Positions 1 through 42,366 of a stretch of DNA of 42,366 nucleotides are shown in pieces. Numbering within the stretch: position 1 is the first letter of the stretch; each line of letters starts with the position of its first letter. Both the position numbers and the translations under genes were made by a program. A model generated the notes under the pieces. That model saw only the letters and a list, made by a program, of their open reading frames with translations, did not search any database and had not been told where the DNA came from. The stretch lies in IMG/VR virus record IMGVR_UViG_3300003886_000013, positions 1 through 42,366 of that record, one strand, 5' to 3'. Source of the DNA: a virus.

Positions 1-1
1 A

Positions 2-100
2 ACAAAAGTTAAAGAGTATATTTATAATTTCGTACCTAGTTATATACCAAAAGAACATATTGGTAAATTTATGAAAGCTAAGGAGAAGAAAAATGCTTAA
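2..100 (+). CDS. 5'-truncated microprotein of the YIP-x-EQ family (copy 1)
   Basis: The window opens inside this gene, and 32 codons are visible to the TAA at 98-100. The visible part carries SYIPKEH followed by a Lys-rich tail (FMKAKEKK), which is the C-terminal signature shared by eight other small proteins in this window. The N-terminal half, where the other copies have their CxxC knuckle, lies outside the window. The tail codons AAG GAG AAG supply the SD for the next gene, whose ATG (93) lies inside this frame, giving an 8-bp overlap. The function is unknown. Family membership is seen in the sequence, while a Zn-binding role is inferred from the complete copies. Confidence 0.6.
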   Translation, partial: TKVKEYIYNFVPSYIPKEHIGKFMKAKEKKNA

Positions 101-278
101 AACATTTGTTAGGTTATTCAGTTTTATTGTTGGAACACTTATGGTTACTATATGTTGTATGGCATATTCTAATGGTATAGAAGTACCATATAGTAGTTAT
201 TATGTTACTATATTACCATTACTTATTTTCCTTTGTGTACATTGGATACCAGGAAAGGACATTTTGTTTGATGGGTAG
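93..278 (+). CDS. Small two-TM membrane protein, hypothetical
   Basis: This 61-aa protein has a hydrophobic stretch at about residues 5-25 (SFIVGTLMVTICCMAYS) and a second at about 38-52 (YVTILPLLIFLCVHWI), so it is probably an inner-membrane protein with two helices. The start at 93 has an ideal aaggag SD embedded in the end of the preceding gene, so translation is probably coupled. It ends just before the RNA hairpin at 284. I do not recognise the family. Small membrane proteins in this position can be superinfection-exclusion or host-takeover factors, but nothing here shows that. Confidence 0.6.
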   Translation: MLKTFVRLFSFIVGTLMVTICCMAYSNGIEVPYSSYYVTILPLLIFLCVHWIPGKDILFDG

Positions 279-283
279 TATCT

Positions 284-397
284 TCCTGTTATATTTTGTG
301 GGGAGGGTGTATGTAACCCGATACTAAGCCAGCGTATTTTGGGAGCTAAAGATGGAATGACTGGCAAAATGCTCCCTTTCCCCAAAATATAACAGGA
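284..397 (+). promoter_or_regulatory. Structured 5' RNA sequestering the SD of the gene at 406
   Basis: Bases 284-298 pair with 383-397 in a continuous 15-bp stem. After one bulged T the stem continues with 300-302/380-382. The right arm contains the aggag SD (394-398) of the gene starting at 406, so the closed stem would block translation. The enclosed 75 nt offer GGGT/ACCC (305-308/316-319). They also offer two crossing helices, GCCAG/CTGGC (328-332/361-365) and GGGAGC/GCTCCC (341-346/371-376), which together would form a pseudoknot. This architecture suits a riboswitch, thermosensor or protein-binding operator. I could not match it to a known riboswitch class. The stems are seen directly; the regulatory role is inferred. 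Confidence 0.6.
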
Positions 398-405
398 GAT
401 AAATT

Positions 406-687
406 ATGGAAAAGCACCATTGCTATGGTAACCAGCAGATATTTAATAAAGTTACTTGTAAGGATGATAATTGTAATTGGTACCTTGCGTGTAGTATAAA
501 GTGTGGTAATAAAGTAGACATGTTTGAGTATAAGTTGGTTGAATTATTAATTGGTACAGTAACAAAAACTGAACTTTTGGAATTATTAGGAATTAATTAT
601 GGCATCTCATATAACGCAAGTAAACAGGCGATCAAAAGATGGAAAAGAAATAGAATAAGAAATGAAAATAATAATACAAGGAAATAA
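406..687 (+). CDS. Cys-rich small protein with C-terminal basic HTH-like region
   Basis: This 93-aa protein has six Cys/His-rich positions in its first 40 residues (HHCYG, VTCKDDNC, ACSIKC), consistent with a small metal-binding fold. A C-terminal segment (TELLELLGINYG then SKQAIKRWKRNR) reads like a helix-turn-helix followed by a basic tail. Its SD lies in the closing stem of the preceding RNA hairpin, so expression may be conditional. The 3' end overlaps the helicase start by 26 bp, in another frame. A DNA-binding regulator is a reasonable guess, but no family was recognised. Confidence 0.6.
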   Translation: MEKHHCYGNQQIFNKVTCKDDNCNWYLACSIKCGNKVDMFEYKLVELLIGTVTKTELLELLGINYGISYNASKQAIKRWKRNRIRNENNNTRK

Positions 688-1945
688 AGCACATATAGAA
701 GGCAAGTTTGATATAAATAAAGTAGAGGAAGCTCTAACATTTGTATCACCAAATTACTGGTATAGTCCTGCATATAAGAGTGGACACTGGGATGGTAAAA
801 TACGCTACCTAAGAAATAGGAAATTCCCTGTTGGCTTCTTACATAGGATACAAAAACTATGTCCAGAAGCCACAATGGAAGGTATTTTTCCTACTCCTAA
901 TATAGACAGTTTAGCAGAATATGTTAGTAAAGCAGGAGTACACCAGTATCCAAGAGAATATCAATACGAAGCTATAAAAATAGGAGTTGAAAAGAAACTA
1001 GGTATTATAAAACTAGCTACTAATGCTGGTAAAGGTAGAGTAATAGCTGGTATTGTATCTGCTTTTCCTGATGTAGAATTCTTAATATTGGCTCATAGGA
1101 AAGATATTATATTTGAGATAAGTAAAGAATGTAACCAGTTTATGACATGTAGTAACTATAAAATCTCTACTTTTCAGAGTGCTAATAATTTTGATTTAAG
1201 CCAATTTGGTGGTGTGTTGATTGATGAATGTGCCAGTGTTGCCGCTCAAACATTCTATAGTATTGTTGGTGAATGTGAGAACGCTAACATAAGAATTGGT
1301 TTTAGTGCTACACCAGAGAGAAGTGATGGTAAGGACTATATGATTGAAGCGGCAGTAGGGCAACCAATCTCTGAAATAGATCAGCAAGAATTAGTGAAAA
1401 GAGGTATATCTGTTAAGCCAAAGATATATGTTATTCCTTTTATAATATCTCATTTTACTGGTGGGTACTCAACAATAGAAGATTTATTAATAAATAATTT
1501 AGACAGGAATAAAATAATAGCTAACTTAACCAAAAATAGGAAGCAAGTAGTTATTTTATTTAAAAGACATGATCATGGTAAGTTAATTCATGGTTTAATT
1601 CCAGGTTCTGTATATGTTGATGGTTCATTTTCAGATACTAAACGTGAGAAAATAAAACAAGACTTTATAAGAGGTAAGATAGATATACTAGTATCATCTA
1701 ATATATTTGATACGGGTGTGAACTTACCTAATATAACAACATTAATATTAGCTTGGGCAGGTAAGAGTCCACATGGATTAATACAGAAGATTGGTAGAGC
1801 AGTAAGAACTCATAAAGGAAAGACGGGAGTAGATATTTTTTGTTTTGGTGAGATTGGAAATACACATTTTAATAAGCACACTAAAATAAGGATAGGAAAA
1901 TTGGTAGATGATGGGTACGATGTTGAAATATTTAAAATGTGGTAG
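662..1945 (+). CDS. UvsW-like superfamily 2 ATP-dependent helicase
   Basis: This 427-aa protein has a short N-terminal domain (about 1-95) resembling the T4 UvsW accessory domain (SGHWDGKIRYL, FPVGFLHRI), then an SF2 helicase core. Visible motifs are the Q-like YQYEAI, motif I ATNAGKGR, motif II DECA, motif III SATPERSDG, and motif VI QKIGRAVR. The length fits UvsW-type annealing and branch-migration helicases, which process recombination intermediates and R-loops during phage replication. It overlaps the upstream gene by 26 bp. The neighbourhood also holds DnaB, primase and a RecA/UvsX homologue, matching recombination-dependent replication. The family is clear; the detailed activity is inferred. 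Confidence 0.9.
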   Translation: MKIIIQGNKAHIEGKFDINKVEEALTFVSPNYWYSPAYKSGHWDGKIRYLRNRKFPVGFLHRIQKLCPEATMEGIFPTPNIDSLAEYVSKAGVHQYPREYQYEAIKIGVEKKLGIIKLATNAGKGRVIAGIVSAFPDVEFLILAHRKDIIFEISKECNQFMTCSNYKISTFQSANNFDLSQFGGVLIDECASVAAQTFYSIVGECENANIRIGFSATPERSDGKDYMIEAAVGQPISEIDQQELVKRGISVKPKIYVIPFIISHFTGGYSTIEDLLINNLDRNKIIANLTKNRKQVVILFKRHDHGKLIHGLIPGSVYVDGSFSDTKREKIKQDFIRGKIDILVSSNIFDTGVNLPNITTLILAWAGKSPHGLIQKIGRAVRTHKGKTGVDIFCFGEIGNTHFNKHTKIRIGKLVDDGYDVEIFKMW

Positions 1946-2026
1946 GTGTTTTACACTCTATGAAGTTTTCGTTGCATTTTAAGAAACAGTTATGTATTTT
2001 ATAAAGCTTTATTAGAAAGGAGAAAT

Positions 2027-3115
2027 ATGATGGGAAATGTAGTATTTGTTACCGATTGCGAAGGTCCCACATGCTTAGATGATAATGCTTTGGATCTTTC
2101 AGAGTTTTATCTGCCACATGGAGAAAAGTTTTTCGCACAAATAAGTAAGTATGATGACATCAAGCATTTGTATGTTAAAGACCCAAATTACAGTGCCGGT
2201 GATACCTTACGCCTTATTTTGCCTTTTCTAAGAGCATATGGTGTATCAAATAAAGGTATCGAATATTTTATTAATAACATTAAACCAATTAATTTTACTG
2301 ATGGGGCAATAGCAGGGCATCGACATTTAATAGATGAGAATAGAATGCCAGTTTTTGAGGTCAGTACCAGCTATGAGCAATTTGCTTATCTGGTTGCAGA
2401 TGAATTACATGTAAGCAGAAAGAATGTACATTGTACAAAGTTAGACCTTGATGAATATTATTTCAGCAAGCAGGAAATAAATAAGATAAAAGGGTTTCTT
2501 TACGAAATAATAGATTTACCCGATATCAACGTACCTGAGAATGGTGAGAGAGGCATTGATAGCTTGGATGAAGACACAAGAAAAACTTTTGATCGACTAG
2601 AAAATATCTTTTGGAAAGAAATGAGTAATATGGAGTGTTATAAATTACTTAATAATGTCCATGTTATGAATGCTAATGGAAAGGTTGACGCTGTTAAAGA
2701 AATCCTAGCGAAAGGAGCGGGAAGCAAAGAAGATGTAATTTATATTGGTGATAGTATCACTGATAAAGAAGCACTTAAATATGTTAGAGAAAATGGAGGG
2801 TTGGCAGTTTCTTTTAATGGTAATGAATATGCCATTAATGAAGCACAAATTGTGTGCATAGGTACTAATGCAAGCATTAACACAGTAATTGCCGAGCTTT
2901 TTAAAAGCGAAGGACGTGATAGAGTGATGGAGTTTTTCAGATCAGATGACCCATCTGAAGAAAATGAAAAGATTAAAGATTTATATAATTCATTTAGAAT
3001 CGGTAAAGATGAAATAGAAGTATATACTAAAACTGAAGACAATGAATCAGAGTTAATAAGAAAGAGCAAAGCGAAAAGAGAAGAATTAAGAGCAGGCGCA
3101 GGAAGGTTGAGTTAG
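2027..3115 (+). CDS. HAD-superfamily phosphatase-like protein (EhaR-like)
   Basis: This 362-aa protein opens with the HAD motif I variant VTDCEGPT (nucleophile Asp, Cys in place of the middle residue, Glu at the second acid). Near residue 240 it has a motif IV-like IYIGDSITDKEAL. The large middle cap region and overall layout recall archaeal-type HAD proteins annotated as EhaR, a resemblance made from memory. SD aaggag (2017-2022) serves ATG 2027 or, with better spacing, ATG 2030. The C-terminal 40 residues are charged and look unstructured. Its local base composition looks slightly less AT-rich than its neighbours, compatible with recent acquisition. The substrate is unknown; nucleotide or sugar phosphate hydrolysis is possible. 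Confidence 0.7.
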   Translation: MMGNVVFVTDCEGPTCLDDNALDLSEFYLPHGEKFFAQISKYDDIKHLYVKDPNYSAGDTLRLILPFLRAYGVSNKGIEYFINNIKPINFTDGAIAGHRHLIDENRMPVFEVSTSYEQFAYLVADELHVSRKNVHCTKLDLDEYYFSKQEINKIKGFLYEIIDLPDINVPENGERGIDSLDEDTRKTFDRLENIFWKEMSNMECYKLLNNVHVMNANGKVDAVKEILAKGAGSKEDVIYIGDSITDKEALKYVRENGGLAVSFNGNEYAINEAQIVCIGTNASINTVIAELFKSEGRDRVMEFFRSDDPSEENEKIKDLYNSFRIGKDEIEVYTKTEDNESELIRKSKAKREELRAGAGRLS

Positions 3116-3184
3116 AGTAACACACAATATCAGAGGCTTATATCACATTTTTTTATAATATTAAACGATTAAAATTGATAATAT

Positions 3185-3487
3185 ATGCCAAATAATGACC
3201 ATGATCAAGGTAACAGAATATTAAGGTCTAAAATAAAAGGAACGTTAGAAACTTCAATAGGAAATATATGGGAAAGTCATGATGCTATGAGAGCAATGTA
3301 TACAGACCCAGAACAATTAAAAGAGTTTGACAATTTTACAAAGAATAAAAGAAAAGAATTGTTAAATAATATGAAAGTTAAAAGAGACCAAGCAATTATT
3401 CTAAAATACAAGCTAGTACAGATTAAACAGGGTATTCAAGCTAGTTTAGCACTTGATAAATTTGGAAAGACAGATGGGAAAGTATAA
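3185..3487 (+). CDS. Hypothetical charged helical protein
   Basis: This 100-aa hydrophilic protein is rich in Lys and Gln and predicted mainly helical from about residue 30 on (FTKNKRKELLNNMKVKRDQ). No SD is visible before ATG 3185. A TATAAT hexamer at 3154-3159 could be a -10 element, but no convincing -35 is present. It overlaps the downstream YIP-x-EQ family gene by 14 bp if that gene starts at 3474. I do not recognise the family, and no catalytic motif is visible. Confidence 0.55.
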   Translation: MPNNDHDQGNRILRSKIKGTLETSIGNIWESHDAMRAMYTDPEQLKEFDNFTKNKRKELLNNMKVKRDQAIILKYKLVQIKQGIQASLALDKFGKTDGKV

Positions 3488-3704
3488 TGGATTTAAGGGG
3501 TGTGTATATTGTGATGAATTTCAAAGTGAAAACTTTTTTGCACATGTTAGTTGTTGGAGATCTAATCGTAAATTTAATAATATAGTGTTTAAAATTTATA
3601 GCAATACTCCAGAATATATACCAAAAGAACAACATTTTACTTACTTAAAACGTAAACTAGAGAAGGAACTAAATGACACCACTAGAAATGGTACATCTAT
3701 ATGA
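3474..3704 (+). CDS. YIP-x-EQ family Zn-knuckle microprotein (copy 2)
   Basis: A 76-aa protein if started at ATG 3474 (SD-like ggaaag at 3463-3468). A longer in-frame TTG start at 3453 would overlap the previous gene further. It shows a CVYC knuckle, a second Cys (HVSCW), and the signature EYIPKEQHFTYLKRKLEKEL. The tail codons GAG AAG GAA form the SD for ATG 3673, which lies inside this gene in another frame with a 32-bp overlap. Metal binding and helix formation are inferred from the motif. No described family is known to me. Confidence 0.65.
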   Translation: MGKYNGFKGCVYCDEFQSENFFAHVSCWRSNRKFNNIVFKIYSNTPEYIPKEQHFTYLKRKLEKELNDTTRNGTSI

Positions 3705-4152
3705 GCAATTAGTAAGGGAAAATGGTAATAGTACATACAGTATTCATCGTAGAAGTAAGTATATGCAATTACATAAAGATTCATTTAAAAAATTGAAGCA
3801 GATATTAGATGAAAAAGATATACCAATTGAAGATTTTATGAGAGTACAGTTTATGAATAAGGGTACTAGACCTTTTCCAAACCAGATGAATGGTACAGTA
3901 GCAATGACTAGGTGGAAAGAACATAAAGCATCAGAAGATATTAGTGAGATATATAACCAACAAGAACGTTACTTGGCTTCATACATAAGCCAAGATTACA
4001 CAATAGAAGAAGCGTTGAATTTTGATGTATTCTATTATTGGTTTAGATGTTTAAAAATGAAAGACTATCCAGCAATATGGAAATTTTATGCTAAAAAGGA
4101 ATTAGAAAAAATGCCAGATTTAAAGAAAATAATAGGAAGGAAATATGTATGA
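3673..4152 (+). CDS. Hypothetical protein between two YIP-x-EQ family genes
   Basis: This 159-aa soluble, mostly helical protein is rich in Lys, Tyr and Trp in its C-terminal half (FDVFYYWFRCLKMKDYPAIW). The start is fixed by the gagaagga SD contained in the preceding gene. Its TGA stop at 4150-4152 overlaps the ATG of the next microprotein. I do not recognise it and see no catalytic signature. Its position among replication genes suggests an early function. Confidence 0.6.
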   Translation: MTPLEMVHLYEQLVRENGNSTYSIHRRSKYMQLHKDSFKKLKQILDEKDIPIEDFMRVQFMNKGTRPFPNQMNGTVAMTRWKEHKASEDISEIYNQQERYLASYISQDYTIEEALNFDVFYYWFRCLKMKDYPAIWKFYAKKELEKMPDLKKIIGRKYV

Positions 4153-4313
4153 TGAAAAATAAATGTGATTTTTGTGGGATTAATAAAGGATCTATTAATA
4201 TTAAACAAGTACTACACATATGTAAAATATGTTATATTACAATATCATCATCAATACCTACTTATATACCAAAAGAACAGCATCTTAAATATTTAGTATT
4301 AAATTCAAAATAA
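4149..4313 (+). CDS. YIP-x-EQ family Zn-knuckle microprotein (copy 3)
   Basis: This 54-aa protein is the cleanest complete copy. It has CDFC, a 16-residue spacer, CKIC, then IPTYIPKEQHLKYL and a short end. Two CxxC pairs at this spacing are typical of a four-Cys zinc ribbon. ATG 4149 overlaps the upstream TGA; a second ATG follows at 4152. Unlike most other copies it does not overlap a downstream gene. Instead it precedes the 23S-like RNA at 4327-4476. It is too short for ordinary gene callers. The role is unknown; RNA or protein binding is an inference. Confidence 0.65.
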   Translation: MMKNKCDFCGINKGSINIKQVLHICKICYITISSSIPTYIPKEQHLKYLVLNSK

Positions 4314-4326
4314 TGTTAAGGAAATA

Positions 4327-4476
4327 AATTTATAGCAAGTAGGCTTAGAAGCAGCCATCTTTTAATGAGTGCGGAACTAACCTTGGTAAGTGAGTTCTTT
4401 TGGTAATAGAAAGAAGCTAAGTTACTGGACGGGGGTAAATTATTATCTGCTTTGGCGTAAAAGCACACTATAAATT
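4327..4476 (+). ncRNA. Structured RNA mimicking the 23S rRNA GTPase-associated centre
   Basis: Bases 4342-4376 align without gaps to the bacterial 23S rRNA L11-binding region (E. coli about 1062-1096), recalled from memory. GGCTTAGAAGCAGCCATC is identical, then TTTAA and GAGTGCG, giving 32 of 35 identities to the common bacterial form. The counterparts of A1067 and A1095 are 4347 and 4375, and both are A. CAAG (4336-4339) can pair with CTTG (4382-4385) as a junction stem. A second colinear similarity is ACGGGGGTAAATTAT (4429-4443) to 23S ACGGGGCTAAACCAT, 12 of 15. The domain is closed by a perfect 9-bp helix, 4327-4335/4468-4476, ending 4 nt before the SD of the DnaB gene. The distal half of H44 has diverged. 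An L11 decoy or an L11-sensing leader are inferences. Confidence 0.8.
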
Positions 4477-4492
4477 ATAGAAAGGATAGAAT

Positions 4493-5734
4493 TTGGAAAG
4501 AGAATTTGAAAAGCTACTATTGACGGCTTTTGTTAAGGATGAAAAATTCCTAAAAGAAACAATGGGATATGTTGAAGATTCAAACTTTGACAATCAGTAT
4601 TTTAAGTACTTCTACCTTATAGTAGAAACATATTATAAAAAGTATCATAAACGTATTCCATTTGATATATTTAAGTATATGCTACAGAATACATTAACAT
4701 CACAAAATTTTGAAAGAGAAGAGTTACCAATAATATCAGGTTTAATTGTAGATATATTCAATTCTCCAGTTAATACAGATTTTATAAGAATTGAACTTGG
4801 TAATCAAATAAAAGAAAATAGACTAAGACAAATATTAGAAATGTATGGTGGTAATGTAGACATAAACAATATTGAGATACTACTAGAAGAAATTGGTAAA
4901 GTCAATAAGTATGACCCCAATGAAGATAAGCCACTGGAATATACGTCATCTTTGCATAGACGTAGTATGAGACAAGAACCAATTCCGACAGGTATTAGTT
5001 ATTTAGATACTTTATTAAGTGGTGGTATATGTCCTGGTGAGTTTGGTGTAATATCTGCCCAAACTAGTGGTTGTAAGTCTACTCTTTTATTGAACTTTGC
5101 TTGGGGTGCAGTTATGGGTGGTAAAAGAGTACTAGTTATTACTCTAGAGGATAGTCAAGATACTGTATTCATGAGATTTGATTCTTTGTTTAGCCACCAA
5201 GAATTTATATTGTTTCGTAGAGACCCCTCAAGATCAGCCACGTTAAAGAAGAAGGTAGCAAAGCATAAGGATTTACTATACGTTAAGGATTATTCTTCTG
5301 GTGTTTGTACGCCAAGTAAAATTCGTGGAGTATTATCTGGTATGGAAAATATTGATTTAGTAATAGTTGATTATCTCGATGAACTTGGTAGTGGAACTGG
5401 TAGGAAAGACAGATGGCAAGAAGTAGAAGATGGTGCTAGACAGTTAAAAGCTATGGCTCACGAGTTAATGATACCACTGTGGACAGCTACTCAAACTTCA
5501 GCAGCAAGTTACGGTAAAGAGTTTGCAGGATTACAAGATATATATGGTGGTAAAGGTAAAGCACACATAGCACACATAGTACTTACCGTTGTACAAACAG
5601 ATGAAGAACGGTTAGCAAATAGACTTAGGATACTAATTAGTAAACAGAAGGCTGGTCCTAAAGGTGGTATTATTGATTGTAGGGTAGACTTAGCAAGGTG
5701 TAGAATATATGACGCAAAAATCTCAAAAGTTTAA
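4493..5734 (+). CDS. DnaB-like replicative DNA helicase
   Basis: This 413-aa protein has an N-terminal helical domain (about 1-140) and a RecA-like C-terminal ATPase. Motifs are a Walker A variant SAQTSGCKST (Cys replaces the usual second Gly), Walker B LVIVDYLDEL, and a sensor motif WTATQTSAAS. DnaB-family helicases unwind DNA 5'-3' at the replication fork with the primase encoded downstream (6629). The start codon is TTG 4493 with SD aaagga (4481-4486), directly after the closing helix of the 23S-like RNA, so that RNA could act as a translational control element. The 3' end overlaps the next small gene by 26 bp. Confidence 0.88.
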   Translation: MEREFEKLLLTAFVKDEKFLKETMGYVEDSNFDNQYFKYFYLIVETYYKKYHKRIPFDIFKYMLQNTLTSQNFEREELPIISGLIVDIFNSPVNTDFIRIELGNQIKENRLRQILEMYGGNVDINNIEILLEEIGKVNKYDPNEDKPLEYTSSLHRRSMRQEPIPTGISYLDTLLSGGICPGEFGVISAQTSGCKSTLLLNFAWGAVMGGKRVLVITLEDSQDTVFMRFDSLFSHQEFILFRRDPSRSATLKKKVAKHKDLLYVKDYSSGVCTPSKIRGVLSGMENIDLVIVDYLDELGSGTGRKDRWQEVEDGARQLKAMAHELMIPLWTATQTSAASYGKEFAGLQDIYGGKGKAHIAHIVLTVVQTDEERLANRLRILISKQKAGPKGGIIDCRVDLARCRIYDAKISKV

Positions 5735-5872
5735 ATTTAATAAAGCGTATTGTGATAACTGTAATGGTCCTCATCAAGTCTTATGTACAAAATACCAGAC
5801 TACTTACCAATAGAACAAGAAGAACAATATTTAACATTATTATATAGAAAGGAATTAAATGAAGAAACTTGA
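5709..5872 (+). pseudogene. YIP-x-EQ family member split by a -1 frameshift (copy 4)
   Basis: From ATG 5709 the frame encodes a CDNC knuckle and a further Cys (VLCTK) before TAG at 5814-5816. The signature IPDYLPIEQEEQYLTLL is in the -1 frame, ending with TGA 5870-5872. Re-reading one A in the AAAA run (5789-5792) after TGT ACA AAA joins the two halves into a protein of normal family layout, VLCTK-IPDYLPIEQ. This could be a lost base, a sequencing error or programmed -1 slippage on a Lys codon preceded by A. The tail codons AGA AAG GAA are the SD for ATG 5859. Confidence 0.6.
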
Positions 5873-6140
5873 AGAGCATGTAAAAGAATTTATCATACCA
5901 ATAGGTAAATATAAAGATTGTAAGTTAAAGGACATTGGTGACTTAGACTGGTTAGATTGGTATGTAAAGAGTGATTTTTCTAGTAAATGGCAGAAGAAGT
6001 TAGTAAATTGGTATATAGATGATGTCTCTAAGCACTTACAAACTGAAATAAATTTAGAGAAAGTAGTAGAAAGTGAAAAAGATGAGGAACTGTACCAAGA
6101 ATTGAAAGATGGTGCATGGGTAAATGATGATAATTTTTAA
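5859..6140 (+). CDS. DUF3820-like small protein
   Basis: This 93-aa protein has an N-terminal segment IPIGKYKDCKLKDIGDLDWL that resembles the DUF3820 signature (GKYKG followed by an L-x-D-x-P-x-x-Y-L-x-W-L pattern), found alone or fused to exonucleases in phages and bacteria. The C-terminal half is acidic. ATG 5859 lies within the end of the preceding frame, with its SD (aaagga) there. It sits between DnaB and primase, so a replication or repair role is plausible. The family assignment is from motif memory only. Confidence 0.6.
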   Translation: MKKLEEHVKEFIIPIGKYKDCKLKDIGDLDWLDWYVKSDFSSKWQKKLVNWYIDDVSKHLQTEINLEKVVESEKDEELYQELKDGAWVNDDNF

Positions 6141-6151
6141 TTGGGGAAGTA

Positions 6152-6592
6152 ATGACGAAATATAATGTACAGAAGAATGTAAATATTAAGAATCAAGGAA
6201 GTGGTAATGGTAGGTGGACAGGTGGAGAAAATTCATATTATACAAACCATTACCAACTAAAACTAAATCGTAAAGAAAGACTTAAACAATGTGGTAATAA
6301 GTGTGAAAAATGTGGTGACGGAACTGCCAACCTTAAAGCAACAAAACTAGATGGTGATAAAGAGAACCACGAAATTAGTAACTTAAAAATGTTGTGTAGT
6401 AAATGTGTTGGTAGTAAACAAAACTCAAAATTTAAAAAGAAATATGGAAATACACTAGATGAATTATGTCGTGAATTTGGTGTATCTTTATCTACTTTAT
6501 ATAAATTTATACCTGATAATGATAGTAAGGTAAAACTTAAAACCAGTATAATTGCATACAATAATATGAAAATTGTAAGGCATTCTATATGA
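6152..6592 (+). CDS. Degenerate HNH-type Zn protein with C-terminal HTH
   Basis: This 146-aa protein has CEKCG and a downstream CSKCVG framing KLDGDKENHEISNLKML. That is the frame of a Zn-stabilised HNH nuclease, but the usual HH pair is replaced by Thr-Lys and the last His by Val-Gly. The Asn-Leu anchor (SNLKML) is kept. A following LDELCREFGVSLSTLYKFI looks like a helix-turn-helix. The most economical reading is a former homing or HNH endonuclease retained as a DNA-binding protein. An active variant with different ligands cannot be excluded. SD gggga precedes ATG 6152. Confidence 0.6.
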   Translation: MTKYNVQKNVNIKNQGSGNGRWTGGENSYYTNHYQLKLNRKERLKQCGNKCEKCGDGTANLKATKLDGDKENHEISNLKMLCSKCVGSKQNSKFKKKYGNTLDELCREFGVSLSTLYKFIPDNDSKVKLKTSIIAYNNMKIVRHSI

Positions 6593-6628
6593 AGAACCAT
6601 ATAATAGAAATTTCACATAGGATAAGAA

Positions 6629-7429
6629 ATGGAAGATATTAAAATAACCTGTGTAAATCCTACCTGTGATGATGAAAAAGAACATCTGTGGATTAATTTA
6701 GAAAAGTCTATATATCATTGTTGGAAGTGTGGTTATAAGGGTAGAGTTGTAAATAATAAACTTATACTTAATGCACTGAAACAAAGGAAATATAGACAGC
6801 CAGTTAAGATGAGTTTCAGTAGTGGGCAGATGGAAGATAGTCTAAAAGTTATTGATCCTAGTCTGTTTGTACATTTAGAATCATTAAGACTAGATCATCA
6901 GGCTATAAAGTATATTAAATCAAGAGGGGTAACCACAGATGCTTGTTCTAAAATGGGTGGTATGTATAGTCCTGTTGATAGGTTATATGGTAGGATAGTA
7001 TTTCCTATTAAAGACAACGACAAAATTGTAGGGTGGCAAGGACGGTCCGTATACGGTAGAACGCCAAAGTATCTAATCTTTGGTAAGAAAAGCCTTGGCA
7101 TGTATAGTATGAAACCATTAGCTGCTTATAGAAGTTTTATAATTATCTTTGAAGGTATATTTGACGTATTAAAAGTACCTGAGTATAGTATTTCTATATT
7201 AGGTAAGAAACTAAGTGGTGTACAACTAAGAATTCTTTCAACATTCTTACAGGTTAAAACTATATTTATTATGTTAGATAGTGATGCAAATAAGGAAGAG
7301 TTAGCTATGTGTAATGAATTGAATCCGTGGTTTAAAACTATACCAATTCGATTAAAGAGTGGTGATCCTGGTAACTTAACCGAGAATAAGATACTGCAAC
7401 TATGTTTAGACAAAAAAAGTATATTATAG
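6629..7429 (+). CDS. DnaG-type DNA primase (Zn finger plus TOPRIM)
   Basis: This 266-aa protein begins with a zinc-ribbon pattern (CVNPTC then HCWKCGYKG), followed by a TOPRIM-like region with IIIFEGIFDVLK (catalytic Glu) and IFIMLDSDANK (DxD). These are the parts of a bacterial or T7-type primase, which makes RNA primers for lagging-strand synthesis. It is short for DnaG (about 600 aa) and lacks the helicase-binding tail, so it must pair with the separate DnaB-like helicase. SD ggataag precedes ATG 6629. Confidence 0.85.
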   Translation: MEDIKITCVNPTCDDEKEHLWINLEKSIYHCWKCGYKGRVVNNKLILNALKQRKYRQPVKMSFSSGQMEDSLKVIDPSLFVHLESLRLDHQAIKYIKSRGVTTDACSKMGGMYSPVDRLYGRIVFPIKDNDKIVGWQGRSVYGRTPKYLIFGKKSLGMYSMKPLAAYRSFIIIFEGIFDVLKVPEYSISILGKKLSGVQLRILSTFLQVKTIFIMLDSDANKEELAMCNELNPWFKTIPIRLKSGDPGNLTENKILQLCLDKKSIL

Positions 7430-7485
7430 AAGAACAGACTAAAAATGGATAAAATATATAATTTAATTTTTGAAAGGAGTTATGT

Positions 7486-7632
7486 GTGGAAAAAGAAGAT
7501 ATAATATGTAGTTGAAATGAGGAAGTTGGTGCATCTATGGTGGTAATTACTAACAATGTTTTAAACTTAGTGCAGAAATTAATTAATCCAGAATTTTACG
7601 CACTACAAATAATTATGGAATATATCAAATAG
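7486..7632 (+). pseudogene. Small gene interrupted by in-frame TGA
   Basis: GTG 7486 has an ideal aaggag SD (7474-7479) with 6-nt spacing. The frame runs IICS, TGA (7513-7515), NEEVGASM, then a 40-residue helical segment to TAG 7630-7632. The sequence reads smoothly through the TGA, and a Trp (TGG to TGA, one transition) would fit. Restart at ATG 7537 is an alternative. TGA is used as a genuine stop by many genes here, so general recoding is unlikely. This is either a nonsense mutant or a readthrough gene. No family was recognised. Confidence 0.45.
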
Positions 7633-7640
7633 GAGAATTA

Positions 7641-7823
7641 ATGAAATTTTTAAAAATTGAACGTAATACAAAAATTATGATTGAGCCACTAGAAGAAGCT
7701 GGTTTGTTCAAGCATTGTACTGGTGGGTTTACTTGTGTTGATTTTAAAGAATTTTCTAATGAGACAATACCAATTTTACAAGCTCATGGTATAGATTTGA
7801 TAACTTATATGGAGAAAAAATAA
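7641..7823 (+). CDS. Small hypothetical protein upstream of the NAD+ pair
   Basis: This 60-aa soluble protein has clear SD aggaga before ATG 7641. Its TAA overlaps the ATG of the Prs-like gene (TAATG at 7821-7825), so the two are probably translationally coupled. One CxxxxxxxC pair (KHCTGGFTC) is present. The function is unknown. Tight coupling suggests a role linked to NAD+ metabolism or simply shared expression. Confidence 0.55.
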   Translation: MKFLKIERNTKIMIEPLEEAGLFKHCTGGFTCVDFKEFSNETIPILQAHGIDLITYMEKK

Positions 7824-8668
7824 TGGAATATACGTTAAATTTACATGATGGTTTTGGTCAGTGTGGTGATTCACTTCAATATGAAACTTCCATCTTTCCA
7901 GGTGGTGAGATATGGATTAAAGTAAATGTTCCTATGTGTGTAGATTCTGTTCGTATTAATAGTAGATGTAACAACTCAAATGACCTAATGAGAATTATAA
8001 TGGCTGTTGATGCACTACGCAATAGGTCTGTTACTAAGATAGAGTTATTTATACCTTACTTTCCATACTCAAGGCAAGACAGAGTATGTGCTCCTGGTGA
8101 AGCATTCTCTGTGAAAACAATATGTGGTATGCTAAAGCAGTTAAATTTGTATAACATAATAACATATGATATACACAGTAATGTACCTGGTATATTGTTA
8201 GATAATCTTATAAATTACAATAACCATAGAGAAGTAATAGATTTTGTAGACTATCTCAAAATACCAGAAAATAACTTTGTACTTATATGCCCAGATGCAG
8301 GTGCTATAAAGAAATCTCAGAGTTTACTTACTGTATATTCTAATACATTTAAAAGTATTGTGTATTGTCAGAAGGAACGAGTAAATAGTAATGTCGTGAT
8401 TAGTATGGGTAATAATTACATAGAAGGAATGACAGCGTTTGTAGTAGATGATATTTGTGATGGTGGTGCAACATTCGAAGCTATTGGTCGTGAATTACAA
8501 CAGGCCAAAGTAAAGGAATCATACTTGTTCGTATCTCATGGTATATTTTCAAAGAGTACTTATGAATTAGTAAAATACTATAAGAAGATAGGAACAAGTA
8601 ATAGTATACATGAAGATGATTTTATTGAAGAATTACCAGGAGTTAAATCTTTTAAACTTGATTATTAG
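7823..8668 (+). CDS. Ribose-phosphate pyrophosphokinase-like protein; candidate ADPR-PP synthetase (Adps)
   Basis: This 281-aa Prs-family protein has the ATP and Mg site region PYSRQDRVCAPGEAFSVKT, the DIHS motif (canonical DLH) and the PRPP loop VVDDICDGGATF. The family transfers pyrophosphate from ATP to ribose-5-phosphate. In the NARP1 anti-defence pathway, described by others, a Prs-like enzyme (Adps) instead pyrophosphorylates ADP-ribose so that a NAMPT-like partner (Namat) can rebuild NAD+. The NAMPT-like partner is adjacent and no NMN adenylyltransferase is visible, which favours NARP1. Ordinary PRPP synthesis feeding NMN production remains possible. Confidence 0.82.
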   Translation: MEYTLNLHDGFGQCGDSLQYETSIFPGGEIWIKVNVPMCVDSVRINSRCNNSNDLMRIIMAVDALRNRSVTKIELFIPYFPYSRQDRVCAPGEAFSVKTICGMLKQLNLYNIITYDIHSNVPGILLDNLINYNNHREVIDFVDYLKIPENNFVLICPDAGAIKKSQSLLTVYSNTFKSIVYCQKERVNSNVVISMGNNYIEGMTAFVVDDICDGGATFEAIGRELQQAKVKESYLFVSHGIFSKSTYELVKYYKKIGTSNSIHEDDFIEELPGVKSFKLDY

Positions 8669-8682
8669 AAATGGGGGTAGTA

Positions 8683-11079
8683 ATGAATTTAAGCCCAGCA
8701 CATATGATAGATTTTTATAAGTCTGGTCATATTTACCAGTACCCAGAAAAAACGGAATTGATATTTAGTAACTTAACAGCTAGATCAGCCAGAGATAATA
8801 AGGTAGATTCTATAGTATTCTTTGGTTTACAGTACACTATTAAGAAGTATTTTATGTATGAGTGGAGTGTTAATTTCTTTGACATACCAATAGAAGATAT
8901 AGTACATTCTTATTTGCGTAGAATGAATAATGCACTTGGTAAAGATTCAGTAGGTGTAGAACATATTGAATCATTACATAAGTTAGGATATTTACCAATT
9001 GAAATTCGTGCTGTAAAAGAAGGTGCTCATGTAGATATTCGTGTACCGTGTATGACTATCTATAATACGTTGCCTGAATTCTTCTGGTTGACTAACTATC
9101 TTGAGACTATATTGAGTTGTTCTATATGGCCCATGATTACGTCAGCTACAATGGCATTTAAGTTCAAAAAGTTGCTTGCTTTTTATGCTGGTAAAACAGG
9201 TGGTGATAAAGAATTTGTAAAGTTTCAAGGCCACGACTTTTCTTTCAGAGGAATGTTTGGGTTAGAAGCTGCTATGATGTCTGGAGCAGCTCATCTTACT
9301 TCTTTCGTTGGCACAGATACAGTACCAGCCATAGATTTCTTAGAGGAATACTATGGTGCTGATTGTGAGAAAGAGTTGGTGGGTTGTTCAGTACCAGCTA
9401 CAGAGCATAGTGTAATGAGTTTGGGCGGAGATGATGATGAGATTGGTACTATCAGAAAACTTATTCTTACTACATATCCTAGTGGTATAGTAAGTATTGT
9501 TTCTGATACATGGGATTTTTGGAAAGTAATAACTGAGTATTTACCAACTCTTAAAGATGAGATAATGGCTCGTGATGGTAAGGTTGTTATAAGACCAGAC
9601 TGTTATGATGAAAAGACCATGCTTAGAACAGAAAATGGTTGGGAGTATTTTTCAGAATTAAATGAAAATATTAAAGTAGCACAAGTATTAGATGATGGTT
9701 CTTATGAATTTATTAAACCAATAAAAATAATTAAACAAGAGTATAGAGGTTTAATGCACCATTTTAAAGATCAAAAAGGTAAGGTTGATCTTTTAGTTAC
9801 ACCTAACCATAGGATGGTTGTCAATGTAAATAATAAAGAATGTATTGTTAAAGCACAAAATTTAACAACACAGGGATATTATTATCAAACTATGAAAAGG
9901 AGTGCTTCAGCACAAAGCTTACCAGATGTAAGAATCAGTAGTATTGATAGATTAAAAATAGCCTTTCAAGCTGACGGTTCATTTACAACATCTGGAGATA
10001 AGATTAGATTTAGTTTTTCTAAACAAAGAAAAATAGATAGATTAAAAGAAATTCTATTTGATTGTAGAATAGATTATAAAATTTACCCTTTAAAAGATGG
10101 AAGAGTAGAATTCAACATTAATATATCAGCAGACAATTTTCAAAAAGATTTTTCATGGGTAGAAACAAAATATACTACAAAAGAATGGGCACAAGATTTT
10201 ATAGAAGAATTATCTTATTGGGATTCTACTAGACGATCAGAGTATAGATTTAAATTTGATACAACAAACAAAGAAGTAATTGAAAAAGTTGAATTAGTTA
10301 GTTTAGCTGCTGGATATGGTGTTTTAATTTCTAAGTGGGAGGATAGTAGAAAAGAAATTTTTTCAGATTTATATACTGCACATATAATGAAAGATAATTT
10401 TATAGGTGGACAATCATGGACTAATACAACTCAAGAGTTTGATGGGACAGTTTATTGTGTAACAGTTCCTTCTGGTAAATTATTAGTTAAGAGAAATAGA
10501 AGTACAATGGTTTGTGGCAACTCTGGTGACCCTGGTGATATTATTTGTGGCAATCGTAACCTTAAGAGCACAGTGAAAATGTGTACAGCTGAAGCCAAAG
10601 GTTCAATAGAATGTTTGTGGGATATTTTTGGTGGTACAGTAAACGATAAAGGTTATAAGGAACTAGACTCACATATTGGACTTATCTATGGTGACAGTAT
10701 TACTCTTGATAGATGTAGAGATATTTGTAATCGTTTGGAAGTTAAAGGTTTTGCATCTACTAACGTTGTGTTTGGTATTGGTTCTTTTACTTACCAATTT
10801 ACAACACGAGATGTGTACGGATTTGCAATTAAAGCTACATATGCAGAAGTTGATGGTAAAGCTATGAATATCTTTAAGAAGCCAAAAACTGATGATGGAA
10901 CTAAGAACAGTGCCAAAGGATTAACTGCTGTATACCAAGACCCAAATCTAGGATATTACCATATGAAAGATGAAGCTTCTTGGGATGAATTTAATAACTG
11001 CGATCTTGAGTTAGTATTTAAAGATGGTAAGTTAATTCGTGATACTACGTTAGCTGAAATTAGGGGAAGATTAAAATAA
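8683..11079 (+). CDS. NAMPT-like (Namat candidate) phosphoribosyltransferase interrupted by an intein
   Basis: The 798-aa precursor starts best at ATG 8683, because the ggggg SD (8673-8677) overlaps the ATG at 8671. Removing the intein leaves about 491 aa, the size of human NAMPT. Extein landmarks are FVGTDTVPAIDF, VPATEHSVM (catalytic His region), and the split loop RPD/SGDPGD, whose reconstituted form matches the family RPDSGDP or RPDSGNP. The enzyme joins nicotinamide to an activated ribosyl donor. Next to the Prs-like gene it probably performs the second NARP1 step, giving NAD+ directly. Splicing is required for activity because the intein sits in the substrate loop. Confidence 0.88.
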   Translation: MNLSPAHMIDFYKSGHIYQYPEKTELIFSNLTARSARDNKVDSIVFFGLQYTIKKYFMYEWSVNFFDIPIEDIVHSYLRRMNNALGKDSVGVEHIESLHKLGYLPIEIRAVKEGAHVDIRVPCMTIYNTLPEFFWLTNYLETILSCSIWPMITSATMAFKFKKLLAFYAGKTGGDKEFVKFQGHDFSFRGMFGLEAAMMSGAAHLTSFVGTDTVPAIDFLEEYYGADCEKELVGCSVPATEHSVMSLGGDDDEIGTIRKLILTTYPSGIVSIVSDTWDFWKVITEYLPTLKDEIMARDGKVVIRPDCYDEKTMLRTENGWEYFSELNENIKVAQVLDDGSYEFIKPIKIIKQEYRGLMHHFKDQKGKVDLLVTPNHRMVVNVNNKECIVKAQNLTTQGYYYQTMKRSASAQSLPDVRISSIDRLKIAFQADGSFTTSGDKIRFSFSKQRKIDRLKEILFDCRIDYKIYPLKDGRVEFNINISADNFQKDFSWVETKYTTKEWAQDFIEELSYWDSTRRSEYRFKFDTTNKEVIEKVELVSLAAGYGVLISKWEDSRKEIFSDLYTAHIMKDNFIGGQSWTNTTQEFDGTVYCVTVPSGKLLVKRNRSTMVCGNSGDPGDIICGNRNLKSTVKMCTAEAKGSIECLWDIFGGTVNDKGYKELDSHIGLIYGDSITLDRCRDICNRLEVKGFASTNVVFGIGSFTYQFTTRDVYGFAIKATYAEVDGKAMNIFKKPKTDDGTKNSAKGLTAVYQDPNLGYYHMKDEASWDEFNNCDLELVFKDGKLIRDTTLAEIRGRLK
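9601..10521 (+). mobile_element. Intein with LAGLIDADG-type endonuclease region inside the NAMPT-like gene
   Basis: The intein is 307 aa, beginning at Cys (TGT 9601) after RPD and ending at Asn (AAC 10519) before Ser (TCT 10522). Block A is CYDEKTMLRTENGWEYF. Block B is VTPNHRMVV (TxxH present). The degenerate LAGLIDADG motifs are LKIAFQADGSF and ELSYWDST, each with its acid. Blocks F/G are VYCVTVPSGKLLVKRN and MVCGN followed by Ser. The penultimate His is replaced by Gly, a known but less common variant. Length and motifs indicate a full intein with a homing-endonuclease domain, possibly still active. Base composition matches the surrounding gene. Confidence 0.9.
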
Positions 11080-11204
11080 GTAGTCAAGTTTTTCTAGATG
11101 GTATTATAGAATCTGCTAAAGATAATGGTTGTAGTATAGCATTAATAGTTGCAGTAATTGTAGTAGTTTTTATTCTTAGTGTGGCAATATTTCGTAAGAT
11201 GTAA
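11070..11204 (+). CDS. Small single-TM protein with a non-AUG start
   Basis: The frame encodes a hydrophilic head and one strong transmembrane helix (IALIVAVIVVVFILSVAI) ending FRKM, a typical small membrane protein. No ATG, GTG or TTG precedes the helix after the in-frame TAG at 11061-11063. Candidate starts are ATT 11070 or ATA 11076. ATA overlaps the upstream TAA as ATAA, and an aggggaag SD-like stretch lies at 11062-11069. Translation by termination-reinitiation on a non-AUG codon is inferred. A mutated start codon is the alternative. Function unknown. Confidence 0.4.
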   Translation: MKISSQVFLDGIIESAKDNGCSIALIVAVIVVVFILSVAIFRKM

Positions 11205-11235
11205 TAGAGATGTTGTTATAATATAGGGGGTAATT

Positions 11236-12093
11236 ATGGGATATAGACACATACCTAATTTGTACAAAGGTCAAGAAATCTTAATGTTTAAGGAGTGCTA
11301 TGTATCTGAGAAGATACATGGTACTTCTGCCCATATTAGGTGGGATGTAGATAATTCAAAAAATGTTAAGTTTTTTAGTGGTGGTTCATGCAATCAAACA
11401 TTTGTTAATTTGTTTAACCAAAAAGCATTAACAGAGATGGCACATTCTATTGATGTTCCTAAGTGGATTATTTACGGTGAAGCATACGGTGGTAAGTGCC
11501 AGAATATGAAAAACACGTATGGTGATAAGTTAAAGTTTGTAGCGTTTGATATTAAGGTTGGTAATTTGTGGTTGGATTTACATAAAGCTAGTAAGTTTGC
11601 TGATATGTTTAATTTAGATTTTGTGTGGTATATTAAATGTTCGACTAGTATTGCTACGCTAGACTACTACAGAGACTACCCATCACAACAGGCTATCAGA
11701 AATGGTATGGGTGATGGTAAGAAATCAGAAGGTATTGTTATAAGACCATTGATAGAGCTAACAAAAAATAATGGTAACCGTATAGCGGCTAAACACAAAA
11801 CAGAAGAGTTTTGCGAAACTAGAACACCGCGAGTTATAACAAAAGAAGATCTGAAAGTTTTAGAGCAGGTAAGAGAAATTATATCAGAGTGGGTAACTGA
11901 AAATAGATTAACTAATATTCTAAGTCATATAGGTAAAGATTTAGAAATTACTGATATTTCATCTATTATTAATCTTATGGTTGATGATGTATTACGTGAA
12001 GGTGAGGGAGAGTTGGTTAGTTCAAAAGCATTACTTAAAGCTATCGCAAGAGAGACAGCATTAATGGTTAAAAGAAGATTACAAATAAGTTAA
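11236..12093 (+). CDS. RNA ligase, T4 Rnl2-like
   Basis: This 285-aa protein has nucleotidyltransferase motif I SEKIHGTSAHI (Lys26 is the adenylation site), motif III WIIYGEAYGG, motif IIIa KFVAFDIKVG, motif IV SEGIVIRP and motif V IAAKHKTEEF. The EKIHGT form is that of the Rnl2 family, which seals 3'-OH/5'-P nicks in RNA duplexes. In phages such ligases can repair tRNAs cut by host anticodon nucleases. Its position beside a NAD+-restoring pair and near a tRNA gene suits an RNA-repair counter-defence role, which is inference. SD gggggta precedes ATG 11236. Confidence 0.85.
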   Translation: MGYRHIPNLYKGQEILMFKECYVSEKIHGTSAHIRWDVDNSKNVKFFSGGSCNQTFVNLFNQKALTEMAHSIDVPKWIIYGEAYGGKCQNMKNTYGDKLKFVAFDIKVGNLWLDLHKASKFADMFNLDFVWYIKCSTSIATLDYYRDYPSQQAIRNGMGDGKKSEGIVIRPLIELTKNNGNRIAAKHKTEEFCETRTPRVITKEDLKVLEQVREIISEWVTENRLTNILSHIGKDLEITDISSIINLMVDDVLREGEGELVSSKALLKAIARETALMVKRRLQIS

Positions 12094-12114
12094 GGTATGG
12101 ATTGAAAGAAATAG

Positions 12115-12291
12115 ATGGTAAAATAGTGTACTGTTTGTAAAATCAATATTAGCAACCACGAGTATATTGGTACATCATTTTGTAACAGTAAGACTAATTT
12201 TTGTGAGAAGAAGGGTACTAAAATAGCCCTACTAAAAGCATTTACACACTATTGGAATTTTATTAGGAGAATTGGCATATGGACCAGTTAA
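12115..12291 (+). pseudogene. Decayed Cys-rich small gene (in-frame TAG)
   Basis: ATG 12115 is followed after two codons by TAG (12124-12126), then an open 54-codon frame beginning CTVCKINISNHEYIG and containing two more Cys (FCNSK, FCEKK), to TAA 12289-12291. A second frame just upstream reads KEIDGKIVYC and could be the displaced N-terminus, joined by a +1 shift near 12126. The product would be a Zn-knuckle protein like others nearby. No good SD is visible. It overlaps the following gene by 13 bp. A single substitution or indel would restore it. Confidence 0.35.
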
Positions 12292-12491
12292 AAATGATAC
12301 CGTTAATTGATGGTCGTGATGTACCAGCAGATATAATCAAAGATATAGTAGATAAACATGATTATAGTTGCCATTATGACCATCAAATATTACCAGTAGA
12401 AGATGATGATGGTAGGTTAGCAGAATGGTTAAAAGAGATTGGTTATATATTTAAATCTAGTATTGATTGGATAGCCTTTATTGGAACTTAA
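12279..12491 (+). CDS. Small acidic hypothetical protein
   Basis: This 70-aa protein has SD aggaga before ATG 12279. It is acidic (LPVEDDDGRLAEWLKEIG) with His/Cys around residue 30 (YSCHYDH). It lies between the RNA and DNA ligases. I do not recognise the family. Confidence 0.55.
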   Translation: MDQLKMIPLIDGRDVPADIIKDIVDKHDYSCHYDHQILPVEDDDGRLAEWLKEIGYIFKSSIDWIAFIGT

Positions 12492-12500
12492 GGAGAAATA

Positions 12501-13796
12501 ATGGAAAATGATTTTGATAATTTACAGTTATATATAGACGAGATGAAAGCCACATCATCGTCAAATAAGAAAAAGGAAATATTAGAGAAATGGCAAAATA
12601 ATGAGTTTATACTTAAGATACTTCTTTATGTAAATAATCCTTATTGGACTTATGGTGTAACAAGTAAAGCTATTAAGAAATTTGATAGAATAGGTATATT
12701 ACCTGCTATTAATAGTAATGATATAATTCTTCTTTTAGATAATTTACGTAATAAAATATTTACAGGTCACAATGCTTTGAAAGAAGTTAACTTATTTATA
12801 TTAGAAAATCAACAACATGAACAACTTATATACAATATAGTAGATAAGGACATTGAAACCAGAGCCAATGCAATTTTAATTAACAAAGTAATTCCTAATC
12901 ATATTCCAGAGTTCAAAGTTGCGTTAGCCAATAAGTACGAAGAAAAACTTGTTGACTTTGATAAAGAAGAATGGTATGCTAGTAGAAAGCTAGATGGTGT
13001 AAGATGTGTTTGTATAATTGATAAGTATGGTAATAGTAAGTTTTATTCTAGAACTGGTAAGGAATTTACCACTTTGGGTGTATTACAAAACCAAATTAAA
13101 AAACATGTAAAGTGTCGTAATATTGTATTAGATGGTGAATTGTGTTTAGTAGATAAAGATGGTAATGAGGACTTTCAATCTGTAATGAAGCAGATACGTA
13201 AGAAAGATCATACCATTCCTAATCCTAAGTATCACGTATTTGATTGCTTAACACACTTAGAATTTGATATTAAAATGACAAATAGAAAGTTTAGTAATCG
13301 TCAAGAATATTTAGATTGGGTAAATTATTTAAAATGCTTTGAATTACTTACACAATTACCAATGAATACAATTAGTGATCTTGATGCAATGAAAGTAAAA
13401 GCACAGAAACTTGGTTGGGAAGGTGTGATGTTGCGTAAAGACGTTGGTTATAAAGGTAAGCGGTCTAATGATCTATTGAAAGTTAAAACATTTATGGACG
13501 CTGAGTATAAGGTTATTCGTACTATAAATGACCAGATGCGTTTCTTTGAGGATGGTAAAGATGTATCTAGAGAAACAATGGCCGCAGTTATAATTTACCA
13601 TAAAGGCTATGAAGTTAAAGTGGGATCTGGTTTCAGTAAAGAAGAACGTGAGCTATACTATAATGACCCAGAGAAGATTGTTGGTAAGTTAATAACAGTA
13701 CAATATTTTGAGGAAACTACTAACCAGGATAATGACGCAATCTCTTTAAGGTTTCCAACTTTTAAATGTTTACATGGCATAGAAAGGGTGGTATAG
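12501..13796 (+). CDS. ATP-dependent DNA ligase
   Basis: This 431-aa protein has an N-terminal helical region (1-150) and a nucleotidyltransferase core. Motif I is SRKLDGVRC (Lys163 adenylated), motif III is VLDGELCLVD, motif IV is WEGVMLRKD, and motif V is LLKVKTF, followed by an OB-fold region. It seals nicks in duplex DNA, joining Okazaki fragments and repair products. The length fits small viral ATP ligases. SD aaggag precedes ATG 12501. It is distinct from the Rnl2-like ligase encoded 400 bp upstream, so the phage has both RNA and DNA sealing. Confidence 0.9.
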   Translation: MENDFDNLQLYIDEMKATSSSNKKKEILEKWQNNEFILKILLYVNNPYWTYGVTSKAIKKFDRIGILPAINSNDIILLLDNLRNKIFTGHNALKEVNLFILENQQHEQLIYNIVDKDIETRANAILINKVIPNHIPEFKVALANKYEEKLVDFDKEEWYASRKLDGVRCVCIIDKYGNSKFYSRTGKEFTTLGVLQNQIKKHVKCRNIVLDGELCLVDKDGNEDFQSVMKQIRKKDHTIPNPKYHVFDCLTHLEFDIKMTNRKFSNRQEYLDWVNYLKCFELLTQLPMNTISDLDAMKVKAQKLGWEGVMLRKDVGYKGKRSNDLLKVKTFMDAEYKVIRTINDQMRFFEDGKDVSRETMAAVIIYHKGYEVKVGSGFSKEERELYYNDPEKIVGKLITVQYFEETTNQDNDAISLRFPTFKCLHGIERVV

Positions 13797-13857
13797 TAAA
13801 ATATTTAAGATATGTAAAATACATGGTAATACAAAACATTATTTAAAAAAGAAGTAG
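13795..13857 (+). pseudogene. Remnant of a CxxHG-type Zn-finger gene
   Basis: The short gap between the DNA ligase and the next gene contains the frame FKICKIHGNTKHYLKKK followed by TAG. CxxHG is the first half of a Zn-finger common in small phage proteins, whose second CxxC pair is missing here. A run of six A at 13845-13850 lies where the reading changes. There is no clear start codon. It looks like a truncated copy, at low confidence. Confidence 0.25.
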
Positions 13858-13910
13858 CAGCAGAAGCTAATCATCAATAATATAAATTTTATTTTTAGAG
13901 GAGAAATATT

Positions 13911-14222
13911 ATGAAAGTGACAGTGACGTATATGGCGAGAGATAAAAAAATTGGAGTGGAAGCAAAAATAACGGTAACGGATGAACATGAGAGCTTAGGA
14001 AGACAGTTTTTTTTAAATAAGAAAGGGATTGTTGTATTAGCTCATACAGCATTGTATTCTAGTACTGATACAGATAATTTTGTAACATCGGTTTGCTCCA
14101 TCCAAGATAGTACGACAGCACTAGTTGAAGAAAGAGTGGAGGATATGATTAAAAGGATAAGACAGATAGTAGTCGAGCAGGACAACATGATCATACCGGA
14201 AACCAAAACTTATATTATATAG
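13911..14222 (+). CDS. Hypothetical protein upstream of tRNA-Gln
   Basis: This 103-aa soluble alpha/beta protein starts after gaggag at 13899-13904. It uses noticeably more ACG, GTG and AGC codons than its neighbours in the first half, hinting at a different origin. No motif was recognised. The stop is 9 bp before the tRNA, so the two may share a transcript. Confidence 0.55.
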   Translation: MKVTVTYMARDKKIGVEAKITVTDEHESLGRQFFLNKKGIVVLAHTALYSSTDTDNFVTSVCSIQDSTTALVEERVEDMIKRIRQIVVEQDNMIIPETKTYII

Positions 14223-14231
14223 ACAATTTTT

Positions 14232-14302
14232 AGGGGTATAGTGTAGTGGTAACACGAGAGACTTTGATTCTCTAATTCATGGTTCGATTCCATGTATCCC
14301 TT
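14232..14302 (+). tRNA. tRNA-Gln (anticodon TTG)
   Basis: A complete cloverleaf can be drawn. The acceptor is AGGGGTA/TATCCCT (7 bp, one G-U), the D stem GTGT/ACAC, and the anticodon stem AGAGA/TCTCT with loop CTTTGAT (anticodon TTG, reads CAA). The T arm is CATGG/CCATG with loop TTCGATT. CCA is not encoded. CAA is heavily used in this AT-rich phage, which explains selection for it. An alternative or additional role is replacing host tRNA destroyed by defence nucleases. Confidence 0.92.
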
Positions 14303-14317
14303 ATTTACTACTATGAT

Positions 14318-14457
14318 ATGAGTTACAAGTATATTGATACTTGTAACTATTGTAAGTTACAATTTGTAATGTTGATATACTAAACTATATTCCAGTAGAA
14401 CAATACAAACAATTATTTAAGAATAGATATTATGTACAAGCTAAAATACACAACTGA
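14318..14457 (+). pseudogene. YIP-x-EQ family member needing a -1 frameshift (copy 5)
   Basis: ATG 14318 opens a frame with CNYCKLQF, then reads into TAA at 14381. The expected continuation CNVDILNYIPVEQYKQLF is in the -1 frame from TGT 14365 to TGA 14455-14457. Sliding back one base after CAA TTT would fuse them into a normal family member. This is the second family copy with the same kind of defect. It overlaps the next broken gene (ATG 14432). Decay, sequence error or frameshifting are all possible. Confidence 0.5.
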
Positions 14458-14749
14458 AAGAGTAGTGGACGTATCTGATTGGGATAACTTTATAATACAA
14501 ACCTATGGTAAACCATACTCGTTCCAACAACAAGATGGATGTAAGAGTCGTTGAATTTTTCGTATTCGTGTGCCAGAAGATGCGTATGATTATGAGAACG
14601 ATACTGTTAAAGAGAAAGTTAATGGTGATGAAATGGGTGTGAGTTTTGAATCATGGCTTAAGAGAGACCCAAAAGACGCAGTTGGTAGTTTAGAAACCTT
14701 TAGCATTAATTTATGGTGGGATAGAAACTTTTACCCAGATGGTAGCTAA
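14432..14749 (+). pseudogene. Hypothetical gene interrupted by in-frame TGA
   Basis: From ATG 14432 the frame encodes 40 residues ending DGCKSR, then TGA (14552-14554), and continues open for 64 more codons (FRIRVPEDAYDYEND, ESWLKRDPKDAVGS, LWWDRNFYPDGS) to TAA 14747. Both sides look like one real protein. One substitution (for example GGA to TGA) explains the stop. No strong SD is visible. Readthrough cannot be excluded, but other genes here use TGA as a true stop. Confidence 0.5.
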
Positions 14750-14810
14750 TGATTTATATAAGAGGGGATTGATAGAAGCTGGTGATTATGTTTTAGATAT
14801 TGATTGGTAA
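14739..14810 (+). CDS. 23-codon small ORF
   Basis: ATG 14739 overlaps the end of the preceding frame and encodes 23 residues with YKRGLIEAGDYVLDIDW before TAA. It resembles the start of a short coupled peptide. It is the last coding sequence before the non-coding region. Confidence is low because of its length. Confidence 0.3.
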   Translation: MVANDLYKRGLIEAGDYVLDIDW

Positions 14811-14882
14811 ATGATTTGTCTGCTTAACTAATTATTTATGAATAAAATGAGTGTGTACCTTGACTAATTAAGAATTTATATA

Positions 14883-14973
14883 TTATTTCTTTCTTCTTAT
14901 TTCTTTCTTCTTATTTCTTTCTTCTTATTTCTTTCTTCTTATTTCTTTCTTCTTATTTCTTTCTTCTTATTTC
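14883..14973 (+). repeat. 14-nt tandem repeat, 6.5 copies
   Basis: The unit TTATTTCTTTCTTC is repeated without mismatches six and a half times. The + strand is almost entirely pyrimidine, so the region is strongly strand-asymmetric and could form unusual DNA structure or a binding array. It is non-coding. Confidence 0.95.
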
Positions 14974-15001
14974 TGGGTGACAAAATTAGTTCCTATGTTT
15001 C

Positions 15002-15061
15002 ACTCGCTGTCGCTCGTTTCCACTCTACGAGGTGTCACTAATTTTACTCGCTACGCTCGTG
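15002..15061. repeat. Paired GC-rich mirror-like repeats
   Basis: Two copies lie 44 nt apart start to start, ACTCGCTGTCGCTCGT (15002-15017) and ACTCGCTACGCTCGTG (15046-15061). Each has CTCGC and CGCTC arms. They are strikingly GC-rich in this AT-rich genome. They flank and overlap one arm of the AAAATTAGT inverted repeat. Confidence 0.75.
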
Positions 15062-15187
15062 AAAAGATTTTCCCTATATTATCATACAAAGTAATATAAG
15101 TCAAGTTTATTCTTTCAGTATATGTCAAGGTTTAATCTATAAGGATTTTGTCAAGTAAAAGCTATTTCATACCACAGGAGGGGTCTA

Positions 15188-15592
15188 ATGTTATCAAAAA
15201 GCCGGTTGAAGTTTTTAAGAGGGCCAATTCATAAGATACTATGTAAAGAGTTACATTGCAAAACAGTGCTCCATACAAGGGCATATAATAAAAAGTACTG
15301 CCATAAACATAATCATATGGCAAAAATGAGTAGACTACATAGGAAGAACGTAAAGAAATCTCAGGCGCATTTACGATCACCATATGGTAAGTATGGTGGT
15401 ACGATAGAAAAATTGTGTTTAAAGTGTAATGAGAAGTTTGGTAGTGGTAGTCCGTTTAATAAATTGTGTGAACCATGTAACCACAATAATGAGACCATAA
15501 AAGAACGTATTATGGATGTGAGTCATAGTAGTATTGAAAGTCACAATCGTACCCTCACTGTATTTTTATATGATGATGATGTAGACTATTAA
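15188..15592 (+). CDS. Double Zn-knuckle basic protein, putative regulator
   Basis: This 134-aa protein has two Cys/His clusters. The N-terminal one is CKELHC with YCHKHNH. The C-terminal one is CLKCNEKF with LCEPCNH, a pattern common in small phage Zn-ribbon regulators. Between them lies a very basic stretch (KMSRLHRKNVKKSQAH), suggesting nucleic-acid binding. It is the first gene after the non-coding region and has the strongest SD in the area (aggagggg), as expected for a highly expressed early protein. Confidence 0.6.
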   Translation: MLSKSRLKFLRGPIHKILCKELHCKTVLHTRAYNKKYCHKHNHMAKMSRLHRKNVKKSQAHLRSPYGKYGGTIEKLCLKCNEKFGSGSPFNKLCEPCNHNNETIKERIMDVSHSSIESHNRTLTVFLYDDDVDY

Positions 15593-15603
15593 AAGGAGAT
15601 ATA

Positions 15604-15930
15604 ATGGAAGATCTAGAACCAGAAGAAATTGAAAAGTTAGAGAATGCGCAGTGGTTGAGGAGACAGGTAGATCATAAAGTAATGGTAAAGAAAGATAAAG
15701 AAGAACCGTGGCAGGATTTCACTGGTTTATTTTTAATGAGTAAAGGTTGGAATGGTGAGAATGTATCTACACATATAAAAGAACAATTTTCTACAGAACA
15801 ATTCAGACCTTATACGTTCGGTTTATTTAAAAGATATTATATAAGTACTACAAACAATGTAAACAACAATTTTCAATTTAAATATCTACACGCTATAAAG
15901 TTATTGGAGAATGATTTATCACTAGACTAA
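15604..15930 (+). CDS. Hypothetical acidic/basic protein
   Basis: This 108-aa soluble protein has SD aaaggag before ATG 15604. It starts acidic (LEPEEIEKLE) and becomes basic and aromatic. Its TAA (15928-15930) overlaps the ACG from which the next microprotein may start. No family was recognised. Confidence 0.55.
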   Translation: MEDLEPEEIEKLENAQWLRRQVDHKVMVKKDKEEPWQDFTGLFLMSKGWNGENVSTHIKEQFSTEQFRPYTFGLFKRYYISTTNNVNNNFQFKYLHAIKLLENDLSLD

Positions 15931-16061
15931 CGAAACATAATTGTATAATATGTAATGATATTCATATTGTTTTTGATGATGAACATTTACCACAAGTATG
16001 TGTTATAATAAATTATATTCCAGAAATTCAAAAAGAGATGTGGGTAGAAAGGAAGGTGTAG
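15930..16061 (+). CDS. YIP-x-EQ family microprotein with ACG start (copy 6)
   Basis: The frame KHNCIICND, a further VCV Cys, then NYIPEIQKEMWVERKV ends at TAG 16059. The family N-terminus (M-K-x-x-C-x-x-C) aligns if the ACG at 15930 serves as start. ACG overlaps the upstream TAA, so reinitiation is conceivable. No ATG, GTG or TTG is available. An ATC at 15918, 8 nt after ggag, is an alternative. The tail codons AGG AAG GTG precede GTG 16066. Either a non-AUG start or an ATG-to-ACG mutation explains this. Confidence 0.5.
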   Translation, partial: TKHNCIICNDIHIVFDDEHLPQVCVIINYIPEIQKEMWVERKV

Positions 16062-16065
16062 AAGT

Positions 16066-16263
16066 GTGGCAATAATTTATAAAACATGCTCATTGTGTAG
16101 ACAGAAGAAAGTACGTGGTATGTTTGATAAGCATAAGAGTTATACCGATGGTTTTAATATAAGGTGTAAGAAGTGTTCACGGGTAAAAAATGATTCAAAA
16201 AAGTACAGGGATATTATGTTTGCACGTAAGCAAAAACAGAATTGGGGACATGCACGTATATGA
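16066..16263 (+). CDS. Small HNH-type Zn-finger protein
   Basis: This 65-aa protein starts at GTG 16066 after aaggaagg. It has the common phage Zn-finger layout CSLCRQKK, MFDKHKSYTDGF, CKKCSR, i.e. two CxxC pairs about 20 residues apart. Such domains occur alone or in front of HNH nucleases; no HNH catalytic part follows. Its TGA overlaps ATG 16260 (ATGA). Confidence 0.6.
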   Translation: MAIIYKTCSLCRQKKVRGMFDKHKSYTDGFNIRCKKCSRVKNDSKKYRDIMFARKQKQNWGHARI

Positions 16264-16451
16264 AATTTAGAGAATGTGAAGGATGTGGTGTATCGTTCTT
16301 AGATGAACATGACGCTGAACCAGAACTTTGTATGGAGTGTTGGAAGGTACCACAGTATATACCTAGAGAACAAGTAAAAATGTACTATAAGATATTAAAG
16401 GAAAGATATGAGTATAGTAAAATGTTGTTGTTGCGCAAGACAGGTAGTTAG
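16260..16451 (+). CDS. YIP-x-EQ family Zn-knuckle microprotein (copy 7)
   Basis: This 63-aa protein has CEGC, a spacer, CMEC, then VPQYIPREQVKMYYKILKER, a complete family layout. ATG 16260 is preferred over the in-frame TTG 16242 because it overlaps the preceding stop as ATGA. The tail codons AAG GAA AGA carry the SD for ATG 16408, which lies inside this gene. Zn binding is inferred. Confidence 0.65.
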   Translation: MKFRECEGCGVSFLDEHDAEPELCMECWKVPQYIPREQVKMYYKILKERYEYSKMLLLRKTGS

Positions 16452-16584
16452 TTATAGTGTGCTTACATTTGATAAGTATTGTTGTATGATACCAGCTACT
16501 AATATGGGATTTGGACAGTGGTATTGTAAAGAATGTAGTAAAGATCTAGACGAGAACGACTCATTTCAAGAGGAGAGGGTATGA
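16408..16584 (+). CDS. Cys-rich microprotein
   Basis: This 58-aa protein begins KCCCCARQ and has further YCCM and YCKECSK motifs, so two or more metal sites are possible. It lacks the YIP motif. It overlaps copy 7 by 44 bp in another frame, and its stop overlaps the next ATG (GTATGA at 16579-16584). The SD aaagga lies inside copy 7. Unknown function. Confidence 0.55.
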   Translation: MSIVKCCCCARQVVSYSVLTFDKYCCMIPATNMGFGQWYCKECSKDLDENDSFQEERV

Positions 16585-16745
16585 AAAGTGCTACAACAAT
16601 ATGTCTTAAACTTGATAATTGGGATAATCTTTGTGTGCATTGTGGTGAGTACAATAAGAAACAACCATGTAAAGAAAATATACCAGATTATATACCTGAT
16701 GAACAAATAAGAAGATTTTTAATTGCGAGGAGAGATAATGTTTGA
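16581..16745 (+). CDS. YIP-x-EQ family microprotein upstream of DNA polymerase (copy 8)
   Basis: This 54-aa protein has CVHCGEY with neighbouring Cys (TICLK, QPCKE), then IPDYIPDEQIRRFLIARRD. ATG 16581 follows gagaggg. The codons GCG AGG AGA of its tail are the SD of the polymerase gene, whose ATG (16738) lies 8 bp before this stop. Translation of polymerase is therefore likely coupled to this microprotein. Confidence 0.65.
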   Translation: MKSATTICLKLDNWDNLCVHCGEYNKKQPCKENIPDYIPDEQIRRFLIARRDNV

Positions 16746-19122
16746 CTGTGATTTATGTGAATTAGGAGCAGTAGTAAGAGCAAATCGTAGTAGTACACAC
16801 TGTATAATGGGTAGTGGTAATAAGAAAGCTAAAGTAATGTTTATTGCTGAAGCACCATCGATTCAGGATACTGCTATTGGTAGTACATTTACTGGTGAGT
16901 ATGGATTATTACTATCTGAATTAATAGAGAAAGCTGGGTATGATGAATCAGATGTGTATAAAACCACTCTTGTTAAATGTACTCCTAAAGGTGGAAAAAC
17001 TAATGTTGGTAATGTAAAAGAGTGTAATGGTTATTTAGAAGAAGAAATACTTAAGATAAGACCAGATGTTATAGTACCATTAGGTGCAGTAGTAACTAAA
17101 CATTTCTTAGGTAATAAAAAGATTTCTGATGTACGTGGTTATGTATTTGATAAGAAACCAGTTACAATAGGAAAGGTAGTATATGCCCCAAAGATAATTC
17201 CAACGTATAGTATTCATGCAATACTTGGCAGACCTACTAACCTATATGAGTTGCAGGCTGACGTTAGAAAAGCATTTGAAGTGGCAGACAAGGGTTATAA
17301 TCCTATAAAACGCACATATCTATTTACAGATAAATATGCTGAAGTGTACGACATATTAAAACAAGTAGATGCTTTTGCTTTTGATGTAGAAACCACAGGA
17401 TTAAACCATTATAAAGATGATATAATTACATGTGCATTTTCATTTAAAGCAGGTATGTCTATATGCTTACCATTTAATAATGATTGGTTTAAGAAGATAC
17501 TTGCATTACCATGTAAAAAGATAGCACATACCAAATTTGATAGTAAGATATTAAAGTGTAGATATAATATACCAACGAATAATTTCTATTTTGATACGTT
17601 TGCTGCCATACAACTTTTGAATGATAATGTGGGGAAGGGTCTGAAAAATCTCATCTCGTTGTACACAGATATACCATACTATAATCTTAAGAGTAAATTA
17701 AACTTGAAAGAAGTTTATGATAAGGAGCCAGAAAAAGTAGCAGAGTATAATAATTTTGATACTGATGGTACGTTTAGATTGTTTGAGATATTCGAGAGAG
17801 ATTTGGTTGTACAAAATATGGATGATTTATTCTATGAGACCACTATGCCAACAAATCTAATGTTAATGGAAATAGAGGAAGAGGGTATTACTATAGACGT
17901 TAGGCAAGTAAAGGAACTGTCATTAGATAATAACCTACAAGCAATAGATATTAAGCGTGAGTTAAATTCTATCGCACCAATTAAATGGACTTCTCCTAAA
18001 CAGGTTGGCGATGTGCTATTTAATAGGTTAGGACTAATACCACCAATTAAAACCCCAACTGGTGGTAACAGTACTAATGAGAAAGTGCTTAATATATTAA
18101 AGAACAAACACAAAGCCCCAATGTTACTATTAAAACTTAGACAATTAAACAAAGGATTATCTACGTATCTTGGAGGGGTGGTTGATGGTAATGATATAAA
18201 ACCACCAAAGCATATTGACAAAGATAAACAAGAAGAGTATAAATTAACAACTGCTGAAACTAGTTTATTACAGTATAAGAACGATATAGATTCCTACCCG
18301 ATAGGTGATTCAGACTTATTTAAATTGTTACAAGATGATGGTAAAATACACAATGACAATAATATCAATGGTACTGTAAGTGGTAGGCTCACATCACCAC
18401 TACATACCATACCGAGAGAAGGTGGTTTTCGTGATATATTCATATCCCCACCAGGATTTTTGTTTGTTGGTATGGACTATAAGCAATTTGAACTTCGTAT
18501 CGCTGCATGGCTAGCAAATGAAACTCAATTATTGGTTATACTTGATGCACCAGGATGTAAGGAAATACTGACTAAGCTGATCACTGGTAAGGAATATTCA
18601 GAAGAGGGGTGGGTAAAGACCAAAAGTATTATCTATGGTACTCTATATGGAATGGGACCAAAGCGATCAGCAGTAGAACTTGGTATAGAAGAATGGGAAG
18701 CTGTGGAATTAAGAGACACATTCTTCAAAAACTTTAAGAAGGTAAAAAGATTGCTTGGTTTATTTAAAAAGGATTCATTAAACAGAGGTTACATAGATGA
18801 TATGGTAGGTAGACGTAGAAGATTCCTTACTAAGAATTATAAGGTATTTGATATGGATGGTGATATAGTACGAGCAGCAGTTAATTTTCCTATTCAAGCA
18901 GGATCAGCAGCAATATTTTGGCCTAAAGTATTAGAAGTGTATAAGTATTTGAGGAAATATAGATCAAAAGTAATACACACCAAACATGATGCTATATATT
19001 TTAAGGTGGCAGAGGATGAAAAATCACTGATTGATAAGCTGAAGAATATACTAGAGAAAGATACGTTAATTGGTGACGTATTAATGGATGTAAAGATAGG
19101 GAGACATTGGGGTGAATGCTAA
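16738..19122 (+). CDS. Family-4 UDG-like / family A DNA polymerase fusion
   Basis: A 794-aa protein from ATG 16738, chosen for its gaggaga SD over TTG 16723. Residues about 1-170 form an Fe-S uracil-DNA glycosylase-like domain with CDLC, IAEAPS (canonical GEAPG), LVKCTPKGG and a fourth Cys (KECNGYL). A 3'-5' exonuclease follows with FDVETTGL, IAHTKFD and YNNFD. The polymerase has motif A GMDYKQFELR, motif B KSIIYGTLYGMG, and motif C HTKHDAIYF, where Ala replaces the usual Glu of HDE. This is the phage replicase. SPO1-type polymerases also carry a UDG-like N-terminus. The UDG part may tether Fe-S or read uracil rather than excise it. Confidence 0.9.
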   Translation: MFDCDLCELGAVVRANRSSTHCIMGSGNKKAKVMFIAEAPSIQDTAIGSTFTGEYGLLLSELIEKAGYDESDVYKTTLVKCTPKGGKTNVGNVKECNGYLEEEILKIRPDVIVPLGAVVTKHFLGNKKISDVRGYVFDKKPVTIGKVVYAPKIIPTYSIHAILGRPTNLYELQADVRKAFEVADKGYNPIKRTYLFTDKYAEVYDILKQVDAFAFDVETTGLNHYKDDIITCAFSFKAGMSICLPFNNDWFKKILALPCKKIAHTKFDSKILKCRYNIPTNNFYFDTFAAIQLLNDNVGKGLKNLISLYTDIPYYNLKSKLNLKEVYDKEPEKVAEYNNFDTDGTFRLFEIFERDLVVQNMDDLFYETTMPTNLMLMEIEEEGITIDVRQVKELSLDNNLQAIDIKRELNSIAPIKWTSPKQVGDVLFNRLGLIPPIKTPTGGNSTNEKVLNILKNKHKAPMLLLKLRQLNKGLSTYLGGVVDGNDIKPPKHIDKDKQEEYKLTTAETSLLQYKNDIDSYPIGDSDLFKLLQDDGKIHNDNNINGTVSGRLTSPLHTIPREGGFRDIFISPPGFLFVGMDYKQFELRIAAWLANETQLLVILDAPGCKEILTKLITGKEYSEEGWVKTKSIIYGTLYGMGPKRSAVELGIEEWEAVELRDTFFKNFKKVKRLLGLFKKDSLNRGYIDDMVGRRRRFLTKNYKVFDMDGDIVRAAVNFPIQAGSAAIFWPKVLEVYKYLRKYRSKVIHTKHDAIYFKVAEDEKSLIDKLKNILEKDTLIGDVLMDVKIGRHWGEC

Positions 19123-19164
19123 TAGTTAAACATATTATAGACAACTAAAACAATGGGGAAATGT

Positions 19165-19446
19165 ATGTTAAAGAAAGAAAGAAAATGTCACTTTTGTGAT
19201 GGTACTCCTAAACCTAGATTAAGTTGCTTTAAGTATACTAATATATTTAAGAATGTTGATTATATATTATCTGTGTGCGAACAGCATTTTGAAGTTCTAT
19301 GTAATATGACTTATAATTTAGATTTATTATCAGAATATATTCCAGTTTATCAAAGAGAGTACCATTCTATAAAACGTTTAGCAGTAATTCTAAACGTTAT
19401 TGGTGATATAAACGACAATAGTACTAAACAATTTAAACAGTACTAA
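19165..19446 (+). CDS. YIP family Zn-knuckle protein, divergent (copy 9)
   Basis: A 93-aa protein from ATG 19165 (SD gggga at 19155-19159); ATG 19153 is an alternative. It has KCHFCDG, a second pair VCEQH, then SEYIPVYQREYHSIKRL, a longer and more divergent version of the family. It is the last gene before a strong terminator, so unlike other copies it has no downstream partner in the transcript. Confidence 0.6.
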   Translation: MLKKERKCHFCDGTPKPRLSCFKYTNIFKNVDYILSVCEQHFEVLCNMTYNLDLLSEYIPVYQREYHSIKRLAVILNVIGDINDNSTKQFKQY

Positions 19447-19460
19447 ACAATTTAGTAGAA

Positions 19461-19497
19461 AAAGGGTTTGACACTCACAATGTCAAGCCCTTTTTTT
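19461..19497 (+). terminator. Rho-independent terminator after the polymerase operon
   Basis: A 13-bp stem (19461-19473/19481-19493) with a 7-nt loop is followed by a run of T. One G-U pair lies in the stem. It ends the early transcript that includes the polymerase gene. Confidence 0.92.
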
Positions 19498-19532
19498 ATG
19501 TCAACTCTTAATTACAACTTTCAACAATACAC

Positions 19533-19560
19533 TTGACTTTCATAAGATCAATGATATAAT
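19533..19560 (+). promoter_or_regulatory. Sigma70-like promoter for the recombination operon
   Basis: TTGACT (19533-19538), 16-nt spacer, TATAAT (19555-19560). Expected start is near 19567, giving a leader of about 25 nt with no clear SD before ATG 19592. It lies directly downstream of the terminator, so a new transcription unit begins here and is read by host RNA polymerase. Confidence 0.8.
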
Positions 19561-19591
19561 AGGTTTATACTTTACTATTAATCTTTTTAAT

Positions 19592-19996
19592 ATGTTTATG
19601 AAAAAACAAGACTTCGAGAAGTACATCACAAATTTTTACAATATCAATCCAGACAATTTAGAAGATGATTATATAAAGGTGGTAAAAGCCTTTTACGTTT
19701 TCTCAAACCTAACCTCAGAAGCATACGCAGACCAATTAGTGGCAAAGGATAATGTTAAGAAATTGTCTGCCATTGCTTTCTTACAAGCCAAAAAAGAAGG
19801 AGACACAGACAAAAAAGCAGAAGCAAAAGTAAATTCCACTACCATTGTATGTACTGCAAAATCTGATTTAATAGATAAGATTAGAAAGTGGGAGGAGTAT
19901 AAAGGTCATAAAGAGACTACTATACTCAAAGCAGACGTATTAAAGTCAATGGGTTTTAATCGCAAACAAGACCTTAATGTTACAGGAGATAGTTAA
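19592..19996 (+). CDS. Putative UvsY-like recombination mediator or hypothetical
   Basis: This 134-aa helical, Lys-rich protein is about the size of T4 UvsY (137 aa). Its layout is similar: a long helical N-terminus, a charged middle (KKEGDTDKKAEAKV), and a C-terminal helix with KADVLKSMG. The gene is first in a transcript that also encodes SSB and RecA/UvsX, the two partners of UvsY. The assignment rests on size, layout and context, not on a clear motif. ATG 19598 is an alternative start. Confidence 0.4.
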   Translation: MFMKKQDFEKYITNFYNINPDNLEDDYIKVVKAFYVFSNLTSEAYADQLVAKDNVKKLSAIAFLQAKKEGDTDKKAEAKVNSTTIVCTAKSDLIDKIRKWEEYKGHKETTILKADVLKSMGFNRKQDLNVTGDS

Positions 19997-20211
19997 TGGC
20001 AGGATTTAATAAAGACACAGACTACACCAAAATTGGTAAAATATATGACAGAGATAATTATAAAGCATATATAAAAAATCTACCACAGGATGAAATAGTT
20101 AAATTGTTGGCAGATAATATTGTTGGCTCTAAATTAGAATTGCCTAATTGGGATAAAGAACAGTTAGCAGAAAATCTTGCTGAAATTAAATTTGGCAAAG
20201 AGAAAGATTGA
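19996..20211 (+). CDS. Small hypothetical protein in the recombination operon
   Basis: This 71-aa charged protein's ATG overlaps the upstream TAA (TAATG), with SD aggaga at 19984. Its C-terminal region (LPNWDKEQLAENLAEIKFG) is amphipathic. It stops 65 bp before the SSB gene. No family was recognised. Confidence 0.55.
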   Translation: MAGFNKDTDYTKIGKIYDRDNYKAYIKNLPQDEIVKLLADNIVGSKLELPNWDKEQLAENLAEIKFGKEKD

Positions 20212-20276
20212 AAGAGATTTGAAAGTTTAAGCAAATTACTTAATAAAATTTAATAATTATTATTTAGGAGTTATGA

Positions 20277-21065
20277 ATGGCAGATAGACAAGTTTATAAG
20301 TTGAACCAAAACAAAGCAAAAGAAACAAAACAAAGATTACAAGAGGAAGCGCAACGTAACCAGTTGCCGATGTGGAAAATACCAGAAGGTGAGAGTAAGA
20401 TTAGAATACTTCCACCCTGGTCCGAATCAGGAGATATTGCATTTGAATGTAAGTCCCATTGGAGAATACCACCAAATGATAGAATGGTAAACTGTCTACA
20501 AGTCATAAATAAGGAATGCCCAGTATGCGAGCTTGTTAAAGAGTTGAGATCAAGGGGTAAAGAAGATATGGCTAAGAAGTTTGGTGCAAAGAAAAGTATT
20601 TATTACAATGTTATAGTTAGAGGTGAAGAAGATAAAGGAGTACAGATTATGCGTTCTGGTATTCAACTCTATGAAAATATCTTAAGCTATCTTTATGACG
20701 ACGAGTATGGTGATATTACAGACATAGATGCAGGTTCAGATATTACTATAGAACGTAGTGGTCAAGGACTTGATACAAGTTATAGTGTTAAGGTTGCAAG
20801 GAAAGACTCACCACTATCTGACGATGCAAAACAAGCAACTAAGTGGATTAATGAAATGTTCTTGCTTGATGAGATTCTAGATTTCAAATCAGCTATTGAG
20901 TTGACTCAATTGGTATCTGGTATCACAGGTAAGAGATCAACCACAGTAACTGAAGAAACAGCACCAACACCAGAACTGATAGAAGCTCAAACAGATTCTA
21001 GCAAAGAGGTAGAAAATGAGGAAAAGAAAGATAAATTATTAAAACAACTAGAAGGCTTTATTTGA
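20277..21065 (+). CDS. Single-stranded DNA-binding protein, T4 gp32-like
   Basis: This 262-aa protein has the gp32-type signature KIRILPPW, then SHWRIPPND and CLQVINKECPVCEL, giving a His/Cys3 zinc site, followed by a basic region (KKFGAKKSIYYNVIVR) that belongs to the OB fold. The C-terminal 40 residues are rich in Glu/Asp and end KQLEGFI, comparable to the acidic protein-interaction tail of SSBs. It coats ssDNA for the polymerase and loads RecA/UvsX with a mediator. SD taggag precedes ATG 20277. Confidence 0.85.
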   Translation: MADRQVYKLNQNKAKETKQRLQEEAQRNQLPMWKIPEGESKIRILPPWSESGDIAFECKSHWRIPPNDRMVNCLQVINKECPVCELVKELRSRGKEDMAKKFGAKKSIYYNVIVRGEEDKGVQIMRSGIQLYENILSYLYDDEYGDITDIDAGSDITIERSGQGLDTSYSVKVARKDSPLSDDAKQATKWINEMFLLDEILDFKSAIELTQLVSGITGKRSTTVTEETAPTPELIEAQTDSSKEVENEEKKDKLLKQLEGFI

Positions 21066-21075
21066 GGAGAGATAA

Positions 21076-21708
21076 ATGAATAAAAACTTAACTGATATTA
21101 CAGTCGTACTTGATAGAAGTGGTTCAATGGCATCTTGTCGTGAGGAAGCAGAGAATGGTTTAAATCATTTTATCAGAGAACAAAAACAAGTAGATGGTGA
21201 AGCTAATTTTACATTGGTCAAATTTGATACTTATTATGAGTTTGAGTATAAAGGTGTAAATATTAAGGATGTTGGTAGATGTATATTAGATCCTCGTGGT
21301 GGTACTGCTCTTTTAGATGCTGTTGGTAGAGCAATTAATGAAACTGGTATTAGACTCAGTAAAATGAAAGAGTATAAAAGACCAGGATTGGTTGTATTTG
21401 TTATAGTAACTGATGGTTATGAGAATTCAAGTCATGAATTTAATAGGTCACAAATCAAGGAAATGATAGAAAAACACCAGACTGATTATAGCTGGCAATT
21501 TACATTCCTTGGTGCAAATCAGGATGCGTTTGCTGAAGCGTCAAGTATGGGTATATCTATAGCTAGTACAATGACTTATACACCATCAAAAACTGATAGC
21601 GTATTTTATGCTGCTTCAAGAAATGTTGGTACTATGAGAAGTGATACAGCTAAAGGTGAAACTTTGTGTAATGCTTATACAGAAGAAGAAAGTGCAAGTG
21701 TTAAATGA
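21076..21708 (+). CDS. VWA-domain protein
   Basis: This 210-aa protein is essentially one von Willebrand A domain. The MIDAS residues are all visible: DRSGS at residue 12-16, GGTALLDA, and VTDGYEN. These coordinate Mg2+ and mediate protein-protein contacts. Similar stand-alone VWA proteins occur next to recombination genes in other phages, but the partner is unknown. SD gaggag precedes ATG 21076. The stop overlaps the RecA ATG (ATGA). Confidence 0.82.
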   Translation: MNKNLTDITVVLDRSGSMASCREEAENGLNHFIREQKQVDGEANFTLVKFDTYYEFEYKGVNIKDVGRCILDPRGGTALLDAVGRAINETGIRLSKMKEYKRPGLVVFVIVTDGYENSSHEFNRSQIKEMIEKHQTDYSWQFTFLGANQDAFAEASSMGISIASTMTYTPSKTDSVFYAASRNVGTMRSDTAKGETLCNAYTEEESASVK

Positions 21709-22754
21709 GACAAGTTAGTGATAAAGTGTTTGAGGATTTACTATCTACATTTGGTAAAGAAGGAACTACACTGGAAAAGAAGAAATTACCAGAACATAAG
21801 CTTGGATTTTTGAGTACAGGCTGTGGTACTTTGGATTTCTCTCTTGGTGGTGGTGTACCATATGGTAGACTAACTGAAATTTTAGGTTGGCAAAGTTCTG
21901 GGAAGAGCGTGGTTGCAGCCAATCTTCTAGCCAGTTGCCAAAAGAGTGGTGGAATTGCTATCATGTTAGATACAGAACATTCTTTACTATCAGGGTGGGC
22001 TAAAACCCTTGGATTAGATGATAGTAAATTACTTATTTTAGATGCTAAATACTTAGAAGATGCTTTTGATAAGGTAGAGATTGCTTGTGAGTTTGCTAAA
22101 AAGAATAAGTTACCAGCATGTTTGGTTGTAGATTCATTGTCCGTATTACCAGCTAAGAAACAACTTGAAGCTGATAAGACAGAAGATTCAAAAGCATTGG
22201 GTATGGAGGCAAGAATAGTATCATCCGCACTCAAGAAAATTAACAAAATAATTTGGGATAGTCAAGTATCGTTAGTTCTCGTATCCCAAATTAGGGAAAA
22301 GATAGGGGTTATGTTTGGTAATAACGAAACAACTCCACACGGTAATGCTATTAAATTCTATGCTTCGGTACGCATTAAAACCCACGCCAAAGGATTTATC
22401 TATCCTAAAACTGCAAAAGACGATCCTAGTGGTATGGAATGTAGAGTTACTATAATGAAGAATAAGATGGCAAGACCACGAGCACCGATAGAAATGGATA
22501 TTCTGTTTGATTCTGGAATAGACAAAGCGAAGGATGCCATAATGTTAGGCATTAAATTGGATAGAATTATTTTTCATAAAGGAGGATATTACGAGTATAA
22601 GGGTGAGAAACTCAGAATGGCCCAATTTAGAGAGAAATTTAGTACTGGATTGGAAGATGGTTCTTTGTTAGTAGATATAACATCTGGTACTGATGCACAA
22701 AATAATGATGTAGGTGCTGTTGAAGAATTTATTACTGATGAAACTGATACTTAA
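21705..22754 (+). CDS. RecA/UvsX-like recombinase
   Basis: This 349-aa protein has Walker A GWQSSGKS, Walker B CLVVDSLSVL and the ssDNA-binding loop region ETTPHGNAIKFYASVRI, conserved with RecA (GGNALKFYASVR). It performs strand exchange on SSB-coated DNA and drives recombination-dependent replication with the UvsW-like helicase. Size fits RecA. ATG overlaps the VWA gene stop. The C-terminal tail is acidic. Confidence 0.92.
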   Translation: MRQVSDKVFEDLLSTFGKEGTTLEKKKLPEHKLGFLSTGCGTLDFSLGGGVPYGRLTEILGWQSSGKSVVAANLLASCQKSGGIAIMLDTEHSLLSGWAKTLGLDDSKLLILDAKYLEDAFDKVEIACEFAKKNKLPACLVVDSLSVLPAKKQLEADKTEDSKALGMEARIVSSALKKINKIIWDSQVSLVLVSQIREKIGVMFGNNETTPHGNAIKFYASVRIKTHAKGFIYPKTAKDDPSGMECRVTIMKNKMARPRAPIEMDILFDSGIDKAKDAIMLGIKLDRIIFHKGGYYEYKGEKLRMAQFREKFSTGLEDGSLLVDITSGTDAQNNDVGAVEEFITDETDT

Positions 22755-22780
22755 TAAACTTATTGTTTTTGAGGATACAA

Positions 22781-22861
22781 GTGAGAAAGAAAGTTGTGAG
22801 AAAGAAAGTTGATAGAAGTCAATACATGTTGCATTACCAAATACTACAGAAGATAAGATGA
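22781..22861 (+). CDS. 26-aa basic peptide
   Basis: GTG 22781 has gagg 6 nt upstream and encodes an exact 5-residue repeat (RKKVV RKKVD) plus a short tail. Its stop overlaps ATG 22858 (ATGA). A regulatory or leader peptide is possible. It is below ordinary gene-calling size. Confidence 0.35.
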   Translation: MRKKVVRKKVDRSQYMLHYQILQKIR

Positions 22862-22951
22862 AAAAAAAAAGCAATAGTTTCAATTTCAGAAGCCATTGAA
22901 AATGTATCTAATGCATTAATATCTACAAATAGTAACACAGCAATCATGTAA
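22858..22951 (+). pseudogene. Small ORF out of frame at an A10 run
   Basis: ATG 22858 is followed by exactly ten A (22861-22870). As written the frame soon stops at TGA, but with nine A it reads through AIVSISEAIENVSNALIS to TAA 22949, about 30 residues. Runs of nine or more A are known sites of RNA polymerase slippage, so the product could be made from a fraction of transcripts. A simple indel is the alternative. The ATGA overlap with the preceding peptide supports a real start. Confidence 0.4.
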
Positions 22952-22994
22952 GTAGTATTTATAATTATAGCCTTTTTTAATGTCAATTGTATAT

Positions 22995-23032
22995 ACCCTG
23001 TAATGGTTAATAGCCATTATGGGGTTTTTTTT
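22995..23032 (+). terminator. Rho-independent terminator after recA region
   Basis: A 12-bp stem (22995-23006/23014-23025, two G-U pairs) with a 7-nt loop is followed by eight T. It separates the recombination operon from the packaging operon. Confidence 0.92.
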
Positions 23033-23073
23033 ATGCTAAAAATTAATTATAAATGGTACACTCTAAATGTATC

Positions 23074-23102
23074 TTGACAACACACATTATTTTTTATAGA
23101 AT
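23074..23102 (+). promoter_or_regulatory. Sigma70-like promoter for the packaging/head operon
   Basis: TTGACA (23074-23079), 17-nt spacer, TAGAAT (23097-23102). Predicted initiation near 23109 leaves only a few nt before ATG 23112, so the TerS message may be nearly leaderless. There is no SD. Confidence 0.75.
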
Positions 23103-23111
23103 ACAATAACA

Positions 23112-23627
23112 ATGGGAAGAAAGAAAGATACAGATAAAAGAAAATTGGCCTTTAGAATGTTCCGAAAGGCAGGACCAACTCCTAAATTAACCTCTATTGC
23201 AGATGAACTTGGTGTATCAGCACCACTAATATCACAATGGAAAAAGGAAGATTTGTGGGATGAAAAGGTCTTGAAAACACAATCAATAATGAGGACAAGA
23301 ATGAAGGTAACTGAACAGGTAGAAGATTCTGGAATGCTAATGGAAGATGAATTATATTTAAATACCCTTAGAGAACTAGAAGCTTTAGTATTAGAGAAAG
23401 TATATACAGGAGAAATAGAGCCAATATCTTGGAGCGATGTAACTAATACGGTTAAACTCGCAAATGAACAGAGAAGGCTTATACTTGGTAAACCTACAAC
23501 AAGGACAGAAACAACCATAAGTGTAGAAATATCAGGATTAGACAATGACGAACTCAACAAACGACTTGCGGAAACACAAAGAGCAGTTGCTTTACTTGAA
23601 TCTGGAGAAGATACGCAAGAAGGCTAG
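23112..23627 (+). CDS. Terminase small subunit
   Basis: This 171-aa protein's N-terminal helix-turn-helix (LTSIADELGVSAPLISQWKK) recognises the packaging site. A helical region then mediates oligomerisation, and a C-terminal tail contacts TerL. Position immediately before TerL supports the call. The coding end overlaps the TerL frame by 83 bp. No SD precedes the start, which lies right at the predicted transcription start. Confidence 0.8.
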   Translation: MGRKKDTDKRKLAFRMFRKAGPTPKLTSIADELGVSAPLISQWKKEDLWDEKVLKTQSIMRTRMKVTEQVEDSGMLMEDELYLNTLRELEALVLEKVYTGEIEPISWSDVTNTVKLANEQRRLILGKPTTRTETTISVEISGLDNDELNKRLAETQRAVALLESGEDTQEG

Positions 23628-25026
23628 AGAGGACCCATTCGCATTCTCTCAATATATGGCAACTGATTTTGAATGTCCACTAGAAGAAATGCATAGACAG
23701 TGGCATGAGCATATTAATAATAACCAATATACTGTAATTACTTCTCCTAAAGATCATAGAAAGACTACTACTATAAGTGTAGAAAGAACTTTATGGGAAT
23801 TAGCTAGTAATCCTAACTTAAGAATAAAAATAATTAGCCACTCTGATAATTTATCGTGTAAAATCTTATCAGAAATTAAAGGACACATATCAAAAGAGGG
23901 TGGCAAATTTCATGATATATTTCCTGAGATAACAGATGCAGGTACTTCTCTTTGGTCTGCATCTAATATTAGTTTGCCATCTAATACTTTAAAAGATTCA
24001 TCACTTGAAGCATGTGGTATACTATCTTCTGCAACTGGTGGTAAAGCTGATTTAGTTATATTTGATGATGTAGTTTCCTTTAAAAATGCAATTCTTAACC
24101 CTAGTATGAGACAACAGGTTATAGATGCATTTTTTGGTAACTGGATGGATATTAAATCTGGACCAGAAGCAAGGATTATATACGTAGCAACACCTTGGCA
24201 TAGAGATGATTTAACTGCCAAGCTTTGTAATACCCTTAAATTTAATGCATATAAGTATTTTATAGATAAAGATTTTACTCCTGTATGGAAGAATCGTTGG
24301 CCGAAGGAAGCATTAATAGAAGAATTTAAATTTCGTGGTGCTGTGTATTTCAATCCAGCATTCCGTGGTTTAATGATGTCTGACTTTGATAAGGTATTTC
24401 AACCAGAATGGATAAAACAATGTTGTTATCCTAGAGATATGATGCCAAAGACGGACCACTTAGAAAGATTTATTGGGGTTGACTTAGCTATTGGACAAAC
24501 TAAGTCAGCCAAATATTCAGTTTTATTTGGACTAGCATTTGATGAAGAGAAGAAAATTAGGTATCCTGTAGATATTAGAAGGGGGAAATTTTCTTCTCCT
24601 GATACTGCTAGAGAGTTAATAGATCAGTACAATATGTTAAATCCAACCTGTGCTGTGGTAGAAAACAACTTCTATCAACAAGCTATAATAGATTGGTTGG
24701 AAGATTTACAAGGCGTAGAACTTAACATAGAGCCATTTACAACAGGTTCTCAACAAAAGAAAAGTTTAGAGTTTGGCGTACCAGCAATGGCAACAGACTT
24801 CCAAAATCGTAGGTGGATGATACCAATGGAGGAAGGGGAATATGATTGGGAAAAAGAAGTAGGTTGTGGTTGTAATATATGTACTTGGGTAACAGAGCTT
24901 TTACAATACCCATATGGTACTTGCACAGACACAGTAATGGCATGCTATCTTGCTGTTCAGGGAAGTAAAAAGTATTCTGCTGAAGGTGTGGGTAGTGGTG
25001 GATTTGCAAGTTGGAACATGGCATAA
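23545..25026 (+). CDS. Terminase large subunit
   Basis: This 493-aa protein has an ATPase domain with Walker A-like TSPKDHRKTT (Arg before Lys instead of Gly), a coupling region, Walker B LVIFDDV, and a C-terminal RNase H-type nuclease with FIGVDLAIGQT and VVENNFYQQ. It drives DNA translocation and cuts the concatemer. ATG 23545 lies inside the TerS gene; the stretch EKIRKKAREDPFAF before the core looks protein-like, supporting this upstream start. It is followed 10 bp later by portal. Confidence 0.9.
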   Translation: MTNSTNDLRKHKEQLLYLNLEKIRKKAREDPFAFSQYMATDFECPLEEMHRQWHEHINNNQYTVITSPKDHRKTTTISVERTLWELASNPNLRIKIISHSDNLSCKILSEIKGHISKEGGKFHDIFPEITDAGTSLWSASNISLPSNTLKDSSLEACGILSSATGGKADLVIFDDVVSFKNAILNPSMRQQVIDAFFGNWMDIKSGPEARIIYVATPWHRDDLTAKLCNTLKFNAYKYFIDKDFTPVWKNRWPKEALIEEFKFRGAVYFNPAFRGLMMSDFDKVFQPEWIKQCCYPRDMMPKTDHLERFIGVDLAIGQTKSAKYSVLFGLAFDEEKKIRYPVDIRRGKFSSPDTARELIDQYNMLNPTCAVVENNFYQQAIIDWLEDLQGVELNIEPFTTGSQQKKSLEFGVPAMATDFQNRRWMIPMEEGEYDWEKEVGCGCNICTWVTELLQYPYGTCTDTVMACYLAVQGSKKYSAEGVGSGGFASWNMA

Positions 25027-25036
25027 AGGAAAATAA

Positions 25037-26506
25037 ATGACAAAAAAGAATAAAGTAAGTGATAACGGTTACCGTGTATTAGACTTTGATGATAATGAAA
25101 TTGGTATGGATTTCTCTGATGCATTACAATTAATAAAGAATCACTCTGCTGAAGTTGTTGATGATAAAACAATAAGATTATCTGAAGATTTGTATGATGC
25201 TAATGGTTTTGCAGTTAAACGTGGATGGCGTAGTGATCATGAAAATAATCAGCAAGCGTGGAGTTATTCATCTCAAAATTTACAGAGAGATTTTTTACTT
25301 TCGTTTGATACTCTAAGAGAATTGTATAGAAGATCAGCACATATAAGACCAGCAGTAGATAGTATTGTAAAAGAAATAGCCCATTTACCAATAAGAGTTG
25401 AAGGTAGAGGTGCAAAAAAAGTAGAAGAATTTATAGATAGACCAAACATTTCTAAAGATACATGGCCCACATTAATACAAAAATTTCTAGTTGATTTACT
25501 TGTATGTGACCAAGCAGTAATTGAAAAAGTAAGAAATTTAAATGGTGATATTGTAGAGATGTATGTTAGAGATGGTACACAGTTTAGACCTGTAGTAGAT
25601 TCAACAAGATCATATACAACATACTATAAACAAGTAATAATGGATAAGGGTGGTAGAGAAGTAGGAAGTATAGCACATGATGTAGATGATATAATTTGGG
25701 TTGTACAATTCCCAAGAACATATTCATTTTATGGAACTCCTATTATAGAGACCATAATAAATGAAGTGTCAACCTTAATGTTTTCATCTCAATCTATAGC
25801 TAGAGGTTTTGTAGATGATGAGCTACCGCCTGGTGTTTTGTTTTTAGATAAAATTGGTAAAGCTGCATATGAGAGAGCTAAAGCACAGTTTGAATCAAGT
25901 CGTGGTGAACGTGGTAAGAAACAAATGAAGGTTATTGATAATGTTGGTAATGCAAATTGGATTCCTTTTACTAGACCATTTAGAGAAATGCAATTAGCAG
26001 AATTGACTATGATTATACAAGAAGTAGTAAATAGAAACTTTGGTGTTTCAAGTTTAGATACAGGTGATGGTAGTGGTTTAACAAGGGCTACAGCAGATAG
26101 ATTGTGGAAAACTAGCAGGTCAAAGTTATTTAGACCACTAGTTAATTTGCTAACTATTAAACTAAATAAAGAATTAGTGAAAGAAATATCACCAGGTGCT
26201 GAATTAAGTTTCGTTATGGAACCAGTAGTTGATGCTTCAACCGCATTAGAATTATCAGATGGTGGTGTTATAACTAAGAATGAGGCCAGAAAAGTATTGA
26301 ATTTTGACCCTGTTCCAGGCGGAGACAAACTCGCGGTACGTGTTGGGAATCAATATATTGTACTTGATAATGATGGTGGTACACCTTCTGGTATTAGTAA
26401 TAATGAGTTGTCTAATACAAAACCAACAGAAGACAATGAAAATTTAATAGATGAAAATACAGATATAAAAGATAAACCAAAAAAAGAAAAAGTAGTTAAA
26501 AAATAA
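25037..26506 (+). CDS. Portal protein
   Basis: This 489-aa protein's portal-type N-terminal helix region (FDTLRELYRRSAHIRPAVDS) is followed by a conserved core with VVQFPRTYSFYGTP and later SLDTGDGSGLTRATADRLW. Portal dodecamers form the DNA entry and exit channel. The last 50 residues are acidic, then Lys-rich. Position between TerL and protease is standard. SD aaagga precedes ATG 25037. A homing endonuclease gene follows, and the stop codon lies in a hairpin arm. Confidence 0.87.
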   Translation: MTKKNKVSDNGYRVLDFDDNEIGMDFSDALQLIKNHSAEVVDDKTIRLSEDLYDANGFAVKRGWRSDHENNQQAWSYSSQNLQRDFLLSFDTLRELYRRSAHIRPAVDSIVKEIAHLPIRVEGRGAKKVEEFIDRPNISKDTWPTLIQKFLVDLLVCDQAVIEKVRNLNGDIVEMYVRDGTQFRPVVDSTRSYTTYYKQVIMDKGGREVGSIAHDVDDIIWVVQFPRTYSFYGTPIIETIINEVSTLMFSSQSIARGFVDDELPPGVLFLDKIGKAAYERAKAQFESSRGERGKKQMKVIDNVGNANWIPFTRPFREMQLAELTMIIQEVVNRNFGVSSLDTGDGSGLTRATADRLWKTSRSKLFRPLVNLLTIKLNKELVKEISPGAELSFVMEPVVDASTALELSDGGVITKNEARKVLNFDPVPGGDKLAVRVGNQYIVLDNDGGTPSGISNNELSNTKPTEDNENLIDENTDIKDKPKKEKVVKK

Positions 26507-26555
26507 GGGCTAGTGTCTATAGCATGAAATCTGCATTCCTAGCAGTTGCCCTTAT
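26503..26555 (+). promoter_or_regulatory. Hairpin spanning the portal stop codon
   Basis: ATAAGGGC (26503-26510) pairs with GCCCTTAT (26548-26555) over 8 bp, with a possible inner CTAG/CTAG pairing. No T run follows, so it is not a standard terminator. It precedes the homing endonuclease and may limit its expression or mark the insertion junction. Confidence 0.45.
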
Positions 26556-26590
26556 GTACATTTTATAGGAAATTATTTAAGGAGAATGAT

Positions 26591-27205
26591 ATGAATATAG
26601 AAGATGAAGTCAAAAAATTATTTGATGAATGTTATATGAAAGAAGGAAGACGATTTTGTAAACGTACACTAATAGAAGATGGTGTAAAATATTATGCAAC
26701 TATTATGTTAGCTAGAATAGTTTGGAATTTGAACAATACGTACGATAAAATAGTATATAATGATAATTGTGTTATACATCATAAAGATGGAAATAAATTA
26801 AATGATAGCATTAGTAATTTGATTAAAATAACTAAAAAAGAACATGGAGTTATTCATGGTACAGGTAATAAAAATGCTATGTATGGCAAAAATATAACAG
26901 AAGAACATAGAAAAAATTTATCTTTATCTCGTATAGGAGAGAAAAATCATATGTATGGAAAATTTGGTAAAGATGCCCCTAACTACGGATTAAAAAGAAC
27001 ACAAGAAACTAAAGATAAAATATCTGAAGGCGTTAGAGGTAAAAATAATTATAATTACGGTATAAAATGGTCTGACGATAGGAAGAAAAAACAATTTTTA
27101 GCAGTAAAAAGATGGTGGAAAAATAAAAAATTACAAGATATTGTAAGTAAGTTAGGTAGAGAAGTAAATAGTATTTGTTTGTATGAATCTGAATATGTAA
27201 AATAA
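26591..27205 (+). CDS. Free-standing HNH homing endonuclease with NUMOD3 repeats
   Basis: A 204-aa protein from ATG 26591, set by aaggag at 26579-26584. The HNH core is VIHHKDGNKLNDSISNL. It is followed by several NUMOD3-like DNA-binding repeats (KNAMYGKN, KNHMYGKF, NNYNYGIKW). This is a selfish element that cuts intron- or HEG-free alleles of a nearby site, here between portal and the next head gene. It is more AT-rich than its neighbours and Lys-rich. Catalytic HH and Asn are intact, so it is probably active. Confidence 0.9.
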   Translation: MNIEDEVKKLFDECYMKEGRRFCKRTLIEDGVKYYATIMLARIVWNLNNTYDKIVYNDNCVIHHKDGNKLNDSISNLIKITKKEHGVIHGTGNKNAMYGKNITEEHRKNLSLSRIGEKNHMYGKFGKDAPNYGLKRTQETKDKISEGVRGKNNYNYGIKWSDDRKKKQFLAVKRWWKNKKLQDIVSKLGREVNSICLYESEYVK

Positions 27206-27221
27206 ATAGTAAGGAGTAGTT

Positions 27222-27965
27222 ATGGCTGAAGAAATAGAAGATGAAGAGATATATGATCTGTCCAAAGAAGTTGTTTTGGCAGATTTAGATGATGAAGGCT
27301 TATTGTTCAGAGAATCTATAATTAAAACATTTTATGAGACAGCAAACAGAACTAGTAAACCTGTTTATGGTTTTACTAAAGATCAGTTGCAAGAAATGGC
27401 AAATTTAATTGTAGAAGAATTCCGTTCACGAGGTAGAGATTATAAAGTTCCTCTGGATAGAAGTGGTGGTGAATGTGGTATAGAAAGATCACATGTAAAA
27501 GATGAAGTAATAAAGACCAAAGGTAAAACAAAGGATTTTTTTAGGTTTGTTGGTGATATGGAAGTAAGATTAAGAGATTTCGAGTTTAGTACAGCTATGT
27601 GTGAATATTGTACATATTTTTATAATATGCGTTGTGGTGTATTAGAACATATTGTTACACCAACTCAAGTTTGTGATGCTTATTCTGGTGGATATTTTAT
27701 GGATGATAGTGGTCGTAAATATATAATAGAAGATTTAGGTGGTTTTATAAGTGGGTTGATGCAAACACAACCATTGCAAAAAATTCTTGTAAGAATGTTA
27801 GATGCTCCTGTTGGTATGTTGTTAATTTTTAAAGATGGTATGGCATCACCACATTATTTTTCTGTTACTATGAACGAGTTTATTGAAGATACAGTAAGTA
27901 AACACCACTGGACTCAAAATGAAGTAAATAAACTTTCTGGTTTGGGAGGTATTGGTAATGAGTAA
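27222..27965 (+). CDS. Head-module protein with four-Cys cluster
   Basis: This 247-aa protein is conserved by position between portal and protease. A motif with C-x2-C-x6-C-x11-C (MCEYCTYF, MRCGVLE, TQVCDAY) resembles small HiPIP-like or Zn clusters seen in phage head-module proteins, a resemblance from memory. The N-terminus is acidic. SD aaggag precedes ATG 27222, and the stop overlaps the protease start by 8 bp. The exact role is unknown. Confidence 0.6.
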   Translation: MAEEIEDEEIYDLSKEVVLADLDDEGLLFRESIIKTFYETANRTSKPVYGFTKDQLQEMANLIVEEFRSRGRDYKVPLDRSGGECGIERSHVKDEVIKTKGKTKDFFRFVGDMEVRLRDFEFSTAMCEYCTYFYNMRCGVLEHIVTPTQVCDAYSGGYFMDDSGRKYIIEDLGGFISGLMQTQPLQKILVRMLDAPVGMLLIFKDGMASPHYFSVTMNEFIEDTVSKHHWTQNEVNKLSGLGGIGNE

Positions 27966-29148
27966 AGAATTTAAAATAAGTACTGATCTGCATATCACAA
28001 GACATGCAGATACTGAAGGTCGTTGGATTATAGAGGGGATAGCCACTACTGCTGATCTGGATGTTGACGGTTTATATATTTCAGAAGAAGCGTTGATTGG
28101 TGCTGAAGGTGATTTGAGAAAATATACTACACTCTTGTATAACCATGACAGAGATAAAGAGATAGGTAAGATATTAGAAGTTAAATATCAACCAGAACAG
28201 AGAGCTTTGTGGATTAAAGCATTGATTTCTAAGACTGTACCAGATATTTGGCTTAAGATACAAGAAGAGGTTCTTAATAAATTTAGTGTGAGTGGTACTG
28301 CATTAGATTTTACCGAGAAATTTGTTAAAGGTTTAGATAAGGTAGTAAAGTATGTGAACCAAATGAGATTATTTGAAACATCATTGGTAACTGTACCAGC
28401 AGATGCTAGCGCAAGAACGATGGCATTTTACGTAGAAAAATCAATGAAAACTAATAAGGAGAGTAAGATGGCGAATAAGAAGAAAGAAACTAAAATAACA
28501 AAGAATCAAGAAACTGTAGATGGAACTGTTGAGAGAGATGCCAAGGCAATTGATTTGATGGTAGATTCTGTAGAAGATGCATTACGTTCTGAGGATAAAG
28601 AAGTTCAGGTTAATACGCTTAGAAGTGTTCTTGATTTTTTAAAGGCAACCAAAGCTATAGAAGGTGAAGGTTCTGTTGCTAAGAGTCTAACACTTGAGGA
28701 TATTGTCAAAGCAGTAGATAGTGTTTTTGAAGCTAGATTTACAGACATTAAGGAATCAGTAGTTGCACTTGCATCAACAGCTAAAGATGTGGTTGAAAAG
28801 TCTGCTAAAAAGGAAGCTGACGAAACCATAGAAAAAGAAAAAGAGGAGGATAAAGAAGTGGATATAGAAAAATCTGCCGATAAGGTTGAGAAGAAAGAAG
28901 ATGCACCAGCAAAAGAAGATGATAGGATTACTTCACTGGAAAGGTCTATAGCAGGACTGGCCGAAGCAGTAAAATCTACGCTACCTATCAGAAAAGGTGT
29001 TGGTTCTGAGAGTCACAAAGAAGATATTCGTGGTGAGAAAGCAGAAGATGAGGACATAACTAAATCTGCTAAGTATAAAGCACTTAGTTGGTCTGAAAAG
29101 TTACAAGCACTTAATGATAGAGCAGAAAAAATTAAAGAAGAGAAATAA
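27958..29148 (+). CDS. Prohead protease with C-terminal scaffold domain
   Basis: A 396-aa protein from ATG 27958 (SD gggaggt at 27944-27950), preferred over TTG 27952. The N-terminal about 165 residues form a U35-type protease with catalytic His in LLYNHDRDKEIG and Ser in FSVSGTA. The C-terminal half is highly charged and coiled (KEKEEDKEVDIEKS), as expected for a scaffold. The protease cleaves scaffold and capsid during maturation. An internal start at 28468 probably makes free scaffold. Confidence 0.85.
   Translation: MSKEFKISTDLHITRHADTEGRWIIEGIATTADLDVDGLYISEEALIGAEGDLRKYTTLLYNHDRDKEIGKILEVKYQPEQRALWIKALISKTVPDIWLKIQEEVLNKFSVSGTALDFTEKFVKGLDKVVKYVNQMRLFETSLVTVPADASARTMAFYVEKSMKTNKESKMANKKKETKITKNQETVDGTVERDAKAIDLMVDSVEDALRSEDKEVQVNTLRSVLDFLKATKAIEGEGSVAKSLTLEDIVKAVDSVFEARFTDIKESVVALASTAKDVVEKSAKKEADETIEKEKEEDKEVDIEKSADKVEKKEDAPAKEDDRITSLERSIAGLAEAVKSTLPIRKGVGSESHKEDIRGEKAEDEDITKSAKYKALSWSEKLQALNDRAEKIKEEK
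28468..29148 (+). CDS. Nested scaffold protein (internal start)
   Basis: In frame within the protease gene, ATG 28468 has a perfect aaggag (28456-28461) with 6-nt spacing and would give a 226-aa charged, coiled scaffold without the protease domain. This is the arrangement of lambda C/Nu3. The start lies exactly at the protease/scaffold junction, which supports function. Confidence 0.7.
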   Translation: MANKKKETKITKNQETVDGTVERDAKAIDLMVDSVEDALRSEDKEVQVNTLRSVLDFLKATKAIEGEGSVAKSLTLEDIVKAVDSVFEARFTDIKESVVALASTAKDVVEKSAKKEADETIEKEKEEDKEVDIEKSADKVEKKEDAPAKEDDRITSLERSIAGLAEAVKSTLPIRKGVGSESHKEDIRGEKAEDEDITKSAKYKALSWSEKLQALNDRAEKIKEEK

Positions 29149-29178
29149 TAGTAAATTTTAAATAGAAGGAGATTTAAT

Positions 29179-30123
29179 ATGGGTAATAAATGGCAAACAG
29201 AAATTAAGAGGTCTCTTAGTTATGATGGAGGTACACAAGGTGTATTAATTCAACCAGAAGTAGATAAGATCGTAACAGAAATTATAGAGTACAAAAATCC
29301 TCTTAGACAAAATATACCAAGGAAGCAGAGAAATTCTGATTCTTGGTTGTTAAACAGGCGTAGTGCTGCCGCTGCAAATACAGTAGCACAATGGGTAAAT
29401 GATTTAACAGAACCAGATATAGATAATACTTCACAGGCAAGATTTTCTTTCCAATTCAGAACACTATTGGCAAGAGGTAAAGTAACTAGGTTTGCACAAG
29501 ATGCAGGTCGTAGTTATATTGATGTATTGTCTGAGGAAATAGAATCTAGAGCAAGAGCTTTTAAGGATTTAGAAGAGAATGCTATGTTCTACGGTAATAA
29601 CTCAGTAAATTCTACACAGCCAGATGGTTTAACAACTTTAATTACTGGATCTCAGATAGTTAAAGCATCAACTGTTGCTGGTGGAGGAGCTTTGACTCTC
29701 ACCAAAATAGATGAAACTGTTGATCAATGTGCTGGTTCACCAGATTTAATGGTAACATCAAAACAATCTAGGAGAAGGATAAATGCTCTACTTCAAGGTG
29801 AGCAAAGATTTGTCAATACAACTGAGGTTGCTGGTGGATTTAGAGTATTATCTTACGATGATATTCCAATATTCGCATCAACTAACGTTACTAATGACTT
29901 CTGGTTTGATGGAACACAGGTTGTTGGTACAACTGGTGATACTTCTCACTTATTTGTATTAGACACTTCTGAGTTCTGGGTCGGTTATATGAATGATGTA
30001 ACTGTATCACCGTTAAGTAAGACAAGTTCACAATTTGATCAGTTTGATATTTTTGAAGATGTTGCCTTTGTAATGAGAAATACTATAAACAATGCAATGT
30101 TAGTAGGTTTCGATAATCAGTAA
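29179..30123 (+). CDS. Major capsid protein (HK97-fold type)
   Basis: This 314-aa protein has features of phage major capsids: a conserved N-terminal region (VDKIVTEIIEYKNPLRQ), an Ala-rich strand, KVTRFAQDAG, a long helix EIESRARAFKDLEENAMFYG, and an axial-domain-like end. Position after the protease/scaffold and a strong aaggag SD agree with a very abundant protein. A terminator follows 20 bp after the stop. No delta domain is present, consistent with a separate scaffold. Confidence 0.87.
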   Translation: MGNKWQTEIKRSLSYDGGTQGVLIQPEVDKIVTEIIEYKNPLRQNIPRKQRNSDSWLLNRRSAAAANTVAQWVNDLTEPDIDNTSQARFSFQFRTLLARGKVTRFAQDAGRSYIDVLSEEIESRARAFKDLEENAMFYGNNSVNSTQPDGLTTLITGSQIVKASTVAGGGALTLTKIDETVDQCAGSPDLMVTSKQSRRRINALLQGEQRFVNTTEVAGGFRVLSYDDIPIFASTNVTNDFWFDGTQVVGTTGDTSHLFVLDTSEFWVGYMNDVTVSPLSKTSSQFDQFDIFEDVAFVMRNTINNAMLVGFDNQ

Positions 30124-30143
30124 GCTGTAATGTAATTTTTTTA

Positions 30144-30176
30144 TGTGCCCTCTCTTAATTGTAGAGGGCACATTTT
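30144..30176 (+). terminator. Rho-independent terminator after the capsid gene
   Basis: A perfect 10-bp stem (30144-30153/30163-30172) with a 9-nt loop is followed by TTTT. It limits transcription after the capsid gene, probably giving excess capsid mRNA with partial readthrough. Confidence 0.92.
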
Positions 30177-30195
30177 ATAAGGATAAAGGTGATTT

Positions 30196-30528
30196 ATGAA
30201 GAATATGTTATTTAGTTTAATTCTAAGTGGTGCGTTGTTAGTAAGTAGCGTAGTGTTTGCTAAAGATTTAACTGTTAAGTGTGATTTAGACACATTAGCT
30301 ATAGGATATATAGTAGAAGAGTCAGATGATCTAGGTATAACATGGGTAGAAGTAAGTAACACATCATCTAATATTGCAGTTATTGTTAATGTACCAGAAG
30401 ATAAACATATAATGTTTAGATTTGCTAACTATAATAGTGTTGGTAAGACTTATAGATATGATGCAGGAGTTTGGTATAATGGAACATTTACCGTACCGTT
30501 AATACCTTCAAACACAGGAATGGAATAA
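30196..30528 (+). CDS. Exported beta-rich protein with signal peptide
   Basis: This 110-aa protein has a clear Sec signal peptide (MKNMLFSLILSGALLVSSV then VFA, cleavage before KDL). The remaining 88 residues are beta-rich with aromatic positions and could form an Ig-like or fibronectin-like domain. A secreted protein encoded right after the capsid gene is unusual. It may act in the periplasm or at the surface of the infected cell. The role is unknown. Confidence 0.6.
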   Translation: MKNMLFSLILSGALLVSSVVFAKDLTVKCDLDTLAIGYIVEESDDLGITWVEVSNTSSNIAVIVNVPEDKHIMFRFANYNSVGKTYRYDAGVWYNGTFTVPLIPSNTGME

Positions 30529-30553
30529 TATATTTTAATTTTAGGAGAATATT

Positions 30554-30850
30554 ATGTGGGAAATTATGTTAATTAATTTAGTAATAGGATTAGGTTCAGC
30601 ACTTACTACAAGTATTGGTACTTATGTTGCTAAAAAGGAAAAAGCAAAAGCAGAAGGTGTTGTAGAGGATTTTAATATGGGTAAGTTTGCAAGAACTATG
30701 AGCACTGGTATTTTATCAGGTATAATCACATATTTTGCAGGTGGTGGTGTATCAAACCCAGAAGCTACAGTAGTTGGTAATTTAGGGATTGTTAATGTTT
30801 TAGACCAGGGAATTAAGTTTTTCTGGAGGTTGTTTTCTAAAAAGAAATAG
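30554..30850 (+). CDS. Small membrane protein, function unknown
   Basis: This 98-aa protein has an N-terminal hydrophobic segment (about 5-28), a charged loop, then a second hydrophobic region (GILSGIITYFAGGGVS) and a basic end. Holin-like topology is possible, but no lysin is adjacent, so I do not call it a holin. SD taggag precedes ATG 30554. Confidence 0.5.
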   Translation: MWEIMLINLVIGLGSALTTSIGTYVAKKEKAKAEGVVEDFNMGKFARTMSTGILSGIITYFAGGGVSNPEATVVGNLGIVNVLDQGIKFFWRLFSKKK

Positions 30851-30859
30851 GAGATTATT

Positions 30860-31042
30860 TTGGAAAAAAAGAGATTTGAATTAAAAGGACCGGCAATGTG
30901 GTCTGATATTAATGAGTATAAAGAACCAACATATGATGAAGTTGTAATAATAAGGAAGGGTGTTGGTTATACAGACAAAGAACATGTTGCTAAAAGATTA
31001 GAGAAATTTGGTTATACTATCAAAGATTTACAAGAAAAATAA
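30860..31042 (+). CDS. Small hypothetical protein, TTG start
   Basis: This 60-aa charged protein has SD aggaga before TTG 30860. The second half (YTDKEHVAKRLEKFGYTIKD) looks helical. It lies in the structural module between membrane and neck-region genes. Unknown. Confidence 0.5.
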   Translation: MEKKRFELKGPAMWSDINEYKEPTYDEVVIIRKGVGYTDKEHVAKRLEKFGYTIKDLQEK

Positions 31043-31052
31043 AAGGTGGTAA

Positions 31053-31445
31053 ATGAATATAAAAATTTTAAAAGTAGAAATAGATACTGATCCATTGGTT
31101 CGTGGATATTCTGGAATGACACCAGCACAAATTGTTACTAGTATGAATAGTGTGGATAGAACTACAAACAAATCATCAATGTTAGGAAGTGAAATATTAA
31201 ATTCAATAGATAAGAAAGAATTTAACGCTCTTTCAAATGCAAACAAACAACTTATATGGGATATAATTCATGTTGGAACCATTAATCCATTTGGTATCGA
31301 AGCTGATCTATTTACAGATACATTTGGAGGTGGAAGTAATACTATAGTTGCTTTATCTATAGCAAGAAAAAGTGGTGTAAGTAGAGGGCAGGAATTAGGA
31401 ATTGGAAAAGTCAGAGAAGGACATGTACAGGAGGCTAAAGCATAA
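31053..31445 (+). CDS. Conserved-type structural-module hypothetical protein
   Basis: This 130-aa protein begins with a segment (EIDTDPLVRGYSGMTPAQI and the nearby SVDRTT) that I associate with small proteins encoded after capsid genes in environmental phages, from memory. The N-terminal Asp/Pro/Tyr pattern and helical rest suggest a soluble virion or assembly factor. Its stop overlaps the next start (TAATG). Confidence 0.55.
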   Translation: MNIKILKVEIDTDPLVRGYSGMTPAQIVTSMNSVDRTTNKSSMLGSEILNSIDKKEFNALSNANKQLIWDIIHVGTINPFGIEADLFTDTFGGGSNTIVALSIARKSGVSRGQELGIGKVREGHVQEAKA

Positions 31446-32029
31446 TGGCAACAAATAAAATACTACAAGAATATGGAACACAGTTAATTTTTGCAGATCA
31501 TGCAACAGACTTTGTTTTCCCTGCTACAGACCCATTAGCAGTTAATGATATATCTATTGGTACACCTACAGAGGTTCAGATGAATATGAGTGTTATAGCA
31601 GATGCTGCTTATTGGCAATCTGCTAAGACAGCCACATTAGCTGATACAGGCACAGCTTGGCCAATGGAGTGGACTTTTGGTGCTGTTTTTGAGCATACAG
31701 CAACTCCTGCTGCAGGCACTGATATGATTCTATGGTGGAATCCTTCACCAAATTCAACAGCAGCAAATGGCAATAGTGGTGGGTGTTCAGGTACTGATCT
31801 TGCATATACTGTAGCAGGAACAGATCAATTGATTCTTATTGGCATAATGACTTTAAGGAATAATGTAATTAACATTAATGCAAATATTGGAACAATTATT
31901 ATGCCGTATTTATATGGATCATTAGTAGTGCAGAATAATGCTGGTGTGGCTATGGTAGCTGGTGGAGATGCAGATAATATTTATGTTGTAGCAACACCTA
32001 GAATTATCAATATACAAGCTGCTGCGTAA
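31445..32029 (+). CDS. Putative virion protein, beta-rich
   Basis: This 194-aa protein is rich in Ala, Thr, Asn and aromatic residues and low in charge, typical of beta-sandwich virion decoration or fibre components. ATG 31445 overlaps the previous stop. It precedes a LamG-domain protein. No specific family was recognised. Confidence 0.5.
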   Translation: MATNKILQEYGTQLIFADHATDFVFPATDPLAVNDISIGTPTEVQMNMSVIADAAYWQSAKTATLADTGTAWPMEWTFGAVFEHTATPAAGTDMILWWNPSPNSTAANGNSGGCSGTDLAYTVAGTDQLILIGIMTLRNNVININANIGTIIMPYLYGSLVVQNNAGVAMVAGGDADNIYVVATPRIINIQAAA

Positions 32030-32040
32030 AGGAAAACTAA

Positions 32041-32907
32041 ATGGTAACAAATTTAATAAGACCATCATTTCAACAAGGTTTTGCACGTAATGCTTCTGAA
32101 TCTGAAAATCAAGGATTATGGAAAGGTAAAGTTGGACATTGGGTTCCTAGTCTAGGAGTACAGGGGCAGACATTATATGATGTATCAGGTTATAGCAAAC
32201 ATGGCACGCTAATGAATGGTACGTCATGGGTTGTTGGAGAAAAAGGGTATGTATTAAGTTTTGATGGAACAAACGACTACGTGTCCCTGCCTCCATCAAA
32301 TCAGGTCATTACTAATGATAATAACTGGTCAATTTCGATCTCATTTAAAATGCCCAACAGTACTCTCTCTGGCAGTAATGAGAGGCTAGTATCTTTTAGA
32401 CGAGCCGCGACAGGTTCGGCCATAATGCTCAGGTTTGATGATTCCAACCCAAATGATGCGTTAGCGCTAGGATACCACAATGGATCTGGTTTTACGTTTG
32501 TAACTATTGAAACACTACCAAATCTTTTTGGGGATTGGCGTTCGGTTGTAATAACATATGATAACACAATATATAGAATGTATATAGATGGAGTAGAGGT
32601 TAATACCTCCACTAATACATTTGCTGGATTTGGCTCAGGGGTAGCCTCTTTTGGAAATGAATTAGATACTCCAGCTGATTATCTTAATGGCCTCTTAGGC
32701 TCTGCGAGTACATACAATCGGACATTAAACTCAAATGAAATCATGCAACTTTATATTGACCCATTTGCAGATTTTAGATTAAAACAAAGATTTATAGGAA
32801 AAGCACCAGTTGTAGGAAGTGGGAGAATTATGAGTAGTTTAGCAAGATATGGTGGTTTGGCTGGTTATGGTGGAATAGCTGGGAAAGGTGGAGGATTAGC
32901 AGGATGA
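32041..32907 (+). CDS. LamG/concanavalin-like virion protein
   Basis: This 288-aa protein has a laminin-G-like jelly roll of about 180 residues. It has the typical opening LYDVSGYSKHGTLMNG, then SFDGTNDYVSLP, and WRSVVITYDNTIYRMYIDG. Such domains bind sugars and are used as capsid or fibre decorations. The C-terminus ends in a Gly-rich tail (LAGYGGIAGKGGGLAG). It probably contacts host or environmental glycans. Its base composition is somewhat richer in GC in the middle, hinting at domain acquisition. Stop overlaps the next ATG (ATGA). Confidence 0.78.
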   Translation: MVTNLIRPSFQQGFARNASESENQGLWKGKVGHWVPSLGVQGQTLYDVSGYSKHGTLMNGTSWVVGEKGYVLSFDGTNDYVSLPPSNQVITNDNNWSISISFKMPNSTLSGSNERLVSFRRAATGSAIMLRFDDSNPNDALALGYHNGSGFTFVTIETLPNLFGDWRSVVITYDNTIYRMYIDGVEVNTSTNTFAGFGSGVASFGNELDTPADYLNGLLGSASTYNRTLNSNEIMQLYIDPFADFRLKQRFIGKAPVVGSGRIMSSLARYGGLAGYGGIAGKGGGLAG

Positions 32908-34868
32908 GAGATATAACATTAGAAGATACTATATATATATTATTTACAACGAGATCTTTTGCAACTGGAATACCAACAGTACTTGCAGGAACTCCAGTTA
33001 TTTCTATTTATGAGGAAAATAATTTAGTACAGATAACTACAGGTGTAAGTATTAGCGTTGATTATGATAGTGTAGTAGGATTAAATCAAACTACCATAGT
33101 TGCTACATCAGCTAATGGGTATGAAAATGGTAAAAGCTATTCACTTGTTATTACAACAGGTACAGTAGATAGTGTATCAGTTGTTGGTGAAGTGGTAGGA
33201 GAATTTACTATAAGAAGTTCAGCTGCGGCTGTTGATTTAGCAAATGTAACTGATGGTTTAGGAGCACTGAAAACAATAGTAGACGCTATCCCAACAACTC
33301 CAATGAGAGGTACAGATGGAGCGTTGACAGATAAAACAGATTTTAGCTTATCGACTGCTGGAATATTAGCAATCTGGCACCAATTAAATTCCGCAATTGT
33401 TACAGCTGGATCTATGGGTAAATTGTTAAAAGATGAAATTACATCAGTACGTATGTCAACGCTTACTGATTGGGTTAATGGTGGTAGATTAGACTTGTTA
33501 GTGGATGCTATAAAAGCTGTTACTGATCTTCTTCCAGATGCAGGAGCATTAACAACCATAAGTACAGATACAGCAAGAATGACAGCCGCTAGGGCACAAG
33601 TACTTGACGATTGGATTAATGCGGGTAGGCTTGATGTTTTACTTGATGCAATTCCAACGACTGCTATGAGAGGCACAGACGGAGCTAATACTACAGTACC
33701 GGATGCCGCAGGCACTGTACCAACTGCAATTGAAGTTAGGCAGGAGATAGATACAAATTCTACAAAAACTGGCTATGTATTATCAACTACAGGTATATTA
33801 GCAATATGGCATCAACTTAATTCAGCAATTGTAACAGCAGGTAGTGTGGGTAAGTTACTTGTAGATGAGATAACCTCTGCAAGAATGGCCATTCTTACTG
33901 ATTGGATTGATGCTGGTAGATTAGATACTATTCTTGATGAATTAACAACGCAAGGTGATACTAATGAGACTCAAATCGGAGTGGTAAATACTGATTTGAG
34001 TAATGCTACAGATGGTCTTACTGCATTAAAAGCTAGTATAGATGCTATCCCAACAACAGCAATGCGTGGTACAGATAGTGCAGCACTGGCAAGTGTAGCT
34101 ACAGAAGCAAGGTTAAGTGAACTCGATGCAGTTACAACAGGTAAAATGGCTAATCAGGTAGATATCATAGAAGTAGATACTACAAGTTTAAATGATACAA
34201 AAATACCAGATATAGTATCTCTTATTAATATACAAGGTGAGGTAGATACTGCTTTATCTAGCTATGACTCACCAACTAGAACAGAATCAACATCTGATAA
34301 AGATGAGATAATGGCTAGAGTTGGTTTTGCTGGCGTAGGACTTACACATCTAGCTATAGCATCTATTAATACAGAAGTAAGACTTTCTGAATTAGATTCT
34401 GTAAATATACCATCTGATATAGATTCTGTAATTGTAGGAACTATAACTAATGCTCAAGGTGTAGATGTTGCTACAGATGTTTCAAATATGATTGATGTAA
34501 ATAATAGAGTAGATGTTGGAAGTTGGTTAGGAACATCGGTAACTACAGGTAGTGGAGCACCAGATGTTAATATTGCAAGTACAGATGATATTGACTTAAC
34601 CACTACACAAAAAGCTAGTGTAAATACTGAAGTTGATACAGCATTAACTACTACAACTTATGGTGAACCAGGTCAAGGCGCACCAGCAGTAACAGCTTCA
34701 ATAAAAGATAAGTTGAGTTATATGTATAAGTTTATGAGAAATAAAATAACAAATGATGGTATTAATGTTAGAGTCTATGATAATGCTGGTACAACTATAG
34801 ATCAATTATCACCAGTAAGTTCTGTTGGTGGTACTGTAACAAGAGGTGAGTTTATCACAGGAGCTTAA
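32904..34868 (+). CDS. Repeat-rich fibre-like virion protein
   Basis: This 654-aa protein has an N-terminal beta domain (1-110) resembling phage fibre or BppU-like N-termini. It is followed by degenerate repeats, three copies of a GILAIWHQLN / LTDWxxxGRLD / IPTTAMRGTD type module. The C-terminal 70 residues (EPGQGAPAV to RGEFITGA) are shared with the protein at 35104. The DNA of the repeats has diverged at silent sites, so the duplications are old and kept by selection. Probably a trimeric fibre or whisker shaft. Receptor binding is inference. Confidence 0.65.
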   Translation: MRDITLEDTIYILFTTRSFATGIPTVLAGTPVISIYEENNLVQITTGVSISVDYDSVVGLNQTTIVATSANGYENGKSYSLVITTGTVDSVSVVGEVVGEFTIRSSAAAVDLANVTDGLGALKTIVDAIPTTPMRGTDGALTDKTDFSLSTAGILAIWHQLNSAIVTAGSMGKLLKDEITSVRMSTLTDWVNGGRLDLLVDAIKAVTDLLPDAGALTTISTDTARMTAARAQVLDDWINAGRLDVLLDAIPTTAMRGTDGANTTVPDAAGTVPTAIEVRQEIDTNSTKTGYVLSTTGILAIWHQLNSAIVTAGSVGKLLVDEITSARMAILTDWIDAGRLDTILDELTTQGDTNETQIGVVNTDLSNATDGLTALKASIDAIPTTAMRGTDSAALASVATEARLSELDAVTTGKMANQVDIIEVDTTSLNDTKIPDIVSLINIQGEVDTALSSYDSPTRTESTSDKDEIMARVGFAGVGLTHLAIASINTEVRLSELDSVNIPSDIDSVIVGTITNAQGVDVATDVSNMIDVNNRVDVGSWLGTSVTTGSGAPDVNIASTDDIDLTTTQKASVNTEVDTALTTTTYGEPGQGAPAVTASIKDKLSYMYKFMRNKITNDGINVRVYDNAGTTIDQLSPVSSVGGTVTRGEFITGA

Positions 34869-35087
34869 ATGGCTATAACAGCAGATAATGAAAAATTTGC
34901 TTTAATATCTTATCACCAAAATTGGAATACACCAATTCCTATATCAAATGATATAGGTAATGATGGTGATAAACAACATCTTATATGGGAATACCCAAGT
35001 ATAGTATGGAGTGGTGCAGTAGAGGCAGGTGCATTTATGGCAGCTATGTATTATTACACAGCTTTATTGGCTGATGAAAATATGTAA
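34869..35087 (+). CDS. Small structural-module protein
   Basis: A 72-aa aromatic-rich protein that starts immediately after the upstream TAA. It lies between two related fibre-like genes, so it could be an accessory or chaperone of the fibre. No motif was recognised. Confidence 0.5.
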   Translation: MAITADNEKFALISYHQNWNTPIPISNDIGNDGDKQHLIWEYPSIVWSGAVEAGAFMAAMYYYTALLADENM

Positions 35088-35103
35088 AATAAAGGAGTAG
35101 TAG

Positions 35104-36492
35104 ATGCAAAAAAATATTTTTAACCAAAAATGGACAATATTTGCGTTTGATATAACAGATAACACAGCCAAAATTGGTGATGCTACACAAATTACAGCAA
35201 ATATAAAAATAGATGGTGGTGTATCAACTGCCACAAATGATATTAATCCAACAGAATTAGAAGATGGTTATTATGAATTTGATCTAACGCAAGCAGAAAC
35301 TAATGGAGAATATATAAGATTATTTCCTGCTAGTTCTACTGGCAATATTCAAGTTATAGGAGTTCCCGGTGCAATATACACAACACCAGCTAATTTTCCT
35401 GACTTATCAGTAGAAGCATCAACTGGTAGAACTGATATAGCAAGTGTTGCAGGTACGGCACAAACAGCAAATGATAATGGCGCAGACATTAATAGCATAC
35501 TTGTAGATACTAATTCATTAAATGATACTAAGATACCACAAACACTCAATCTTACAGCATCTGGCAATATAGGAGTAGATTGGGCTAATGTAGAAAATCC
35601 TACAAGTGTTAATGATTTATCAGCTACAGATATGCAACTAGTTGATACTATAACCACTTATACAGGTAACACTAAACAAACAGCAAATCATACAGCAAAT
35701 ATTTCTTCTATTCTTACAGATACAGGAACAACACTTAATAACCATTTAACAGATATTAAAGGTACTACATTTGTTAAAGATACACACAGTTTAACAAATA
35801 TAGAAGGTTATGTTGATTTAATAGATGATTTAACAAGTGGCCTTATAAAGATAGCAAGTGATTTAAGGCTAACAGTTTCATCAGTTGCAGGTATAAGTGG
35901 TTCTGTAATGGTAGGTACAGATAGTGCTTTATTGGCATCAGATGTACCAACTAATTTCTCTTCTCTTGGTATAGAGTCAAATGGTAATGTAACCAAAGTA
36001 GATTTGGTTACATCCAACACTGATATGAGAGGAACAAATAGTGCGGCTTTAGCTTCTGATTATACTAGTGCAAGAGCAGGATACTTAGATAATATAAATA
36101 ACCATACACCACAAACAGGAGATAGCTATACTAGAATAGGTATTGGTGGTGCTGGTTTAACTGATTTAACAACTGACTTAACTACAATATTGGCAGATAC
36201 AAATGAACTACAAACTGATTGGGTTGATGGTGGAAGATTAGATTCTATAGTAGATGCAATATTGGCTATGTTAGATGACGTTAGAGGTGAACCAGGTCAA
36301 GGTGCTCTAGCAGTTAATCCAGATATGGCAACAAAAGTAGATTATCTTTATAAGTTTATGAGAAATAAGGTAATAACTGGTAATACATCAATAAAAGTTT
36401 ATGATGATGCAGGAACTATAATAGATCACATATCCACTATTTCAGCAGCAGGAAATACGTTTACTAGAGGTGAGTTTATTACAGGAGCTTAA
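35104..36492 (+). CDS. Second fibre-like virion protein sharing modules with its neighbour
   Basis: This 462-aa protein has an N-terminal beta domain (1-100), a repetitive Thr/Asp/Asn-rich middle and the same about 70-residue C-terminal module (YKFMRNK, VYDDAGT, RGEFITGA) as the protein at 32904. It also contains TDWVDGGRLDSIVDAI and DMRGTNSAALASD variants of the repeat. The pair looks like a duplication followed by divergence and module shuffling. Host-range function is inferred. Confidence 0.65.
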   Translation: MQKNIFNQKWTIFAFDITDNTAKIGDATQITANIKIDGGVSTATNDINPTELEDGYYEFDLTQAETNGEYIRLFPASSTGNIQVIGVPGAIYTTPANFPDLSVEASTGRTDIASVAGTAQTANDNGADINSILVDTNSLNDTKIPQTLNLTASGNIGVDWANVENPTSVNDLSATDMQLVDTITTYTGNTKQTANHTANISSILTDTGTTLNNHLTDIKGTTFVKDTHSLTNIEGYVDLIDDLTSGLIKIASDLRLTVSSVAGISGSVMVGTDSALLASDVPTNFSSLGIESNGNVTKVDLVTSNTDMRGTNSAALASDYTSARAGYLDNINNHTPQTGDSYTRIGIGGAGLTDLTTDLTTILADTNELQTDWVDGGRLDSIVDAILAMLDDVRGEPGQGALAVNPDMATKVDYLYKFMRNKVITGNTSIKVYDDAGTIIDHISTISAAGNTFTRGEFITGA

Positions 36493-36495
36493 TAA

Positions 36496-36756
36496 ATGGC
36501 AATAGACACATCAGCTAAAAGAGCGTCAGCATCTAATTTTCTATTACCATTTTATAACGGAGTGGTAACAGATGGTACTATAGATTTAGATGAAACAATA
36601 GCAGCTTCATGGATGTATAACGGTATTACACCAGCGTCAGCAGCAGTAATTGTAGTTATTAGTGAGACAGCCATTAATTTTACATTATATATTGATCAAG
36701 CCAGAGATTTTACATTATATATTGATCAAGCTAGAAATTTTAATTTGGAGTTATAA
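36496..36756 (+). CDS. Small virion-type protein ending in a tandem decapeptide
   Basis: In this 86-aa protein the first 55 residues are soluble. The end consists of two copies of FTLYIDQAR plus a partial third. The repeat is encoded by a 30-bp tandem duplication. The stop lies 1 bp before the next ATG (36758). Unknown role. Confidence 0.5.
   Translation: MAIDTSAKRASASNFLLPFYNGVVTDGTIDLDETIAASWMYNGITPASAAVIVVISETAINFTLYIDQARDFTLYIDQARNFNLEL
36677..36745 (+). repeat. 30-bp tandem repeat, 2.3 copies, in frame
   Basis: Copies at 36677-36706 and 36707-36736 differ at two or three positions, with a 9-bp partial third. Being a multiple of three, it can expand or contract without breaking the reading frame, so copy number may vary between relatives. 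Confidence 0.85.
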
Positions 36757-36757
36757 T

Positions 36758-37069
36758 ATGGCAAGTTTAGAAATTCATAAATTAGACATTGGTACTGTAC
36801 TAACTACTACAATTAAAGATGGTACTAGTATAGTAGATATATCAGGTGCAACAACAAAGGATATTATATTAGGTAAACCTGATGGTACTTCATTAACTAA
36901 TGCTGGTACATTTACAACAGATGGTACTGATGGAAAAATCTACTACACTACAATATTAAATGATTTAGATCAAATTGGATGGTGGAAGATACAAGGATAT
37001 ATAGTTTCAAGTAGTGGTGGTGAGTGGAGATCAGATATAGGTAATTTTGAAGTTCATAAGAATATATAG
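36758..37069 (+). CDS. Baseplate/fibre-domain-like small protein
   Basis: A 103-aa protein from ATG 36758 (SD ggag at 36747-36750); an earlier in-frame ATG at 36662 has no SD and lies inside the previous gene. The beta-strand pattern with DGTSIVDISGATTKDIIL, GKPDGTS, WWKIQGYI resembles the BppU-type N-terminal domain of phage fibres. It may be a short stand-alone copy that anchors fibres. Confidence 0.55.
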   Translation: MASLEIHKLDIGTVLTTTIKDGTSIVDISGATTKDIILGKPDGTSLTNAGTFTTDGTDGKIYYTTILNDLDQIGWWKIQGYIVSSSGGEWRSDIGNFEVHKNI

Positions 37070-37080
37070 AGGTATACATA

Positions 37081-37629
37081 ATGGCTACTTACGCAACTTT
37101 ATCAGAAACAAAAGAGTATATAAATGTAACAGATACTAGTACAGATAATCTAATAAATGGTCTCATAGTTTCAGCCACAAAACAAATAGATGATTATATA
37201 GGATATACATTTGAGGTAGAATATGGCTCAGATGAAACACTATATAATGTATCAAATATGGATATAATAATATTAAGAAAGTATCCAATCGTAGGTATTT
37301 CAAGTATAGAGTCTGGTGTAGATTATCAACGTGTAGATAGTATTGGTAAGATTATATTAGATAATGCATTTACAGGAAATTTTAGTTTAAGTGTATCATT
37401 TGGTCAGAATCCACCAGCAATAGCAAGAACTGTTTGTATGGAGTTAGTTAATTTCTTTTGGGCTAGGAGAAAGACAGCAGGATTAAAAAAGATGACGATG
37501 GGAGATTTTTCATTTGAAACTAAAGATGATTCAGTTACCAAAGAAATAACTGATATATTATCTATATTACATGAGTATAGGGATCTAGGACTTTCTAAAA
37601 CTACACATACATATAATCAACAAAGGTAA
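37081..37629 (+). CDS. Head-tail connector (gp6-like adaptor)
   Basis: This 182-aa protein's N-terminal helical bundle (SETKEYINVTD, DNLINGLIVSATKQIDDYIG) is typical of phage head-tail connector family proteins that bind under the portal. Central strands with YPIVGISSIESG and a helical end agree. SD is weak (gaggta). Position before another adaptor supports the call. Confidence 0.7.
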   Translation: MATYATLSETKEYINVTDTSTDNLINGLIVSATKQIDDYIGYTFEVEYGSDETLYNVSNMDIIILRKYPIVGISSIESGVDYQRVDSIGKIILDNAFTGNFSLSVSFGQNPPAIARTVCMELVNFFWARRKTAGLKKMTMGDFSFETKDDSVTKEITDILSILHEYRDLGLSKTTHTYNQQR

Positions 37630-37631
37630 CT

Positions 37632-38237
37632 ATGATAGACAGATATTTTGTAGAGACATTTAAACTAGAGACTATATCTTCAACGCTTAATATATTAGAC
37701 CCACCAACAAATGGTGTAAATACATTAAACAGCACATTATCTGAAGATACTAATGTTGGTGTGAAAGTAAGTGGTTTTACAAATGGTAGTGGTAGCATAG
37801 TATTAACAGATGGTACCACATTTGAAACATTAACATTTCCCGCAAACGGTGAATTAATTTCACTAAACACATTTTCAACAATAACTACTGTCGCAGTAAA
37901 TAACTTGACAGATGAAGCAACAACTGGTATAATAGAATTATTTCAAAGTACACCTGTGGGATCACCTATACCGTTTAGGACTACAGTTGGTTCTAACTAT
38001 AAAGGTCGTATTAGCAACAGAAAAAGATCGTTTGAAGAAATTAGAGCTGGTATAGAAGTAAATACTAATCCAATTTTGTTTACTAGATTTGATACAACAA
38101 TTAAAATAAAAGATTATATACAAGTAGTTGGTCGTACATTTGAAGTAATGGGTATTAATTTTCCAGCAAACCTATTTGGTAATATAAACCATCAAGAAGT
38201 CGAGTTATTAGAAATACCAGATAGTAACAATCCATAA
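37632..38237 (+). CDS. Putative head-tail adaptor or tail completion protein
   Basis: This 201-aa protein has a beta-rich N-terminal half and a C-terminal part (RKRSFEEIRAGIEV, FTRFDTTIKIKDYIQVVG) that resembles short stopper/adaptor proteins (gp16 or head closure type). It directly follows the connector. An inserted Thr/Gly/Ser-rich domain (about 20-110) makes it longer than usual for this class. Assignment is tentative. Confidence 0.5.
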   Translation: MIDRYFVETFKLETISSTLNILDPPTNGVNTLNSTLSEDTNVGVKVSGFTNGSGSIVLTDGTTFETLTFPANGELISLNTFSTITTVAVNNLTDEATTGIIELFQSTPVGSPIPFRTTVGSNYKGRISNRKRSFEEIRAGIEVNTNPILFTRFDTTIKIKDYIQVVGRTFEVMGINFPANLFGNINHQEVELLEIPDSNNP

Positions 38238-38416
38238 TGTCTAAACCTACAAGTAAGAGAGAATCATTAGCTTTATCAGAAAGAAAGTGGTGTAACCTAT
38301 ATTGTAACACTGTGGCTACACGTAATTTAAAGAGGTTTTATAAGAATCAAATTAACAAAGCCAAAAGAAGGGAACTTTATAATGTCAGAACATATGAAAC
38401 CGAAGAAGAAGAATAA
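38237..38416 (+). CDS. Small basic protein
   Basis: A 59-aa protein starting at ATG 38237, overlapping the previous stop (TAATG). Basic and rich in Arg/Lys with WCNLYCN and an acidic end (ETEEEE). It lies in the gap between adaptor and glycosyltransferase. It overlaps the next small ORF by 35 bp. Unknown. Confidence 0.5.
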   Translation: MSKPTSKRESLALSERKWCNLYCNTVATRNLKRFYKNQINKAKRRELYNVRTYETEEEE

Positions 38417-38459
38417 ACCGAAGAAGAAGAATAATAAACAGAATAAACAGAATAAATAA
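38382..38459 (+). CDS. 25-aa Lys/Asn-rich peptide
   Basis: ATG 38382 follows aaggga and encodes a repeat of KPKKKN and NKQ units ending in TAA. The repeats are also visible at DNA level. A small strongly basic peptide could bind nucleic acid, but low-complexity sequence makes coding doubtful. Confidence 0.35.
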   Translation: MSEHMKPKKKNKPKKKNNKQNKQNK

Positions 38460-38505
38460 AAATAGTTTAATTTATGTATATGAATTTTAAGAAAGAGGTG
38501 TAGTT

Positions 38506-40857
38506 TTGAGTAAGTATTCTGTAATAATACCAACATCAAACAATTTTAATTATTTAAGAGAGTGTGTAAGTTATGTTAAAGCCAATTCTAATAAAGAAGA
38601 TGTAGAAGTAATTGTGGTTAGTAATGGATGTACAGATGAAACAATAAATTTTATAGAAGATCTAGACCATGAAGACAAAGTTTCTGTAATTAAGAATGAA
38701 ACAAATGAGGGTTTTGGTAAAGCTGTAAACAAAGGTATTAAAGCTGCTACTGGTGAGTGGATAGTCATATTGAATGATGATATAGTTGTACCAAAGGGTT
38801 TCCTAAAGAAGTTTGAGACGGATTGTAAAGAATATAAAAGGATCTCTGGTACAAAGAACGCTTCTATTGCAGTTCCTATGTCAAATTATGTTGGTATGAG
38901 AGCACAACAGCAACCATGCTCTAGTAGACAACAGTTTGAAGCTACAGCAAAAGATGTATATACTAAAAACTACAGAAAGATTCAAACTATAGGAGTTGTA
39001 TCTGGTTTGATGATGTTTGTACATAAGGAAGTATTTGACACTATAGGACTATTTGATGAACGTTTCTTTGCTGGCTGTGAGGATGTAGACATAGCAGTAA
39101 GAGCGTATGAAGCTGGTTTTATTAGTATTGTATGTAAAGATATATTTGTTTGGCACTACGGTTCAAAAACTATAGATAGAATGCCAGAACTTAAACGTGG
39201 TACTTCACACATTAAAGATTTGATAGAGAAGTATGCAGAAAGAGCTAAAGAGAAACAAACTCTTGGTGTTATATATCGTGTCAAGATACGTGACGATTAT
39301 GATTTAAATGTATTCAAAAGATCATTGGCAAAATCAGCTACGTTTGCAGATCATATTTTTATATTAGATGATAATTCACCAATATCATATAAAGCTGAGG
39401 TAATAAAAACAAAAGTATCTTGTGATGTTACATTTAAATCATACGAAAGATTTTTTGATGAACGTAGAGATAGGAATGAATTACTACATATGGCTAAAGA
39501 AGCTAAAATGGATTGGGTATTTAGCCTTGATGCAGATGAGATTGTAGAGGATAAGGTAGATAGAAAACTAATAGATAGGCTTATTGGTACACCAGATCCT
39601 ATGACTCAAGGTTACCAAGTACATTATTACACGTTTTGGAATGATGAAGAACATTATAATGCTGGTGATGTATGGAAAACAATGTGTGGTACAAGATTAG
39701 TACGATTAACTGCTGACCCTGTAATTTATATGGGAGCTAAGAGTACATTCCACGTAGGTAATATACCAAATGTTCCGGGTGATATGCAAAGACTATCAAA
39801 TATTAGGATTAAACATTATGGTTACGTACATCCCACTCAAAGACAAAGGAAATATGAATGGTATGAAAAGATGGATACCGATAAGAATCCTGCATTGATT
39901 GGTCATAAAGATTATAAGCATTTGATTAATGAGAATCCTCTAGTACTTAGAAAATGGATAGAAGATAGTTCTATATCATTATGTACTATTATGAAAAATG
40001 AGCAATCAGGTTTATTTGATTTCTTAAGATCATACATGCCATTCCTAGATGAGGCTATAATTGTAGATACTGGTTCAACAGATGATAGTATCTACTTAGC
40101 TAAACTATTTGGTGTGAAAGTAATTATAGGAAGTGATGATTTGTATATTGATTGTGATGGTGATAAAATACTAAACTATGGAAAATCCAGAAACGTGGCT
40201 CTTGAAAATGTAACGTCCACATGGGTATTACATATGGATATTGATGAACACATAGACCATCTTAACACAGTAAGAAGAATGATTGATGCTGATATGGACG
40301 GTTATATGTTCTACGTAAATAATCTTATGCCAGATAATAGGTATTCATTGTCTGAAACTGTAAGAATATTTAAGAAATCATGTGGGTTTACATATTCTGG
40401 TTTAGTACATGAGACTATTAATCAGAATAATCACCAATTTAAAATTGGTAAAGCGCCAATGAGACTTAGCCATTTTGGATACTTAAAACCACAAGATCAT
40501 ATTAGAAAGAAGATGCAGAATTACTTTAAGTTGAATAAGAAACAAATAGAGTTACACCCTAAAGATCCAAGACCATTTTATGCTGTAGCAATACATTATC
40601 TTGAAGAGGGGTTTGTGGATGAAGCTGAAGAAAATCTATTACAGGCTTATGAATTGGATCATAATTTTTATCAAGCACAAAAAGATTTGGGTTATTTGTA
40701 CTTAAACAAAGCCAGAATCTACTTTAATCAGGTAGCTAATCTATTACAGGATGGTCACCCATTTAAAAACATGTGTGCTGAGAATACAAAGGTTATAGAT
40801 GATATAGTAGGACATCAAAGCCAAGTATCTGCAGGACATCTTGAAGGTCTGGTATAA
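38506..40857 (+). CDS. Multi-domain glycosyltransferase: three GT2-like domains plus TPR
   Basis: A 783-aa protein from TTG 38506 (SD gaggtg). Domain 1 (1-240): VIIPTSNNFNYLREC, VVSNGCTDET, ILNDDIVVP, GCEDVDIAVRA, a standard GT2 fold with DxD and acidic acceptor site. Domain 2 (250-470): IFILDDNSP, WVFSLDADEIV. Domain 3 (485-700): SLCTIMKNEQS, IIVDTGSTDDS, HMDIDEHI. The last 80 residues carry TPR-like helices (AEENLLQAYELD). It probably adds a short glycan to virion proteins or modifies the cell surface. Each domain keeps its acidic motifs, so three sugar transfers are possible. Confidence 0.85.
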   Translation: MSKYSVIIPTSNNFNYLRECVSYVKANSNKEDVEVIVVSNGCTDETINFIEDLDHEDKVSVIKNETNEGFGKAVNKGIKAATGEWIVILNDDIVVPKGFLKKFETDCKEYKRISGTKNASIAVPMSNYVGMRAQQQPCSSRQQFEATAKDVYTKNYRKIQTIGVVSGLMMFVHKEVFDTIGLFDERFFAGCEDVDIAVRAYEAGFISIVCKDIFVWHYGSKTIDRMPELKRGTSHIKDLIEKYAERAKEKQTLGVIYRVKIRDDYDLNVFKRSLAKSATFADHIFILDDNSPISYKAEVIKTKVSCDVTFKSYERFFDERRDRNELLHMAKEAKMDWVFSLDADEIVEDKVDRKLIDRLIGTPDPMTQGYQVHYYTFWNDEEHYNAGDVWKTMCGTRLVRLTADPVIYMGAKSTFHVGNIPNVPGDMQRLSNIRIKHYGYVHPTQRQRKYEWYEKMDTDKNPALIGHKDYKHLINENPLVLRKWIEDSSISLCTIMKNEQSGLFDFLRSYMPFLDEAIIVDTGSTDDSIYLAKLFGVKVIIGSDDLYIDCDGDKILNYGKSRNVALENVTSTWVLHMDIDEHIDHLNTVRRMIDADMDGYMFYVNNLMPDNRYSLSETVRIFKKSCGFTYSGLVHETINQNNHQFKIGKAPMRLSHFGYLKPQDHIRKKMQNYFKLNKKQIELHPKDPRPFYAVAIHYLEEGFVDEAEENLLQAYELDHNFYQAQKDLGYLYLNKARIYFNQVANLLQDGHPFKNMCAENTKVIDDIVGHQSQVSAGHLEGLV

Positions 40858-40897
40858 CGTAACAAATTAATTTGTATTAAGAAAGTGGTGGCATAAG

Positions 40898-41461
40898 ATG
40901 GGACATAGTTGTGGATGTAAACCAAAAACTTTAGATGATTTAGAGAATGATTTAGTTAAACTGTCAATTAAAATTAGAAAACGTACAACTAAAACAGTTA
41001 ATCAAATGGCAGAGCAACTGCAAAAAGAAATGATAAAAAATGTTTCTGTTGTAGATGAACATACTCCTAAATGGTTAAAGAATAAAGGTCATCCTTATAG
41101 TACACTTTCTCCAAGTCTAGCACCAATTCCTCACAGAGGAATACCAATTGTTCATAGACAGCCAGATCCTAAACGTGGTAAATATTCTAATATACATCTT
41201 AGCGATAATATAAAAATTTTCAAAGGGGATAGAAAAGATGAATTAAGAGTTGGTGTTAGTAAGGAAGATGTTCCTTATATTGATTACATAATTAATGGTA
41301 CACCTAAAGGACAAATGATATCTAGAGATTTTCTTTCTTATAGTCTACTTAAATTAAATAAAAGATTTAGAAAAAAAGTAGCTAAGAATTTTAAAGCTGT
41401 TATGAAAGAAAAGGGAAAATTAAATAATGTAGTACAAAAAATAAATTTAAAACAAGGTTAG
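40898..41461 (+). CDS. HK97 gp10-like tail/neck component
   Basis: This 187-aa protein's N-terminal CGCKPK and helix (LVKLSIKIRKRTTKTVNQMAEQ) are followed by a region with HPYSTLSPSLAP, a loop and a C-terminal basic helix. The layout resembles HK97 gp10-type minor tail/neck proteins. The three-Cys N-terminus is unusual. Position between two glycosyltransferases makes it a possible substrate. Tentative. Confidence 0.55.
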   Translation: MGHSCGCKPKTLDDLENDLVKLSIKIRKRTTKTVNQMAEQLQKEMIKNVSVVDEHTPKWLKNKGHPYSTLSPSLAPIPHRGIPIVHRQPDPKRGKYSNIHLSDNIKIFKGDRKDELRVGVSKEDVPYIDYIINGTPKGQMISRDFLSYSLLKLNKRFRKKVAKNFKAVMKEKGKLNNVVQKINLKQG

Positions 41462-41475
41462 TAATAGGAGATGGT

Positions 41476-42279
41476 ATGAGTAAGGTTTTAGTGAAGTTTG
41501 GCGGTACAAGAGTTGGTGATTATTTACATTCAATACCATTACTTAAGGAATTGAAAGCTAAAAATTTTGAGGTACATACAGTTCATGGTTCGTATGAGTC
41601 ACAAGCAGCTGAACTGTTAGAACATATTGGATTGATAGACAAAAGATATACCACAACATTTTCAGATGGACTAGTTAATTCTGATATGACTAGTATTATT
41701 AAATTTTTGAAAGATACCGGTGAAACATTTGATGAGATGTATAATTATGATGCTATAATATCACCAAAATTTACAGATAATAACCCTGATGGGTTAAATG
41801 GTGAGTTTGTATCTAGTAAAGACATTGGTATTGATTTCCAGAAGATACCTTGGGTTTGTGCAGAAGTACCAGATGTAAGAGTGGGTAATTATATAAGAGA
41901 AGATGATTATATAGGAGTTCAGGCTGCGACTATTAGTAGATTTAAGATCTATGCACCATTATATGTTATAGATTATCCTGGTGATGTCAAGTCATTCGGA
42001 TTCTTAGCTGATAGACCAGTACCAAATGCTATAAAAATACATGGTAAATCTTTGGTAGATGTGTACGAAGAACTTATGATGTGTTGTATGGTAGTTTCAA
42101 CCCACAGTGCCATAGGAATATTGGCGCATTATTTAGGAATACCACAAATATTCATACATTTTTGGAAGGAGACAGGTGGGGCCAGTTTACCAAAAAGAGA
42201 GAACACAGTTCAATTATTTGAACCAGGAAAAATGGAATTACAAGACGTAATTAACGACTTATATAAGAAACTAAATTAA
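41476..42279 (+). CDS. GT9/GT-B-like glycosyltransferase
   Basis: This 267-aa protein opens with VLVKFGGTRVGDYLHSIPLL, typical of the N-terminal half of heptosyltransferase-like GT-B enzymes. It has STHSAIGILAHYLGIPQIFI, the conserved C-terminal donor-binding loop (the H-x-x-x-x-x-x-A-x-x-x-x-P pattern). It is shorter than bacterial GT9 enzymes (about 350 aa). Together with the gene at 38506 it suggests glycan decoration of virion or host surface. Confidence 0.72.
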   Translation: MSKVLVKFGGTRVGDYLHSIPLLKELKAKNFEVHTVHGSYESQAAELLEHIGLIDKRYTTTFSDGLVNSDMTSIIKFLKDTGETFDEMYNYDAIISPKFTDNNPDGLNGEFVSSKDIGIDFQKIPWVCAEVPDVRVGNYIREDDYIGVQAATISRFKIYAPLYVIDYPGDVKSFGFLADRPVPNAIKIHGKSLVDVYEELMMCCMVVSTHSAIGILAHYLGIPQIFIHFWKETGGASLPKRENTVQLFEPGKMELQDVINDLYKKLN

Positions 42280-42280
42280 T

Positions 42281-42366
42281 ATGAAAAAAATTCAATTAGC
42301 TAAAAATAAGTGTGTTTTAGTAGATGATGAAGATTTTGAAGAATTAGATCTATTTAATTGGTATTG
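42281..42366 (+). CDS. Start of an AP2/HNH-type homing endonuclease (3' truncated)
   Basis: Only 28 codons are inside the window. MKKIQLAKNKCVLVDDEDFE then a Trp-containing segment matches the usual beginning of phage HNH-AP2 endonucleases (IxLTxGxxAxVDDEDF followed by W). The catalytic part is beyond the window. It starts 2 bp after the glycosyltransferase stop. Confidence 0.65.
   Translation, partial: MKKIQLAKNKCVLVDDEDFEELDLFNWY

Follow-up and report, generated by a model that had tools for sequence, protein, structure and literature searches.

A class 1 intein with a LAGLIDADG endonuclease at the active-site motif of a phage Namat-like gene: a probable selfish mobile element

Introduction

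Phage inteins usually lie beside catalytic residues (PMC5050341), and the same holds outside phages, as for the intein between the di-iron ligands of the Aquifex ribonucleotide reductase (PMC8772380). The intein described here interrupts a Nampt/Namat-like gene in a 42,366-nucleotide stretch of viral DNA (IMG/VR record IMGVR_UViG_3300003886_000013, positions 1 to 42,366; hereafter referred to as the window), at the codon boundary RPD↓SGDP (hereafter referred to as site A; the arrow indicates the splice point). The most similar known system is that of Staphylococcus phage Stab20 and other Kayviruses, in which a 307-amino acid intein, 57% identical to that of the window and with the same MVCGN↓S ending, occupies the same site in a gene that, like that of the window, adjoins a ribose-phosphate pyrophosphokinase gene. 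The exteins of the Kayviruses are about 55% identical to those of the window, and an intein-free allele is known among near-identical Kayviruses. The intein-bearing genes of these phages are annotated merely as nicotinamide phosphoribosyltransferase. Citrobacter phage Tr1 also has an intein at this site (52% identity), but it infects a Gram-negative host and its extein is far from that of the window. The Nampt inteins of phages phiSNIID, O1-102, B2-102, T2-102 and Stab23 (39.5% identity, Gly-Asn ending) lie in the same gene, but at a different site, PA↓TEHS. The NrdA-type inteins of T5-like phages (SHSML-45) and Silviaviruses (Romulus) belong to the same compact family (34-35% identity over the full length, CGN↓S ending), but their host gene encodes a ribonucleotide reductase. 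The RDF intein of mycobacteriophage Bethlehem, likened here to that of the window on the basis of its published description (PMC5050341), is a class 1 intein with a penultimate Gly that splices, in a different host protein. The solved structure closest to the exteins is that of SPbetaL1 Namat (PDB 9w5w, 9w5x), in which the NAD+-contacting residues are conserved and there is no intein. A search of open-licence papers yielded no account of an intein in the NAMPT/NadV enzymes or in the restoration of NAD+ by phages.

Results

The precursor gene and its splice junctions

The ORF at 8671-11079 (plus strand) reads as a single open frame of 802 codons, encoding an 802-amino acid precursor. Residues 311-617 of this precursor constitute the intein (921 bases, 307 amino acids). 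The exteins on either side of it (1-310 and 618-802) together make up a Nampt-like enzyme, which would comprise 495 amino acids once spliced (Table 1). The junctions read AGA CCA GAC ↓ TGT TAT GAT ... TGT GGC AAC ↓ TCT GGT GAC CCT: Cys1 (TGT) starts at 9601, after the GAC of RPD, Asn307 (AAC) ends at 10521, and Ser+1 (TCT), at 10522, opens SGDP. The motif is uninterrupted in intein-free homologues, as RPD-SGDP in phage K and SPbetaL1 and as RPD-SGNP in Manatee Spring phage. A previous reading of the window, made from its letters only (hereafter referred to as the sequence-only reading), had placed an intein between RPD and SGDP in a NAMPT-like gene. Its boundaries were exact to the base, the splitting of the motif is borne out by both the DNA and the intein-free homologues, and the profile matches of the exteins confirm the nature of the host gene, with the insertion in an active-site motif.

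Table 1. Coordinates of the intein, its exteins and the adjoining gene in the window.
Feature	Position	Strand	Basis
PRPP-synthetase-like enzyme, candidate Adps (ADP-ribose pyrophosphate synthetase), first of a NARP1-like pair	7823..8668	+	Profiles
N-extein, 310 aa, ends VVIRPD	8671..9600	+	NF006629 (547.8 bits), PF18127, PF04095
Intein, class 1 Hint domain containing a two-motif LAGLIDADG endonuclease	9601..10521	+	Residues, AlphaFold, Foldseek
Splicing block B, TPNH, T67 to H70	9799..9810	+	39-row alignment: T67 38/39, H70 39/39
First LAGLIDADG motif, RLKIAFQADGSFT, catalytic acid D125	9949..9987	+	39-row alignment and PF14528 match
Second LAGLIDADG motif, FIEELSYWDS, catalytic acid D208	10198..10227	+	39-row alignment: D208 39/39
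Splicing blocks F and G, VYCVTVPSGKLLVKRNRSTMVCGN, C286 at the block-F Cys/Asp position	10450..10521	+	39-row alignment
C-extein, 185 aa and stop, starts SGDP	10522..11079	+	PF04095, aromatic clamp residues, precursor model

Fold and conserved residues of the intein

The relatives identified by BLAST aligned with the intein over all 307 residues, with the same splice points (E = 8e-114). A comparison of folds was required because a phmmer search with the intein against PDB sequences gave chance-level matches only. The AlphaFold model of the intein had a mean pLDDT of 95.5 and its top matches in the PDB, as identified with Foldseek, were the TliVMA, PI-SceI, PhoVMA and PI-PfuI inteins; the class 3 AceL NrdHF intein, I-DmoI and a hedgehog autoprocessing domain came next. 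As the model matches solved inteins, the element is a Hint domain bearing a two-motif LAGLIDADG endonuclease. The full-length same-site relatives and this confidently modeled fold place its identification as an intein beyond chance. The Pfam scores are nevertheless below the gathering cut-offs (20.9 bits versus 35.8 for Intein_splicing and 20.4 versus 22.5 for LAGLIDADG_3), and automatic annotation would therefore miss it.

Conservation was assessed on an alignment of 39 rows, containing the window intein and 38 relatives from viral contigs. Cys1, His70, Asp208, Gly306 and Asn307 were invariant, and Thr67 (38/39), Asp125 (38/39, the remaining row having a Glu) and Cys286 (37/39) were strongly conserved. 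The characteristics of a class 1 intein found here are a Cys at position 1, the block-B Thr-x-x-His, Asn307 followed by Ser+1, the Hint/intein fold and an in-frame insertion relative to homologues in which the site is empty (phage K, SPbetaL1 and Manatee Spring phage); the penultimate His, which is common in this class but not strictly defining, is replaced by Gly306. The LAGLIDADG-type motifs reported in the sequence-only reading are present: the core of the first reads LKIAFQADGS, with QADG at D125, and the second has YWD at D208. Both catalytic positions are acidic in all 39 rows, and the fold matches those of I-DmoI and PI-SceI.

The intein ends in CGN, as the sequence-only reading had indicated, but this ending is not, as that reading had suggested, unusual. 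The penultimate Gly is present throughout the alignment (39/39), and the Gly-Asn ending is retained whether the host gene encodes a Namat, a ribonucleotide reductase or another protein. Many inteins have a His in block F; a scan of blocks F and G of the window intein detected no His from C286 to G306, a stretch that includes a conserved basic pair at residues 297-298 (mostly Arg-Arg or Lys-Arg). The penultimate residue varies among phage class 1 inteins, and a mycobacteriophage class 1 intein with a penultimate Gly splices efficiently, its G316H mutant being much slower (PMC5050341). Given that the Gly is family-wide and that a published intein with this residue splices, the CGN ending is no sign of a defect or of a switch.

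Distribution and phylogeny of the same-site inteins

The sequence-only reading had called for a search for the intein in other NAMPT-like genes, and such inteins were indeed found. Site A is occupied in five Staphylococcus phage records (Stab20, V1SA09, T-SE-G1, T-SE-G2 and Clo6), in Citrobacter phage Tr1 and, in scans of viral contigs with an intein alignment and an extein alignment, in at least 11 IMG/VR lineages (L010, L012, L014, L017, L019, L020, L022, L023, L024, L027 and L028). The host exteins include both Namat-like proteins and ordinary Nampt-like proteins, the latter lacking the aromatic clamp. Occupancy is low: 5 of the 199 phage records with the staphylococcal gene carry the intein at site A, and the extein-based scans of viral contigs, limited to the best-scoring loci, gave 0/80 and 2/82 occupied ORFs. 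A viral-contig scan with the whole 802-amino acid ORF as a single protein returned no matches. The inteins detected in the scan of GTDB genomes were all distant and lay in genes other than Nampt, so no bacterial source was identified. Neither the window's own phage nor its intein had a close relative in the collections searched.

In the intein tree, 13 of the site-A inteins formed one clade with moderate support (82% of bootstrap trees, branch support 84/62), with the intein of the window beside those of Stab20 and Tr1. In the tree of the exteins, which was built quickly and contains some long branches, the site-A label was scattered, requiring most simply nine changes, at least six of which were forced by starred branches, and the extein of the window was sister to that of the intein-free lineage L090. 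Because the same-site inteins form one clade while their exteins are scattered, the two phylogenies point to horizontal transfer of one intein family to a fixed site in scattered hosts. The GC content at third positions was 13% for the intein, versus 26% and 21% for the exteins.

Related inteins (33-39% identical) were found in the same gene at a second site, PA↓(T/S)EHS, which adjoins the catalytic His. This site, with the sequence PA↓TEHS, was read in the staphylococcal phage phiSNIID, and O1-102, B2-102, T2-102 and Stab23 match the same intein; second-site inteins were also present in IMG/VR lineages L015, L016, L028, L030, L031, L034 and L037. The L028 contig has one Nampt-like frame of 1096 amino acids with two inteins of the same family, one of 319 amino acids at PA↓SEHS and one of 314 amino acids at RPD↓SGDP. 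L037:1-8963 also contains two inteins of this family, one in a Nampt-like gene (WA↓TEHS) and the other in a gene with a ribonucleotide reductase-like junction (AQN↓SQRRGF). Finally, inteins sister to the site-A clade interrupt a helicase-like Walker A P-loop at ARPD↓CGKTAF (L029:3596-4531 and L032:4001-4939). As RPD precedes the splice point in both the helicase-like and the Namat genes, the element may, judging from these two loci, have jumped between unrelated genes sharing the RPD target.

Recent movement in Kayvirus relatives

In BT3, CUB-A and phiIPLA-RODI, the site is empty, yet the sequences of Adps and the N-extein in these phages are 99.0-99.5% identical to those of Stab20. The inteins of Stab20 and Clo6 differ at 15 of 921 bases, versus 107 of 1470 for the exteins (Fisher P = 9e-11); the corresponding values for third positions are 12/307 for the intein versus 46/309 and 33/181 for the exteins. 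The junction reads GAC↓TCA in the carriers Stab20 and Clo6, and GAT↓AGC or GAT↓AGT in the empty BT3, phiIPLA-RODI and K. No single base change links the TCA and AGY serine codons, and the sequence difference reads as a short co-conversion tract of the kind left by homing. Recent intein transfer is thus placed in the Kayvirus relatives, with their 57% identical intein, and not in the window's own phage. Estimates of dN/dS were uninformative, due to saturation in distant pairs and too few changes in close ones. The identical inteins in L024/L026 and L020/L021 were considered as a possible proof of homing, but were set aside because the genomes are mosaic.

The host enzyme and its NAD+ pathway neighbor

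The product of the gene preceding the precursor gene matched TIGR01251 (132 bits, cut-off 113), Pfam Pribosyltran_N/Pribosyltran and PHROG 619, and had only 26% identity to the protein encoded at the corresponding position in SPbetaL1 and 29% identity to its Manatee Spring phage counterpart. The gene order, PRPP-synthetase-like followed by Namat-like, resembles the Adps-Namat layout of NARP1. The Namat core residues Asp13', Tyr15', Phe189, Arg192, Asp215, Arg306 and Asp308 (SPbetaL1 numbering) are all identical in the extein of the window, with R308 and D310 aligning with R306 and D308, and the catalytic-His motif PATEHS is intact (residues 242-247 of the N-extein). No substitution was seen at any of the NMN-contacting positions of SPbetaL1 Namat that were compared. 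At the adenine clamp, with its aromatic positions 392 and 396 and its stacking position 40, the window has Phe, Phe and Arg, and SPbetaL1 has Phe, Tyr and Arg. The precursor model was nearest to Namat 9w5x/9w5w (TM-score of 0.93-0.95 on the Namat chain), followed by bacterial NadV and human NAMPT, and its confidence dropped at the insertion, to below 50 for residues 310-313. Namat (nicotinamide ADP-ribose transferase) is a better guess than Nampt for the spliced 495-amino acid enzyme; sequence does not settle the substrate, because transplantation of the clamp into human NAMPT failed to convert that enzyme (PMC12774641).

The residues touching the substrate in the Namat-NAD+ structure include Arg306 and Asp308, and the R306A mutation decreases NAD+ production about 11-fold (PMC12774641). 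An insertion of 307 residues at this point would be expected to disrupt the loop. As the Arg and Asp of RPD correspond to these contacts and lie directly before the splice point, separated by the insert from SGDP, the 802-amino acid precursor is very probably inactive until spliced, in agreement with the sequence-only reading, according to which activity depends on splicing.

Discussion

The rarity of the element, the existence of near-twin phages in which the site is empty, the intact endonuclease and the horizontal spread lead us to consider this class 1 intein, with its intact LAGLIDADG homing endonuclease, to be a selfish mobile element in a phage Namat-like gene, with a probability of about 0.86. 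We infer splicing, DNA cleavage and the inactivity of the precursor rather than having observed them, and envisage the following course of events. The 802-amino acid precursor would be made with the substrate-contacting Arg308 and Asp310 cut off from the SGDP loop. Cys1 would attack the Asp310-Cys1 bond, Ser+1 would then receive the N-extein, and Asn307 would cyclise without a penultimate His, freeing the 495-amino acid enzyme with a seamless RPDSGDP loop. In co-infecting phages, the released intein would cleave the intein-free gene where it encodes RPD-SGDP, and repair would copy the intein in. It would persist because the site encodes catalytic residues, making imprecise loss or mutation of the target costly. 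Such a parasite must splice well to be tolerated, and splicing is probably constitutive, without regulation.

The sequence-only reading had raised the possibility of a regulatory role, with NAD+ restoration made conditional by redox, temperature or metal sensitivity through Cys1. This nucleophile is common to every Cys1 intein, and its presence is therefore not evidence for redox or metal control. Insertion between catalytic residues does imply that splicing would gate activity, disulfides between C1, C286 and C305 are conceivable, mycobacterial DnaBi1 provides a precedent for oxidation-gated splicing (PMC6195587), and disulfide-bonded precursor conformers were observed in a study of a phage intein with a penultimate Gly and of its G-to-H mutant (PMC5050341). 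However, the rare and patchy distribution of the intein, together with the empty phages 99% identical to carriers, argues against selection for its retention, and the endonuclease acids, intact in all relatives, fit mobility. Residue 305 is a Cys in just 18 of the 39 aligned sequences; C286 is present in 37, but ordinary inteins commonly have a Cys at this position of block F (PMC4031507). Moreover, most of the native RDF intein, which has a penultimate Gly, was already spliced at time zero (PMC5050341). We found no support for redox, temperature or metal control, and consider it highly improbable that oxidation, metal or temperature slows splicing so as to render Namat activity conditional, and give equally little credence to the recruitment of a selfish element into the anti-defence pathway, with a splicing switch timing NAD+ restoration through, for example, oxidation via C1, C286 or C305.

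The lack of a penultimate His and of any His between C286 and G306 could also be taken to indicate that the intein no longer splices and that the phage carries a dead Namat gene. Such a conclusion is barely credible, given that every core splicing residue is present, that both exteins keep their NAD+-contacting residues and an intact frame, that all 39 relatives, NrdA inteins included, end in Gly-Asn, and that splicing in a reporter is known for a phage intein with a penultimate Gly (PMC5050341). It is very unlikely that the intein of the window's phage splices but has a dead endonuclease, and is vertically inherited and trapped in place: with no close relative of this copy in the collections, recent movement cannot be traced for it, but its two catalytic acids and LAGLIDADG fold are intact, its low third-position GC content fits a separate origin from that of the exteins, and it groups with the inteins of Stab20 and Tr1 while its extein groups with the intein-free L090.

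An anti-defence NAD+-restoring enzyme thus joins the conserved phage proteins that host such a parasite in their active site, and the Nampt/Namat-like gene is interrupted at two sites, each of them at catalytic residues. Intein-bearing and intein-free Kayviruses constitute a natural pair for considering its cost and benefit in an anti-defence gene. The whole family lacks the penultimate His, and block F of the window intein is devoid of His; such inteins provide natural cases for studies of Asn cyclisation without this residue. There is also a warning for annotation: public records count such genes as plain nicotinamide phosphoribosyltransferases, when the encoded product is a precursor, and the Pfam cut-offs miss this intein.

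Other features of the window

Directly after the NAD+ gene pair lie genes for a T4 Rnl2-type RNA ligase (11236-12093) and an ATP-dependent DNA ligase (12501-13796). The small ORF at 6152-6592 has a CxxC and a His-containing stretch resembling, by eye, an HNH nuclease, with no Pfam match; it is possibly a free-standing homing endonuclease. A single ORF (16723-19122) combines a uracil-DNA glycosylase domain (residues 30-173) with a 3'-5' exonuclease and a family A DNA polymerase, and the two ends of a 783-amino acid ORF (38506-40857) each match a glycosyltransferase (PHROG 841 and PHROG 13126). The window also contains a single tRNA-Gln (TTG) gene, at 14232-14302.
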